From contig VFFE01008521.1 in NCBI GenBank assembly GCA_008921705.1, positions 186,001 through 250,000 on the forward strand: a DNA stretch of 64,000 nucleotides. The letters run 5' to 3'. Both the position numbers and the translations under genes were made by a program. Source of the stretch: Burhinus oedicnemus (taxonomy: Eukaryota > Chordata > Aves > Charadriiformes > Burhinidae). A model generated the notes under the pieces. It was not told where the DNA came from and did no database searches. It worked only from the letters and a program-made list of their open reading frames with translations. Below are positions 1-64,000 of this stretch, one piece after another (position 1 is the stretch's first letter; each line of letters opens with the position of its first letter).

Positions 1-155
1 CTTGGGAAGATTTTCTAGTCTTGAAGCTGTTCCTCGCCAGATTTTAGCCACATGCTACAAGAGTGGGAATGTTTTGCAGTTAACTATCAAAAAAATGGTA
101 TCAAGGTTGCTAATAAGATTTTGGCCTATGTGATTTTTTTTTTTTTCCTGGCCAG

Positions 156-267
156 GCGAACCCTCTTTTGGCTGAAGCTGGGCACCTTTCAGTTTGCTTT
201 CTTTCGACCTGTGCTCATGTTTTTATCAGTAGTGCTTTGGAGTAATGGCAATTACACCCTTTACAAT
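156..267 (+). CDS. SLC51A: SLC51A-like exon A
   Basis: A T-rich tract ends in TGGCCAG directly before 156. The exon starts on the third base of a codon and ends in phase 0 at a GTAAGT donor (268). It encodes the LGTFQFAF segment and the next transmembrane helix. Translation past 267 runs into intron sequence, so the longer open frame is not the real exon. Confidence 0.82.
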
Positions 268-3200
268 GTAAGTAAATATTTTAATCGGAGGTGGTCCACA
301 AAATCCTTAGGTTTTAGGGTTGATGTATGTTAGTATCTTAGCCTACAACTAAACTGTGAAATCTGGGAGCACTTCCAAGTGCGTCCTTACTGTATTCTTC
401 TGAGACCCTGATGCATGTAATTTCTGCTTTCCCCCAGACTCTCCATTTCCTGGCTTCTCTTGAAAAGAAACTGGGCAGCAGGGTGGGTTAGGCATCAGAT
501 CATGCTCCAGTATGTTTCCCAGCTTGTATGGTGAGAATAGCGGGACTGCAAGTTGCCCTGTGGGATGTACCTCCCCTGTGTTTTGTAAGGTACAGCCTTA
601 AGGAACAGTGTATGTACTGGCATGTAAGCAGGAAGCCTAATTCTATGTTCTGCAAATCATGGTTATTTTGTTACCTGTGCAAAATAGAAAAGATAGTACT
701 ATACTTTTGCTTTGTACCATCTAAGCCACAAGAAGTCTGTATCTGCTAATAATTTTGCACCTCTTGGATAACTCAGATGAAAAGTAATAAATTCTTCTGT
801 TGTTTCATGGTATGAAATAAATGGCCTCTCTGAGATGTCATGCTGAATATGCTCTCGTGAGCTGCTGAGCATTCCCAAGTGCTGCTGGGGTCAGGTTGTG
901 TGTCACTTGTTACCCTCCCAGGCTGAACAGGTTTACATGTCTGTGCCGGCTGGGTGAGGGCACTGTGCTAACACTCCAGTCGGTACTGTGCGGTTTCCCC
1001 ATGCAAACCCCAGCAACTGCTGCTGCCATCAGCTTTCAGGGAGACAGAAACAAGCATTTTAATGTCTGCACCCATCCAGTTCGCAGCTTCTTCCTGGAAA
1101 TAGTAAAATGCACTGTAAAGTTTTATAGGTACACTTCTTTGATTTCCTTCTCAGTTATCTCCCAAAGGAGCTGCAATATGGATTAGCTGCTTTGTTGGTG
1201 TCCTCACCATTCTTGCTCTCTGGCCAGTTGCAATCATGTTCCAACAAGTTAGGACTCTCCTTATCTGTAAGAAGATCATCCCTAAGTTTGCTCTTTATCA
1301 GGTGAGAAGTTTAATATTTCTGATAAAAATTTTTCTTAACTGTTGATATAACACTGTCTTTCTGGTTCTTGGTCTTTTGTTGAAAAGTTATAGTATTGTT
1401 TTTTCCCCCCCCTTAAATGCACTGTGCAAAGGCATATTTTTACCTGATTAAAGCTGCATCCTTTTGAAGCACTGTCTTTGGCTGCTGTTCAGTTTCAGCT
1501 TGAGCTGCTGGATATGTGAGAGCCAGGTAAAATCCATTCATCTTTAGGCAACTGAAATCAAAACAGCACCTTCTGCAGGGCTTGAAGGAAGCTTTGTAGA
1601 TGCAGGATCCTGAAACACAATGTTAAAATGCTGGTGTCTACTTTTAAAAACTAGAAGAGGATGTGGAGCATTGTGTGTGTGGCTGTTTTTTGAACTGTTT
1701 CAGCATGTCACAGTGTTCTGTTTTGACTATTTTTCGCGGCCATTCTGCAGTTCAGACTTAGATAATAAGAAAAATACTGGCTGAGAATCATTAAATAGTA
1801 AGGAACAGAACCAGATTGAAAATACCCAGGGACAGGGCCACCCCCTTCCACATCACCCTGCAGAGAGTACAGCAGAATCCTTGGATATGCATCCTTCTTG
1901 AACAGAACACGTAGAAAGGCTAGTGCACTAACGTCTCTGTTAAGTAAATTATTAAACTTTTATAAATGCAGTAAACAGGATAGTCACACCTGCAAAGCTG
2001 CATTAGGGTGAATCCAGGTTTAAGAAGGCAAACTCTCGTAATGCAAGGGTTTATACTCGGGCAGTGACACCAGCAGCCAGAGAGACACTTTGATATCTCC
2101 AAGGCAGCGAAGGCCTAGCTCAGTGAATAGCAGGTAATATAAGTGATTGTTGCTGAACCCAAGCTGGGAAGAGTCCTTCATCCCTTCTGGCAAAGAAGCC
2201 AGTTCCATATAACCTGGGGAGCACCACATCTCCCTGCTGTGGCAAAAAGAGGAGACAACAGAAAAAATGTTCTTTGAGTCCTTCGTACACTAAGGGAGAG
2301 CGTAAGCTTATAGGTCAGATTAACAGGAAATGTTTAAAACATTGTTACCAATTATACAGAGCACAGTATTGTTTAAAATCCCAACTGGGAGGTCTGTGTA
2401 TGTTGCACCTCCCAAACGAAGGGCTGAGAAGAAACACTTTTCAAATGGAGATTTAATTTAATACTCACATTCAGAGCAACACCATCCTGACCTAAAGATT
2501 AATTCAGCAGAATGGCAGGTAGTGTGCTGGTAGATGGGAGGAGAGGGAGGGCAAGAAAGGAGGAATGAGGCAAAAAAGGGTCTATTATGAAAGCAGAGTT
2601 ATTGTGTGAACTGTAAACCTTTTCCTGGTAGCTAAGGCATCTGTTTTCTCTTTCTGGTGCAGTTTATCCTCATTCTGAACCACTTGCAGGCAGCCATTAT
2701 CAACATCTTGGCCATGCAAAGAATTATTCCCTGTGCTCCACCACTCTCCTCTTCAGCAAGAGGAGCATGTAAGTTCTTCTGGGAAGGATATTGTTCATTT
2801 ACTTAAAGTGACAGTTCAGCGTTGCTAACTGCGGTATCTGGTGTTTTCCCGAATTATTAATTTCCTGGAATCAGGTAGCTTTTGGAGAATGTCAGCTTTT
2901 ACATTAAAAAAAAAAAAAAGTTTTATAGCTGTTATAGTCACAGAGAAAACTTGATAATGAGAAGAGCTGGAATCAAATGAGAGCAGAAGAAATCAACATG
3001 CATAATTACTGTTAAATCTCTTGTATTTTGGATGCGTAACACTGCATGCTTATTGATGGGCAATACTGTAATTCTGTAACTGATTTTATTGCTGAGTGTG
3101 AGACACTCCGTTATGGGGACAGGATAGTGAAGTTTATTCTTTTTCACAGAAGAAAATTAATAAGCCAGGTATTCATTTTGTGTCTCATAGTCATTTCCCC

Positions 3201-3430
3201 CTTTTGGGGGCTTTTCTTTGCCTCCCTTTTTTTTTTTGGCAGATATGACCCAGCAGCTCCTCATCATGGAAATGTTTCTGATAACCCTAATCTCAAGGGT
3301 GGTTTATCGGAGAACATACGATGACCTAGAGCCTCCGGAGTGTACGGCTGAAGAAGCTGAGGACAACAAGCAGAGTCCTAAGGTTATCCTGAATGGCACA
3401 GTTAGCGAAGATGGATTGCCAAGGGTTTAG
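156..3430 (+). CDS. SLC51A: Organic solute transporter subunit alpha (SLC51A or close paralog), C-terminal four exons
   Basis: The partner of SLC51B in the basolateral heterodimer that exports bile acids and conjugated steroids by facilitated diffusion. Four exons join in frame: 156-267, 1155-1301, 2663-2768 and 3243-3430, giving 183 residues and a TAG stop. The splice phases agree (0, 0, then a split Tyr codon). Family-like signatures are the LGTFQ.AF stretch in the first exon, KFALYQ at the end of the second, the [10 protein letters not shown] and [10 protein letters not shown] run in the third, and [19 protein letters not shown] in the fourth. Hydrophobic segments occur in each exon, matching the last helices of a seven-helix protein. 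The cytosolic tail after the RR is acidic and about 37 residues long. The 5' exons lie left of the window. SLC51A itself and an SLC51A-like paralog cannot be separated from this C-terminal part alone. Confidence 0.85.
1155..1301 (+). CDS. SLC51A: SLC51A-like exon B
   Basis: The acceptor is TTTCCTTCTCAG ending at 1154. The donor is CAG|GTGAGA at 1301/1302. The 147 bases are in phase 0 at both ends. They encode [11 protein letters not shown], then a hydrophobic helix, then a basic loop with RTLLICKK, and end KFALYQ. An AG nearer the GGAGCTG sequence would put the exon out of frame with exon A, which is why the upstream CTCAG acceptor was chosen. Confidence 0.82.
2663..2768 (+). CDS. SLC51A: SLC51A-like exon C
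   Basis: The acceptor is TTTCTGGTGCAG and the donor is GCAT|GTAAGT at 2768/2769. The exon encodes a membrane helix ([17 protein letters not shown]) followed by the Cys/Pro-rich loop [13 protein letters not shown]. It ends one base into a Tyr codon that exon D completes. Confidence 0.82.
3243..3430 (+). CDS. SLC51A: SLC51A-like terminal exon D with stop
   Basis: A T-run followed by GGCAG ends at 3242. The split codon T|AT gives Tyr. The exon encodes the final helix ([13 protein letters not shown]), an RVVYRR basic stop-transfer and an acidic tail ending at TAG 3428-3430. The tail ([17 protein letters not shown] and onward) is lineage-specific in sequence but normal in place and charge. Confidence 0.83.
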
Positions 3431-4111
3431 AAGCCCCGGTGCTCCTATTCTGCAGGAGCTGGAAGCTCAGCTTCAGGAGCTTGTATATTCTTGCACCACA
3501 AATAGCCACAGTCCATGTCAAAACAACTTCTGACATAAATGCCTGTGTGCTGAAAGGACTGCTAGTGGAAAGATAACTCCATTTATTCTCCAGTGATACA
3601 CACATGGTGTGAGTGTTTTTATACTATGCAATTTTGTAATGTACTTTTATCCTGTTATTGGGCACTTGAAGGTAGCCAAACTGTCTCACAATGTGATTTT
3701 ATTTTATTTTTATTTTTTAGCTATTAGAATGGCTATGTTAATCCAGAGTCATTCTTGTTAATCTCTTTTGACTTTTTTTAATCTTATTTCACCCTGGATT
3801 GCTGTCATATGTCCAACACAGCATTTTCCCATCCTTCCTCCATTAAAATTTATCAGCTCTCACTCTATGTCACGAGCTCACCATAGCTAATTCTGATCAG
3901 TAAATACATTTGCATATGTTGGTTCTGAAATCCCCAAACCTGTCTGGGCTCTCCACCTACATAAATGATGATCTCTTTAGGGCAAGACTTTTTACATTCC
4001 TTGGCTATTCACCTCCTGACTTGGTAAATACACAGTTGCTGTTTGTAAATTATGTCACTAGCAGATGTTCTTCCTAGGGGCAGCAGATTCTGTGTCAGTG
4101 GCCTGGAAAAA

Positions 4112-4260
4112 GAAAACAGGAGTTGGAGCCCAAGATGTCTTCTGCCACTGCTCTGTGATGTTATTTGGTGCTTTTGGTTCTCTGCTTGGAAAATGGGAAC
4201 AATGATACTCAGGATCCTTGCGTTAAAGGTGTCTGTGGGGATAAGAGCTATTGAAAGGAA
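4112..4260 (+). repeat. MIR-type (CORE-SINE) fossil in the 3' UTR
   Basis: The order of blocks matches MIR in the sense orientation: a GGAGCC block, TCTGCCACTG, CTCTGTGATG, a C/T-rich stretch, then TTGGAAAATGGGAACAATGA, which resembles the MIR 'TGTAAAATGGG.ATAATGA' block, then a GTGGGGATAAGAG block like the 'GTGAGGATTAAATGAG' part. It is heavily diverged, as expected for an amniote-age SINE in a bird. Confidence 0.6.
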
Positions 4261-4677
4261 TCTCTTTCAAAAAATTCTTACCTCCCCAGCTTCTTCACCC
4301 CAAATCTGACCTGCCCAGGTGTCCAGTAGGACGTCAAGTATTACAGGATCTTTTCAATTCACACTCATTGCTCTGTTTTGCATAAACCAGTTTTTACTTT
4401 TTGCAAATGATGCTGATGTTCTTGGATGAACCTAATTGCTTTGGCTTAGCTCACTGTAATTTATGAAATGATACTGTGTTTAGTAAGCATTTAGATATTC
4501 TGTTTGTTGGGACAGGAGGTGCAGCGCCATATACTAGCACTTGTCTAGCCTCAGCTAGTCTGATCCCTAGAAGGAAACACCCAATCCATGCAGCAAGAGT
4601 GCTTATTACATATGTAGGCGGGGAAAATGTTTCATGTGGGAAAAGATGTTAATAATGTCTTTTATCTATATTGTATG

Positions 4678-4683
4678 AATAAA
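4678..4683 (+). promoter_or_regulatory. Polyadenylation signal AATAAA
   Basis: Canonical hexamer in an AT-rich context 1.25 kb downstream of the SLC51A-like stop, followed by GT/T-rich sequence (GTGGGGCTTTATTTTT). It is the only canonical AATAAA I noticed between the stop and 4700. Confidence 0.5.
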
Positions 4684-4700
4684 ACTTACCATCAGAGCAA

Positions 4701-5867
4701 AGCTAGGCAGACAGTGGGGCTTTATTTTTAGTTTACAAGGAATTAAAAAAATACTTTAAGTTTGGGAGTTGGTGGAAAATGAAATATTCTGAAAACAGCT
4801 AGTGAACCATCTGAAAGTAGAAAAGAGGGTTAAATTAAACACAATGATTTCTTTCTGATTGAGGTCAGAAATAATATTTTCTTTAACAATTGAAGGATTC
4901 CATTATAGTAGAAAAAATGAATTATTTTTGTTCTGAAGTGGTTGAAACAATTTTTGTATTTAATTTTTTTCTAAGCAGGTAGTCTGGGAAATTAATACAG
5001 ATTCTTGAACTCATTAATCTGCATTTTTCCCTTGAAAAATAATGTAGGCAAAAATTTTCACTCTGCATTAGAGTGTGTCAGTAGAATTAACACAGCTAAC
5101 ATATTCTTAACATGGGAAATCTTCTTAATGTATTTTCACATTATGGCTACTAGCATATTCCTAATGTTGCTTTATATCAGTGTAGTCTAGGCCACACGCA
5201 CATTTGTAAACTTGCAGAGCAGTACTTAATTTCATAATGGCATTGGGAATGGTTGGCTGTGAGTTCAGGCAGCTTCAAAATTGGAAAATAAAATATTTTG
5301 AGTTGATAGGTATCTTTGTGAATTGCTGTGGAAAAGACTTTAATTACTAGAGCAAATGAGACAAATGGGCATTACTGGAAAATTATTTCTGTAGCAGTTC
5401 TGTGAGGGGCATGCCTTGGTGGGTGGGATCTGTGGCATGGAAGAGCAGATCATGCGCTGTAGCGTGAACAGTGCAATCGAAAACAGATAGAATGGAGAAG
5501 TGGTGGTCTCTGTAGGTCCAGCAAAGGAGCTGCTGGGCTGCAGCATTGTCTTCACCCATCACTGTTGGTCTGGTATCTGTCGTGTCTCTGAAGTGCCTGT
5601 TAAATAGATCTTGTAAACATCAGTGTGGGTCTGATTTAGCCACGGGTATCACTACCTGTTATGCTTTTGGGTAGATACTTAATTTTTGTTGTGATCTTCA
5701 TCTGACATATTTCAGTAATAAAATGTACCACAGTGATTGTCAAGTGGACTTAAGATTTGGCAGCAAAGACATTTCTTTCTACTACGTACAGTCATGGAGG
5801 TCTCATTCCAAAAATAACTTGCTCACACAGAACACTTTTCTGAGCAAAATTGGACATACTTTATCTT
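4701..5867. other. Intergenic, nothing recognised
   Basis: AT-rich single-copy-looking DNA with no splice-framed coding exon, no RNA gene and no repeat that I recognise. Open frames are short and lack coding character. Confidence 0.5.
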
Positions 5868-5947
5868 AAATAGAATGGTTTAGGTTGGAAGGGACCTTAA
5901 AGATCATCTAGTTCTAACCCCCCTGCCATAGGCAAGGACACCTCCTA

Positions 5948-6391
5948 CTAGACCAGGTTGCTCAAAGCCTCATCCAACCTGGCCTTGAACACCTCCAGGG
6001 ATGGGGCCTCCACAGCTTCCCTGGGCAACCTGTTCCAGTGCCTTACGACTCTCATAGTGAAGAATTTCTTCCTGAGATCTAATCTAAATCTACCCTCTTC
6101 CAGTTTAAAACCATTACCCCTCGTCCTATCACTACATGCCCTTGTAAAAAGTCCCTGTCCAGATTTCCTGTAGGCCCCCTTCAGATACTGGAAGGCTGCT
6201 ATAAGGTGTCCCCAGAGCCTTCTCTTCTCCAGCCTGAACAACCTCAAGTCTCTCAGCCTGTCTTCATAGCAAAGGTGCTCCAGCCCTCTGATCATCTTCG
6301 TGGCCCTCCTCTGGACCTGCTCCAACAGGCCCATGTCCTTCTTATGCTGGGGGCTCCAGAGCTGGACGCAGTACTCCAGGTGGGGTCTCAT
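5948..6391 (-). pseudogene. CR1 ORF2 C-terminal region after a frameshift
   Basis: A frame of 147 residues starts with [19 protein letters not shown], includes [15 protein letters not shown] and RTRGNGFKL, and ends ALSNLV followed by stop. This is the normal CR1 ORF2 carboxyl end. It is separated from the RT part only by a small deletion in the [13 protein letters not shown] coding stretch. The Met used here is inside CR1 sequence and is not a biological start. Confidence 0.88.
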
Positions 6392-7833
6392 GAGAGTAGA
6401 GGGGCAGAATCACCTCCCTCGACCTGCTGGCCATGCTTCTTTTGATGCAGCCCAGGATACAGTTGGCCGCCTGGGCTGCGAGCACACATTGCTGGCTCAT
6501 GTTGAGCTTCTTAGCTACCAACACCCCTAAGTCCCTCTCCTCAGGGCTGCTCTTGTTCCATTCTCTGCCCAGCCTGTATTTGTGCTTGGGATTGCCCCGG
6601 TCCAGGTGCAGGACCTTGCACTTGGCCTTGTTGAGCTTCATGAGGTTGGCACAGGCCCACCTCTCAAGCCTGTCCAGGTCCCTCTGGATGGCATCCCTTC
6701 CCTCCAGCGTGTGAACCGCTCCACACAGCTTGGCATTGTCAGCAAACTCGCTGAGGCTGCACTCAATCCCACTGTCCAAGTCGCCAACAAATATGTTAAA
6801 TAGTACCGGTCTGAGTACCGACTCCTGAGGAACACCACTCATCACAGCATGCCCCTTGGACATCGACCTGTTGACCGCAACTCTCTGAGTGCAACCATCT
6901 AGCCAATTCCTTATCCGCCTGGTGGTCCATTGGTCAAATCCATGTCTCTCCAATTTAGAGACAAGGATGTTGTGCGGGACAGTGCCAAATGCCTTGCACA
7001 AGTCCAGGTAGATGATGTCTGTTGCTCTCCCCTTATCTGCCAAGGCTGTAACCTCATCATAGAAGGCCACGAAATTTGTCAGGCACAATTTGCCTTTAGT
7101 GAAGCCATGTTGGCTGCCACCAATCACCTCCTTATTTTCCATGTGTGTTAGCAGAGTTTCCAGGAGGATCTGCTTCGTGATAATGCTGGGCACAGAGGTG
7201 AGACTGACTAGCCTGTAGTTCCCTGGGTCATCTTTCTTACCCTTTTTGAAAATGGGGGTTATGTTTCCCCTTTTCCAGTCAGCGGAAACTTCACCAGACC
7301 GCCATGACTTCCCAAATATGATGGAGAGTGGCTTGGCAACTACATCCACCAGTTCTCTCAGGACCCGTGGATGAATGTCATCAGGTCCCGTGGACTTGTG
7401 CACATTCAGGTTCCTCAGCTGGTCTTGGACCTGGTGTTCTCCTACAGCGGGTGGTACCTCATTCTCCCAGTCCCTGCCTTTACCTTCTGCAACTTGGGCG
7501 CTGGGGTTAGAGCCTTCACCAGTGAAGTCTGAGTCAAAAAAGTTGTTAAGTACCTCAGCCTTCTCCATGTCCCGGGTGACGAGGTCTCCCGTTTCCTTCC
7601 TGAGTGGGCCCACATCTTCCCTAGTCTTCCTTTTGTCCCCAGTATACCTAGAGAAGGTTTTCTTGTTGCCCCTGACACGCCTGGCCAGATGTAACTCTAT
7701 CTGGGCTTTAGCTTTCCTAACCTGATCCCTGGCTGTCCAGACAATTTTTCTGAACTCCTCCCAGGCTACCTGTCCTTGCTTCCACCCTCTGTAGGCTTCC
7801 TTCTTCTGTTTGAGATTGTCCAGGAATATGTGC
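6342..7833 (-). pseudogene. CR1 ORF2 reverse transcriptase, 5'-truncated and catalytically altered
   Basis: The open frame reads minus strand from the truncation point through typical RT blocks: [46 protein letters not shown] and [14 protein letters not shown], then the catalytic-loop position, which reads FADNAKL instead of the family FADD. The second catalytic Asp is therefore Asn. The frame has no ATG of its own after the 5' truncation. It derails near 6390, where LPLYS should continue into the RPHLEYC block but runs out of frame and stops at 6342. It cannot encode an active enzyme. Confidence 0.88.
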
Positions 7834-9680
7834 CAAAGACATTTCCTGAGTTACAGCTTATGTGAATGCCATAGAATGCACGGGTCTTATTGTTACAAAT
7901 TTCTTTTTTTCTTTTGTTTTGGAACTTTTTAATTAAGAATTTTTCCCCCAGTTCTGGCTCAGACCAGTACAATAGCTGTAGCCTACCTAATCTAGGTGCA
8001 GCATCCAGGTAGGCATCTGGGAGCTAGCAGCCAGAGGCAGCAGGTGGCCTGCACTGCAGTGCATTAGTTCAGGTGCTCTTGAAATTGAAACATTGCAAGT
8101 CACAGCCTCCAGGTTGGACCTTAAGCAGTCCGAGTATGGAAAAACAAAACAGAAAGCCGGAAATTCCTCCAATCTCAGTTCTGATAAGGTTCCCTTTCAG
8201 GTCAGTGAAAAAAAAATTGCTTTCAATTATGTGTTTGTGATTAAAGCATTTGAAAACATTTAACAAAAGCTAGGAGATAAATTTCACAACTCATTTTATA
8301 CAGCTGCTGTGAAGAAATGAGTGTTAAGGTGAGCACGTAACCTTTATGTTATGTTTGCTGGGGATTATCATGCACGGAAGGGTAAAGGTAATTTTTATCG
8401 GTGTCTTTTATGATGATAAAAGGCACCAACACCATTGAGTAGAACAGTAAGCATACACAGAGATGTGTGATCGAAGGTTAAGAGAGTTTAGGCATTTGGA
8501 AGCAGTTCATGAGAACCCAGGGGAAAAGAAGAGTTACATGTTTTGGGTGGCCATGCGCTAAAGATGCAAGTGTGCAGGTGAACGCTGACCATGAAGCCTT
8601 GTGCAGTGTCACGCAGGGGTATGCAGCATGAGCAGCCCACGCAGAAGGGGCAGAATGAACCCTAACACCTTGTAATGTTGCAGGAATGGGTCGGCAAACA
8701 AAAGCTGCTCAGTGCTCTTCTTTTCCATCTGTCATTCAAGCTATTATTTTTAAAACAATACTGACGGAATCCCTCCTGTCCCAGAAGACCATGGTGTGGG
8801 CTCCAGTTGGCTGCAGCACGGGCAGCGCTGGAACATTGAAGAGATCCCCCCAGCAGACCTCCTCACAATGGCAAGCTGTCATTCCCTAGGTAGGGCGAGC
8901 TATGGGGGGCAGCGAAGCGTGTATTTAAGTGCATGCCTTTGTGTTTCACATGCGCCAGCAGCAAAGGCCTCATGACTTAATACCCAAAGGAATTGTTTCA
9001 GGTGTTACGAGGGTGCTCTACTGATTATAGACCTTTCTAGCCCTACCTCCCCCCTCCAATTGTCCTGTCTGTTCCTGCACCTTCACACTTGGCCCTGCCC
9101 CATTCTCCCTGCTTAAGAGAAAAAAAAATGCGGAGTGCTCCTCAGGGAGACCTTGCACCTCGCAAGGGTCTTGGTTCGTGGCTGCAAACCCATGGCAGCC
9201 AGACAACGGAACCTCCTTTCTATGCTGATTTGTGATCCCATAGTTCCCAGAGCTGGAGTAGGGTAAGAAGTTAGGTAACACAATAAGGATACAAACAATA
9301 GTAAACTGAACAAGTTAGAGACTAGATAGGTTTAGTGTAAGCAGTAGAGGAGCCCAGAAGAAGACTCCCGGATAACTGAGAGAGGAAGATAGCAGCCATT
9401 TGCTACACAGCTAATGAAAATGCTAGAATAGGTCTGTTGCAACACCACCTACTCAATAGACTGCCACTTGGCGTCCTCACCTTTTTAAACAAGGTCAGAC
9501 TGCTGCTGACAGTTTGAATGCTAATGCTTTTGCTGACAGCCATTCATGTGGAGTGTTCCTCCAGGCTAGTTCATGAGTCTGCTTGCACCTCCCTCACTCC
9601 TAGGTAAAATGGATCACTATTTTTAACACACAAGTTGTGGGGGAAGAGGGCTAGATAACATACCGACCTTTTTACTGCTT
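7834..9680. other. Intergenic, nothing recognised
   Basis: No coding exon or identifiable repeat. Composition is mixed, with GC slightly above the AT-rich average around 8550-8900 and 9030-9200. The open frames here have no domain-like features. Confidence 0.45.
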
Positions 9681-9880
9681 CAGATCCCTTTACAAGTGTT
9701 AACTAGGTAATTCTAGCAGTTGTCTCTCAGTGAGCATGATCATCTTTATTTTAGCAAAGGGGAACTGAGGCAGAGAAATCTAGTGAACTTGCCCAAAGCC
9801 ACATGGGGGGAATTTTCTATCTGCTAGGACCAGGCTGCAGAAGTTACCCAGTCTCAGCTCACTGCTCTGAAAAACAGTGC
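9681..9880 (-). repeat. MIR-type (CORE-SINE) fossil
   Basis: The + strand shows the reverse complement of MIR: CCCTTTACAAGTGTTAACTA (MIR 3' tail), then CTTTATTTTAGCAAAGGGGA, ACTGAGGCAGAGA, AGTGAACTTGCCCAAAGCCA, and a diverged TCTGCTAGGACC and TCACTGCTCTG end. The ACTGAGGCA and CTTGCCCAA blocks are the most diagnostic part of MIR. It is old and diverged. Confidence 0.78.
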
Positions 9881-12800
9881 CTCTTAAATATGGCAAGATC
9901 GCAAATTAAGCCAAGAGCGTCTGAGTTAAGTAGCGGTTAGGTGAGTTAGATCATGGTTAGATCAGGTGTTCACCAGAACAATAAAATAAGTTGCTTTCAG
10001 CTTTCATGACCTCATTTGAGTAAGAGCTACAGATCAGAGCATCTCTTTGTCGGTTGTGGAATTGGTGTGAAGAACAGACCTTTGTATTGTCAACTTGCAA
10101 AAGAAAGTAGGCAGAATATCTTAGGCTATTTTTCTCGGCTAAGTCACACCTTAGCATAGCTCCCCACAGATGATTTGTGCAGCCTTATTTGTAGATATCC
10201 ACAAACCCTTTATTCTTCTCAAAATCCCAGTTCCTATTAAAACATCCCACACAAAGACAATCAAAGCAGCAAATTTAAAGAGCTCAGAACTCTGTTTTTG
10301 CAGAATATTCTTTTTTTGCCATTTCTCAATTTGTTACCCTTTCTTTACATTCAAAAAACGCTTATTCACCTATACCAATGCCACTTACTGCCAAATAATT
10401 AAGCAGTTGGTGTGCCAGCACAGCACTTGGAAGGCACAGGTGCTTTGTGACATACCTAAGACAGCTTGAAGTCTCAGAATATTCTTTATTGTTTTTCAAA
10501 CAAGGAAAAGAAAACCTTGTCACAGAAAGAGCATTGAAAAGTAGGAAGAAGATTTTATTGAATATTTTTTACATTTTTGTGGGAGAAATCAGACTTAAAT
10601 TTTGGCAATATTTTGGACATTTTTTGTCAGTTCTAGGGAGAGAGAAAAATTGTCCAAAGGCAATTTCCCTTTCATTTGTGGATGTCTCTTCCCTCCACAA
10701 CTACAAATAGGCCACCTTCTTTAAGACCTGACTGCCCAGCATCCATTATGCAGACAGGGTCACAGCATATGTAGAAAAGTAATGGTAGGATAAAATTACT
10801 TTTGTTTCCTTTAATGCAATTTAGCAGCTGAAAAGTGTTAGTTTCCCCTCTCGAGATTCAGGCATCGGATCACAGATGCCTTCTGGGATCTAAGGCGTAT
10901 TTTTGATACAGGCTGAAATCGGTTCAGACATCTTAGAGAACTGCCAAGCTGTGAGAGCTGCAAGACCCTCTGCAGAGCAGAGCCATGAGAAGAAAGGTAA
11001 GATTGCTGGCAAAGGGGAGAGTGTTGACACAGGGATAATTAGCAGCTCAAGGGTTCTTGAAGAGAAAAACCAACCGGAAAAACATACAAAATCCTACAGA
11101 AACAAACCCAAGTAGCCTGAGGATGGCAGTTTAGCAATGTACGATGATCAGCCCGTTCCAAGTGGCGGCAGAAGTCAACCCTTCCCCTCTTCACTGAAGG
11201 CTGCTCAGCCAGCAGCGATTCCTTGGGTGCCTTATCAGGGGTGGTGAGAACATTAGCTTGTTAGCTCTACCTACACATTGTGTATATCGACCAATAAATC
11301 ATAAGTTTTACTCTCCTAAGCTGTGAAATCCTTTTTGCAGAGGCTTGGTACGTAGCAAAAGGCACCCAAATGAACTGACCCAGAGGGGGAAGGTTGCAAA
11401 ACAAGGGAGAACTATTCAGTACAGGCAGCACGTCCTCATGTATCACCCTTTGAGAATCAGTGCCTTACGAACCGAAGGAGTTGTTAGAAACAGTATGAAA
11501 ATGACTTCTGAATTTATATTCATCCTTTATTGCAAATTACTGAAAAAGGTGAGTTTCTGTGTCTCCTTGTAGCCTTGCCATACCCAGCCAGCAAAGGGTG
11601 TGAGCTAATTGTTAAATTCAGTTCAACAAGTTCCTCATTAGGGGGAAATTACCTGAGTTTGAAATCTGCTAATTTTCCAATCAGGGTGAGTGTTTGCACT
11701 TGTGATTTGGAAATAATTAACACATGGTATAACATCAAAACCTATGTAAAGGCTAATGGTAGAAGACTAATTTCATTGGCATGAAAATGGTGTGTTTGGT
11801 TCCCCAGAGCTCTATTACTATCCTTTCAGTATCGGTATCTGCTGTGTAGGGTGTTCTAGTATTTATTTAGATTGATTCTCTGCAGAGTTGTACTTTTTAA
11901 TGTTAATTTTGAAAAATTGGACCATTATTTTCCAGGGCTATGAGTAATTTTTTTATTTTGAAAGATGCTGTATATATTTCATCTTCTTTCTGTCTATACA
12001 GACTTTCCCAGAATTACTTGCTTCTATCATCTCTAAAAGGAGATCATAAACTGTCATTTCAGATTAGGGCTTTAGCCTGAGTTTTGCAAACTTTAAAATG
12101 CACATTCCCAGAAGAGTCATGTTGTGATCCTTAAGGGCATTCCTAGGAATGTGAATGCTCTGCAGTATTTAGAAAGAAAGGATATCCAGGTAGGACAATT
12201 AATTAAGAAAGCAGATGTGCACATGGAAGAAACAAAAACACAAACTAATTTTCTATCTTAAAGTTTCAGCTATTGATATAACCCTGATCATAACCACTTC
12301 TATGTATTATCACATAATATTAGCTGGTCTAAACCAGGTATTATTTCTGGTAAATGATGCTACCCTTGTAGCTTACAGCACGCCACTAGAACAACTCAGT
12401 GCATTAGTGACCTCTCACCACAAAACTTGCAAGGGAGAGGAGTGATTTAATCTCCAGTAGCTGTGTCAACTCCACCCATGGGTGTTGTTTGTCCCACTGG
12501 TGTGAGTATACTGTAGCTTATTGACAAGAAGGGAGGGACTTCACAGCTACAGACAAGGAGAAGAGCCCATTCCACGTGAGCAGGCAGCATGCAGCAGAGC
12601 ACATGTATATTATCCAGACTGATGTCTAGTCTACAAGCAGTCCTGTTTTGGCCACAGGCGCAGTGACACAGAGCGTGGTCCGGGAGCTCTGCTTGCCCAC
12701 CATTAGCATGTAGGACTTTTCATTGCCATTTGTCACCGCGTTGCCTTTAAACCCCTAAGCCCTCCAAGCACAGCCTCCCACGGAAAAGCAAGCCGGCAAG

Positions 12801-15800
12801 GGTAGGGCAGCTTTAAATGGTGTCTGATCTACCAAGGCTTTGTCGGCAGCATCCTTTAGGCGGAAAGGCTGCCCTGTGAATCCCTAGGAGGGAAATGTGG
12901 TTCTTTCTGCACAGCCCTGTCTTCTTGCACGTCCATGGATATCTATGGCAATTGTTTGCACTGAGATAGGAGTTGTTTCAGGTACACGTGAGTCAGCACT
13001 CGGGAATTCTCTTACTTGGAGATTAATATCTCCAACTTAGGGAACCTGTTTTGAACACTTCCAGTATCTTAATTGTTTTTTTCTTCTCAGTGCATTTTTG
13101 GGTGAATGTAAATAGACTTTGCATTTATTTCTTCATAGAAGCAGCATTTGTGATTCGTCTGCATGCCCACCAAGTAGCATTCACACCACTAGAAATGCTA
13201 CACACAGGTGGTGGGGATTTGCATTGTTACGCAAGCTGATGACAACTCCCTTTCTCGGTCAGTTTTGCTTTTTATAGCTTGTTGCTTACGATTACTGTTG
13301 CTTCTGAAATTCTGGACTGTGGTCCTCATATCCAGTTTTCTGTTGCTCTGTTTCTGTTCAACTGCCTGCTTTTGTTCTTGACATCAGCTGCTGCTACTTC
13401 TGTGCATCAGGAAAAATTGTTCACATCTGAATTGGTTGCTTTGGTTATAGGCAATATTTCCTACGTCAAATCCCCGGAGCTCTGAGAGCATCTTCTTTTC
13501 TCTCTCTCTCATATGGAGTATCCTCCCTTGCTGCTCATATGTAACGTGAAAAAGAGAGCATGAGCAAGTGAGCCTGAGGGGCTAATACATTAAAATTCAT
13601 GTTTTTGATTGGAGATGATTGTTTATTTTTCTGAAGCTATTTATTTTCCCTATGTGCCTTACATTTTACTTCCAAAAAGGATCAGATTTCAAGCTCTGGC
13701 CAAGTAACCCTTATTTCACAAGAAATACATTGGCCATTTCACTCTAGTTCTTACTGAGCAGCTGTTGTGTTACAAAAGACACACCTGGCAACTCAGGGAT
13801 AATTTTTTCTGCAATGCCAGCTGCCTTGGGAGTTGCTGAGGAACCTGCACTGCATGAGCAAGGAAAATCAAAGCCATTAGGTCATCTGCCAGACCGAGTC
13901 CTGCCCGTTGTCTGCCTGTGGATAATATTAAGGAGATAAAGCTCAACCAACTGTTTCTTTCTTCCTCTCTCATCCTTTTGGTTACGTGCTGCTTTCTACT
14001 AGGCAACCTCTTCTTTCATGCTCCCTCCTCCCTTTAAAATTCTCTTCTCAGAGGCCTAAAGATCGCAGCCTCCCACCCACAGACCGCCTAGGGAGAACGG
14101 GCCCTACCACTGAAATGGGAGATGTCTGACAAAGTCCCACAGCGAGATGCTACCTTGTTTGGCTGCCTGCTGAGGACCCAAGGCAGTTCTGAGCCCTCAG
14201 GTAAGTGGCTGTGAGATTACGATGGTCTTTGCTATCAGTAAAATTATGCATCAGAAAACCAGCCAGCTCCTGGAAGCTAGTATTGGTCTCTTAAATGTTA
14301 GTTGGTCTCTTACCAGCAAGTTGTGGATGTCAAATGTAAATTACTTTGGCACTCAGCAGTACTGAAGAAACCCCATGAAAAAATTATTAACTCTTGGTGA
14401 TTCTCCCAATGTGTGTGCACACACACAAACCCCTCCTATAATTTATTTTTAACCACTTGCACAGATTTAACTGAGTGACATGCAAAACTGGTATCAAAGT
14501 CATATGACACACATGTACACTAGGCTAAGCATGCCAAATGAAGTTTTTGGGGAGTTATTTATGTCCAATCCAACATAAAAACTATTTGACTACAATTTTT
14601 ACACCAATATTTCCAAATTACCATCGGGGCTATCAAGCCATTCTCTGTTTTTAATGTAAATTGACCTGTCGTTAAGCATTGGCCCACCAGACAGCATCCC
14701 TTTGAAGGCAACAGGCAGGCGCGTGCTTTGTGCTCATCCTCCAACTCCTGAGCACCCAACGCAGCTCATCGTATTACAAGGCAGCAAGCAACAGCAGCCG
14801 GGTGGCGTAAGAAACCAGCTCTCAGGTTGGCCTTGCTTCTGCCATGTGGTGCCCTCAGCTACAGCTTCTTCAGTAAAAATGAAATTAAATTTCTTCTTGT
14901 AATGATGGTAATGGGTTTTTGAATTGCTTTTGTAATGTTAAAGGAGAGATGATGCTAGTATTGTACCAACACCCCCATCATCATTTTTAGCCTGTCTCTC
15001 CCTCAAGGAAAAGAATGCTGATAAATGGAGAGAGATTAAAAGGATTTAATTTGGATTTATCATTCTTAATTTTCTAGACTTAAGCCCACCCTTTGAGGTG
15101 GCTCTTTTTGAGGAAGCGATCTGAATCCTTTATTAGTTTAATAGGATTTGGCTAATATTACTGACTGTATCCCACCCTTGAGCTGGATTTTCACTGATAG
15201 TCTAAACAGATTTGCCTGACACTAAGGCAAATCCTCTCTGTAAACACCTGTAGCTGTCTGAGACAAGACTTGCTACTGCTGCTTTCCCTCCATGTGAGTA
15301 AGCAACCTCTGTTGAAACCCTCTCCTAAGGAGAGGTAAGACAAGTGTGACTAAGTGTTCACTGGCTGTTCAGTTTTTCTTTAAAATCGTGTGATTAATTA
15401 CTTCCAAATTTTCTTACCTTCTGTTTGTATTCTTCTGCCACCTGAAGCTGGGTGAAGAACCCCTGTAACAGTGTTACACTAAAAAATTTGCGGTGAAAGA
15501 TGATTGGTAAAATTTGACGGATCATCATCTCCCTCATCTGAACTCCTGTATTCCCGGAAGGCTACAGGCTGACTCCTGGGAAATGTGCAACAGCTATCCC
15601 CATCCCTGAGCCACCTGAAGATTTTTCTCTCTTTTCCAATTATTGATAATCATAAAAAATGGCAAGCATGTGCAATGTGGTGTTCCTCCTGCCTCTTGCA
15701 TCTCTTTCTGTTTGTCCTGCATTGAGGGTAGCAGAACACCTGCATTTGTAGTCTAAACTGTCCTGTCTTTCACATACTTTTTAGCAGAGAACTGATATCC

Positions 15801-18674
15801 ATTTTGCTTTTCTAGGACACATCAAAGGAATTATTATGACAGATGTGAATTTTTTAAATTGTGAAAATAATTATCAAAAAAGTAAAACATTTCTCATGGG
15901 AAAAAAATGTTAAGCATCCCTCATGATGCTCTCAATGAGCAAAATGCCTCTTTTTTTTTTTTTTTTCCTGATGTGTAACATCTGCACTATTCTCACTGTG
16001 TGTCCCTCAGGCAAAGCCTGTTTGGTCTAGTCTCTGGTGGTTCTATACATCAGTAAGAACTAGATCAAGTTAACTTGATTATTTTTTGCAGCTAACATGT
16101 TTAGCTTTTTAAATTTGCGTGTGCAGAAGTGGCTAACAAAGCAAGGGATGGGGAGCTACCAGGGAAGTGTCAGTGAAGGAGGGGCAGTCGCCAAGGATAA
16201 CAGCAGTAATTCCCCAGCAGCCTCAGTCTCGGAGGTTCCAGCACACCGTCACTGGGATAGCAAAAGAAGCTGGAGTTCTTATTTGTGCCATGATGGGAAA
16301 TATAGTTCATCCCCATTTCATTTATTTTTATTCTACACTCTCTCTAGGGGCTTTAGTGCTGTAACTTGAGAAGGAACGTCATTCTGCTAATGAAGTCAAA
16401 ATAGCTGCATTTGAGATAATCCCCCACTCTGCTTAGAAAGGAAGAAAAAAAAAAAGGAATATGATAAAATAATTGTGTGTCACCCCCCTCCCTCTCCTGT
16501 TTCCACATTTCCTCACAGTTGAGGAATTGAATGTAGTGCCCACAGGGTAAGGCAGTTATTTGATTACAGAGTGACGGTAACAGCTGGATGCTCAGTGACT
16601 CCACCTAAGAATGAGTAGCTTCTAGAGGCTGAACCCACTGCCTCTTACCTTCTCCAGGAACCAGATTACCAGGAACTGCGGCGATACCAGCAGCCCGAAG
16701 CATCCAGTGTAATATCTGGGACACGCAGATATTCTGAAAAACAGAAACGCGAGGAATTCCTATACGTAGGCTTTGCAAGTCGTGATTTACCCATAGGCAG
16801 TCCTCAGTCAAGCATGCGGCAGTCACTAGATGGCACACTTAAACAACTCACTGCGCTTTCTTACCTTCCTCTACAGGTGCTGGGATGTAGCGGAGAGCTT
16901 TTCCCATGGGAGATAAGGGATTCTTGGATGCGCAGTCTCGTTCTGTGTAGATTGTATTTTTATTGCAGTTTCCTGCCCTCACTGGTGAACTTACAATTTA
17001 TTATTAGCAGACAAAGCTCAATTTCCTTGCCTTCAGTTATAGTTAAATTAGTCTTGCCGTCTTTAATTTTGGAAGACAACTCGTTTTGGCTGCTTTGAGG
17101 AATGTCTGCACAAAGTGGTATGAACCTGGCTTGTTGCTCCAGCAGCAGTCACACAGCTGCAAGGTTAGAAGCATTTGAGATTTATTTTAGGAGAAATAAT
17201 GCATAGCGTAGCCCCTCTTGGATAGTGTTTTGAATGAACAATATATCCCTTCTCTCATTTTACTTACACTCCCCAAAATACTCAGTAGAAGTCACTGTTG
17301 TTAGCACTGATACCAATAACATAAGCAGTAAGAATCAAAACTGGTTTACCTTTTAACCATCCCTGTAGAGGGAAAACATAAAACAAACCAGGTGATGGAT
17401 GGCAGTTTCAGTTGTTCTTGCTCAGAACCTACTGTATTAGTCCTGCCAGGGGAGCACTACTACTCCTTTACCACAAAGTACACCTTTGTGTTGCAAAAAT
17501 CATAAATGCAGTGAAGTTACTCCTATCACACCTTCAGCTCTGACTTACAGCCTTGCCAGCACGAGACCTTTTATGGTCTGTGAAGCTATATACACATATA
17601 GCTCTTGAACCCTGCCCTCCAGGTGGAGGCACTGGTGCGGGGACCTTGCTTCTCCAGCTTGTGTTGAAGTCCACTCCCTGCCTGGCACAAAGCAAATAAC
17701 TCCTTGAGGATGCGTTTTTGCTGCTTGTCAGGCTGGATGTGCCTAGGCTAATGTTTCAAATTGGATTAGCATTTGTGAAACAAATCTCCTAACCATGCTT
17801 CTAATGATGCCTTGGGCTGTCCAGGGGGCTGATCTCTGAGTGCAACCCCAGGATGCCTTTTGGGTGAAGCTCAAGGGAGAGAGATGTTCCAGGAGTGCAC
17901 CTAGCACTCCTCAGCTGCCAGCAGGCTTTCAACCCATGGGACCAGCCTAGAGCTAGGTCAAAATGTGAATAATGGAGATATCAAGTCCTCAAAACAAACC
18001 ATTGCACTGTACAGATTTAACCCTGTGGTGCCACACTACCTACCAAATGTATGTACATGGAGATATTGTTCCTGAAGCTTAACGTGAAATTTCCCCCAGT
18101 CTTCATTCGGGAGCAGTCCTTGAATTTGTCCCTCACCAATCTCTATGCTGTATGTTGTTTCCTTCAAATTAAAGTTTTTAGAGAATTTTGCCATCAAATA
18201 GTGAGAACGTGGCTACTGTGTTATACTTTTCTTTCCTCCTTTCTCTTTGCCCCTGTACAAAGTACCAGTCATGACTTTCCCAAGGATTTGTTCTTCTGCA
18301 GTGTTGATGCACTTGGTACCAGACACCGGAAAAATTCTGTTTCATACAGAGAAGTGCCATAACCCACTGCCTTACCCCATAGTCTGTGGTGCCTAGGGGC
18401 TGGGGCATTTTAAAGCCATGCTGCAATTTGCCATCTCGCAGGATTCAGTCATACAGCATAGCTGTTTTCAACCTTGCTGTTTTTCACCTCATCATTCTGG
18501 TTTGGAATAGGGTGTATAAAATCCAAGCTCAATGTGCCCTCTAGTGAGAGCCCATTCCTTCCTTCTTCTGGTTAAAGAGGCGCTGTCAGAATTTAATGTC
18601 CTAGTTTATTCTCCCTGTAAAAATGGCTAGTGAGAGCCTGCTGATGCCACTTACTAGTGGAAAAAAATTCTTTG
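9881..18674. other. Intergenic, nothing recognised
   Basis: About 8.8 kb with scattered homopolymer T tracts (for example 15950-15966) and AT-rich single-copy-looking DNA. I searched the open frames for splice-framed exons and protein motifs and found none that I could support. Confidence 0.45.
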
Positions 18675-18866
18675 CCCCTTCACAGCAACCCCTTGTGTTA
18701 GATAGCAATACTATCTAGTGATGCATGTTATCTATCTCCATTTTAGCTGGTGGTATGTGGTAATTTCAGGCCTTGAAGTCTTACTACGTGGCAAGAAGAA
18801 ATGAAGCAGGGGCAGAGGGAGAGCCAGGACTAGCGCTCACACCTGCAACCTTTTCTCACTGCATCG
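18675..18866 (-). repeat. MIR-type (CORE-SINE) fossil
   Basis: Blocks in reverse-MIR order: TTCACAGCAACCCC, TATCTATCTCCATTTTA, then an ACTACGTGGCA block, GCAGGGGCAGAGGGAGAGCC, AGGACTAGCGCTCACACCTG and CACTGCATCG. The order and spacing match a minus-strand MIR, but the ACTGAGGCA core is eroded, so confidence is lower than for the copy at 9.7 kb. Confidence 0.6.
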
Positions 18867-18964
18867 TTTTTCCTTGGGCACCTTCTACTATGCCAAAAGA
18901 CTGCAAGGTTTGAAAACATACGGGAGTTATTTGTATCAACGCATACAGTACATAGGTGCAACTA

Positions 18965-19044
18965 ACAGGCTACTCAGCTGAATATTACTTGAGTATTAAC
19001 TTTTACATAAGTACTTTAGTACAGGCTACTCAGCTAAGTATTAC
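18965..19044 (+). repeat. Spaced direct repeat, 24-bp units, 56-bp period
   Basis: The 24-base unit at 18965-18988 recurs at 19021-19044 with 22 of 24 identical positions (core ACAGGCTACTCAGCT). It is probably a small local duplication. No feature explains it. Confidence 0.7.
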
Positions 19045-19182
19045 AAGTGTTACTGGGCAGGCAGCTGTTGGTCAGGAAGGGAAGTTTTCATTTCCATGGC
19101 TCTTTGGGGAGGATCGTGATCCCTTGTCCACCCAAGCTGCTGTCTGCTGAGTCTCTGCCTTCTTTCTGAGGGTGTTGCATCT

Positions 19183-19197
19183 CCCCCCCCCCCCCCC
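19183..19197 (+). repeat. Poly-C tract, 15 bases
   Basis: An uninterrupted run of 15 cytosines, on the other strand a G15 tract. It is a simple repeat and a likely site of length variation or sequencing error. Confidence 0.9.
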
Positions 19198-22100
19198 AAG
19201 TATTTTCCAGCTAACTATTACTGCCTCTACAATTTCACTTCTGCCTGTGTGCTTACTTTCACATGGGTTTAGTTTACACTCTTTCTTGCAGCTGGACAAC
19301 AACTTTCTAAGCAAAACTCAGCCAAGGCGTCACAGCTGTGCCACCACAAAAGCAAGCCTTGGGTCACAGGTAGCTGAACATCTGGGCTGCTGTTTAGCGT
19401 TTTGAAAGTTAGCTGCACATTCCCATCAGAACAAAGGTAAAGGCGTAATGTTGCACTCTGTCATGACACCTAGACTTGTGTCATACTGATTGTTAACACT
19501 GAGGTTTTTTAATTATGATTAGGGCAGGTTAGACTACTAGCTCTTTGGATATTTTGGTTCTGTCATGAAGAAGTTCAGGCTAGACAGCTCATAATAACAC
19601 CAGCAACAGAGTCCTTGAACTAGCCGTTGATTATATGACAGAAACTCTTTCAGATAAACACACTGGTTTTGATTTCTGCAAAAATCTTCTAGTGACAGAA
19701 AATGTCCCACAGGCTCAGATAGATTGTCCCGGTGGTTGCTTTAACACCTTAAGAAGGACCAAGGGCACCAGAAGGCTTTCAGGGAGACATGCTGGTTTTG
19801 AAATAGGCTGTAAAGGATCTGAACAACAGATTTTGTGGTGGAGTCTTTTGTAGAGAACAAAGAGAATATTAGAATCCACCTTTTGAAAGTTCAGACATAC
19901 AGGAAGACCAAGCTTTTTGGATAGCAGAGCAGAAAAGCCCCCAGGTATCTGATAATGAAAAGAAGCACTTACTTATCAGAAGCCACACATACGGAGAATG
20001 AAGAATGTCATCTTGGTGGGGCAGCTAGAAAAAAACCTCTTTGATTTGCCGGTTAATCAGAATGTACTGCAGAGAAATCAATATAAGGATAATCCCATTT
20101 GCTATTTATTTCTGGCTCATATTTTCCCAGGCTTTGAAATGTGCATTTCATCAGTCATCTACTCTGGAGAGGAGCGGCATGAATTTCAACAGTTCTGCTA
20201 TTTTTGCCTGCAAAATATTCAAAATTGTTTCTGCAGAAGCTATGGGCAGCAGTGGGGGACATTTATTTAAAGAAATTTGGAACAATGGATAACTAGTGAT
20301 TAAAATAAAAATGGAAATTACATCTAGATGCAGGAGGCAAATGAGTATTGCATTTACAATACTTTGGCATTTTGCATGTATGAACTATTCCTGAGTAGTT
20401 GCATTTTGGAAATTTTGAAGCCTGGTTGTCTTTTGAAGCCTATGAAAAATGCAGATTCAAGCTCCTCATTTTATGCTAATGTAAAGAGGTGCAGGAGAAT
20501 ACCAGTTTGTTGAAACAAGGGAATTAGCATGTGAATGGGGTGTATGGGACTTCTCCCTCTTGAAAAGGCAGCTTTCAAAGCAGAAACTAGGACTTAAATC
20601 TCACGCTGTGATTCTTCTCTTTTCATATCCCCAAATCATGTTACTTGTAGCGCATTAACAGCCTTTGAGCCTGTACCCCATCAGGCTACAGGTGCTGTCA
20701 TTTTAACTAATAGCCATAATCTACAAATCTAACCATCAATGACCCAACTTGTTTTTTCTCTCCACTTCCTAATTGTTCTTTTGGATCTCAGTTTCAGTTC
20801 TCAGGACTGATGGTTATAAAAATACTTACAAAGTAAGAATCTGACTGGGAGACCAGCCTGGACTCCCTCCTTTCTCGTCAAATCCTTTCTTTCAGAGGAC
20901 TGCATTGTCAGCCTTGCCAGAGAGGTTTGCCTTCAGGGCTGATGTATTCCTTGCGAAGAAAACAAGTTTGCAGCAGTATGTTGCTGAGTAAGCTAGATTG
21001 CAGTGACACAGGAGAATTAGTGCCTACTGAAGGGAAGAGACTTACGGAGATAGTTTCAGGAATGCTTCCAGCACAAGCGGCCATCCAGATGTCTAAAACC
21101 CGACAGCTCAAACCACCTAGTCACATACTGTAACATGTCAAGCCACCTTCAGCACAGACTATGACATTCTTCGCTCACATGAGATAAAAACTCAGGAATC
21201 TCTGCTGTGAATGCACTTCCCTAGTGAAAGCAAATTTTTGCCTTGTGAGCTCCTCTGCCCCCTCTCCCCCACCACCATCCCCCCGAATTAGCCATGGTAA
21301 CCTGCACTGCGTTCAAACATCTGCTTGCATTTCTGCGACGGCGTGCGTGTTTGCTCTCCTTCATTGCATTTTATTTGCCTTTGATTAATGATTAAAGCAA
21401 ACCAAAACCGTTGTAGCTGGTTTTAAGTGCCACCTTTAGCAGAGAATGGAGCTTGCAGTAAGTCTGCTCTGCTGGCAGGACTGCTCCTGCCTCTGCCAGC
21501 ACCAGAGCTGGGCCACTAGGAGGTACAGAGCTCTCCAGCCGATTCCTGCAAATGTGACTTGAGATGATGCTCTCTGCCCCACCCAGCCTGCTTTTATCTG
21601 TGAATACACTCACATAATTTTGAAAACAACATTTTATTTGACAATAACGTGGAGATTTTTCAGTTTTAGCCCGCTTATTTGTTTGAGGTAATCATGGTAG
21701 TCTTCTTATGAAGGAACGCTAGTTGAGCTTTGTAGCAACTGGTTGTTCTGCTGCAATACCGGAGAGTGGTGGCTAAAATCCACTTCTGCTGCACTGCTGG
21801 TTGGAAAGGTGGCAGGAGGTGCAGTAATATTATGCAGCTTTAAAGGTTATAAAGCTCTCCTTTCTCCTGGCAATGATGATGTTTGCCTTTCTGACTAAAC
21901 GACTTTTTGATGCAATAGCTGCTTTGCTGCATAGGGGGAATGTAAGTCACTCAATAAAACAAGTGTTTGCAGTCGTAAAATGACAAAGGTTGTTTGGTTT
22001 TGTTTGTTTTTAAAATGGATGTGTACTTGTCTTGATTGCCCTACTGGGCAACAAAAGTTTTCTCATCAGTTCAGTGAAAATCTTGATTGGTACAGGACTG

Positions 22101-23402
22101 TTGTTGTTTCTGACTTGCAATGAAAGGTAGTGTCTCCCATGAGGATTTATCATAAGACACCTGTAATCTTCTCAAGAGAAGGCAATTTAGGTGGTAGCTG
22201 GTGGGAGAATACACGCCACTTTTTAGTTCAAGTCGCCCTGACTGTTCTTTGAAACCAGTAACTGGTGTCAAGTTCCTCAATCCTTTACGTTGTGCTGATT
22301 TAAATGAAGTCCCACCTGATGTCTGAATCAGAAAGCTACTGCTATAGTTACAGTCAGGCCATGTTTGAAGACAAGATACTTTAATATGGCTGAACAAATC
22401 TCATACTGAAAGGATTGGCTCTAATATTACCCTGGTTCCTTCGCAGCTCTGGAAAGGATCTGTAACCTCTTTGCTGTTTTGGTGAGGAGCGGGGAAGTAG
22501 GAGCACTTCTCTGATGCTGCGGATTTACCTCCCTAAGCTGGCACAGCCTGACGTTGGGTTTGTGCCCTCAGCGGGGCAAGGAGGCATACCCGGGAAAGGC
22601 AGAGGGGAGGTGGGACAGCCACTGGCTGCGGCTCAGGTGCTTGTGGCCAAGTGTGAGCCTGATACAGCCACAGGCACCAGCTCTACTTTTCACTTGTTAG
22701 ACCAAGAGGCTCAAAGTTAGGAACTGCAAAGTCCAGCCGTTTGCAGACAGCACTCCATGACAACTCGGAACTGGCTTATCTAGAGCCGTTAACTGCTGGG
22801 CGCCCTTTGATTCTTAAGGCTGAGCATTAGCAAAGCAGCCAAGTGACTTTTGGCTGGGGCCAGGATGCAGATTCTTCCTCAGAGCTGTGTCACCTTCCTA
22901 CCTTCCTTGAAATTGTTTACCAAGAGATGTCTTAAGCTATTTTTCCATATAATTCATATTATTCTTAGGAGCTTCTTTTGGTTGTTCAGTGTGGCAAGGC
23001 AGAATACCGTACTATATTGAGCTGAATGTTTTAAGTGCACTTTTCTCCCACATCCTGCAAGTGTACATGCTTATATAGATGTGCCTCACATTTGGTTTTG
23101 TCTCTATGTGAACCTACATCAAATCATAAAGATTGAGTGGAATGTGTATATTTTACCAAAAAGAGAAAGAAGCTTCTGTGATATCAGTATATATGGCCAG
23201 GAGATGTTTTGGCAAAACATTTTAATAAAAAGTATTTGTCAAAAATTGAGACGTTGAAGGAAATACACTAATTTTAAACAAATGCCTTGGTGGAGGAAAT
23301 GGGCTGAGACAATAAATAAATATGGGAACATTTACAAAAAAGTTTCTCAATGTTAACGCTGAGTAACAATAAATATGAAAATCAACTTCATAATTCGTAT
23401 TC

Positions 23403-23985
23403 TATAATCACAGGATCACAGACAGGTTGATGTTGGAAGGGACCTCTGGAGGTCATCTGGTTCAACTCCCCTGCTCAAGTGGAGCCACCTAGAGCTAGTT
23501 GCTCAAGACTACGTCCAGTCATCTTTGAATATCTCCAAGGAGGGAGACTCCACAACCTCCCTGGGCAATCTGTGACAGGGCTTGGTCACCCTTACAGTGA
23601 AAAACTTTTTCCTGATGTTCAGAGGGAGCCTACTGTGTTTCAGTCTGTGCCCATGGCCTCTGGTCCTGTCACTGGGCACCACTGAAGAGAGCCTGGTTCC
23701 ATCCTCTGCACACCCTCCCTTCAGGTGTTTATATATGTTGATGAGATTCCCCTGAGCCTTCTCTTCTCCAGGCTGAACAGTCCCAGCTCTCTCAGCCTGT
23801 CCTCATAGGACAGATGCTCCAGTTCCTTGATCATCCTCATGGCCCTTTGTTGGACTTCCTCCAGTATGTCCATGTCTCTCTTGTACTGGGGAGCCCAAAA
23901 CAGGATACAATACTTCAGGTGTGGCCACAGCAGTGCTGAATACAGGGGGAGGATCACCTCCCTTGACCTACTTGCAACGCTGGCA
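23403..23985 (-). mobile_element. CR1 LINE 3' fragment, about 0.58 kb
   Basis: The 3' end is at the left, with degenerate octamers (TATAATCA CAGGATCACAGA), then GTTGGAAGGGACCTCTGGAGG. The ORF2 carboxyl region reads minus strand with [22 protein letters not shown] and [25 protein letters not shown]. The coding frame is lost before the normal RTRGNG and RLPREV blocks, and the stop is displaced. The 5' truncation is near 23985. Confidence 0.9.
23721..23985 (-). pseudogene. CR1 ORF2 C-terminal fragment
   Basis: About 85 residues of CR1 ORF2 carboxyl region are readable on the minus strand: [16 protein letters not shown], then [34 protein letters not shown], and after that the frame stops. It is the remnant of the element described at the same place, with no independent start and no expected product. 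Confidence 0.85.
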
Positions 23986-24886
23986 ATAATCATAACAATT
24001 GAAATATTTAATTTATTTTCACAAATAAAATTATTTAGAAGGATGATGCTAAATGATTTTGTAGAAGAAAAACATTCTATATTTAGGTTTTCTGATAACT
24101 TAGTGAACTCAAACCTGTAAGATCAGAATTGCAACTATGCTACTCATGAATACGTGAGATGGAAGGGAGATGTAGTTTGACTGAAAAGGACAGGAAAATA
24201 CCTTAGAAATGGTGTGCATTGCCTAATGTTTCTACAGTCAGAATCTGACCATCACTGCAGCACATCTAAAACATTTCACACACATAGTAGTCACATAATC
24301 AGCTTGTGGCACTTATAACGTGTCTGTGAGAAGGAAAGGGGCTCAGTTTCACTTGCATAGTAAGACATTTATTTGTGAGGAACGGTATTTAATATTCTTA
24401 TGGCATTAATTTTTCAGCTGTTACTGAATAGCAATGAAAACATTTGTCATGTAAAAATAAAAACTACAATAAAATAATCAAAGTCTGATGTTAACAGGTG
24501 AAAAATTATACAATAGGTTTAAGTGTGACAAAGAACCTGGGAAATACCATACCATTATAACCAGCAAGTCACAAGACAAAAGCAAAACACCTGAAAAATG
24601 CAGCCTTACACCTAGTATTGTTATCCTTCCCTTCACTGTGCCTGGCTCAGAAAGATTATTTTTCATGTTAGCAGAACTAGACTCCAGCTTTCACTTAGAT
24701 ACATTAAAAAAGAATAGTGAGGAGTGACAGTAGTCCTCTTATGTCCCCCTCAAAGTGATGTGAAAGTTATCAAGCAAAGGACAATTTCTCAGAGCAACTC
24801 CCTCCAGCACTGCTTTATCTCAGGTAATTGCTCATCCCCAGGCTGCCTGGACTCTTTCTGTAGAGAAGTCCAGCTCACATTTGACA
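23986..24886. other. Intergenic, nothing recognised
   Basis: AT-rich DNA between a CR1 end and the left retroviral target-site copy. No feature supported. Confidence 0.45.
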
Positions 24887-24892
24887 CCGTAT
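24887..24892 (+). repeat. Target-site duplication CCGTAT, left copy
   Basis: CCGTAT directly precedes the 5' LTR and is repeated exactly at 27006-27011 directly after the 3' LTR. Six base pairs is the usual size for alpha/beta-type (class II) retroviral integration, and its perfect state shows the element is one undisturbed provirus insertion. Confidence 0.9.
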
Positions 24893-25257
24893 TGAGGAGG
24901 AGTTAGGCACTGTAGGAATGAAAGGGTTAACAGGACTGAAGTACTGAAGGGTCTGGGTCACGTCCAAATGGAGGAGACTTGTGTGTCTGGAACAGGAGTA
25001 AAAACAAGATTAGAAGGAAATAAACGAGCGAGCGCATGACCTTTGTTTGTGAAAGAGGGAACTGCAAGGTTGTAAAAGACAGCCAATTGTATCAGCTAAA
25101 GGGACGCATGAAGGATGCGTGAACAGGACACATAAACCAATAAAAGATCACTTAGTGGCACATGTATAAACAAGTAGAAAGTATATAAGCAGTGTAATAT
25201 TTCAATAAAGGGTCTTCAATTTATCATCTATTGGAGTCCACGCACCAATCCGCTACA
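24893..25257 (+). repeat. 5' LTR of the class II ERV
   Basis: Begins TGAGGAGG and ends CGCTACA, so it has the TG...CA ends. A TATATAA box at 25182-25188 and an AATAAA at 25204-25209 lie close together near the 3' side, giving a short R region. The length equals that of the 3' LTR. Confidence 0.92.
25182..25188 (+). promoter_or_regulatory. TATA box in the 5' LTR
   Basis: TATATAA about 75 bases before the LTR end, followed 15 bases later by the LTR polyadenylation signal. Placement fits a U3/R promoter. Confidence 0.65.
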
Positions 25258-25259
25258 AA

Positions 25260-25273
25260 TGGCGCCCGAACAG
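25260..25273 (+). promoter_or_regulatory. Primer binding site, tRNA-Lys (UUU) type
   Basis: TGGCGCCCGAACAG starts two bases after the 5' LTR. It matches the first 14 bases of the site complementary to the 3' end of tRNA-Lys3, then diverges. This placement confirms the LTR boundary and the direction of the element. Confidence 0.85.
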
Positions 25274-25412
25274 AGGTCTTGAAGTCTGCGGGAACAGGAC
25301 TTGAAGTCTGCGGGACAGAATTGCGGTGGAGAGCAACCGGTAGCGGAGCCTGGCTGAACGAATAATCAGCGGTTGGAGAGCTGAAAAGTCCGAACGAAGC
25401 AATCACCCAAAT

Positions 25413-25420
25413 CAGGTGAG
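25413..25420 (+). promoter_or_regulatory. Probable retroviral major splice donor
   Basis: CAG|GTGAG, a strong donor, lies in the leader 18 bases before the gag start codon. This is the normal place for the donor used to make env mRNA. Confidence 0.55.
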
Positions 25421-25432
25421 CAGCCAGGAACG

Positions 25433-26383
25433 ATGGGGGCAACAATGTCTGCAGAAGAAAAGTCCGTGGTAACTGTGTTTAAGAAGATATTAGAGAAGCG
25501 CAGTATTAAGTATGACAAAATCCAACTGCATGTGTTGCTAGCCTGGCTTAAAAGCCGGGATGTAGCACCAGAATTGACTGAGGTATTTGAAACACGTACA
25601 TGGGAAACAGCTGGACAAGTTTTATGGGATGCAGCTACCAGGGGGGATTCCAGCGCAATGGGCTTGTTAACAACATGGCGCTTAGTTACAGACTCCTTAA
25701 AGCAACTAAAGGCAGATCGCACTGTAACAGCTGCTGCTGCAGCAGCCACTGGGGGAGAAAGACCAAAAGAAGCAGCGGCTGCCACGGCTAAAGAACTAGC
25801 ATCCACTGCACCTCCCATGCCTGATTTTCCACCACCACCACCACCTCCTATAAATATGGATTCATCGTTTGCAGAGGAACCGTACAAAGAGAAAAATAGA
25901 GGGGACTTTGAATGTGTTAAAACAGATTATGATCCAAGGAAACACTGGCAAGAGTTGCGGCAACAAGCTGATAAGAGTGGCGAGCACAATATTGCTGCTT
26001 TCATAGCGTGTCCTGTCATTCGAGACGCACAGGGATGGTGCGGCGCCTGCGGCCGGCTAGGGTGTGAGAAGTTAGTGGTGCTGCTGCGGTGCTGTGAGGG
26101 GACGGAGACGGCTGGGCTCTGTGAGCAGCGGCGGCCCCCGATCAGCGCGATGCTGACGGACGGCACCGCCACCTCCGGCAGCGGCGAGGATGAGGTGTCT
26201 GGGGTTGAATCATTTATTTTGGACCAAGAAGATCTTGATAACCTGGTACTTAAAACCACATCAGAGTTATTCTTACCGAGTGCTGCAGAAGGTGTGAACA
26301 CTGAATCAGACTGCCTTTTGTGTATCCATGGAACAACCAGAACAACCATTCCATATATATCTTGTGGGATTGCCTATAGATGA
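25433..26383 (+). CDS. Gag N-terminus fused in frame to a host-like segment
   Basis: An open frame of 316 codons. Residues 1-200: retroviral Gag start with an MGATMS myristoylation-type N-terminus, a basic helical matrix-like region, a long Ala-rich linker, a run of seven prolines at about residue 139 that could act as a late or SH3-binding motif, and a PVIRDAQG stretch as found just before the capsid. Capsid, nucleocapsid and protease are missing. From about residue 202 the frame passes into CpG-rich sequence, meets an in-frame Met at 26150, and continues as an acidic Ser/Glu-rich polypeptide (SGSGEDE, LDQEDLDNLVL). The last part crosses a second junction and stops at TGA 26381. The frame is uninterrupted, but whether it is expressed is unknown. 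Confidence 0.75.
   Translation: MGATMSAEEKSVVTVFKKILEKRSIKYDKIQLHVLLAWLKSRDVAPELTEVFETRTWETAGQVLWDAATRGDSSAMGLLTTWRLVTDSLKQLKADRTVTAAAAAATGGERPKEAAAATAKELASTAPPMPDFPPPPPPPINMDSSFAEEPYKEKNRGDFECVKTDYDPRKHWQELRQQADKSGEHNIAAFIACPVIRDAQGWCGACGRLGCEKLVVLLRCCEGTETAGLCEQRRPPISAMLTDGTATSGSGEDEVSGVESFILDQEDLDNLVLKTTSELFLPSAAEGVNTESDCLLCIHGTTRTTIPYISCGIAYR
26036..26303 (+). other. Putative captured cellular cDNA segment in the provirus
   Basis: From about 26036 to 26193 the sequence is strongly GC- and CpG-rich, unlike the AT-rich gag on its left and env on its right, and resembles a CpG-island 5' UTR. It holds an ATG at 26150 with a following MLTDGTATSGSGEDE reading. At about 26193-26197 GC drops sharply while the frame continues as VSGVESFILDQEDLDNLVL, as expected at a spliced exon 1/exon 2 junction. 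The right boundary is uncertain, between about 26290 and 26330. I do not recognise the gene. It could alternatively be an unusual retroviral region, but no retroviral family domain is visible. Confidence 0.6.
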
Positions 26384-26412
26384 CGTAGGGTTGATAAAAA
26401 AAGAGGCAGAAG

Positions 26413-26625
26413 GAAGACTAGCTACGTATCAGTGTAATTCTACCACCAATAATGTTAGTGTCTGCTTTGAAGTTTGGGATAAGTGGGTGGCTCAAATCAT
26501 TATTAAAAATGGGGCTATTGGTTGTCAGTATATTTTTATGTATCTTACTGTTTTTACCCTGTTTATTGTCATGTGTCCAAGGAATGATGCAGAAAATGGT
26601 GCAAAAATATATATATTGTTGAAAA
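26413..26625 (+). pseudogene. Env transmembrane (TM) C-terminal remnant
   Basis: Visible in the frame of the ATG at 26509 and opening after a TAG near 26412. A membrane-proximal GWLKSLLK leads to a hydrophobic helix (LLVVSIFLCILLFLPCLLS) and a short Cys-containing tail that ends at a TGA just before the polypurine tract. This is the usual end of a beta/gamma-type Env TM subunit. The ectodomain is absent and there is no signal peptide. Confidence 0.6.
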
Positions 26626-26627
26626 AC

Positions 26628-26639
26628 AAAAAGGGGGAA
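26628..26639 (+). promoter_or_regulatory. Polypurine tract
   Basis: An AAAAAGGGGGAA-type purine run ends one base before the 3' LTR and is the expected plus-strand primer site. Confidence 0.8.
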
Positions 26640-26640
26640 T

Positions 26641-27005
26641 TGAGGAGGAATTAGGCATTGTAGGATTGAAAGGGTTAACAGGACTGAAGTACTGAAGGGT
26701 CCAGGTCATGTCCAAAGGGAGGAGACTTGTGTGTCTGGAACAGGAGTAAAAACAAGATTAGAAGGAAATAAACGAGCGAGTGCATGACCTTTGTTTGTGA
26801 AAGAGGGAACTGCAAGGTTGTAAAAGACAGCCAATTTTATCAGCTAAAGGGACACATGAAGGATGCCTGAACAGGACACATAAACCAATAAAAGATCACT
26901 TAGTGGCACATGTATAAACAAGTAGGAAGTATATAAGCAGTGTAATATTTCAATACAGGGTCTTCGATTTATCATCTATCGGAGTCTGTGCATCAATCCG
27001 CTACA
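26641..27005 (+). repeat. 3' LTR of the class II ERV
   Basis: 365 bases, colinear with the 5' LTR with about 19 substitutions (about 14 transitions). The polyadenylation hexamer of the 5' copy is AATACA here (26952-26957), so normal 3'-end processing at this LTR is probably weakened. A cluster of changes lies near the U5 end. Confidence 0.92.
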
Positions 27006-27011
27006 CCGTAT
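27006..27011 (+). repeat. Target-site duplication CCGTAT, right copy
   Basis: Exact copy of 24887-24892, directly after the CTACA end of the 3' LTR. Confidence 0.9.
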
Positions 27012-30000
27012 CTTATCTGGAAATGTGAGATTCAATAGTTGTGCTCCTCCCAAGGTAACAGCTGTAGCACAAACAAGACACAGTCCCTTTGAGCTATAGG
27101 TTACAGATATCTAGGCCTGCTTATGCTGTAGCTTCAGTCATGAGTGCACCCGATGAACATTTTTTCCCCCTTTCCCCTGACTTAGAAAAGTCATCTTGTA
27201 TTTGTATCTTATTCATTACGCTTGTGTAACATCAAACTACCAGAAGTCAATATTGGTCAAGTGGTTAAGGGTTGGTGAACGTCTGCTGAACACAGTTGAA
27301 AATGGCTTCTAAAGGCAAGCATTCAACAACCTTAACAATAAAAATGGTCTGTGCTCTTCATTCTGCTTTTCGCTATGTCCATCACACACCACTCCCAGCT
27401 TCAGCCAAGAAGAAAAGCATTAAAACTACATGGATGTGGACATGTTACTAATCATCTCAGTGTGACACCCTCATGTTTAGTATTCATTAGTTGCTTAATG
27501 AAGTGTAAAGATGACCTTGGACCACCATAATTCCATTCTTATCCATGTCCACATCCATATCCATATCTAATCTTTCAAAGCTAATCCATCCTACAACAAA
27601 GTTGTAGACCTGAGTGATGGCGCAACATGGAGAAAGTTAAGACTTCCAGGTAGTCAGATCTCTGCACAGTATCCATTTTTCACCTGGAGAATGGCATTTT
27701 ATTACTCCTGTTATCTCAAAGCACACATCTACAAGCAAACACTGAAGCAAAAGTTTTCTCCTCATCCATGAAGCTCTTGGGCTATGCCTTTCCACTGATC
27801 ATCAGAATAATTTGCAAAATAAGCTGCACATTATGCTCAGTAGGTAGAACAGTTTAAAAAAATATTTGTTTGTTTCTCTTGTTAAGTTATAGTATTTTTC
27901 AGTCATCTTCTTTGAGGAAGCTCTGTATAGAGACCCAGGATATTTTGCCAAATGGTACTCCTGGAAGAGCCACCAGCTGTTGACAGCAGGCATTCAAGCC
28001 TGAATGGAGGCCTACTACATTTACCAAGATCAAATGCATGGATATGCCAAATCAACGTGATGCATTTACTTCTCCCCTGGACTATGTACATAAAGACAAA
28101 TTAAAATGTTGCGGGATTCTTATTTGGCATTGGTCTTGAGCCCCACTATAGGCATGGATCTGAGCAACCACATTTGGATCCTGATGTGACTCCCCACTCT
28201 TAAGAGGAACTGGAAACTAGGATCATGATGCAAGAAGAGCTGTACAATATGTACCAGAAAAGCTTATCTTTAACTAAAAAATAGTGCTATTATAACCCCA
28301 ACAGAGGTTTCTTGCATTAGTGAGGAGACTCAGTCTTCCTTTAATGGTCCTTTTTTTTCTCCTTGCAGAACTTCATCTGCTGGAAGTTATGCTTAGGGTT
28401 AATTCGTTAAGTCACTGTAAATAGACATAACCATTGTGTTTACCTAATTTCTCATCTAGACCAGTCTATGAGCTACAGTTTGCAAACTATTACAGAAAAT
28501 CAAACTAATTATGTATTGCTGATTACTTTACAGTGAAGAGGAACTCTAGAATCTGGTAAAAAGCAGTATCAGCAAAAGGTGAAAAAGTATATTTGAAGTC
28601 CAGGATGTCACAAAAAGGTTAAAGATGATGTTTAACTTGTGCTATGTAAACCAATTCAGTTTCTTTACAGTTCAGTTCCAAATCCATAATAAATAAACTG
28701 AATAAATATATTGAAATGGGAACATAAAAGCTTATTGGTTGAATAAATGCAGAAAAGTATTTTTAACAGAGACATTGGAGAAACTGCAATCATTAGTTTA
28801 AACTTTCCGTGGGCTCAAGTTAAGATTAAAAAACCCACCAATTCACATATAAATCTATAGTGAAAAAGCCCAATGAACAGTAAGAACTGTGGGTTAATAA
28901 AACATATCAGGTCAGACAAACCTGATACCCAAACCCACTGTAATTGCATGTGTCTTATATAAAGGCATTCTAGTGCATATAATGCCTATTGATTTCAGAA
29001 AAGCACTTGATATGATACTGAGTTATAAAACTTTTAGCATTTGGTGCCTGAGATACGAGGAAATATCATAATAGGTTGAAAAGGAGACTGATCGATGGAG
29101 GAACAAGATGATATATCACTGCATCCTCATTGGGCAGAACTGCTATTGAAGCAGAGGCTCTTCTCCTCAACAGAAAGTGGGATGACAGTTTCTATTGCCA
29201 AGATCTGGGAGAGGAGGCAATCAGAAAATGCATTTGTGCTTCCCTAAAATGTCTTCTTTTTTTTTTTGAGAGGAAAATGGCTGATAATTCATTACAAAGG
29301 GTGTATTTGCACTCAGAATTTTTTATTAATTTGTTTGTCTCTTGGCACACAGATATCTCTAGAAAGTGCAGCTTGGGAGCAGGAATTATTCTCTGAAAGA
29401 TTTTTAACATTCAGAAAGCTCCACAATGACAAGCACAACAGCTCTTCTTCCCAGTTGTTTCTGGAGCTAAACTTCTATACTATGTTGTTTAAAGAATCCC
29501 ATGAAATGTGTGGATTCTCAAAGAATGTTTTGATGTTTCTATAAAAACTATGATGTTTCCTGGAATCTTTAGTTCTCAACTCATGGGTTGCAGTGAAACC
29601 AAAAAGCCCCAGTTGCAGGACAGTCCATATGGCAGAGCTGTGGAGGCTGGGACACGAAAGCCTTGGGAAACATGCTTCTCCAGGCCTCCAGTCTGCTCAA
29701 CAGGGTGTCAAGTACCAGCATAGATGGGAACAACTTCCTGTGAGATTATGGTGATTTTAAGACAAAATGGGCGGTTTCTTCTTGAAGATTTGAGTGGATG
29801 GAAAACAAATGTTCTATGCAAAATGAACAAAAAGTGCATTTCTCTCCAGCTGAGAATTTTCAGAGCCAAGACTCAAATCTACTCCCCTAAATGGCAGATT
29901 TTATGCCATTTATCTTAGGATTCAAGAACTTCTCCTGCCACATGGTAAATTCCATGTAGCAAGATCTAACTCCTTTTCAGCTTTTTCCTTGCAAGGCCCC

Positions 30001-31420
30001 TGTACGCTTCAATTTCTGCAAACAAAAAGGTGCTGAAATGATTTTCCCCAAAGATAAAGGTATGTCAGGGTGTGGTTACAGCAACTCAAACTGAAATACA
30101 GTTTTGAATTTTCCCCTAGAATACTTCCTAGCAAGGGAAGAAGAGAAAATCAAAGGACAGAATTTCTTTCAGTGGCACTCCCCTCCTACCAGTGCCAAAC
30201 TAGTGCTGTCCTCCTCCTCGAACTAGGTTGACAATCCCATTTAAAGGATCTAGTACAAAACCCAAAGATGTATTTCTTATGTATATCTAGTGACTCTTCC
30301 TCAGCTGGTGTTCTTGCAAGCTATTTCTGGAAGAGAAGATTGAATGTAAATCCTTGGCTTGAGTGTACTGACTGCTGGTTAGATTCAGTTTTGCATGTTT
30401 TAGATTCAAGTTAGGACCTGGCTATGGGTCTTTTTGTACATTTGAATGGTAAAAGGAGCACCAAGACATAGTCTTATGGGGGAGGGGTTGTTCTGGTATG
30501 GTTCTGTGCCACCCAGTCATAGCTCTAACTCACTTGTTCCAATGGTCGCCCTTATGGCACAGGTAGGACAACATACTGCGGCAGTAAGTGTATTCCTTCT
30601 AGACAGTTTCCTTGTTCTTTTCTGACACCTGTTACTTTGCTTTATCCTGTGTGTTTTCCACCTCACTGACATTTTTACCGGCCTGCTGGGAGAACAGCCT
30701 CCTGCTGCAGCAGCGTGGAGAACTCTGCTACTGCCTTTGGGGCACTGGCAGGGCACTCGGACAACCACAAAGACTGGCTCCTACCCAGAGACCACAAAGA
30801 CTTGCTATCCTTCCCCTAACGTGCATTTGTGAAAGGGGCAGATGTGAAACTCTGTTGGGGAAAGAAAGCAAGAGGAACACCCACGAAATAAAAGGGAAAA
30901 GCATGGCTAATGGTGTAGTGTTAAATAAGACTGGGTAAACTCATAAACTTAAAGTGAGCTTTCCTCACTGCCGAGAAAAGTGAGTAAACTCTTTGTCTCT
31001 GCATTCACTCTCAGTTATCTCAGTGGCAAGGATTTTCTCTCCTGCGTGCCTTAACAATTTCAAAAGAAAATCATCTATTTGTTTTTTTCTTAGAGATGAA
31101 ATTTTTATGGGCTATTAAAGAATAATGTATCTCTGTCCCTTAATATTGGACACACAGATGGTGTCATCTGACAGAGAGCCGACATCACCACCGTGGCAGC
31201 ACCAGCTCTACTTACTCTAAAGCAAATTACTGAGGATAGTTATGTAGTTGAAGGAGTTGTGGAGTACATACGCTAAAAAACCCTAACACATCTGAGACAG
31301 CTAATTATAAACACCTTGAGAAGCCATGGTATTTTAATTTACAAATAGAGTCAAGAATTTCTTTAACTTCCTACCTCTTAGATTTGCTGAATATATATTT
31401 TTTTATAGTCCCTGATGGTT
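27012..31420. other. Intergenic, nothing recognised
   Basis: About 4.4 kb of AT-rich DNA without a supported gene or named repeat. Open frames at 29130-29918 are chance frames with T-runs and no conserved motif. Confidence 0.45.
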
Positions 31421-32194
31421 CACAGAATCACAGGGGTTGTAAGGGACCTCTGGAGATCATCTAGTCCAACCCCCCTGCAAGAGCAGGTTCATCTAGAGCA
31501 GGTTGCAAAGGATGGCATCCAGGTGGGTTTTGAATGTCTCTAGAGTTGGAGACTCCACCACCTCTCTGGGAAGCCTGTTCCAGTGCTCTGCCACCTTCAA
31601 GGGAAAGAAGTTTCTCCTCATGTTTAGATGGAACTTCCTAGGTTCAAGTTTGTGCCCATTACCTCTTGTCCTATCACTGGGCACCACTGCAAAAAGACTG
31701 GTCCCATCCTCCCAGCACCCTCCCTTGAAGTATTTATCAGCATTGATGAGATGCCCCCTCAGTCTTCTCTTCTCCAGACTAAAAAGACCCAAGTCCCTCA
31801 GCCTTTCCTCATAAGAAAGATGTTCCAGCCCCCTAATCATCTTTGTAGTCCTCTGCTGTACCCTCTCCAGCCGTTCCCTGTCCTTCTTGAACCAGGGAGC
31901 CCAGAAGTGGACACAGTACTCCAGGTGTGGCCTCACCAGGGCAGAGTAGAGGGGGAGGATAACCTCCTGCGACCTGCTTGCCACACACCTCTTGATGCAC
32001 CCCAGGATGCCATTGGCCTTCTTGGCCACAAGGGCCCATTGCTGGCTCATGGTCATCCTGTTGTCCACTCCCAGGTCCCTTTGCACAGAGCTGCTTTCCA
32101 GCAGGTCAGCCCCTAACCTGTACTGGTGCGTGGGGTTATTCCTCCCCAAGTGCAGGACCCTACACTTGCCCTTGTTGAACTTCATGAGGTTCCT
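31421..32194 (-). mobile_element. CR1 LINE 3' fragment, about 0.77 kb
   Basis: The 3' end at the left has CACAGAAT (31421-31428) followed by a partial second octamer and the GTAAGGGACCTCTGGAGATC end. ORF2 carboxyl region follows on the minus strand. The 5' truncation lies at about 32194, just inside the [16 protein letters not shown] block after the RT catalytic loop. Confidence 0.93.
31493..32185 (-). pseudogene. CR1 ORF2 C-terminal 230 residues, open
   Basis: A continuous frame from [14 protein letters not shown] through [52 protein letters not shown] and [20 protein letters not shown] to the normal end ILCNLL and stop. About three codons seem missing between RDLGV and DNRM, where the family has a longer linker. 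The RT active-site region is not included, so no enzyme is possible. Confidence 0.88.
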
Positions 32195-34105
32195 TTAAAA
32201 AGACTGCTGAACTTCACTGGTCAACTAACTAGAATGAGGAACACTAAATGCAAAAACTACCAGCTTTTCTGGCAAAAAAAAACTTGGTAAAGAAACTTTG
32301 ATTTCTTGGGTAATGGACAAGAATGGCTGAAAATGTAGACTATGATAGTAACAGAATCTAATACTACATGTGCATTCCCAAATGTAATGACCATATTTAC
32401 TTTAAACTCATGTCTTTGAGTGCTATCAATCTTGTGACCATTATGGGTAACAGTCCATCTGAGTGCATAAATACTAGGAAGAGATAAAGTATTAAAACTA
32501 AAAACAGATCTTTTTTGAAGTTTAGGAAAGCTTCATTAGGAAACCTTATCCTTTTCTAACTCCCTGTGTTCCCAATGTGGCTTTACACGATCCACTGCTT
32601 GAATCTACCCTTGAAAACATATAATGGCAGGTGGGAAAATACAGTGGCGTTATTGAGAAAAATTAGTACTATGAAGAGAAGGAATTTGTATGAAACATTG
32701 CACTACCCTACACTAGTTTTTCCTGTTCTGTGCTGGTTTTTTCTGTCATCTTGTAAAATGTACTTTGGGACTATAATTCTCTGTGTGAATTTCCTCCAAA
32801 TAACTGTTATTGGTTACTGTTATTGTTAGTGTTTCAATTGTATTATACCCATTCTCAATGAGTGCTTCTGAACTTCAAGATGTAGGGGTTACAATAACTT
32901 CAATATAGGGGGTTTTTTAGTTAAAAAAATTACTATGAATTCCACAAAGGCAATGTGTCTAGAAAACACTAATAACCATGTTTTCTTGGTTTAGAGTTTA
33001 ACATTCCTTTTCCCCTCCTCTGACATCCATACAAAGAAGTTCATTATGCTCAATCCCCTGCAGCTAGTTTATAGACCTACTGAGTATTCTGCCGTGAAGA
33101 AAAACAAGCTTTGCTAAGGAGATTATGGCTCTGGTGTTTTAACGATCTGAAATGTTTGCTGTGAATAAATCTTAATTGGACAAAACATTAAATGCAAAAG
33201 CTTTGCTCTCTGAAAACAGAATTGCATGTAATACAAAGGTTGTGAAAGAACAGGATCTGAAAATGTAACAAAAATGTGACTGCCAAATTGTCCAGATGAA
33301 GTTTTGCTACAAACTTCTATAGGAATAGGAGTGAATCTCTAATTGTAACCAAGCATTAAGAAAACTCAAACTTAGGGAGACCTTTCATTTCCAGTAACTT
33401 CATTTTCTGAGTACTACTCATACAAGTGTTCCTTATTCATCCCTGCGGCTCCACTGAATTCATGTATAAAGACTATTTACATGCATAGAGATTAAGCAGC
33501 AAAGGCTCTGTCATGTGTGCTCTGCCATTAGGGGACACCCCCTCCCCATCATATCCAAAGCACAAAACTAGGGGAGGCCGCATTTTAAATAACAGCACTG
33601 AAGTCAGTGGGAAGCAGTCAGTACTTAAAACTTCTGAGGGTAGGAAACACCAAAAAGCTTTCCATTATGTAAACATGCTCTGCATCAGATCCCCTGCTTT
33701 AGGGAATCACTCTGCAGCAAAACCTGCTATTGCCTCTCAAAGTTTCTGTGGTTTGTGAGTCAGAAGCATTGAATTTACACCAACTCCAATGCAGAAAACC
33801 AAGAAAAATAATTAAAGTAAGATCGGCTACTCAGATTCAATTATCCATCTCCTTTTCCACAGTGATGACCCAACAAAAACTGATCCGATGTGTCAGGGTG
33901 CTGCGAAGGCTGGGGCTTCCTGGGGGGTCCCTGGGTGGGGTGGGCAGGGGCAGTGGGGCTGGGTGGTGCCCTCGGGGCCAGGACACCTTGGCCATCTCAT
34001 CCTCAGTGTAGGTTTCTGGCAAGTGTCCATACCAAGACCCTAATTCACTTACAGGTGCTGAGGTTTCCAATTGCCTGCACACCCAACATTTCTTAACTGA
34101 ATGGG
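32195..34105. other. Intergenic, nothing recognised
   Basis: AT-rich DNA, with a short G-rich patch at about 33910-33990. No gene or repeat supported. Confidence 0.45.
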
Positions 34106-34751
34106 TGTTATGGTTTGAGAAACCCACAACAATTTATTGTCATTTAGACAATTATTCTACCACCCGATGACCCCTCCCCACCCAGGAAGGGGAATCAGGA
34201 AAAAAACAAAGAAACCCAGAGGTTGAAATATAAACAGATTTAATAGAATAAGACTAGATAATTAACATTAATAATACTAAAGAACCAATATTGATCCCAA
34301 TACCACTATAAAATATACAAGGATTATAGTCAGCCAATTATATCAGCAGGAAGCTGTGCGCTCCCAGCAGTGGACAGCAAATGTTGGACACTGTGAGCGC
34401 TACGGCTTCAGGAGGAAGGCAAGGCCTCAGGGGTCCGGCACAGGCAAGAAGTTCTCAGGATCGCTGCCATCAAGGGAGAGAGAGCTTCACAGCAAACTTT
34501 CTGACTTATACTGAATGTGACATTCATGGTATGAAATAATCCTGTTGGCCAGCTTGGGTCAAGTACTCAGGTCTTGCTCCTCCTCATCCCTGCACCTGGC
34601 TAGCTCAAGACCACTGAGACCTTGAAACCCACACACCATAGCTGGCTATAAAGTAAATATTTTCACAAATTCAGACACTAAGTCTTCTAGAAGTGCAGTT
34701 TTCCCAAGCACTAGAAGAGAAATTAGTCCTGTGTCGCTCGAAACCAGGACA
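34106..34751 (+). mobile_element. Solo ERVL-type LTR, about 646 bp
   Basis: Starts TGTTATGGTTTGAGAAACCC and ends ACCAGGACA, the usual ends of the avian class III LTR group, with a mid-LTR GATTTAATAGAATAAG and a GTTGGCCAGCTTGGGTCAAG block shared with that group. Flanks are ATGGG on the left (34101-34105) and ACGGG on the right (34752-34756), a 5-bp duplication with one mismatch, the size usual for ERVL. No internal retroviral sequence is present, so it is a recombined solo LTR. Confidence 0.72.
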
Positions 34752-34791
34752 ACGGGGACCAAGATGTTCTGGCTACTAAAAGGCAAGTAGT

Positions 34792-34916
34792 TGTCGTGGT
34801 TTGGGCCAGATTGGCCCAATCCGGTGGAACGACAGATGCTCTCTCTCTCTCCTGCTCCGCTCGGGAGGCAAGAGAGAGAGAGAAAAAGAGACTTAAGAGT
34901 TTAGAAGGATCTAAAC
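34792..34916 (+). mobile_element. 5' part of a second LTR, cut by the assembly gap
   Basis: TGTCGTGGTTTGGGCC resembles the start of the same avian LTR group. The next bases form a palindrome (TTGGGCC-5-GGCCCAA at 34801-34819) and a long CT/AG inverted repeat. The sequence ends in Ns at 34917, so the length and the other end are unknown. Just 41 bases separate it from the solo LTR. Confidence 0.5.
34839..34882 (+). repeat. CT/AG inverted repeat (potential hairpin)
   Basis: CTCTCTCTCTCT at 34839-34850 pairs with AGAGAGAGAGAG at 34871-34882, separated by a 20-base GC-rich loop. It lies inside the truncated LTR and just before the gap and the PDK3 CpG island. Confidence 0.75.
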
Positions 34917-34936
34917 NNNNNNNNNNNNNNNNNNNN
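34917..34936. other. Assembly gap (20 N)
   Basis: Twenty unresolved bases between a repeat and a run of GGGCC units. The round number and the hard GC-rich context suggest a placeholder gap whose true size is unknown. The PDK3 transcription start could lie inside or next to it. Confidence 0.95.
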
Positions 34937-34999
34937 GCCGGGCCGGGCCGGGCCGCAGAGGGTGAGGGGCGCCGCCGCCGGGCTGGCTGCTCCCCTGGC

Positions 35000-35041
35000 A
35001 TGAGCACGGGTGGCTGCGCTGCCGCCGCCCCAGCGCCCTAG
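35000..35041 (+). other. Upstream open reading frame in the PDK3 leader
   Basis: ATG at 35000 with G at -3, 13 sense codons (Ala-rich) and TAG at 35039-35041, which is 69 bases before the PDK3 start. It is in the leader only if transcription starts upstream of 35000, which the sequence alone does not show. Confidence 0.45.
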
Positions 35042-35110
35042 TGCCGTTGCCGGGGAGGGGAGGGGAGCGGAGCGGAGGGAGCGGCGGAGAGGAGCCGGGC
35101 GGGCCGCGCC

Positions 35111-35216
35111 ATGCGGCTGTGCGGGGCGCTGCTGAAGAGCCCCATCCCCAAGCAGATCGAGTACTACTCCCGCTTCTCCCCCTCGCCCCTCTCCATCAAG
35201 CAGTTCCTCGACTTCG
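35111..35216 (+). CDS. PDK3: PDK3 exon 1 coding part
   Basis: The first ATG in good context (G at -3) opens directly on the conserved PDK3 N-terminus. The exon ends GACTTCG|GTGAGT, splitting a Gly codon after its first base. The GC of the exon is very high because it sits in the CpG island. The ORF that continues past 35216 is intron read-through and not protein. Confidence 0.95.
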
Positions 35217-38200
35217 GTGAGTGGCGGGGTTGTCCGCCATATCCCCCTCGCTCCCTCCCCCTCCTCCTCCTCCTCCCCCCGGGGTGGGGGGTGGGGGTCA
35301 CCCCGGCTCTCCCGCCGCGCAGGAGCGGCCAGGGCCCACCCGGGGCGGGGGGAGCGGCGGCGGAGGCGGCCGGCGCTTAGGCCTCGTCTCCTCGCCCAGC
35401 AGTATTTGGGTGGCGGGGCCCACCCCTGCCTGCGGCCTGGGCAGCCCGAGGAGCGCAGTCAGGGCGAGGGGCGGCCGGGCGATGGGCCCTGCCACCGTGG
35501 GGCCGGCCCGGCCCGGCTTGGCGGCGGCGGCTCCCCCGATCCGGGAGGCCCCGCAGGCTGGCGGGGGTCGGTGTGTGTGTGTGCGAGGCGGGCGGCTGCG
35601 GTGACAGCCAGGCGTGCGCGGTCGTCGGCAGCCGGTGGTAAACACCGCCGCTGCTCCGCCTGGCCACCTCGGCCTGCTGAGGTGAGGCGGCAGGAGACTG
35701 GAGGAGCAGGCTGGGCTCCGTCTTTCCTTGCGTTGTTCCCAGACAGCAAGGGTCAAAACAAGGGTTTCTGACCTGAAATGTTGTGAGCTTAGCGATTTGA
35801 AGGAGTGATGAGTAAGTTGCTCATCATGAGTGTGAAATTTTTCACCTGCCCTGCAGAGATTGGCTTAATTAAACCTCAGGTGTGATCTTCGATAGTACTT
35901 GTGTAGGAGACCTGTTTGTGGAAAATTCATGCACTTTAGGAAGTGTTGCTGATGAATGAATAGCATTTTTCTTTTCAGAAGCACTGGACTGAAACCCAGG
36001 AATGACTTGGGTTGCTGTGAGAAAACTGACATTTTGATCTAGATAACAATAAACTTCTCATGTCTGTATCAGAGGTTATTTGGTTGCTGCTGTCTGACAC
36101 GAGAGTTGCTTAGATTTTGTTATCCTATGAATGTTGCTGGTAGAGTAAATATAAAGGCCATGTGTAACACCATGAAGCTTAATAGACAGTTCCTTCATTC
36201 CAGTATCACACTAAAGGTACAAGAAGAGAAAAATGAGTCAGTGGTGTTAAACCAGAAAACGATTAAAAGTGGAAACAATTGCACATTCATGGCAATGTTA
36301 TTAGTGAAAGAATGCTGCAAGTATAAAGAGCCAGCACTGGGCTTGCTCCCATGTCTCAGTGAGACAGGGTTTTCTACCCTTCTAAAAAACATCACACCTT
36401 GTCCTGTGATACATTAAAAGGAGAGCCTGACTAGAACCCCTGCTTTCCTTCTCTAGTCTCTGCTCACGTGAGTCTGTTCTTACTTCCCCACCCCTTCCTT
36501 TGCTGCTGTGCTTCCTCTGTTCTGGCATTTGTGCTCCCTATGCCATGTCTTTCTGTACTGGCAAGAGCAATGGCCTAAAACTTAGAATATCTTACTTTTA
36601 CCCCTGGCACTAAACAAATCATTTCACCATTGTCTATCTGGAAGTTTGGTTTGTAAATTGTTGCTGGGGAAGTATTAATGTTCACAAAGTTTTTCAGTTG
36701 TGACTAGAGAGGTGTAAAGATTTCAGTCTTTGCTTTAATGACTTGCGTGTTCTGGCAAAACTTTGCTTTTTGGTAAGGATTTCTACTATTCTAAGTTGTT
36801 CCTGCATTACTGCTTGTTTTTGGACATCTCCTGTGTGCCAGCCTTTTAATAATGCCTTTTTTTTTTTTTTTTAACCTTGTAGTATCTGTATTACTTTATG
36901 TTTTGAAAATTGTCGCCTGATTCTCCAGGAAAAAGTAGTCTCATTTTATGATTTTAAGCCTAGTTTATATTAGTGGAAATGAACAGGGTAAAAATGGTAT
37001 GTTACAGCCTGGCCAGCCCTGTTCTTTGGATGTGCTCCAGTCTGTTGTCACTGGATGTGTCTGTGGAATCTTGTGTGTGCACAGGCTATGTGTTTAAGTG
37101 TATTCATGTCTTAAGACTAACAGGAAACTATATAGGCTTTGACATTTAAAACCTCTGAAGAAAAAACATGCCTACAGTTTAGGCTTCTAAGATTGCCAGG
37201 AGTTTCTAAGATTAGTAGTCTTACGTCGCATCAGCCTTGCTAAAGCTATCAGCTTGATCTTAATAAGCCTTATGAGCCATTTAGCATCTCCACTTACTTT
37301 CTCTTTAGTGCCTATGTTTACTTAGGAAACCTCAAGTAGAAAGATTACAGCAGTTTAATCAAATAGATTAAAACCAATGTAGTTACTTAACTTGTGTGAT
37401 CCTAGGTGTTGATGGCTTTGGGTAATTTCAAGTTCTGTTGGAGACTTCAGAGGCCTAGAGGAGAAATTCGCAAGAAACATAAGATGTTGGTGCAAGAATT
37501 TTACCACTGGAGGCATGGAAGACCTGGACAATATGCACTGTATCAGGGAGCTATGTTACTTAAATTACCCAAAAAAGAATTTGCTGGTGGCATAGGATAC
37601 AAGTATTCGAGAGAGCAAGTATGCCAATCATAAGGAGCTTGATTCTACAGGTGGAGTTCAGTTGTGTTTGCCTAGCCTGACTGTTTGATGGGAAGAAGAC
37701 ACTCTGTTTTGTAGTCAGCTTATAGAAGCTACCTAATGTCTCACTTAAAAAGAAATGGCATTTTTGTTTAGCTATGTAAATGTAGTGCTTGTGTTACAAA
37801 AAGATCACTAAATTTTCAACAAACATTAAAAAAGAATAAGCCCAAAGGAAATGTGTGAATGACCCTCTCGTGGCAGTCTGTGACTTTGTTGTCTAGTGTA
37901 TGTATGTTTCCTGTATAAAAAAGAGGAATTTGCACTTACTGCAATTCAGGTTTTTTTTGGAGAAGGATTTTTTTACTTCATGTCTGACAATAATGAAAAC
38001 TACAATATGGTCTTTATGTCTTCTTTTTTGTATTAGTTATTGGTTTAGACTAAACTGGCTTCTAAATTTGTCTCTGCAAAATCTTGGTGAGCATGGGGAG
38101 AGAAACTATTTCTCACGGGCTGGAGTTTCTTCAAACAGTTGGTGGCAATGTATACTGGCATACAGCTTAGACTTTTTTTTTTTATTGCTAATTAACAGTG

Positions 38201-41200
38201 TGGGTTGTATGGAATACAGTTGTGTGCATAGTGGGGCTGTAGAATCTCTATTCCTTTCCAGTGATAGAAGTTAGTGATGATTAACTTAAAACTTTCTCAT
38301 GTAGCTTAATTCAGTCAATTAAACTACTATAAAAGGCAGTTTGGCTGTTTAAGCTAACTCACTAGTACTAAAAACCTGTGAAACAAACCAGCAATAGTTA
38401 AAGCAGTGATTCTCAGTTAGGTTTTATAGCTGAGTCCTGTTTGTGTCTACATACCATGTTCTGCCATGTGTGATTTACTTTCTGTTGAGCTTGCAGCTAT
38501 CTTTGTAGCTGCCACAACTGTGTAAGAGGTTACTGTGTCATGGGCTTGGGACCTCTATGTCGCAAAGTATGAGTTTGCTGCTTTTTTTTTCCCTGTGTGT
38601 GTTCATTTTCTGTTTGCACACTGTTCTTGAATACTGTTCATTTGATTTCTTTCTTACAAAGTGCATTTCACAAGTTTCTTGTGCAATCTTATTCCTTTGC
38701 AAAACAATGACCTTCCATAAATGTGTTTTAATATAAACAAGTTTTGACCTTGTTTAATGTTAACATGTCATTCTATGTTTATCCAGGCCTCCATAATTAT
38801 TCTGGTCTGGAAAAAACAAAACCAAAACCAAACCCACTGGATTCAGCTCTGGAAGTTATTTTGGTAGATTTCCAAGTGTAGGCATTCCTGAATTACACAG
38901 TCAGCTATAATTACTAAAATATCTTTTCTGAAAAAAGCTTGTAAGTAGAGATGTAGTTTAACATTCAGGTACTCGCATCTTTGTACACTTTTGGGGATAG
39001 GATAGACTGTTTGAGGAGAAAAAAAAAGCCTATACTGGAGATCCATATTTTGTGTCAGCTTTAATACAGCATCTCAATTTAGATTTGCTTCAGCTGTGTA
39101 AGGTGGGCCTTAGAGGATGACAAGTTAATCCAAAATATCCAATAATCTTCAGCAGTAGCTACATACATGGGTAACCAATCAGTCTTGTATGCCTGGGGAA
39201 AGTAAATAACCCATCAGACAGGTCTACTTGAGGAGAGTAGAGTTTCTATGTCTAGAAGTGTCTTGACATTTTAAAAAAGACACAAAAAGACTTGAACTCA
39301 TTCTGCCGGCACTACAGCCTGGCTTTATATGGGCTAGGTGTGAGCCAAAACCTTTACAGCCATACTAATGCTGAACCATGCCCGAGCTAGCAAGCTCCAT
39401 GCATCTGCATGGTTTGGGTCATGTTGGGGTAGCTCAGTTGGCAGTGAAGATGTTAATGAACGTCTCATGAAATGAATGGTTGTACTGAAAAGGTTGCATA
39501 TACAATAATTAAGCACAAATAAAGACGGGGTGAAATACAAATTGTGTAATCCTTTGATCATGCATGAAAGAGTCAATTGAAGTTATGCTAGTGCTATATT
39601 GTGAATGTATGCCGGTACACTATACTCATGTAATACTCATTGCTACTGCTCAGCTAACGAAGTGCCTGAAACTTTTGTGAGTCTGAGGTTTCTTGCATCA
39701 AAAACATGTACTGTGTGCTTTTGGACCTTGTTTACTACTGAAGCTATCTTGGCCAATTGTACTGAACTATATTCTAGTCTTTTCTAAATCTCAAACCAAA
39801 TATATTGGGTGAATTTTGTACCTATGAGGTTAAACTTTGCTTTTGGTTAGCTCTTTGTTAAGTTTTACCTTATACCTACAAAATGGCACTTGCCTCTCCT
39901 TACTTGTCATGTTAGTGTTCGTGTACCCCATAATTACTAATGAGTTTGAACAAAAGAGTCATGTATATGCTTAAGATAGAAGACAGTGAACCATAGTGAA
40001 TTCGTGTTGTGGAATGTGGCTTAGGAGATCCCGATTTTGTAGGTTATAATCAAAATATCTGTGGCAACTGCTTTAGCTACGGGCATTGAAAAATATCACA
40101 AAGGTTATAATTCAGTAATTTTACTGTGCTGTGAACAGCTGAGCATGCAGCAAATAATCACAGTGAGAGCGTGCAGTTTGGGAATTGTTGTGTCCTGGGG
40201 CATATCTGGAGGGAAAGACAAGCAATGGATCCTCCCCATTTTTAAATATAATTTTTGGTATGAAATTATTTAGTTCATGTGGTATCTATTAAACTGACCT
40301 GTCTTGAGGAAACTTGTAGGCCTCTTCCAAAACTGGTGTAAAGAGTAAGCCAGGTATTGGCATTGCTGTCAGTTGTATGTGCAGTATTAGATCAGGTTTC
40401 TGCAAGGGTGTGTACACAGCATGTTGTCGTGTTGACAGCAGGCATGCATCAGCACTGGAACTGAAAACATGCCATTGGAAAGGTTGCTAGCAGCTACAAT
40501 TTGAACAACAAGATGTGGGGGTAGGAAAGTAGAGGTTGAAAGCAGCCTTGTGTCTCCAAACTTCATTATTAATCTTCTGATGGAAGATGAATGTTAGAAG
40601 ATTTTTTTTTTTACACAAAAATTTATTAGAAGTTTCATGGCTTTTTTTAACACAACTTTAGTGGAGAGACTGTGCATCTAAGACACAAATTTTAAGGCTC
40701 AAAGGTACTATTAAATAATTACCTGCCATTTACTGCATGCAGCTGTGTGTTTTCTACCGCTGTCTGTGCATTGACCTTAAAATGGTACACTTGACTGAAG
40801 TGCATCTTCAAAAAAAATTTCCTCTTAACACGAATGCTAACCACTGAATTGGATCAGAAAGACGAATGCTCATCAGACATTACTGTCTTTTATTTTCATC
40901 TGACTGGCTTCAGCTTCCAACCAGTGATTTTGTTATAGCTTTCATTGGTAGACTGGGATCCTTTGCCTGGTATTTTTTCACAATGAGGTATTTGTACATT
41001 GTGATGGAATATTTTGTCAAGCTAAATACATTATTTAAATGAATTGTTTCAAGCCTTATGAAAATATTTTGGAATTAACTTTTTTGGCTTTTCCAGTTTT
41101 TTCAATATTATTCTTAAAATGTGCCTGTTAGAGCTTTAAATAGAATCCTGATAGGAGTTTTGCCTAACATTGGAATAGAACCATTTTACTGCTGTTTCAT

Positions 41201-44200
41201 TTTTACCTTGAAAGGCTAGCCTTCTGTCACAGTGAAAGCTGGCTTGTCTGCTTTTGTTCTTGAATTCTTTTGGGGTTACTGCTTTTCTGTATTCAGTCCT
41301 TCATTCTCTAGATCTGAGCATCAGTAAAGTTTGCATTTCATGATAGAAAAAAGGCTTTTCTTTGAATGGGCTGTAGCACGGCAAGTAGCTGGAAGCCTTT
41401 GTTTGATGCAACTGTTGTTATTTATAACCTGTTACTATTTACAACTCTGCCAGTCTCTGGCAGGCAGTGACATTCCAATACTATATATAATATTGAAAGT
41501 TTTTATAAGGCCTGATATCGATTGTTGTGAAGGTCTGGAAGAGTCACTGTGGTTAGATAACTTTGTTCAGCAGTCACTATTGGACAGTGATATGGTAGAG
41601 ATGTTCTTGCATGTGTATGTGAGTGCTATGTAATATTAGATCGTGGGGCATCTTATTTACAGAATTACCTGTATCAGTCACTTTTGGAGGCTGCTTCAGG
41701 GATTAAGTATGCTTGCTTGATAGTCGCTTTTTTTTTTTTCTTTTCAGAAAAGGTTTGTTTTCAAATTTTATGTTGCTAGTTACGTCTTCGTTAGTGCAGT
41801 TCTGCAAAGTTGTAATGAAAAAAACTTAGCTTTGGTTTAAATTTTTAACTATTTTGATTATGCAATAAAGGAACACTTAATTTCTGTAAATGTTTGAGAG
41901 TTCGTATATTCTGAATTCAGTATTTTTGTACAGTTATAGTGCAAATTCCATAAGTTGCTGTAAGTGATTGAACTGCATCTGCAAAGCATTATACTAATTT
42001 TTTTCTTTCTTTGGGTGATATAAAGGCTAAGCACGGGAAATTCTGCCTTCAGTAAGTGATTTGACTGGCCACTTCTTGTCTGCAAGCATAGGCTCATAGT
42101 CTGCAAGTGAATATCTTCCAACTGATAGGATCGATTGTGTTTTGTTTCCCTAAGCGGCAGAAAATTTCTTGGTTTATGTTCTGGTTGTCTTTGGACTGAT
42201 CAAAGGTGCTGCTGATGTCCTCTGCCTTCAGGTGCTCGGAAAAGGAGATGATGTTATGCTGCATACGTACATGCATGTATTCTCATGCCTTTTTTTTGCT
42301 GAAGCTGATGTGGTGTTGAAGCAGACAGTGGGATGTCTTTTGGTGAAAGAAAGAAGACAAGAACACCTAATCCGCATGAAGTAGCAAACAATGTTTTTGG
42401 TTGTTTGGTTTGTGTTTTTTTTTAGCAAGTAACAGAAGTGATAGAGAATACAGCTTGACAGAAATTGGCAACTTGACAAAACTACTTTCTGGAAGGAAAA
42501 GAAGATAGGATTTGCAGTTTGTTCTTGAAGATCTAAGACTGTTTGGGACACCTTTTTCTTCCAGAAACTGGTAGAAATTGTTGAAGTGCCTGCTTTAGAC
42601 TAGACTTGGACTAATAACAAGGTGCTTGAAAATATGAAACTTTATTACATTTTGATGAAAATGTTTATGAATTGATAACATTCCTTCCCCTTGGGAATGG
42701 AAGAAATGACAGCTAGTGATTTTAAAGTAGCGTAACATTTACAAGCTAAGGAAATAAGTAGATAGGGTCTCTCCTAAGAGGTAAGGAATATAAGATGGTC
42801 TGTTAATTTCTGAAAGAGAAACTGATGCAGGCAGTAGAGCAGTGCTAGGACTTCCAGAAATACTGTTCATTCAAAAAGAATCATATGGAACCTGGAAGCA
42901 AGGACATATATCTCGGGCTGCAGTACAAATAGCAGCTAAGGTGAAAAGTCAGGGCATAGAAAAGCAGAGAAAAAGATGCTGAGATAATTTATAGTAATTG
43001 GGGACAATGCTGAAGTATAGTGTTTAGTTGATTAAAGTAAGTGCATAGTGATAAAGACTACTGAATTCATCTTTGCTTTGATCTTCAGAAAAAAACAAAC
43101 TGTATCCAGAAACTTAAAGGAAATCACAACTCCCCCCTGTCTCTGGTACAAATTTTGGATAAGTTGAAGTATGGCTTAGTGGGTGCCAGTAGAAGTAAAC
43201 CAATGCTGTGTTTTGTGGGTAGCTGACCACTTTCTTCTGCAAATGGGAGCACCTGGTGCAGTACAGCTGTTGCTTATAGGCTTCATGGAAATTACTGATG
43301 GTGATGGCCCCAGGTTGGGGAAGTGGGGAAATACACTACTTGTCTTTTAAAGAAAAGGAAGAGGAGGACATTAGAATAAGTCAGGTCAACTGAAGTAGCT
43401 GAAGAAAATGATAGAGCTAATACTGAAGCAATACGTAGATAAGCACCAAGAGATAATAAGGTGGTAAAGAGACAATAAATTGTGTTGAGACAGCCTGATT
43501 TCCAGATTAATTTGATGTTTGCTAAGGCAGTAGCAGTAGATGCTGTACCTGACTTTATATAAGGTTTTGGCACAGTCCCATGTGAAATTCTTCGTTAAAA
43601 AAAAAAAACACAAACCAAACCCAAAAAACAAAAAACCCAAAACTTTATGGAATAACTTTAAGATGAGATTGCTATATAGTAGATGTGCAGTGTTCTGGTG
43701 GGCTGACCCCATCCAGCAGCTGAGCCCCCATGCAGGTGCGTGCTCCCCTCCTCGCACCCCCATTGGCATGGGGGAGAGAATAGGAAGAGCAAAAGTGAGA
43801 AAACCCGTGGGTCGAGATAAAGACAGCTTAATAAGAAAGGAAAGAGGAAGAGAAACTTAAGTGATGCAAGGGCAGTCACTTGCCACCTCCCACAAGGAGG
43901 CTGATGCCCAGCTGGTCTCGGTGTAATGGGCATTTTGGGAAACGGAGCCACCTAATTTTTTATTGCTGGGCATGACATGATGTAATATGGAACATCCTTG
44001 TGGGATCTTAGGTCAGCTGACCCAGCTGTGTCCCCTTCCAGCCTCTTCCCCACCCCCAAACCCTACTTGCTGGGGTGGAGGCTGAGTGCAGGAGAAAGAG
44101 AGAAAGCCTTCATGCTGTGCAAGTACTGTTCAGCAGTAGCCAAAACACAAGTGTGTCATCAATGCCTGTAGTCACAGATCCGAAGCCCAGCACTTTATGG

Positions 44201-47200
44201 GTTGCTGTGAGGAAAGCTGACTCCATCCAAGCCAGACTTGGTACACGTTTATGAAGAACACTCCATATATACTCTACGTTTCACTAGCAGTCTTTGATGT
44301 TCACAGTACTGTTCTGTGGAGAGTGAGTAGTATTTTTCTGGTTCCCCATGGTCTGAAACAATATGATCCATAATAGAATTAGGCATAGATTTAGGAATTG
44401 TTTTATGTGATTCCATAGTTACTATATTAAAGCAGCTTTTCTTGATGCCAGTTATCCTTAACATATTAGTGTTTTTTAAAAGCCACTCTTTTCCCCAAAT
44501 TGCTAAAGTATTTTACAGGCTGCTACTTATCCTTTTGAAAGTATGTTTATGATTTTTGTGTGTGTTCCTGGAGTCAGTTAAATGTAATTTTTCTTCTTGG
44601 AATAGTAGGTTGAAAGGACGGATTAGAGCACTGAACTGTGTATCTGAGATATACAATTTTTCTCCTTTTTCTGCTGCTTTGTGTGTTATAAGAGACTATT
44701 ATATTGACCGTTTTTTCCTCTGAACCTTTCTGTGTAAATGTGACATTGTCTCTTACATGTTTGAGTTGTTTGTTTAAATTATTTTCTTTGCCTGGGAAGA
44801 GGCTACTCTTACTCTGTATATGTGTATATGTATATAAGCTGGCGCATTCGTTTGTAGTCAATGTAAAATAAATAACACATGATTACAAATACTTTCACTG
44901 ACTTAATTCCTTAAAATATACACTCGTGCAAATTTTAGTTGATATTTTTCAGAATTAGGTTTACAAATGTGTAAATAGAGAAGCTAAGTTAAAAAGTTAC
45001 AAAATTACTTTTTGTTAAAAAAAATATTACATTTTAAGTGCTACTTCTTTGTTTTAGTCCTTGTTTATGCTTTTCTTAAGGATTTAATAGACTGGATAAA
45101 TAAGTTCAAACCCTGGTAACTAGCAGTGGCATAGAGGAATCCTCTAGTCTTTTTTGCAGTGTGCTTTGTTAATCATCAAAAGCATTTTGTAACAAGGTGG
45201 TTAACAGTGTAATACATGTAACCTCACTGAGACTGAAGGGAAGCTGGACCATGTGGTATTGGCAGTACTTTTATGTAATTGGTATTAACTGTGTGAGTCT
45301 TTGCTCATAAACGTTAATTTTATTTATGTTGGAGATTTGGAGTATCTTTTCCTTCGGCATGTTGACAGGGATTAAAGAATAAAACAGAGATTTGTATTTT
45401 TCTGGAACAGTTAGTGGGAATTATGGATGTTTTCATAAAGTTTAGGGACAAAGTTTTCAAAGCTGTGAGAGCTTAGGGAGAGTTAAAAATTTGGACTATC
45501 TACTTATAACCTTCAATGTGAAGCAGGTATTTACCTTTTATGGGAGGAAGAGGTGATTCTAAGATCAAAGGAGCAAAATTCAGTCTTCTCTGGTCAGTTT
45601 ATTCTAACAGAATCTGATCAGGAAGCAACAGACTGGGAATAAAGTTTATTTGGCTTGGTGTTTTAAGCCTCATCTACATAAAAAAAAAAAGTTTTAAATT
45701 TGTTTTAAAATTTCGAGTCTCACCAGGACAAAACACTAAATTTGTTTTGTCCAGGATCTCCTGTTTGAAAGCCACGGAGCCCCTTCACAGTGTAGGCCGG
45801 GGTCAATGTGCTGCACAGTACATGCACCTCTTTCCTGCTCTTGGCCTATTCCCTGCTTAGGTCTCGGGAGTGTTAGTGGAAGCGGAGCTGATGTAGTCTG
45901 AAGAGCAGCTTTTTTTAGAGGCTCCTTGTGCTTGGTTAGGGAGGGAGTCTTTGGATTGTATGGATAGGATGAGGATCAGGAGCCTGGTCTGAGCCATGGC
46001 TTCTCCTAAGAACATTTTGGCTCTTTGCCTGTCATGTACTGTGGGAAGTGCCTGTGATAAGAGCAGGACAAAGCTTAGCTGCTAAAATAATTTGTCTGAC
46101 TTCCAGCCTACTCCCAGGTTGCCCTAAGGAAAGGCAACCTTGGGCCTGTGTGTCTAAAAGAATGATACAGCCTGTGGGTAATTGCTTGAACGCCTCTGCG
46201 TGAAACTTTATAGATCCTTTTGATTACTGTGCTTTCTCTTGGCAAATGCTGTAAAATACTAAAAATGCTACTTCATTAAAACTGAGTGGTAAGCAGTTAA
46301 AAATTAGTTTTAGGTCAGGGAAGCTTATTTTAAAAATTCATGCTTTTATTTTAGGCATTTATTATTATTTACGGGTTGTTCTGTATAATACGTGGTACTG
46401 GTTTACAGCTTTTACAAGTGGTTGCCTGATAATCCATTCCTTTTGAGAGGGACATACATTCCTTTGAGTTTCTTCTGTGAAAGGAAGGCTGTGGCTTTAA
46501 GGGTTACAATCAATGATTGCAGTTTGACTGAGACTTTCGTAGATTTAGAGTGTATTGTGCATCTGTTAATTCCTTCTGTTTATCTCTTCCAGTGCAGTAG
46601 TAAGTTAAGCTGCTTTCCGGCACAGTCTGTTTCATTTGGAGGAACATTTACTTGAAACAGGCTTACTGGAGTTCACAAGTTACATGTCGTAACTTACTAC
46701 ATTATTATTACCACATTATTTGTTATTTCATTAATGTATAGCTAATCTAATAAATGTAGTGATTTCATCCATGTTGAGCTGTCCAGTTGTGCTAATGACA
46801 GCTGTCTGACATTTCGTCCTTAACCTGCATTTATGTGAAAATGTGAACTGACTTTCCATTGTCACCGGTGGTACTCATCTATATGGCCATAGTAATTAAT
46901 ACACATAAGACATAAACAAGGTGACTCTTGGAGATTTTGGAAATAAGTGGAGATAAGTGTATTTGTTCTGTATACAAATTGAAGAGTAGTTAGACTTACT
47001 GAATTTTGAACTTCTTAAGTTGAAGTCTAGACCTTTGGCTTGTCAGTGGGATTTGGTCTGGTTATTTAGACAACAGAATATAGGCTAATGCATTCTCATT
47101 AGTGAATGGTATCCTGAAATTTTCCTTTGGAATAGAAAGTCAATGCTGCAGTTGGGTTGGCAGTCAAAGAGTGCTTGAATCTGTTGTTAGCTGAATTGCA

Positions 47201-50200
47201 TAAATCAGTAATGGTTTATTAAGCTCAACTGTTTCTGTACTTCAGCTCTGGTAATGTATCCGAATGATGTGTCACATGACTGTTGGGAAGTCTAACTGGA
47301 AAGCTAACTCGCATGTGAACTTGCGAGTTTGGCTGCATTGAACACACTTAGCACTGAAATGGCACAGAACAGAAATCAATGGTCATACAGTGTTAACAAC
47401 TAAATTCTCATCTATGAACACAAATAATTTAGATTGAGAAGACTCGGTGTACCTGTATCAGAGCATGCTTGCCCTTAAACTGCAAAGGTGCAACTAATAA
47501 TGGGAATTGGGCTGAAGAATAGAAACAAGCTATGTGGGAAAGCTTACTTGCAGACCTTTGTTATAGTTCAATAAAATCCAAAAATATTTTTCTGTTCTTA
47601 ATTCTTCAAGTTTCATTTCTTAAAACATCAGAGATTCTCCAGTTTCCTCACTAACATAGAATCAGTCTCTTAATATGCTGATCATACATGCGAAGTGCAA
47701 GCATGTCCTTAAAACAGGGCAAATTGTAGATGTTGGTGGAAGTAGCCTTAGAGAGCAGTGATGGAACTTGGGCTGAAGTTTAGGTCTGGGATGTCTAAAA
47801 ATAGGCTGAATACCTAAGGTTAGTGTAGGCCATATCCTTAAATTTGGCCATCCACTGGCTACCTGTGTTAGAACAGCTGTACAGGTTGTGGTTGCTATCC
47901 TGTAGCACAATGTGGTAGGTCGGAAAAGGGAATCCAATTTCAACGTACAGCTTCCTTAGAGGCAGCCTGTGGTAGAGGGTGAAGGTCAGCAAGAGTCAGC
48001 ATCTCCAATTATGTTGTGTGTGTTCTTTTTCCCTTTCCTTCATCATCTTCATCGGGTTTTACAAAGCCCTGTCTTTTACCAAACAAAAAAATCCCTGTAT
48101 GCTTTTTGTGGGATTGGTATTTTTAGTGGCTGGCGAGATAAATACCTGGAGAGTATTCTGAAAATGTCTTCATTTCTGTTGGGGAATAGGAATGCTTTTG
48201 GAGTTGGGGTTGTCTTGGTTTTGTGGGTTGTTTTTTTGTGTTTTGTTTTCTTTGTATTATTTTTGTAGCCATGTTTATTGAGGCTGTGCAAGCATAGCTT
48301 GTTTGCCTTTTGGTATGTAGCCCATGCTCCTGAAATGATGTATAATTGGTGGAATTCGTTGATCCTTCTTTAGTTCTGTTTTCCTAGCTTCAGCAGCAAG
48401 TTACTAGTTTTAGCCTTTGCTCAGTCCACTTGGATGCCTTGATCTTTTTGTCTGTTCTTTTGAAGTTTTCTCCAACGGTCTGCTTCACTTTGTTTTGTGT
48501 GTCTGTACAGGAGCTAAAAAGTATTCTGGAAGCTCAAGGGAAGAGGGGTAGATATGGTTGATCACTCCTGCCTTCCTGTCTGTCTTCCTTTATTTTGCCC
48601 TAGATAAAAGCAAAAGTAGTAGTTTCACAGGGATAGGAGGTGAGAGGCTTCTGATCTTGTTTTTATGGATTCTGAATGGAGTCCCTCAGACATACAACAC
48701 ATGGGACTTTGCTGCTTGTGAATCTTAAAGTAGTCTGGTACCTGATGTCTCAGCTTGATGTTAAGATACATTGCTCCTGGAGAGAGCTTAGACCTCTGAG
48801 TGCAGTGAAAAGACTAAAAGCAGCGCTTAGTTTCTTCTTTTCCTGTCTTGTCTGACAGGTGTTAATACTTGGAAACTACTGATGCATTTATGATGTGACC
48901 CCGGCAGTCCAGAACCTGCTAGGGATGTGACAGCCATATTAGGTTTTTGAAGCAGGTGACCTTGATCATCATCTATAAACGACTGCTACTGTACTCTGTT
49001 CTCAAATGGGTATTTCATGAATGTGGGAAACTGGCAGCTGAACTGAGAGCATTTGATACTGTTCTGGAGGAACCAGAGTTCATGGTCTCATGCTGAATTT
49101 CTGCCCTCTTCTGCAGCAAAATCAAGGTTTGTGTACAGCCTTCTGTATGGAACTAATCCTTTTGTAATGTGAATCTTGGACAGCATAGTATTGCTCTGGC
49201 AATTTGTAAAATTTGCCAGAATTGAATCAGGGTCTGCTGCATGTGTATGAATAGCCTCTGCATTGTTTGTGCTTCTTGTTGCAGGACCCAGAGCAAAAGT
49301 TTTCTCTAGGTCCAGCTTTGCAACAGTTGTCTAATGCCATCAGTGTGATGGAAGGAACTGAAAAAAATACTGGTTCAGAGAGAGCACTGTGATGAACATT
49401 CATTCCTTCCAATTGAAAAAACTTTTTCCCCCCCTACGTGCTACAGGCATATGATCCCTAGAGCCTGAGCGGGCCTTGTTATCAATGTTACATTTGTTTT
49501 CCATTTCTTAGCACTATGGGGTAAAAGGTGAAAGAGAAAAACAGAGGAGATGAGTAAATGTTCAGAGAAGAGTTGAATCCCAGAGAGGGGAAAGTAGATT
49601 AGTAGAGAAAACTGTCTGGAAGTAGAATTCTGCTTCCTGAACTTTCCTGAGCCAGTGGTAATATTGATGTATAACCCTGAAACATACCACTTTTAATCTT
49701 TTCCCGTTTGATGGTATTGCATTTAGAAGACCTAATGTATTCAGGACTGCTTTTGTGACCTGCTTTACCTCGAAGCTTCTGGATCATGTTTTATTTATGC
49801 ATTTTCTTATCCTTTTTTTTTTCTCTGATACCTGCCTAATTGTATAAATGGCATGATTTATTTTTGGTGGAAAAGTCTAACACCTTTTCACATCTAGGAA
49901 AATTGATTTTAATATTAAATGCCACCTTCTGGGTGAACTTCTTATGAAATCTTAATGTCTTACTGTTTTATTTAAATAAGTTTACCTGTATTCTTGACTT
50001 AAACTTGAGTAAGGACAATCAAATCAGTTCTTCAGGTGTGCTATACTTCACTGCATAAGCAAATCAACCATCATTTAGAGAAACTCTCTCTCTCTCTCGC
50101 GGATGGTCGCCATTCCAAATGCAGCAGTGTTTGTGGAGGTACCATTCCCACTGTATTGTTACAAACCCTGGCTTGTTTCTGTCATGTCTAAAGCTGTTAT

Positions 50201-53200
50201 ATGGAAGGTTGTGCACAGAATATTCTTCGCTGATCTTAGTTTGATGTAAAGTCCAGGAATCACTGCTTAGATCCTTGTTCGACTGATGTCTTCTCATTTT
50301 GACTATGTTGAAGGCTGTGTCTGTTGTCAGGCCATTACATTGACTTGTACAAACAAAAGAATCTCAAGATTGGCATCACAGTCTCTCTTTGGTGCTGGGT
50401 TTGAACTGCAGATGTGAAGGCGACAGAGGGGAGGCCATGAATGTGCTTTTTTGTATGACTTTTATATAGGGTGACTGACTAGCCCAGACAGGTAAGATTG
50501 TTCAGAATGTTGAAGAAGGTAGAGCATTTACTGAAAAACCTCTCTTTTTAAAAAACCTTTTTGAAGACCTGCTGTGGTGACACTTCACATTTCTTTCAGT
50601 TTGCGGTAGGTATGCATGTAGTAGTAACAATTTGAAATAATTTGAAGATTACTTCCTTCACAACTATCTTGCTTTTCATCACCATTTTTCTGTCAAAGTG
50701 ACTTCTATTGTATAACTTAATTTATACAATCTGTGCTGCGTTTGTACTAACTCTGACTTGCTTCAGAGTTCTCACTTTTTGCTTGTTTCTCTCCCTGTGC
50801 AAAATTGCGCTGTGTTCTTTTTGCAGGTGTGGCAACCACCTTCTTCCGCTTGGGTCATGAGAGAATTAAGGCTACAGAGTGTTAGGCGGTGTTCAGTCTA
50901 GTCTCCAGTGCAGAGACTGAATCAGCTAGCTTAATGTAATTTTAAGCAGATGTCTTAACTTCGCTAGTAAAAGATGGCAGTAAAGCAGAGCAGGTTGCTG
51001 TCTTTTACAGTGTTTACCATCTGTCAAATTATGACTTGAAATTTCTGCAGTTTGAACCTAATACTTCTTTGGTCCTTGATGGACTAGGTTACTGCTGCCT
51101 CCTCTAGTGAACTGTAAGGCTTTGAAGAGTGTTGCTGTATTCTTTATCTATTTCTTCTCAGGTAAATCTAGTCAGATTCATTCATTCTTTTGTCACAGAC
51201 TCTTACTGTTGTTGTCATCTGGATTTCTGCTTGGTCCCTATACCCTTTCTGAAGATGCTCAGAAATTGCTGTAATCCTCCAGTTGAGTATACAGTGTTGT
51301 TTTACATGTGCTTTTGCTTCATCCTCTTTGGTCAAATTCTGGGTTAAGTTGTAAGCACCATAGGTATGATCTGGGAGTCTCTCAAACAGCTTGAAAATAT
51401 AACTTTCATTAAGAAGAGCGAAAATCTAAAGATAATCTAGCCTCTTGACCTGTAATTAAAATCTAGCCCCTTAGAAACCAGAATTACTTTATAGGGTTAT
51501 TTTCTACCATGAAGAGTAGTGCAGGGCTGCTTTGTTCCCTTCAGCAGAGTAGGTAGTATGTTGTATGGTTTGTTCTTTATGTTGCTTTAACTTGATGCTA
51601 CTCATTGAAGGAAACCTGTTTCAGCGCCTGATTTAAGAATTTGGTCTGCACAATTTTTGCACTTAAAGCAACAAAACTGAATTACTGTTCAACTGAAATC
51701 AAGTATTGCTATACTACAAACACTGGGAAATAAATGTTGATGGTGTGTGTAAAATTGTGAACCCCATATATCATGTGATGTCTTTCCCTTCTTCTTGGCT
51801 TTATGGGTAAGAAGTGTTTCACTTTGAGTAGTCTTCTAATATTTTCATTTTCAGTTTTTTAAAAGTGTACTTTTAAAGAATTTCAATTTCCTGTGTGTGA
51901 TCTGCATTATCTAGAAGGTAGAGAGATCTATTTGCTCTGTGTGTTTCTGGGTATATAAATGCATTTGTATAAAATAAAACTGATGCTGTCCACTAGAATG
52001 TACTTTTTTGACTGTTCAGCCTGCATTAAACATTGATTATCAGGTTGGGCAGAAGAAGTTTTAAAGAAGTGTAATTAATTCTAGAGATTACTTGCATACT
52101 TAATGAAAGGGCCAAATTTTCAATGTCTATAATATATCTGTCCTTCACTCTTCACAAGGGTGTTAACAAAGCATAATATTGCTGAATTCTTCTGTGGAAC
52201 TCTGTCAGAGGTTTATCTTCACAAAAATCAACACAGAACTCTGAAATAATTGCATTTCTGATGCACTACTGTGTCTAACAGCTTATGTACCTCTGAAATA
52301 AAAATCTTTAACAGCTCAACAGTGTGAGATGAGAACAATTATTCCTGATGGATTTGTATACCTCCAAAAATGTGGTTTTACTTCACTTTTATTTTTTAGG
52401 TTAATATGTCAGGACTAGCTAAAATATGCAATGAAATCTGTTGGCTTTTGAAAGGATCTGAAGACTTGCACTGTTGTTCTGTGTTCTCACAAGTAGCAAG
52501 ATACTGGAGGGTGATCTGTTAACACAGTTTACTGAAACATTTCCGATAGATGCGTGGCTAGAAACAGTCAATTCCAGAAACAGGATTCAGGATTTTTGGT
52601 AGGCTGTAGAGAATCCAAGACTAACAGATGCTGTGGTTTCTGGGACATTTTCTCCTCTAGTGTTTCTAATCTCTCATACATGGCATAGGAACTTCAAACT
52701 CTTGCTTCAGTTGATGTTTGTTTCATGGGTATAGTGTAGCATGTAGGCTGATCCACAAATGAGGTGCTGATACTGGCAACCTATGCAGCTGCCAGCTTAA
52801 GGAAGTGAATTTTTAGCTGTTTTTCTTGAAATGAAAATCTTCCATAACTTCAGACTTGCATATCTTTAGTATCTTGAAATATCACTCCAAAACGTCTATG
52901 TGCTTTAAAATCTTTTTTTAAAAAAAAAGGCAAAAACCAAAAAACTCACTTGCTCTTAAAATCTCAAATGCTTTACTTCTAAGCATTAAGATCACAAGTT
53001 GAACAATTTTGTTGTGCTCATTTGTTACTAGTGCTTGAAATCTAAATTTAAGTATTTGACAACTAAGCAGAGGTACATCATAAATCATTACTGAGTCTGT
53101 AGAAGGTGCTACAGACTTCAGATCAGTCTTCATTTAAAGAAAATTTATATATATGTGTGTATTGAAACACTCTTTAGGAGGAAATGTTAACCTAGCCTTT

Positions 53201-56200
53201 ATTCAAATAACTCAAACTCAGCATGAATAGAAAAGTTGCACAGAAATCCTTAGTTATTAAAGGTGTAATATTTTAATGGAAGCACATCCAGCATTCAGAC
53301 AGTTGAATCTAAAACTTTGAAGAAGTCTGTGGTCGTGGGTTAGCTTTTTTTAATGTCAACATATTCATTTTACTTAGAAAAACGTAGATGGAAGGAAGGC
53401 AAGACAAAAAAAGAACCCTAACTAATCACTGACAGTTAAATAATAAGTAGTGGACTGTAAAAGTGAAGGTAAGAGTCTTACCATAAGTTTAATATCAAGG
53501 TGAGAATGTTGTTTGGATAATCTCATTAGAAACTTTTCTATCTCTAGCAGTTTTATCACTAGTTGAACAGTGCGGTCCTGCTTCCTCACCTTGGAGCTCA
53601 GAGTCTGTTGTTGGCCCTTGGTGGCAGTTCTGAGGTGGACCCCGCATTTTTTTATCTTAAGTCTTGAAGACCTTTCCTGTTTATATCCTGTCTCTGGAAG
53701 AAAATTATTACAGCATTTAACGAGTAGTTGCACTAATGTCTGTAGAACTACTCAAGACATTCAATTTACAAATAAAATATGTAGGTGAAGCTTTTTCTTT
53801 ATGCCAGTGATCATCATGGTGCATCTTCTGACCGGTCTCTTCCACAGTATTCCCATAGTTCAGTGATTTATAGGCAAAAAATTATGACGACTCTGAGTTA
53901 AAAATGAATGTTAATTTCATATAACTTAACAAAGTAGCATAAAGCTGTATTTGCAATGTATTGCTCAGGTTGTAAAAGCAGTGGGCCTTCTATTAGTAAT
54001 TTATAACAAAAGCTGTACTCCTAGTATGTTATAATGCCATGTTAGCATTATGCTTCCATGTAATTACATTCTTCCTTGAAGTCTGCTGCTACCATAGGTC
54101 TTCAGTGCCCCATAATTAAAACACTTTCTGACACAGCACCCCTTGTTTCTGGAAATAAAGCTAAACACAGTCCTTGATGCCTTGCGCAGTGTAGTTTCCA
54201 CTAGGGCATAGGATTACTGTATTCTTTTTTTCCATTTGAGTTTGTACAAAAGTAAGCAGGTCACAGTTGTATTTTTGAGTAACTTCTTGGGGAGCTGCGG
54301 TATAAATCAAAGGGAGATAGTTCACAAGTTTCGCTTTCACTTTGACCCTGAGAGAATGACTTCAAGTTCCCTTGAACTGAAACTGATTAATTTAAACTGG
54401 CTTTACCCTATGGTGTTTAAGACAAAAGCCTGGTTCTGGCAGTGTGTGTTGACCCAGCTGGAATGATAATAAAATCAGGAAAAAATGCTGTATATTTTGA
54501 AAAGAGATGTAACAAAGTAAAAATAAAGCCAACCTATGAAAAAAATACATATCTATCTATCTGTCTATCTGACTTTAGGCTAAACCTGCAAAAGTGGCAC
54601 TACAGCTTACCAGAACACTGTTTCTGGAAAGATCTTTAGGACTTAAGACCTACTTGTGTATGATAAATTTATATTAAGAAAATACCTAACTTAACTCAAT
54701 TTTTATTTTTTGTACTTGATAGGATGTCCCTCATTTTGACGAATCTGGTTGTACAGGCGTTGTTGTGAGGAGCAGCAGCCAAGGAGCTACTGTTAGGGGA
54801 CAGTATGCTTTTTGCTTCAAAAGCTGAAGGATATCTAATTATTGCTGATCCTAGTGAACAGTCATTTTCTCTTCCCTTGCACGCGCTGTTCGGCGAGCAG
54901 ATAACTGACCTTACGCCAGAAGCCAAAGCAACTCTGTCAAGACTGTGAGATAAATCACATGCAGCTAAGCAGCCAATACTCTTGACTGCATGCCCCAAAC
55001 CAAAAAGATGCACTGAAGTTATGGTGAAGCAAGCCTTCAATTTAGGCAGGCGTGAAACAAAACTTCCTTTCCTTTTTCCTGCACTGAGCATGCAAAGGGC
55101 CGTCAAAGGGCTCTGTACCTAAAACATAGCTGTACAGAGCAAGGCAACTCCTTAAAAAGAAACAGTTTAGAACTGCTGGGATGAGACTGAATAGAGATGT
55201 GCCCTTCCTTATGGGAGGACAGGAAGCGCATCTCTTCTGCCAGTCCTGCTTTCCAGTCTAGCAGCTTTTGTTGTCTGCTTTGCACAAACCTGGGGACTGT
55301 CTACGAAGGGCCTCTGTGCCCTTTCACAGGCTGTGGGTTCTTGTTCACCATTTCCTCATTCTCTCTCTGGGCTGTCTTTCATTCCTTTTGCTTTTTATTG
55401 CCTAGAAAATAACTTAAGTTGCTCTCTGTCACTCTTGGGAAGAGACAGTTGTCTCTGTTCCTGAGGGATTTTCCAGCCCAGAAGGGGTAGGGTTAGCTAG
55501 TTGAAGAGTCTTTCCTGCTCTCCAGCCACAGTCTTCCTAGAGACCAATATACAATGACTTGTGAATAAACGAGTGTCTATCCTCTATTGTAGATGAATTG
55601 ATATCTAACTTAATTGAAGGATTGAACCCTGAAATCATTACAGTGCTTCACAGAAAACAAGAATGTAATGTCTTGTTTCCTTTGTCTAATTCTGACAGAA
55701 TGTGCGTATTTGTAATTGAATATGTGAAAATGCAAATAGGTAAAATAGGTGCAAATGCTGGAGGAACAATAACAACATTGCTGACACTAACAGAATTTAG
55801 TGATCCACTGATTGATGATGCCTAAATGAGCCAAAAAAAAAAAAAGGGAAACCCTAATCCTTCCTGCATATTCCCTCAATCTTGTGTTGCAGATTGGGAA
55901 CTAATCCATCAATGCATGTTACCTATGCAAAGAAGAAAACTCTGCTGTTCAGCTGATTATAATGGGACTGTCTTAAGAAGTATCACCTTGATTGTGCTGG
56001 TTGCATTGTACTTGAGTTTTTCAAATTGCAAATCTCAGTGATTATGTGCCTAGTAGTGCTTTTAACACTTTCTGGTTTGCTTGAATATAATTTATAGCTC
56101 TTGTATTATGCCTTCACTCACAAATTTTGCAGGCAGTTGTACTGGTTATCATCACAAAAGACATTTGCTGTCTTTGTAAACGAAAGCAGAATACTGACTG

Positions 56201-57445
56201 TTCATTACAAGTAAAACATGGATTACTTTTTTTTTCTTTTAATTTACATGGACTCTTTACAAATTAGTTATGGTGGGTAGTTCCCCCACTTACAAAACAC
56301 TGCAAAATACAAAAAAGTATGTCAAGTCAGGTCTGATCTTCCATCTGAACTATTTGGGCAAGAGTCTTAACATGTCACGCTTTCAAATATTTAAATATTA
56401 AATATTGAATATTAAATATTTCAAATAGTTAAAGTTTTGTAGGTATCTCCAGTAACTGGTTTAGCTTAAGAATGCTGTTAGTCATGTCAGTGTTCTGGTT
56501 CATGTAGGGTGGCTCCAGAGAATGGTCACTGCTCCAACTAGATCCGTAGCAAAGTATTGTTATTTTGCTGGATCCCTTTTATTTGCTTTCTGACTGTTTG
56601 GGTTGTTTTTTTAGTTTTATTTTCAAAATACAGTATTGGATAAAAGTCTGTTTTAAAAGTGAAAGTCCAAGATAATCTCAGCTACCGCTTTTCCAAATTG
56701 GAATGTGATGATGAGCACTGTAGTTTCCTTCCAGGTGGCTAGTGAGCATCTTGTAGTCTGCTCCTAGGAGGGATGGTGACCTTTGCTGGTCTTTCCAGGT
56801 GCTGCTGAAATGCTTAAGTACTTAGTAGGTTTGAAGAGCCTGTGACATGAAATGTCAGTCAGCTGTTGCTCTTCTGTTTTGTCTCTTTGTTTTTACTTCT
56901 TACCCTTCATTATGTGTGTGGCACGCAGGTTTTAAAAACTCACTTTAGTAGAAAAGTCATATTGATAAAAGCTAGTATTTTGGGGCCTTATTTCCAGCTA
57001 ATATCAAGTCTTTGGTATTAGATTTTTATTTATAGGATGAGAGATTTTTTATTTGTAGGAGAGAGGATGAGATGATGTGAAATGAGGAAGAATGTCAGAT
57101 AAAAGGCGTTAAGCTCTAGGAAGGCAAATGTATAATACATGTCTTGGGAGTGAGAGGGAAGTGAAGGTAGGTACTGAAAGAGATTATTTTTAAATGGTTT
57201 TTATTTCCACAAGTCTTTTTTTTTTTTAAATCATCTAGCACTGGGAAGTCTAAAATTTGATCTGCTGCAATGGACATCTGTTTTTTTTCCTTCCTTCTAA
57301 CAGGTCGTGACAATGCATGTGAGAAGACTTCATATATGTTTCTGCGGAAAGAACTTCCTGTGCGACTAGCCAACACCATGAGAGAAGTCAATTTGTTGCC
57401 TGATAACTTACTTAATAGGCCTTCAGTTGGGCTAGTACAGAGTTG
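35111..57445 (+). CDS. PDK3: Pyruvate dehydrogenase kinase 3, exons 1-2 (partial gene)
   Basis: A mitochondrial-matrix kinase that phosphorylates the E1-alpha subunit of the pyruvate dehydrogenase complex, bound to the inner lipoyl domain of E2, and so reduces acetyl-CoA production from pyruvate. Coding parts are 35111-35216 and 57304-57445, 82 codons plus two bases. The product starts [20 protein letters not shown], followed by [15 protein letters not shown], then [38 protein letters not shown] and PSVGLVQSW. The short MRL start, [12 protein letters not shown] and [20 protein letters not shown] point to PDK3 rather than PDK1, 2 or 4. Only the N-terminal helical regulatory domain lies here; the GHKL ATP-binding domain is to the right of the window. 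Confidence 0.95.
36560..36697 (+). repeat. Possible MIR-type fossil in PDK3 intron 1
   Basis: Order of blocks fits sense MIR: AGAGCAATGGCCT, CTGGCACTAA, CAAATCATTTCACC, TCTGGAAGTTTGGTTTGTAA, TTGCTGGGGAAGTATTAATG and TTCACAAAGT. Each block is heavily mutated, so this is a lower-confidence call than the copy at 9.7 kb. Confidence 0.38.
38811..38835 (+). repeat. A/C-rich low-complexity tract
   Basis: AAAACAAAACCAAAACCAAA-type repeat of AAAAC/AAACC units. Similar tracts recur at 43598-43640 and 62510-62555, and in the opposite sense at 42390-42424 and 48208-48250. Confidence 0.7.
39350..39520 (+). repeat. Possible 5S rRNA/tRNA-type SINE (SINE3/AmnSINE-like) fossil
   Basis: At 39356-39388, ACAGCCATACTAATGCTGAA and the following CCATGCCCGAGCT align with the start of vertebrate 5S rRNA (ACGGCCATACCACC-CTGAAC-ACGCCCGATCT) with about four to six mismatches and two gaps. 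At 39430-39441 TAGCTCAGTTGG fits the tRNA A-box consensus exactly. A 5S-like head followed by a tRNA-like box is the layout of AmnSINE-type elements. No B box or conserved tail is clear, so chance similarity is not excluded. Confidence 0.35.
43598..43640 (+). repeat. A/C-rich low-complexity tract
   Basis: AAAAAACACAAACCAAACCC-like run with AAAAC/AAACC units, 50 bases before the LTR at 43691. It may mark an old insertion hot spot or simply slippage. Confidence 0.7.
43691..44245 (+). mobile_element. Solo ERVL-type LTR, about 555 bp
   Basis: Starts TGTTCTGGTGGGCTGACCCC and ends GCCAGACTTGGTACA, which aligns with the GCCAAACCCAGCATA end of the LTR at 60922. The two also share a GAGAAAACYCRTGGRT-GAGATAAAGACA block, a TTTATTGCTGRGCATRA block and a CAGCARTAGCYAAAAC block. 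No obvious flanking duplication was found (TGCAG on the left, CGTTT on the right). More diverged than the copy at 60922. Confidence 0.72.
50080..50099 (+). repeat. (CT)n microsatellite
   Basis: Short CT dinucleotide run of about nine units in intron 1. Confidence 0.85.
54548..54571 (+). repeat. (ATCT)n microsatellite
   Basis: Tetranucleotide ATCT units, one with a G substitution, in intron 1. Confidence 0.85.
54696..55106 (-). other. Unrecognised open frame of 136 codons
   Basis: A minus-strand open frame in a stretch with higher GC and more CpG than its neighbours. A second minus-strand frame (55103-55285) ends where it starts. The Ser/Ala/Leu-rich composition resembles no family that I know, and there is no signal peptide or clear hydrophobic segment. 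It may be a chance frame in a GC-richer patch or a decayed retrocopy. I do not claim a gene. Confidence 0.15.
56381..56426 (+). repeat. AT-rich palindromic repeat
   Basis: A run of AATATT/TAAATATT units, largely self-complementary around 56403, ending with TTTCAAAT at both sides. A hairpin or local slippage product. Confidence 0.75.
57304..57445 (+). CDS. PDK3: PDK3 exon 2
   Basis: The acceptor is a T/C-rich tract ending TCTAACAG at 57303. The donor is AGTTG|GTAAGT at 57445/57446. The 142 bases complete the split Gly codon and end two bases into the Trp codon of VQSW. Every residue fits the PDK family helical-domain start, without stops or gaps. Confidence 0.95.
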
Positions 57446-60400
57446 GTAAGTTTAAAAAACTAGTGGATTGACAAATTAGTGTAAAACTAACACTATATAT
57501 GTTGCTTTACTTGCAATTCAGCTTGAATTGTCTTGAACTAAAGTCTGTTTTCTGCCTTGAATTGTTTATAATGCATGTTTCTTATCAAGTGAAGTTTCAT
57601 TTTCTTCTGTAATGTTAAGTAAATACTCTAATATGGATCTTAGAGATAAGAATTTGTAAGTTAGTCTTGTAAGTTAGTAAAAGCATACTGTTGCCTCCCA
57701 GATAATTAGAATCGGTCAATAACTTCCAAGAGCAAGCTTTTTAAATGCTCCTTACTGTATGGCACCCATGACTTCTTGAAATAGCTGTTCTTTCTCCTTA
57801 TTCTTCCTTTGTCAAAAATACTGAAAGAAATTTTAAACCTCGTCTGTTTTTCTCACTGCTAAATGTTTAAAAACATAACCTGGTATTCAGTGGTAGTTAT
57901 GGAACGGGACAAAAATCTGGTGTTGTCCAGTAAGTAACATTCTCCATTGTAATAATTAGTTTATATCCGAAGTGATTCAAAGTCTTGTCATCTTTTCCAC
58001 AATAATTAATTTCTAGCCTACTTGCATGTTCAGTGAGGTTTGGAGCCTACTGCCTTGTATGTATTAAGCACTAAAAAATTGTTGTTCATGGGGTATTTAT
58101 TGTCTCTCTACCTGCAAATACTTGATGCAAAGAATTTATGTAAAAATATCTTTGCAGTATGTGACAAACTTCCCTTTGTTAATAACAGCTATTAGGTATG
58201 TGAGTTGTAGCTAATGTTGTAGGCTTCTGTTCACTTCAGTCATTGCCCTTGAGCCAAGAAATTCCATGTTGACTGTACATTGACTGCTGGGTTTGATCTC
58301 GTATTTGTCAACCTTCAGAGTTAGAAAATATAAATTAGGATATGTGGTATTGTGTACTTTGGTTTAAACATATTTGTCTATGAAAGGTAATAGTAGCTGT
58401 CTCGATGACCACTTCAAACATAGTGATTAAGTGCTTCAAGTAAATGTGAATGCTATGGAGCCACGCAATAGCAATCACTTTGTGGTAAAGTGGCAGCTTG
58501 CAAGAGTTGAAGGCTTCTATCATCTGTCTGATGTTACCAGAAGCTGTTACACCAAACAGGAAAGAGTAGATAATACGTAGGCCTTTTAGGCTTTTCTGAT
58601 CTAGATGACCTGTGAAGCTGTCTTTAGTGAAATGTGGACAGATAGGTGAATGCAGATAAGGAAATAATTTTTCTGTAGTGACTCTAGAGCATAATTCTTC
58701 TAGTCCAATTACGTATGTTCTGTGGCATATACTTCTGCCTTGCTAATACAGAGTCAAGCAACATTTAGATCACTTCTGGCAAAGGAACTGAATGGGTGTT
58801 TAGAGTGGAAGCCCCCTTCAGAATTTTTGTGTAGAGTTTTGAGGACTTACGGGATAACTTTTATGGCTATAATAGATGCTACAGATTTAAAAAAAATAAA
58901 TCAATCAGTCTGGAGTGTATTAGAATATGTAATGACTGTAAGATACTCATCCAAATCATTTATTTTGTATGATAATGTGATTTGCACTATTACAGCTGTA
59001 GACTGATAGTTTTCTGTTAGATGGGCCAAAATATCAGACTTTAATGTGATGAAGTAGTTCAAGTGGACATCCAACCCACAGATAGAAGTTTCAAATCAAT
59101 GTTTGTCATCGTGTTCTTTTGATTTTCATCCTCAGTTAGCTAATAGTTTTTGTGGAAAGGAATGTCTTCACTGAGATTATCTAAGAATATTTTTTTTGCG
59201 ATCTTATGTCAGAAATAACTGTAACATGTTGTTTTCCTGATTCTAGATGTGACCTTTAAAGAGCTTATTTCTTATTTTTCTATTTAGAGTTTTTGAATTG
59301 TTTCTTAAACATTTACCTGTAGATTATAAGTCCTAGTGATATACTGGCAATGAACCTTGGGCAAAATTTACTGTATCAGTTAGCTTTTAAAAGGACTGAA
59401 ACAAAACAGTTTTATTAACTTCAGTGTGAATGACCTTGAGTATTATGCAGCTATGCTGACAGCAAGTTTTGAAACATATTTATAATTTCTTAACCTGAAT
59501 TTTAGACATATCTAGAGAGACATTCCTGGATTTTATGCAGTAGAATAAATAAATACAAATTTAGCTGGTCGGCTGTTTTGTGAACTTGTAATGCATTATC
59601 CACCTTAATCTGTTTATTTGCTAATTTTCAGTAATTTGTGTAGTCACCAGCATATTTATGATTTATTTACACTACCACTTTGCACTGGAAGCCTATGTTT
59701 TTATGTGCTTTTGGTGAGACTCCAAATTAGCTGGAATTTAAAATGTGAGTTCCCAGCCTATTCCTTAATGTTGGCATGCCAAAAAATACAAAGAGCTCCT
59801 AATCTTTAAAGTAGGTTTTATTAAACTTCTTAAATAGAGTAAGGTGGCTCTGTAAATAGATGGATTTGATGGAGTAAGAAAACAAATTAACCCTGCCTAC
59901 TGTACGGCATGGATCCTTTCCTCTCAATCCTCTGTCCAGCCAGGCAGTGACAATTTGGATTGCATGAATTTCGTAGTCCCTTATAGGTCCCTTGGGAAGC
60001 AACCTCATCTTGTCACTACGGAGAATATACTCCCTGCTGCAGGCAAATCCTGCTCTCCTCTCTGTTCTCTAATCCATCTTCATGGTCATGCTGTAGGCTC
60101 TTTGCTTCCTGTACCATGCTGTATGACTGCACTGTGCTGCCTAACAGATTTTTCAACTGACTGCTTGATTGCTCTCAGGAAAGGTGCATTTTTTTCTTCT
60201 TCCTTCCTGGGTTCCTTAGCCTGATGTGTGCAGCAATGAGAATAGCCAAGACAGCTGTCCTTCCTTTGTGTTACCCAGCTGTGCTTTTCCTGAATAAAGC
60301 TGGTGTTACCCACAGAGTGAACTATGAACACAAAAAAAAAGTTTTGCATTTCAGTCTGTGCAAAAGTAAAACATTAGCTCTGTCCCAGTTTGCGTTTATA

Positions 60401-60921
60401 ACTTAGTTTATGTGTATGTTTTGCATGGAGTAGCAAGGGAAGGAATAAAGCATATAAAAATAATAACACAGTTTATATGTCCTGGCTGTGAACTGTGGTG
60501 ATTCCAGTTAACACAGATCAACAACCAGTGTGCTAGGAGTCAGCAACTTATTTTCAGTTTTTCAGAATTATTGGGCAACTTTCTAGTTCCACAGAAGAGG
60601 GCCTTTTTTAGGCCAGCTTTCAGAGGGCAGTCTATAGCTAAAGTGCACTGCAGATAGGATATTGACCATGTGGCAGAATTGCATAATACAGGATATCATT
60701 ACTAATGTGATGTGATAAGAGAAAATAGTTACAATAAAACAACATGATGGATAATGTCAGAGCTTGTAAAATACCTAAAGTGAGCGTGAGAGTTGTACAA
60801 TATGCTCAGTCATATCTAAAATTCTCATTTGAATTAACCCCGACCAAATTTCTCTACTTTTCTTTAGTACTTTTAGTTGGAAAAGGCTATGAATTTCCAT
60901 TTATCTCCTTGGAAGGACCCG

Positions 60922-61503
60922 TGTTGTGGTTTAACCCCAGCCAGCAATTAAGCACCAGACAGCTGCTCACTCACTCCCCCCTGGTGGAATAGGGGAGAGA
61001 ATCAGAAGAGTAAGAGTGAGAAAACTCATGGATTGAGATAAAGACAATATAATAAGTAAAGCAAAAGCTGCTCATGCAAGCAAAGCAAGGAGTTCGTTCA
61101 CTACTTCCCATTGGCAGGCAGGTGTTCAGCCTTCCCCAGGAAAGCAGGGCTCTGTCATGCATAACAGTTACTTGGGAAGACAAATGCCATCACTCCAAGT
61201 GTCCCCCTGTTTCTTACCCCCAGCTTTATTGCTGAGCATAATGTCATATGGTATGGAATTCCTTTTGCTCAGTTGGGGTCAGGTGTCCCGGCTGTGTCCG
61301 GTCCCAACTTCTTGTGCACCCCCAGCCTGCTCACTGGCAGGGTGCTGTGAGAAGCAGAAAAGGCCTTGATGCTGTGTAAGTACTGCTCAGCAATAGCTAA
61401 AACATCCCTGTGTTATCAACACTGTTTTCAGCACAAACACAAAACATAGCCCCTAGTAGCTACTGTGAAGAAACTTAACTCTGTCCCAGCCAAACCCAGC
61501 ATA
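60922..61503 (+). mobile_element. Solo ERVL-type LTR, about 582 bp
   Basis: Starts TGTTGTGGTTTAACCCCAGC, the well-known start of an abundant avian ERVL LTR group, and ends CCCAGCATA (family end CACA or GACA). It contains GAGATAAAGACAATATAATA, the GTCATATGGTATGGAATTCC block and the GGGGTCAGGTGTCCCGGCTG block typical of the group. Flanks ACCCG (60917-60921) and ACCCA (61504-61508) agree at four of five positions, consistent with a 5-bp ERVL target duplication. Confidence 0.82.
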
Positions 61504-62004
61504 ACCCATTAGAGAAATGAGTGCAGTTTGGGAACCAATAATTGTTTTTCCTCTATTTTTTACATTCAGACTATAGTAACAAGGTTGTGTTACCATGGAG
61601 ATACGTTTTATCTTTTCAGTGCTTTGGTGTTAGAGAGATTCTAAAGGAAAAGCTTAGTGAAATACACATAGGGGAAAAAGCAAAGGTATCTTCGGGAGTT
61701 TAAAAAAAAAAAAAAAAAGAAAATCTGGAGTTGACATTATGGGCATTTACAGTGATTTCATGTATGAAATGTGCCATTCTAGAATTAGTACATTTGGCAG
61801 ACTAACAAAAACTCAATCTACCTGGCAGTAATTAACAAAAGAACAAGGCTAAAGGGTGCTTGAAACCAAAGAGCTTGCCCAATGAATTGTAGTGTATTGT
61901 GGGAAAAAATTAAACACCAGAAAGACAACAGATTTGAAGGTTGTAGGCTTTGATTTCTGCTTCTGATGACTCACTGAAGATAGCAAAATATAACTAACAT
62001 TCTT

Positions 62005-62021
62005 TTTTTTTTTTTTTTTTT
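62005..62021 (+). repeat. Poly-T run
   Basis: A T-run of about 17 bases in intron 2. It could be read as a splice-acceptor tract but no framed exon follows. Confidence 0.8.
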
Positions 62022-62498
62022 GTCTGTGCTGGGTGTTTTTTCTCTAGATTTGTGTCCTGTATAGTTGCATTCATTTACTAATGATATAGCAAATCATCCA
62101 TTATTCTGGCGCTTTTCTCCTTTATTCTAGCTGGCTGGTAATTGTGTGTGAAGTGTTTAAAACATCACAAGGTCTTACTTTTCAGTGCCTGATAAATTCT
62201 GTAGTTTCCACCTTCATTTATCCGTATCTATACCCACAGTTCAAATCAAAAGAAAATTCAAGGAAACAAATGGTTGTATGAAGGGGAATGACTTTTTTTT
62301 ACACACGCTAGCTGTTACAGGAGTGAACTGCATTGCTGACTGCTTACCTTTAGGCAGAGTGTACTGTTGGTAGTAGTAAAGAGAATGTTGTGAATTACTT
62401 ACTACAGCTAATCAGAATTATAAATTTCCTTTTAAATAATTTTTTTAACTTAATTTCTTTAATTTTGAGCTGTTTGTGAGGGAGCAGGAGGATGAATT

Positions 62499-62560
62499 GG
62501 GGGGGGGGGCGACAACAAACCGAAAACACAAAAACAAACCAACCACAAAAAACAAACGTG
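62499..62560 (+). repeat. G10 tract followed by an A/C-rich low-complexity run
   Basis: Ten guanines and then CGACAACAAACCGAAAACAC with further AAAAC/AACC units. The same A/C composition as at 38811 and 43598. Confidence 0.8.
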
Positions 62561-63707
62561 TAAATCACAACTGGATGAAAGAAAAAGATGTGCAGCATTT
62601 GCAGCTCCGAGTGGTTATGTGGAGACTTGAACAGGGTATTACAACAATCCCAGGTTGGGTGACGTATAGTGATAAGCATTGGACAGTGGGTTAGATTTGT
62701 TTGACTTAAGGGTACTTTTTTCTAGCTTTATTTAGTCAAGGGGTTGGAAGAAATAGTAAAAGTGATGGAAGAAATTTGAATAACTTAAGATTTGAAGTTA
62801 ACCTTTCCTCTGAGCTGGTCCCTCTAACTTGCTGGATACAGTGCTTGGGCTGATGAACTTGACTTCTAAAGTAATCTCAATTTACTTTAGAGTCAGAAAG
62901 AGACATCTCAATATTGTAGCTAATTCTATCTAAAACAGAAGCATTGCCTGTTTCCATAGTTTCTCCATCACCACAAAGAATAAAGAGAAATTACTTTAGT
63001 ACATTTATAAATGTCCTTAGCTTTGAGCATTTAGTTTGTGTAATGTTCCTTTGTTTCAGAAACTCTCAGTTCCTCATGGGTGCTATGTTGAGCCTTCAGC
63101 ATAACGACCTCAAACTGTTCAGCCTGCTGGTTGCACTGAAGACTGGTGACCACGTCTGGCAGCTTTTTTCTGGTTGAGAGCTGCTTTAGTCTTTTTCAGA
63201 CTGAGACAGTTTTCTGCACAATTGCTTCCTGCATTAGATGAGAGAAACTCTTGGCTTGTCCCTGTCTGATACTCTAGTAAAAGTGTTGATCCTTCAACAC
63301 AGGAGTAGCGGTGTTTGGTTATTCCAGGGGCAGCAGTCTTAGGACCAATGTACTAATAAGCTGACAGAGTACGAATCTCAATACAGCATACCAGTAATGG
63401 GAGGCAACCAATCAAATCCACACAGCACAAAAATCAGGTATCAGCTACCTTCAGTACCAGAAATGCTCATTGCTGTTTTGTCTTTAGCATCAGCACAGGA
63501 TTGCTGATGTTTGAGATTTCTGGTAGGAGATCTGTAGTAAAAAGCACCTGCTGTGTTGTTTCTCAAGTGTGGTGGTTGTCCTGGATCTTCAGAAACAGGA
63601 CTCTCATAGTATTATATGATGACAGATGGGGGTGAGCAGCTTCCTAATAACCTCCTCTTACTTCGCCACGTGAGAAGCTGTCACTTCTTTCATGACACAG
63701 ATTTACT

Positions 63708-64000
63708 GAAGCATCTTTCATATGGGAAGAAGCTGAGAGCTGAGTATTTCCTTAGAGATACTCAGCAAGCTGTCTGGACTGTTCAACCTGAAGGAGAGAA
63801 GGCTTGGGTGGGCAGGGGGACAGTTATTATCAGTGTGTATAAATACCTAATAGGAGAGAATGAAGATGAGGGAGCCAGACTTTTTTCATTAGTGCTCAGT
63901 GACAGGACAGGAGGCAGTGAATACAAATTAAAGCACATGAAATTCGATATGAACAAAACAAAATTTTTTACAGTGAGGGTGATCAAACACCACAAGAAGG
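63708..64000 (+). mobile_element. CR1 LINE fragment, continues beyond the window
   Basis: Sense CR1 ORF2 C-terminal sequence on the + strand: CATCTTTCATATGGGAAGAA near 63712, then GGACTGTTCAACCTGAAGGA (LFNLKE.RRL), then TGTGTATAAATACCT, TCAGTGACAGGACAGGAGGC (SDRTGG) and ACAGTGAGGGTGATCAAACA (TVRVIKH). There is an extra stretch of about 25 bases between the SYEE-like and GLF-like blocks. It is the only CR1 on this strand in the window, and its 3' end is outside. Confidence 0.8.

What the first reader, a model, noticed from the sequence alone, without database searches (positions are those of the whole stretch)
24893..27005. Endogenous retrovirus that appears to have captured a cellular mRNA (gag-host fusion, pol and most of env lost)
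Seen directly: perfect 6-bp target duplications, paired 365-bp LTRs, a Lys-type primer site, a splice donor, a Gag N-terminus that ends abruptly before the capsid, a CpG-rich insert in frame with Gag, then an Env membrane tail, polypurine tract and 3' LTR. Known: acutely transforming retroviruses such as those of chickens are built this way, gag fused to a host coding segment with pol/env deleted. Inference: this is a germ-line copy of such a transduction. Fixed transducing proviruses with an open fusion frame are rare.
Basis: partly seen in the sequence, partly recalled or inferred. Interest (0 to 1): 0.88.

Follow-up and report, generated by a model that had tools for sequence, protein, structure and literature searches.

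The report
Bird endogenous retrovirus carrying host mRNA
An old retrovirus-like element in what looks like a bird genome picked up the spliced front end of a normal cellular message, fused it in frame to its own Gag gene, and then copied that hybrid to at least four places in the genome.

Summary
A 2,113-bp provirus (24893-27005; 365-bp LTRs, 94.8% identical; target duplication CCGTAT) holds a Gag N-terminus fused in frame to about 260 bp of host mRNA, then an env tail. The own-genome search decided it: the insert matches two host exons on contig C989, separated by an intron of about 15.3 kb and joined exactly at the splice site in the provirus. That gene has ankyrin repeats and a KH domain downstream; I name it ANKHD1 from recall. 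Three further loci carry the same chimera with the same junctions, so the hybrid multiplied after capture. The junctions lie at short shared sequences, pointing to template switching by reverse transcriptase. Two relatives without the insert keep pol sequence but show the same env remnant, so env was lost before the capture. The fusion frame is open in 3 of 4 copies, but a controlled test gave no significant sign of selection. It is a new variant of retroviral transduction, best read as a non-autonomous passenger.

The parts
24887..24892 (.). left copy of the 6-bp target duplication CCGTAT
24893..25257 (+). 5' LTR (TG...CA), with TATATAAG at 25182-25189 and AATAAA at 25204-25209
   Evidence: motifs read
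25260..25277 (+). primer-binding site of the Lys type (canonical site recalled)
25415..25416 (+). splice donor CAG|GTGAGC, upstream of the Gag start codon
   Evidence: read
25433..26383 (+). open Gag-host fusion frame, 316 codons plus stop
25433..26038 (+). viral part of Gag: matrix, linker and about ten residues of capsid (domain names inferred); helical matrix model whose best Foldseek match is Rous sarcoma virus matrix (weak)
26033..26038 (+). left junction zone (gag|host): GGGCGG shared by an insert-less relative and the host exon; this copy has two changes in it
26039..26149 (+). host 5' UTR, read as an open linker
26150..26203 (+). host exon-1 coding part starting at the host start codon; 222 bp of exon 1 missing at a 10-bp direct repeat (window 26181-26190, one change here)
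26203..26204 (+). exact exon1/exon2 splice joint
26204..26296 (+). host exon-2 part
26292..26296 (+). right junction zone (host|env): GCGCG shared by host exon 2 and one of two insert-less relatives; two changes in this copy
26297..26622 (+). env remnant ending in a membrane-spanning tail, same layout in two insert-less relatives
26628..26640 (+). polypurine tract
   Evidence: read
26641..27005 (+). 3' LTR
27006..27011 (.). right copy of the target duplication CCGTAT

Best explanation
A class II endogenous retrovirus that had already lost most of env captured the 5' end of a spliced cellular mRNA, that of an ankyrin/KH gene read as ANKHD1, by template switching during reverse transcription. 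Shown: exon 1 and exon 2 are joined at the splice site; both viral/host junctions and one in-frame 222-bp loss inside exon 1 sit at or beside short shared sequences; all four copies found share this structure; and they sit at separate loci, three of the four between 6-bp target duplications of their own (that of L003 read past an altered LTR end). Inferred: minus-strand synthesis left env at the shared GCGCG, entered exon 2 of a co-packaged cellular mRNA, skipped 222 bp at a direct repeat, ran toward the mRNA's 5' end, and returned to gag at GGGCGG. About 4.35 kb of viral sequence, mostly gag-pro-pol, was dropped. The left junction lies 31 and 62 nt downstream of two CCAAT boxes with no TATA box nearby, so it is probably close to the mRNA start. 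The product keeps LTRs, primer site, leader and polypurine tract, and was probably copied in trans by Gag-Pol of its relatives, as a passenger. The fusion protein (matrix plus a linker and 48 host codons, probably disordered) most likely has no function of its own.
For: Own-genome search: of 8 candidates, all 8 scored, 4 carry the insert (100, 91, 89, 87%), 2 are host exon pieces on one contig and strand, and 2 are env-only relatives. Splice sites and exact joint. Ankyrin repeats. KH_1. Copies and target duplications. Same insert structure. Junction overlaps: 6 nt left, a 10-nt repeat at the exon-1 loss, 5 nt right with L008; random joins in the same sequences reach those lengths with frequency 0.003, 0.001 and 0.007. 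Insert-less relatives with the same LTR, gag and env remnant and with RNase H/integrase sequence, one about 6.16 kb from LTR to LTR by coordinates. CCAAT boxes and absence of TATA.
Against: The right-hand overlap is 5 nt with one relative and only 3 nt with the other. The two relatives are not proven to be the actual parent, and the middle of neither was read. The gene name is recalled; no tool returned it. The mRNA start was not measured. At the exon-1 loss the two host sides are alike over about 18 nt, so the exact break is not fixed. The gag and env trees have short branches with support 0.43-0.89 and on their own do not prove a single origin; the shared junctions argue for it. In-frame fusion could hint at coding selection; the test was not significant.
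Confidence: 0.88

Rival explanations
1. Classical read-through transduction: a provirus sat upstream of or inside the host gene, a DNA deletion fused gag to the gene, and the fused transcript was spliced, packaged and joined to env by one template switch.
For: The gag-host order, the loss of the intron and the single host gene fit. This is the textbook route for gag-onc viruses (recalled).
Against: The left junction lies 31 and 62 nt downstream of CCAAT boxes, near the presumed mRNA start, with no upstream promoter DNA carried along, and it sits at a 6-nt shared sequence. Both favour a jump at or near the end of an mRNA but do not exclude this route.
Confidence: 0.2
2. A LINE-made processed copy of the host mRNA inserted into a provirus.
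For: The insert is intron-less.
Against: No poly(A) and no 3' end of the mRNA at the insert; about 4.35 kb of virus is replaced; exon-2 sequence joins env at a short overlap.
Confidence: 0.02
3. The fusion protein was useful to the element or the host and was kept by selection.
For: The frame is open in 3 of 4 copies (316, 315 and 301 codons) at LTR divergences of 0.054, 0.102 and 0.055. Gaps within gag add up to multiples of three. Pooled dN/dS is 0.56 for the fusion and 0.41 for its host coding part.
Against: With the mutation spectrum held fixed, 36 synonymous changes against 31.3 expected (P 0.18) and 1 stop against 2.7 expected (P 0.24), over 102 changes with 25 tied columns left out; the host coding part alone shows 8 synonymous changes against 8.0 expected. 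At the LTR-derived rate the open frame of the window copy is expected in about 2-45% of trials, depending on the indel rate assumed.
Confidence: 0.08
4. The insert is an ordinary piece of this retrovirus family.
For: Three other copies of the family carry it.
Against: It matches two separate host exons, and in two insert-less relatives gag continues with other sequence there.
Confidence: 0.01

Closest known systems
Acutely transforming avian gag-onc viruses such as MC29 and MH2 (recalled)
   Same: Gag N-terminus fused in frame to an intron-less host segment; pol lost; viral ends kept.
   Different: Germ-line and multi-copy here; the host segment is a 5' UTR plus 48 N-terminal codons without a domain found; no evidence of infection or transformation; env was already a remnant beforehand.
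Crocodilian ERVs that captured KIT-ligand (CrocERV29) and nectin3 (CrocERV31), PMC4299795 (outline and abstract, 12 of 22 passages, and section 15 seen)
   Same: Endogenous retroviruses that captured host mRNA and then multiplied; nectin3 in six insertions.
   Different: Those hold apparently whole host proteins, between pol and env or in place of env, with purifying selection reported. Here only the mRNA's 5' end was captured, fused to gag, gag-pro-pol was lost, and selection was not shown.
Non-autonomous LTR elements copied in trans, such as mouse ETn next to MusD (recalled)
   Same: Gag-pol replaced by other sequence; cis-acting ends kept; relatives with pol sequence share the LTR.
   Different: Here the replacing sequence is traced to a spliced host gene in the same genome.
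Avian ERVK-type (class II) elements (PMC11009239, search listing only)
   Same: 6-bp duplications, Lys-type primer site, and an integrase nearest to PDB chains that I recall as MMTV.
   Different: Carries a host segment.

Membership tests
Retroviral transduction of a host gene | segment derived from a host gene present elsewhere in the genome | tested here: met
Retroviral transduction of a host gene | introns removed, so acquired through RNA | tested here: met
   exact exon joint at 26203|26204; intron of about 15.3 kb on C989 by coordinates
Retroviral transduction of a host gene | segment lies between viral sequences inside LTRs with one outer target duplication | tested here: met
Retroviral transduction of a host gene | viral genes replaced | tested here: met
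   about 4.35 kb that separates gag and env in the C1288 relative is absent; its integrase end was read, its middle 2.6 kb was not
Acutely transforming (oncogene) retrovirus | captured gene drives cell growth | not testable with these tools
   no expression or cell data; the captured part lacks the ankyrin and KH domains
Acutely transforming (oncogene) retrovirus | transmitted as virus with a helper | not testable with these tools
   only germ-line copies seen; the two insert-less relatives read have only an env remnant
Class II (ERVK-type) endogenous retrovirus | 6-bp target duplications | tested here: met
   6 of 6 in the window, L002 and L003 (L003 past an altered LTR end); L004 has a truncated 5' LTR and 5 of 6 (all read by eye)
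Class II (ERVK-type) endogenous retrovirus | pol nearest to beta/alpha-like retroviruses | tested here: met
   integrase of relative L007: best PDB chains E 1.6e-37 (recalled as MMTV), then avian sarcoma virus group from E 4.8e-24
Class II (ERVK-type) endogenous retrovirus | alpha/beta-type matrix | tested here: inconclusive
   no Pfam match and no significant PDB sequence match; single-sequence model pLDDT 67.6, best fold match Rous sarcoma virus matrix E 0.12, none at E 0.001 or better
Processed pseudogene | poly(A) tail and own target duplication around the insert | tested here: not met
   no poly(A) at the insert's end and viral sequence replaced, not split

The most novel reading that the evidence does not exclude
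The Gag matrix-ANKHD1 fusion was not a passenger but a working protein, for example a membrane-targeted Gag decoy that interfered with or modulated its relatives, and its open frame in 3 of 4 copies is a trace of that.
Probability: 0.07. Interest if true: 0.85.

Novelty: new variant of a known kind. Interest (0 to 1): 0.62.

Why it matters
Host-gene capture by retroviruses is known mainly from tumour viruses caught after the event. Here the donor gene, relatives without the insert and four descendants sit in one genome, so the crossover points can be read directly. They fall at short shared sequences, and one may mark the 5' end of the donor mRNA. The case suggests that a captured fragment with no known domain can still spread by copying in trans, so transduction in the germ line need not be driven by a useful or oncogenic protein.

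Tried and rejected
Protein look-ups that led nowhere (no match at or above a curated cut-off, or none at all): PDB and Pfam with the fusion, the insert and the matrix; viral contigs with insert, gag and env and prokaryote contigs with the insert; phage records with gag; Rfam on 24000-28000. No other part of the window matches the insert beyond one 14-base match. Selection on the frame was tested and not supported. A first count of host distances was out of register by a few bases and is replaced. The gag-wide copy count could not be made (search unanswered), so the number of insert-less gag copies is unknown. LTR search: 89 candidates, 40 scored, 30 read as loci; 2 of the 30 are the window's own, 1 has adjacent leader and gag, and 27 show no internal sequence within 1.5 kb (duplications at those not checked). 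Literature: the listings (none found; 3; 15 of 518 shown; 3; 10; 11; 2; 12 of 140 shown) showed, in titles and starts of abstracts, no capture of ANKHD1 and no bird germ-line gag-host fusion; those searches are narrow and the longest lists were cut. PMC6523648 and PMC5006616 were checked by passage search only.

Full report
What is there. At 24893-27005 lies a 2,113-bp provirus between perfect copies of CCGTAT. Its LTRs are 365 bp each and differ at 19 of 365 positions with no gap (K2P 0.054). A Lys-type primer site follows the 5' LTR (canonical site recalled), then a leader with a consensus splice donor, then an open frame of 316 codons from 25433. The frame runs from a Gag N-terminus through a CpG-rich segment (CpG observed/expected 0.93 against 0.24 for the window) and ends some 28 codons into an env remnant that it reads out of frame. 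A polypurine tract and the 3' LTR close the element.

Source of the insert. Searching the window's own assembly (1.17 Gb, 1,504 contigs) with 26030-26330 gave eight places, all eight scored: the window itself, three more copies at 91, 89 and 87% over the query, two pieces on one strand of contig C989 (92% and 93%), and two short env-only matches. The first C989 piece is a host first exon whose start codon is at L005:1614 and which ends at a splice donor; the second begins right after an acceptor AG. By coordinates the intron is about 15.3 kb. In the provirus the two exons are joined exactly at those sites (26203|26204), so the insert came from spliced RNA. Farther along C989, on the same strand, are ankyrin repeats and a KH domain. 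From recall, this domain order and the residues seen are those of ANKHD1 rather than its paralogue ANKRD17; no tool returned the name. Nearly 20 kb of N in the assembly lies between exon 2 and these exons.

Structure of the capture. Against the host, all four copies lack 222 bp inside exon 1, in frame, at a 10-bp direct repeat; the two host sides are alike over about 18 nt, so the exact break is not fixed. The gag|host join falls in a 6-nt GGGCGG shared by an insert-less relative and the host. The host|env join falls in a 5-nt GCGCG shared with one relative (3 nt with the other). Random joins in the same sequences give overlaps that long with frequency 0.003 and 0.007, and a repeat of 10 nt or more in exon 1 with frequency 0.001. 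Overlaps of this kind are expected from template switching by reverse transcriptase (established knowledge). The left join lies 31 and 62 nt downstream of CCAAT boxes (a third is 199 nt away), with no TATA box in the stretch scanned, so it may mark the mRNA's 5' end; that is inference.

Relatives without the insert. Loci on C1288 and C1009 share LTR and env remnant. Upstream of the remnant they have RNase H and integrase sequence (Pfam was run on the C1288 one only) and, farther upstream, leader and gag at 85-93%. The C1288 one measures about 6.16 kb from LTR to LTR by coordinates; its middle was not fetched. Their env is the same short remnant, so its loss preceded the capture and the family probably spread inside cells (inference). 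Integrase is nearest to PDB chains that I recall as MMTV, then avian sarcoma virus. The matrix model resembles Rous sarcoma virus matrix, weakly.

Multiplication. L002 has its own duplication TTTGCT and L003 has CAGGGA, the latter read past an altered LTR end; L004 has a truncated 5' LTR and 5 of 6 matching bases (read by eye). LTR-pair K2P values are 0.054 (window), 0.043 (L002), 0.102 (L003) and 0.055 (L004, 189 bp compared). Thus at least four separate insertions appear to descend from one capture event. Distances among the four gag parts (0.058-0.080) and to the two relatives (0.060-0.091) are similar, and the trees have short branches with support 0.43-0.89. Against the host the copies differ by K2P 0.035-0.073 over 88 nt of 5' UTR and 0.022-0.084 over 91 nt of exon 2.

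Is the fusion frame meaningful? It is open in the window (316 codons), L003 (315) and L004 (301); L002 stops near the capsid start. Pooled dN/dS is 0.56 for the fusion and 0.41 for its host coding part. Holding the mutation spectrum fixed, the excess of synonymous change is not significant (36 against 31.3, P 0.18) and the stop count is not significantly low (1 against 2.7, P 0.24); 102 of 103 changes were classed and 25 tied columns left out. The host coding part alone shows 8 against 8.0. At the LTR-derived rate the openness of the window frame has a chance of roughly 0.02-0.45, depending on the indel rate assumed. I therefore read the protein as a passenger.

Comparison. It works like the gag-onc transducing viruses (recalled) and like the crocodilian ERV captures (PMC4299795; outline and abstract, 12 of 22 passages, and section 15 seen). 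It differs in taking only the 5' end of an mRNA without a known domain, in losing gag-pro-pol, in starting from an env-less element, and in having multiplied in the germ line as a gag fusion. Membership in host-gene transduction is met on every feature tested; membership among oncogenic viruses is not testable here.

Noticed in passing
window 35042-35377 (+): A GC-rich stretch holds what looks like the first coding exon of PDK3 (best PDB match pyruvate dehydrogenase kinase isozyme 3, E 1e-10; no Pfam match). The provirus lies about 8 kb upstream of it.
   Followed up: partly
window 5948-7850, 23721-24122, 31493-32194 (-): LINE pieces recalled as avian CR1 (RVT_1 at E 5.8e-22 tested for 6345-7847 only); one lies about 0.8 kb from the provirus.
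   Followed up: partly
L011-L013 (C989, roughly 46-66 kb): Nearly 20 kb of N in the host gene where further exons should lie.
   Followed up: no
L016:6729-9000 (C989): Long open frames inside the host gene region that might be another retroelement (an impression, not tested).
   Followed up: no
L026-L054 except L027: 27 of 28 other LTR loci that were read carry none of leader, gag, insert or env within 1.5 kb, as expected for solo LTRs; L043 has leader and gag.
   Followed up: partly
L004 (C1196): The fourth chimeric copy sits next to a CR1-like sequence (recalled) and lacks the first 170 bp of its 5' LTR.
   Followed up: no
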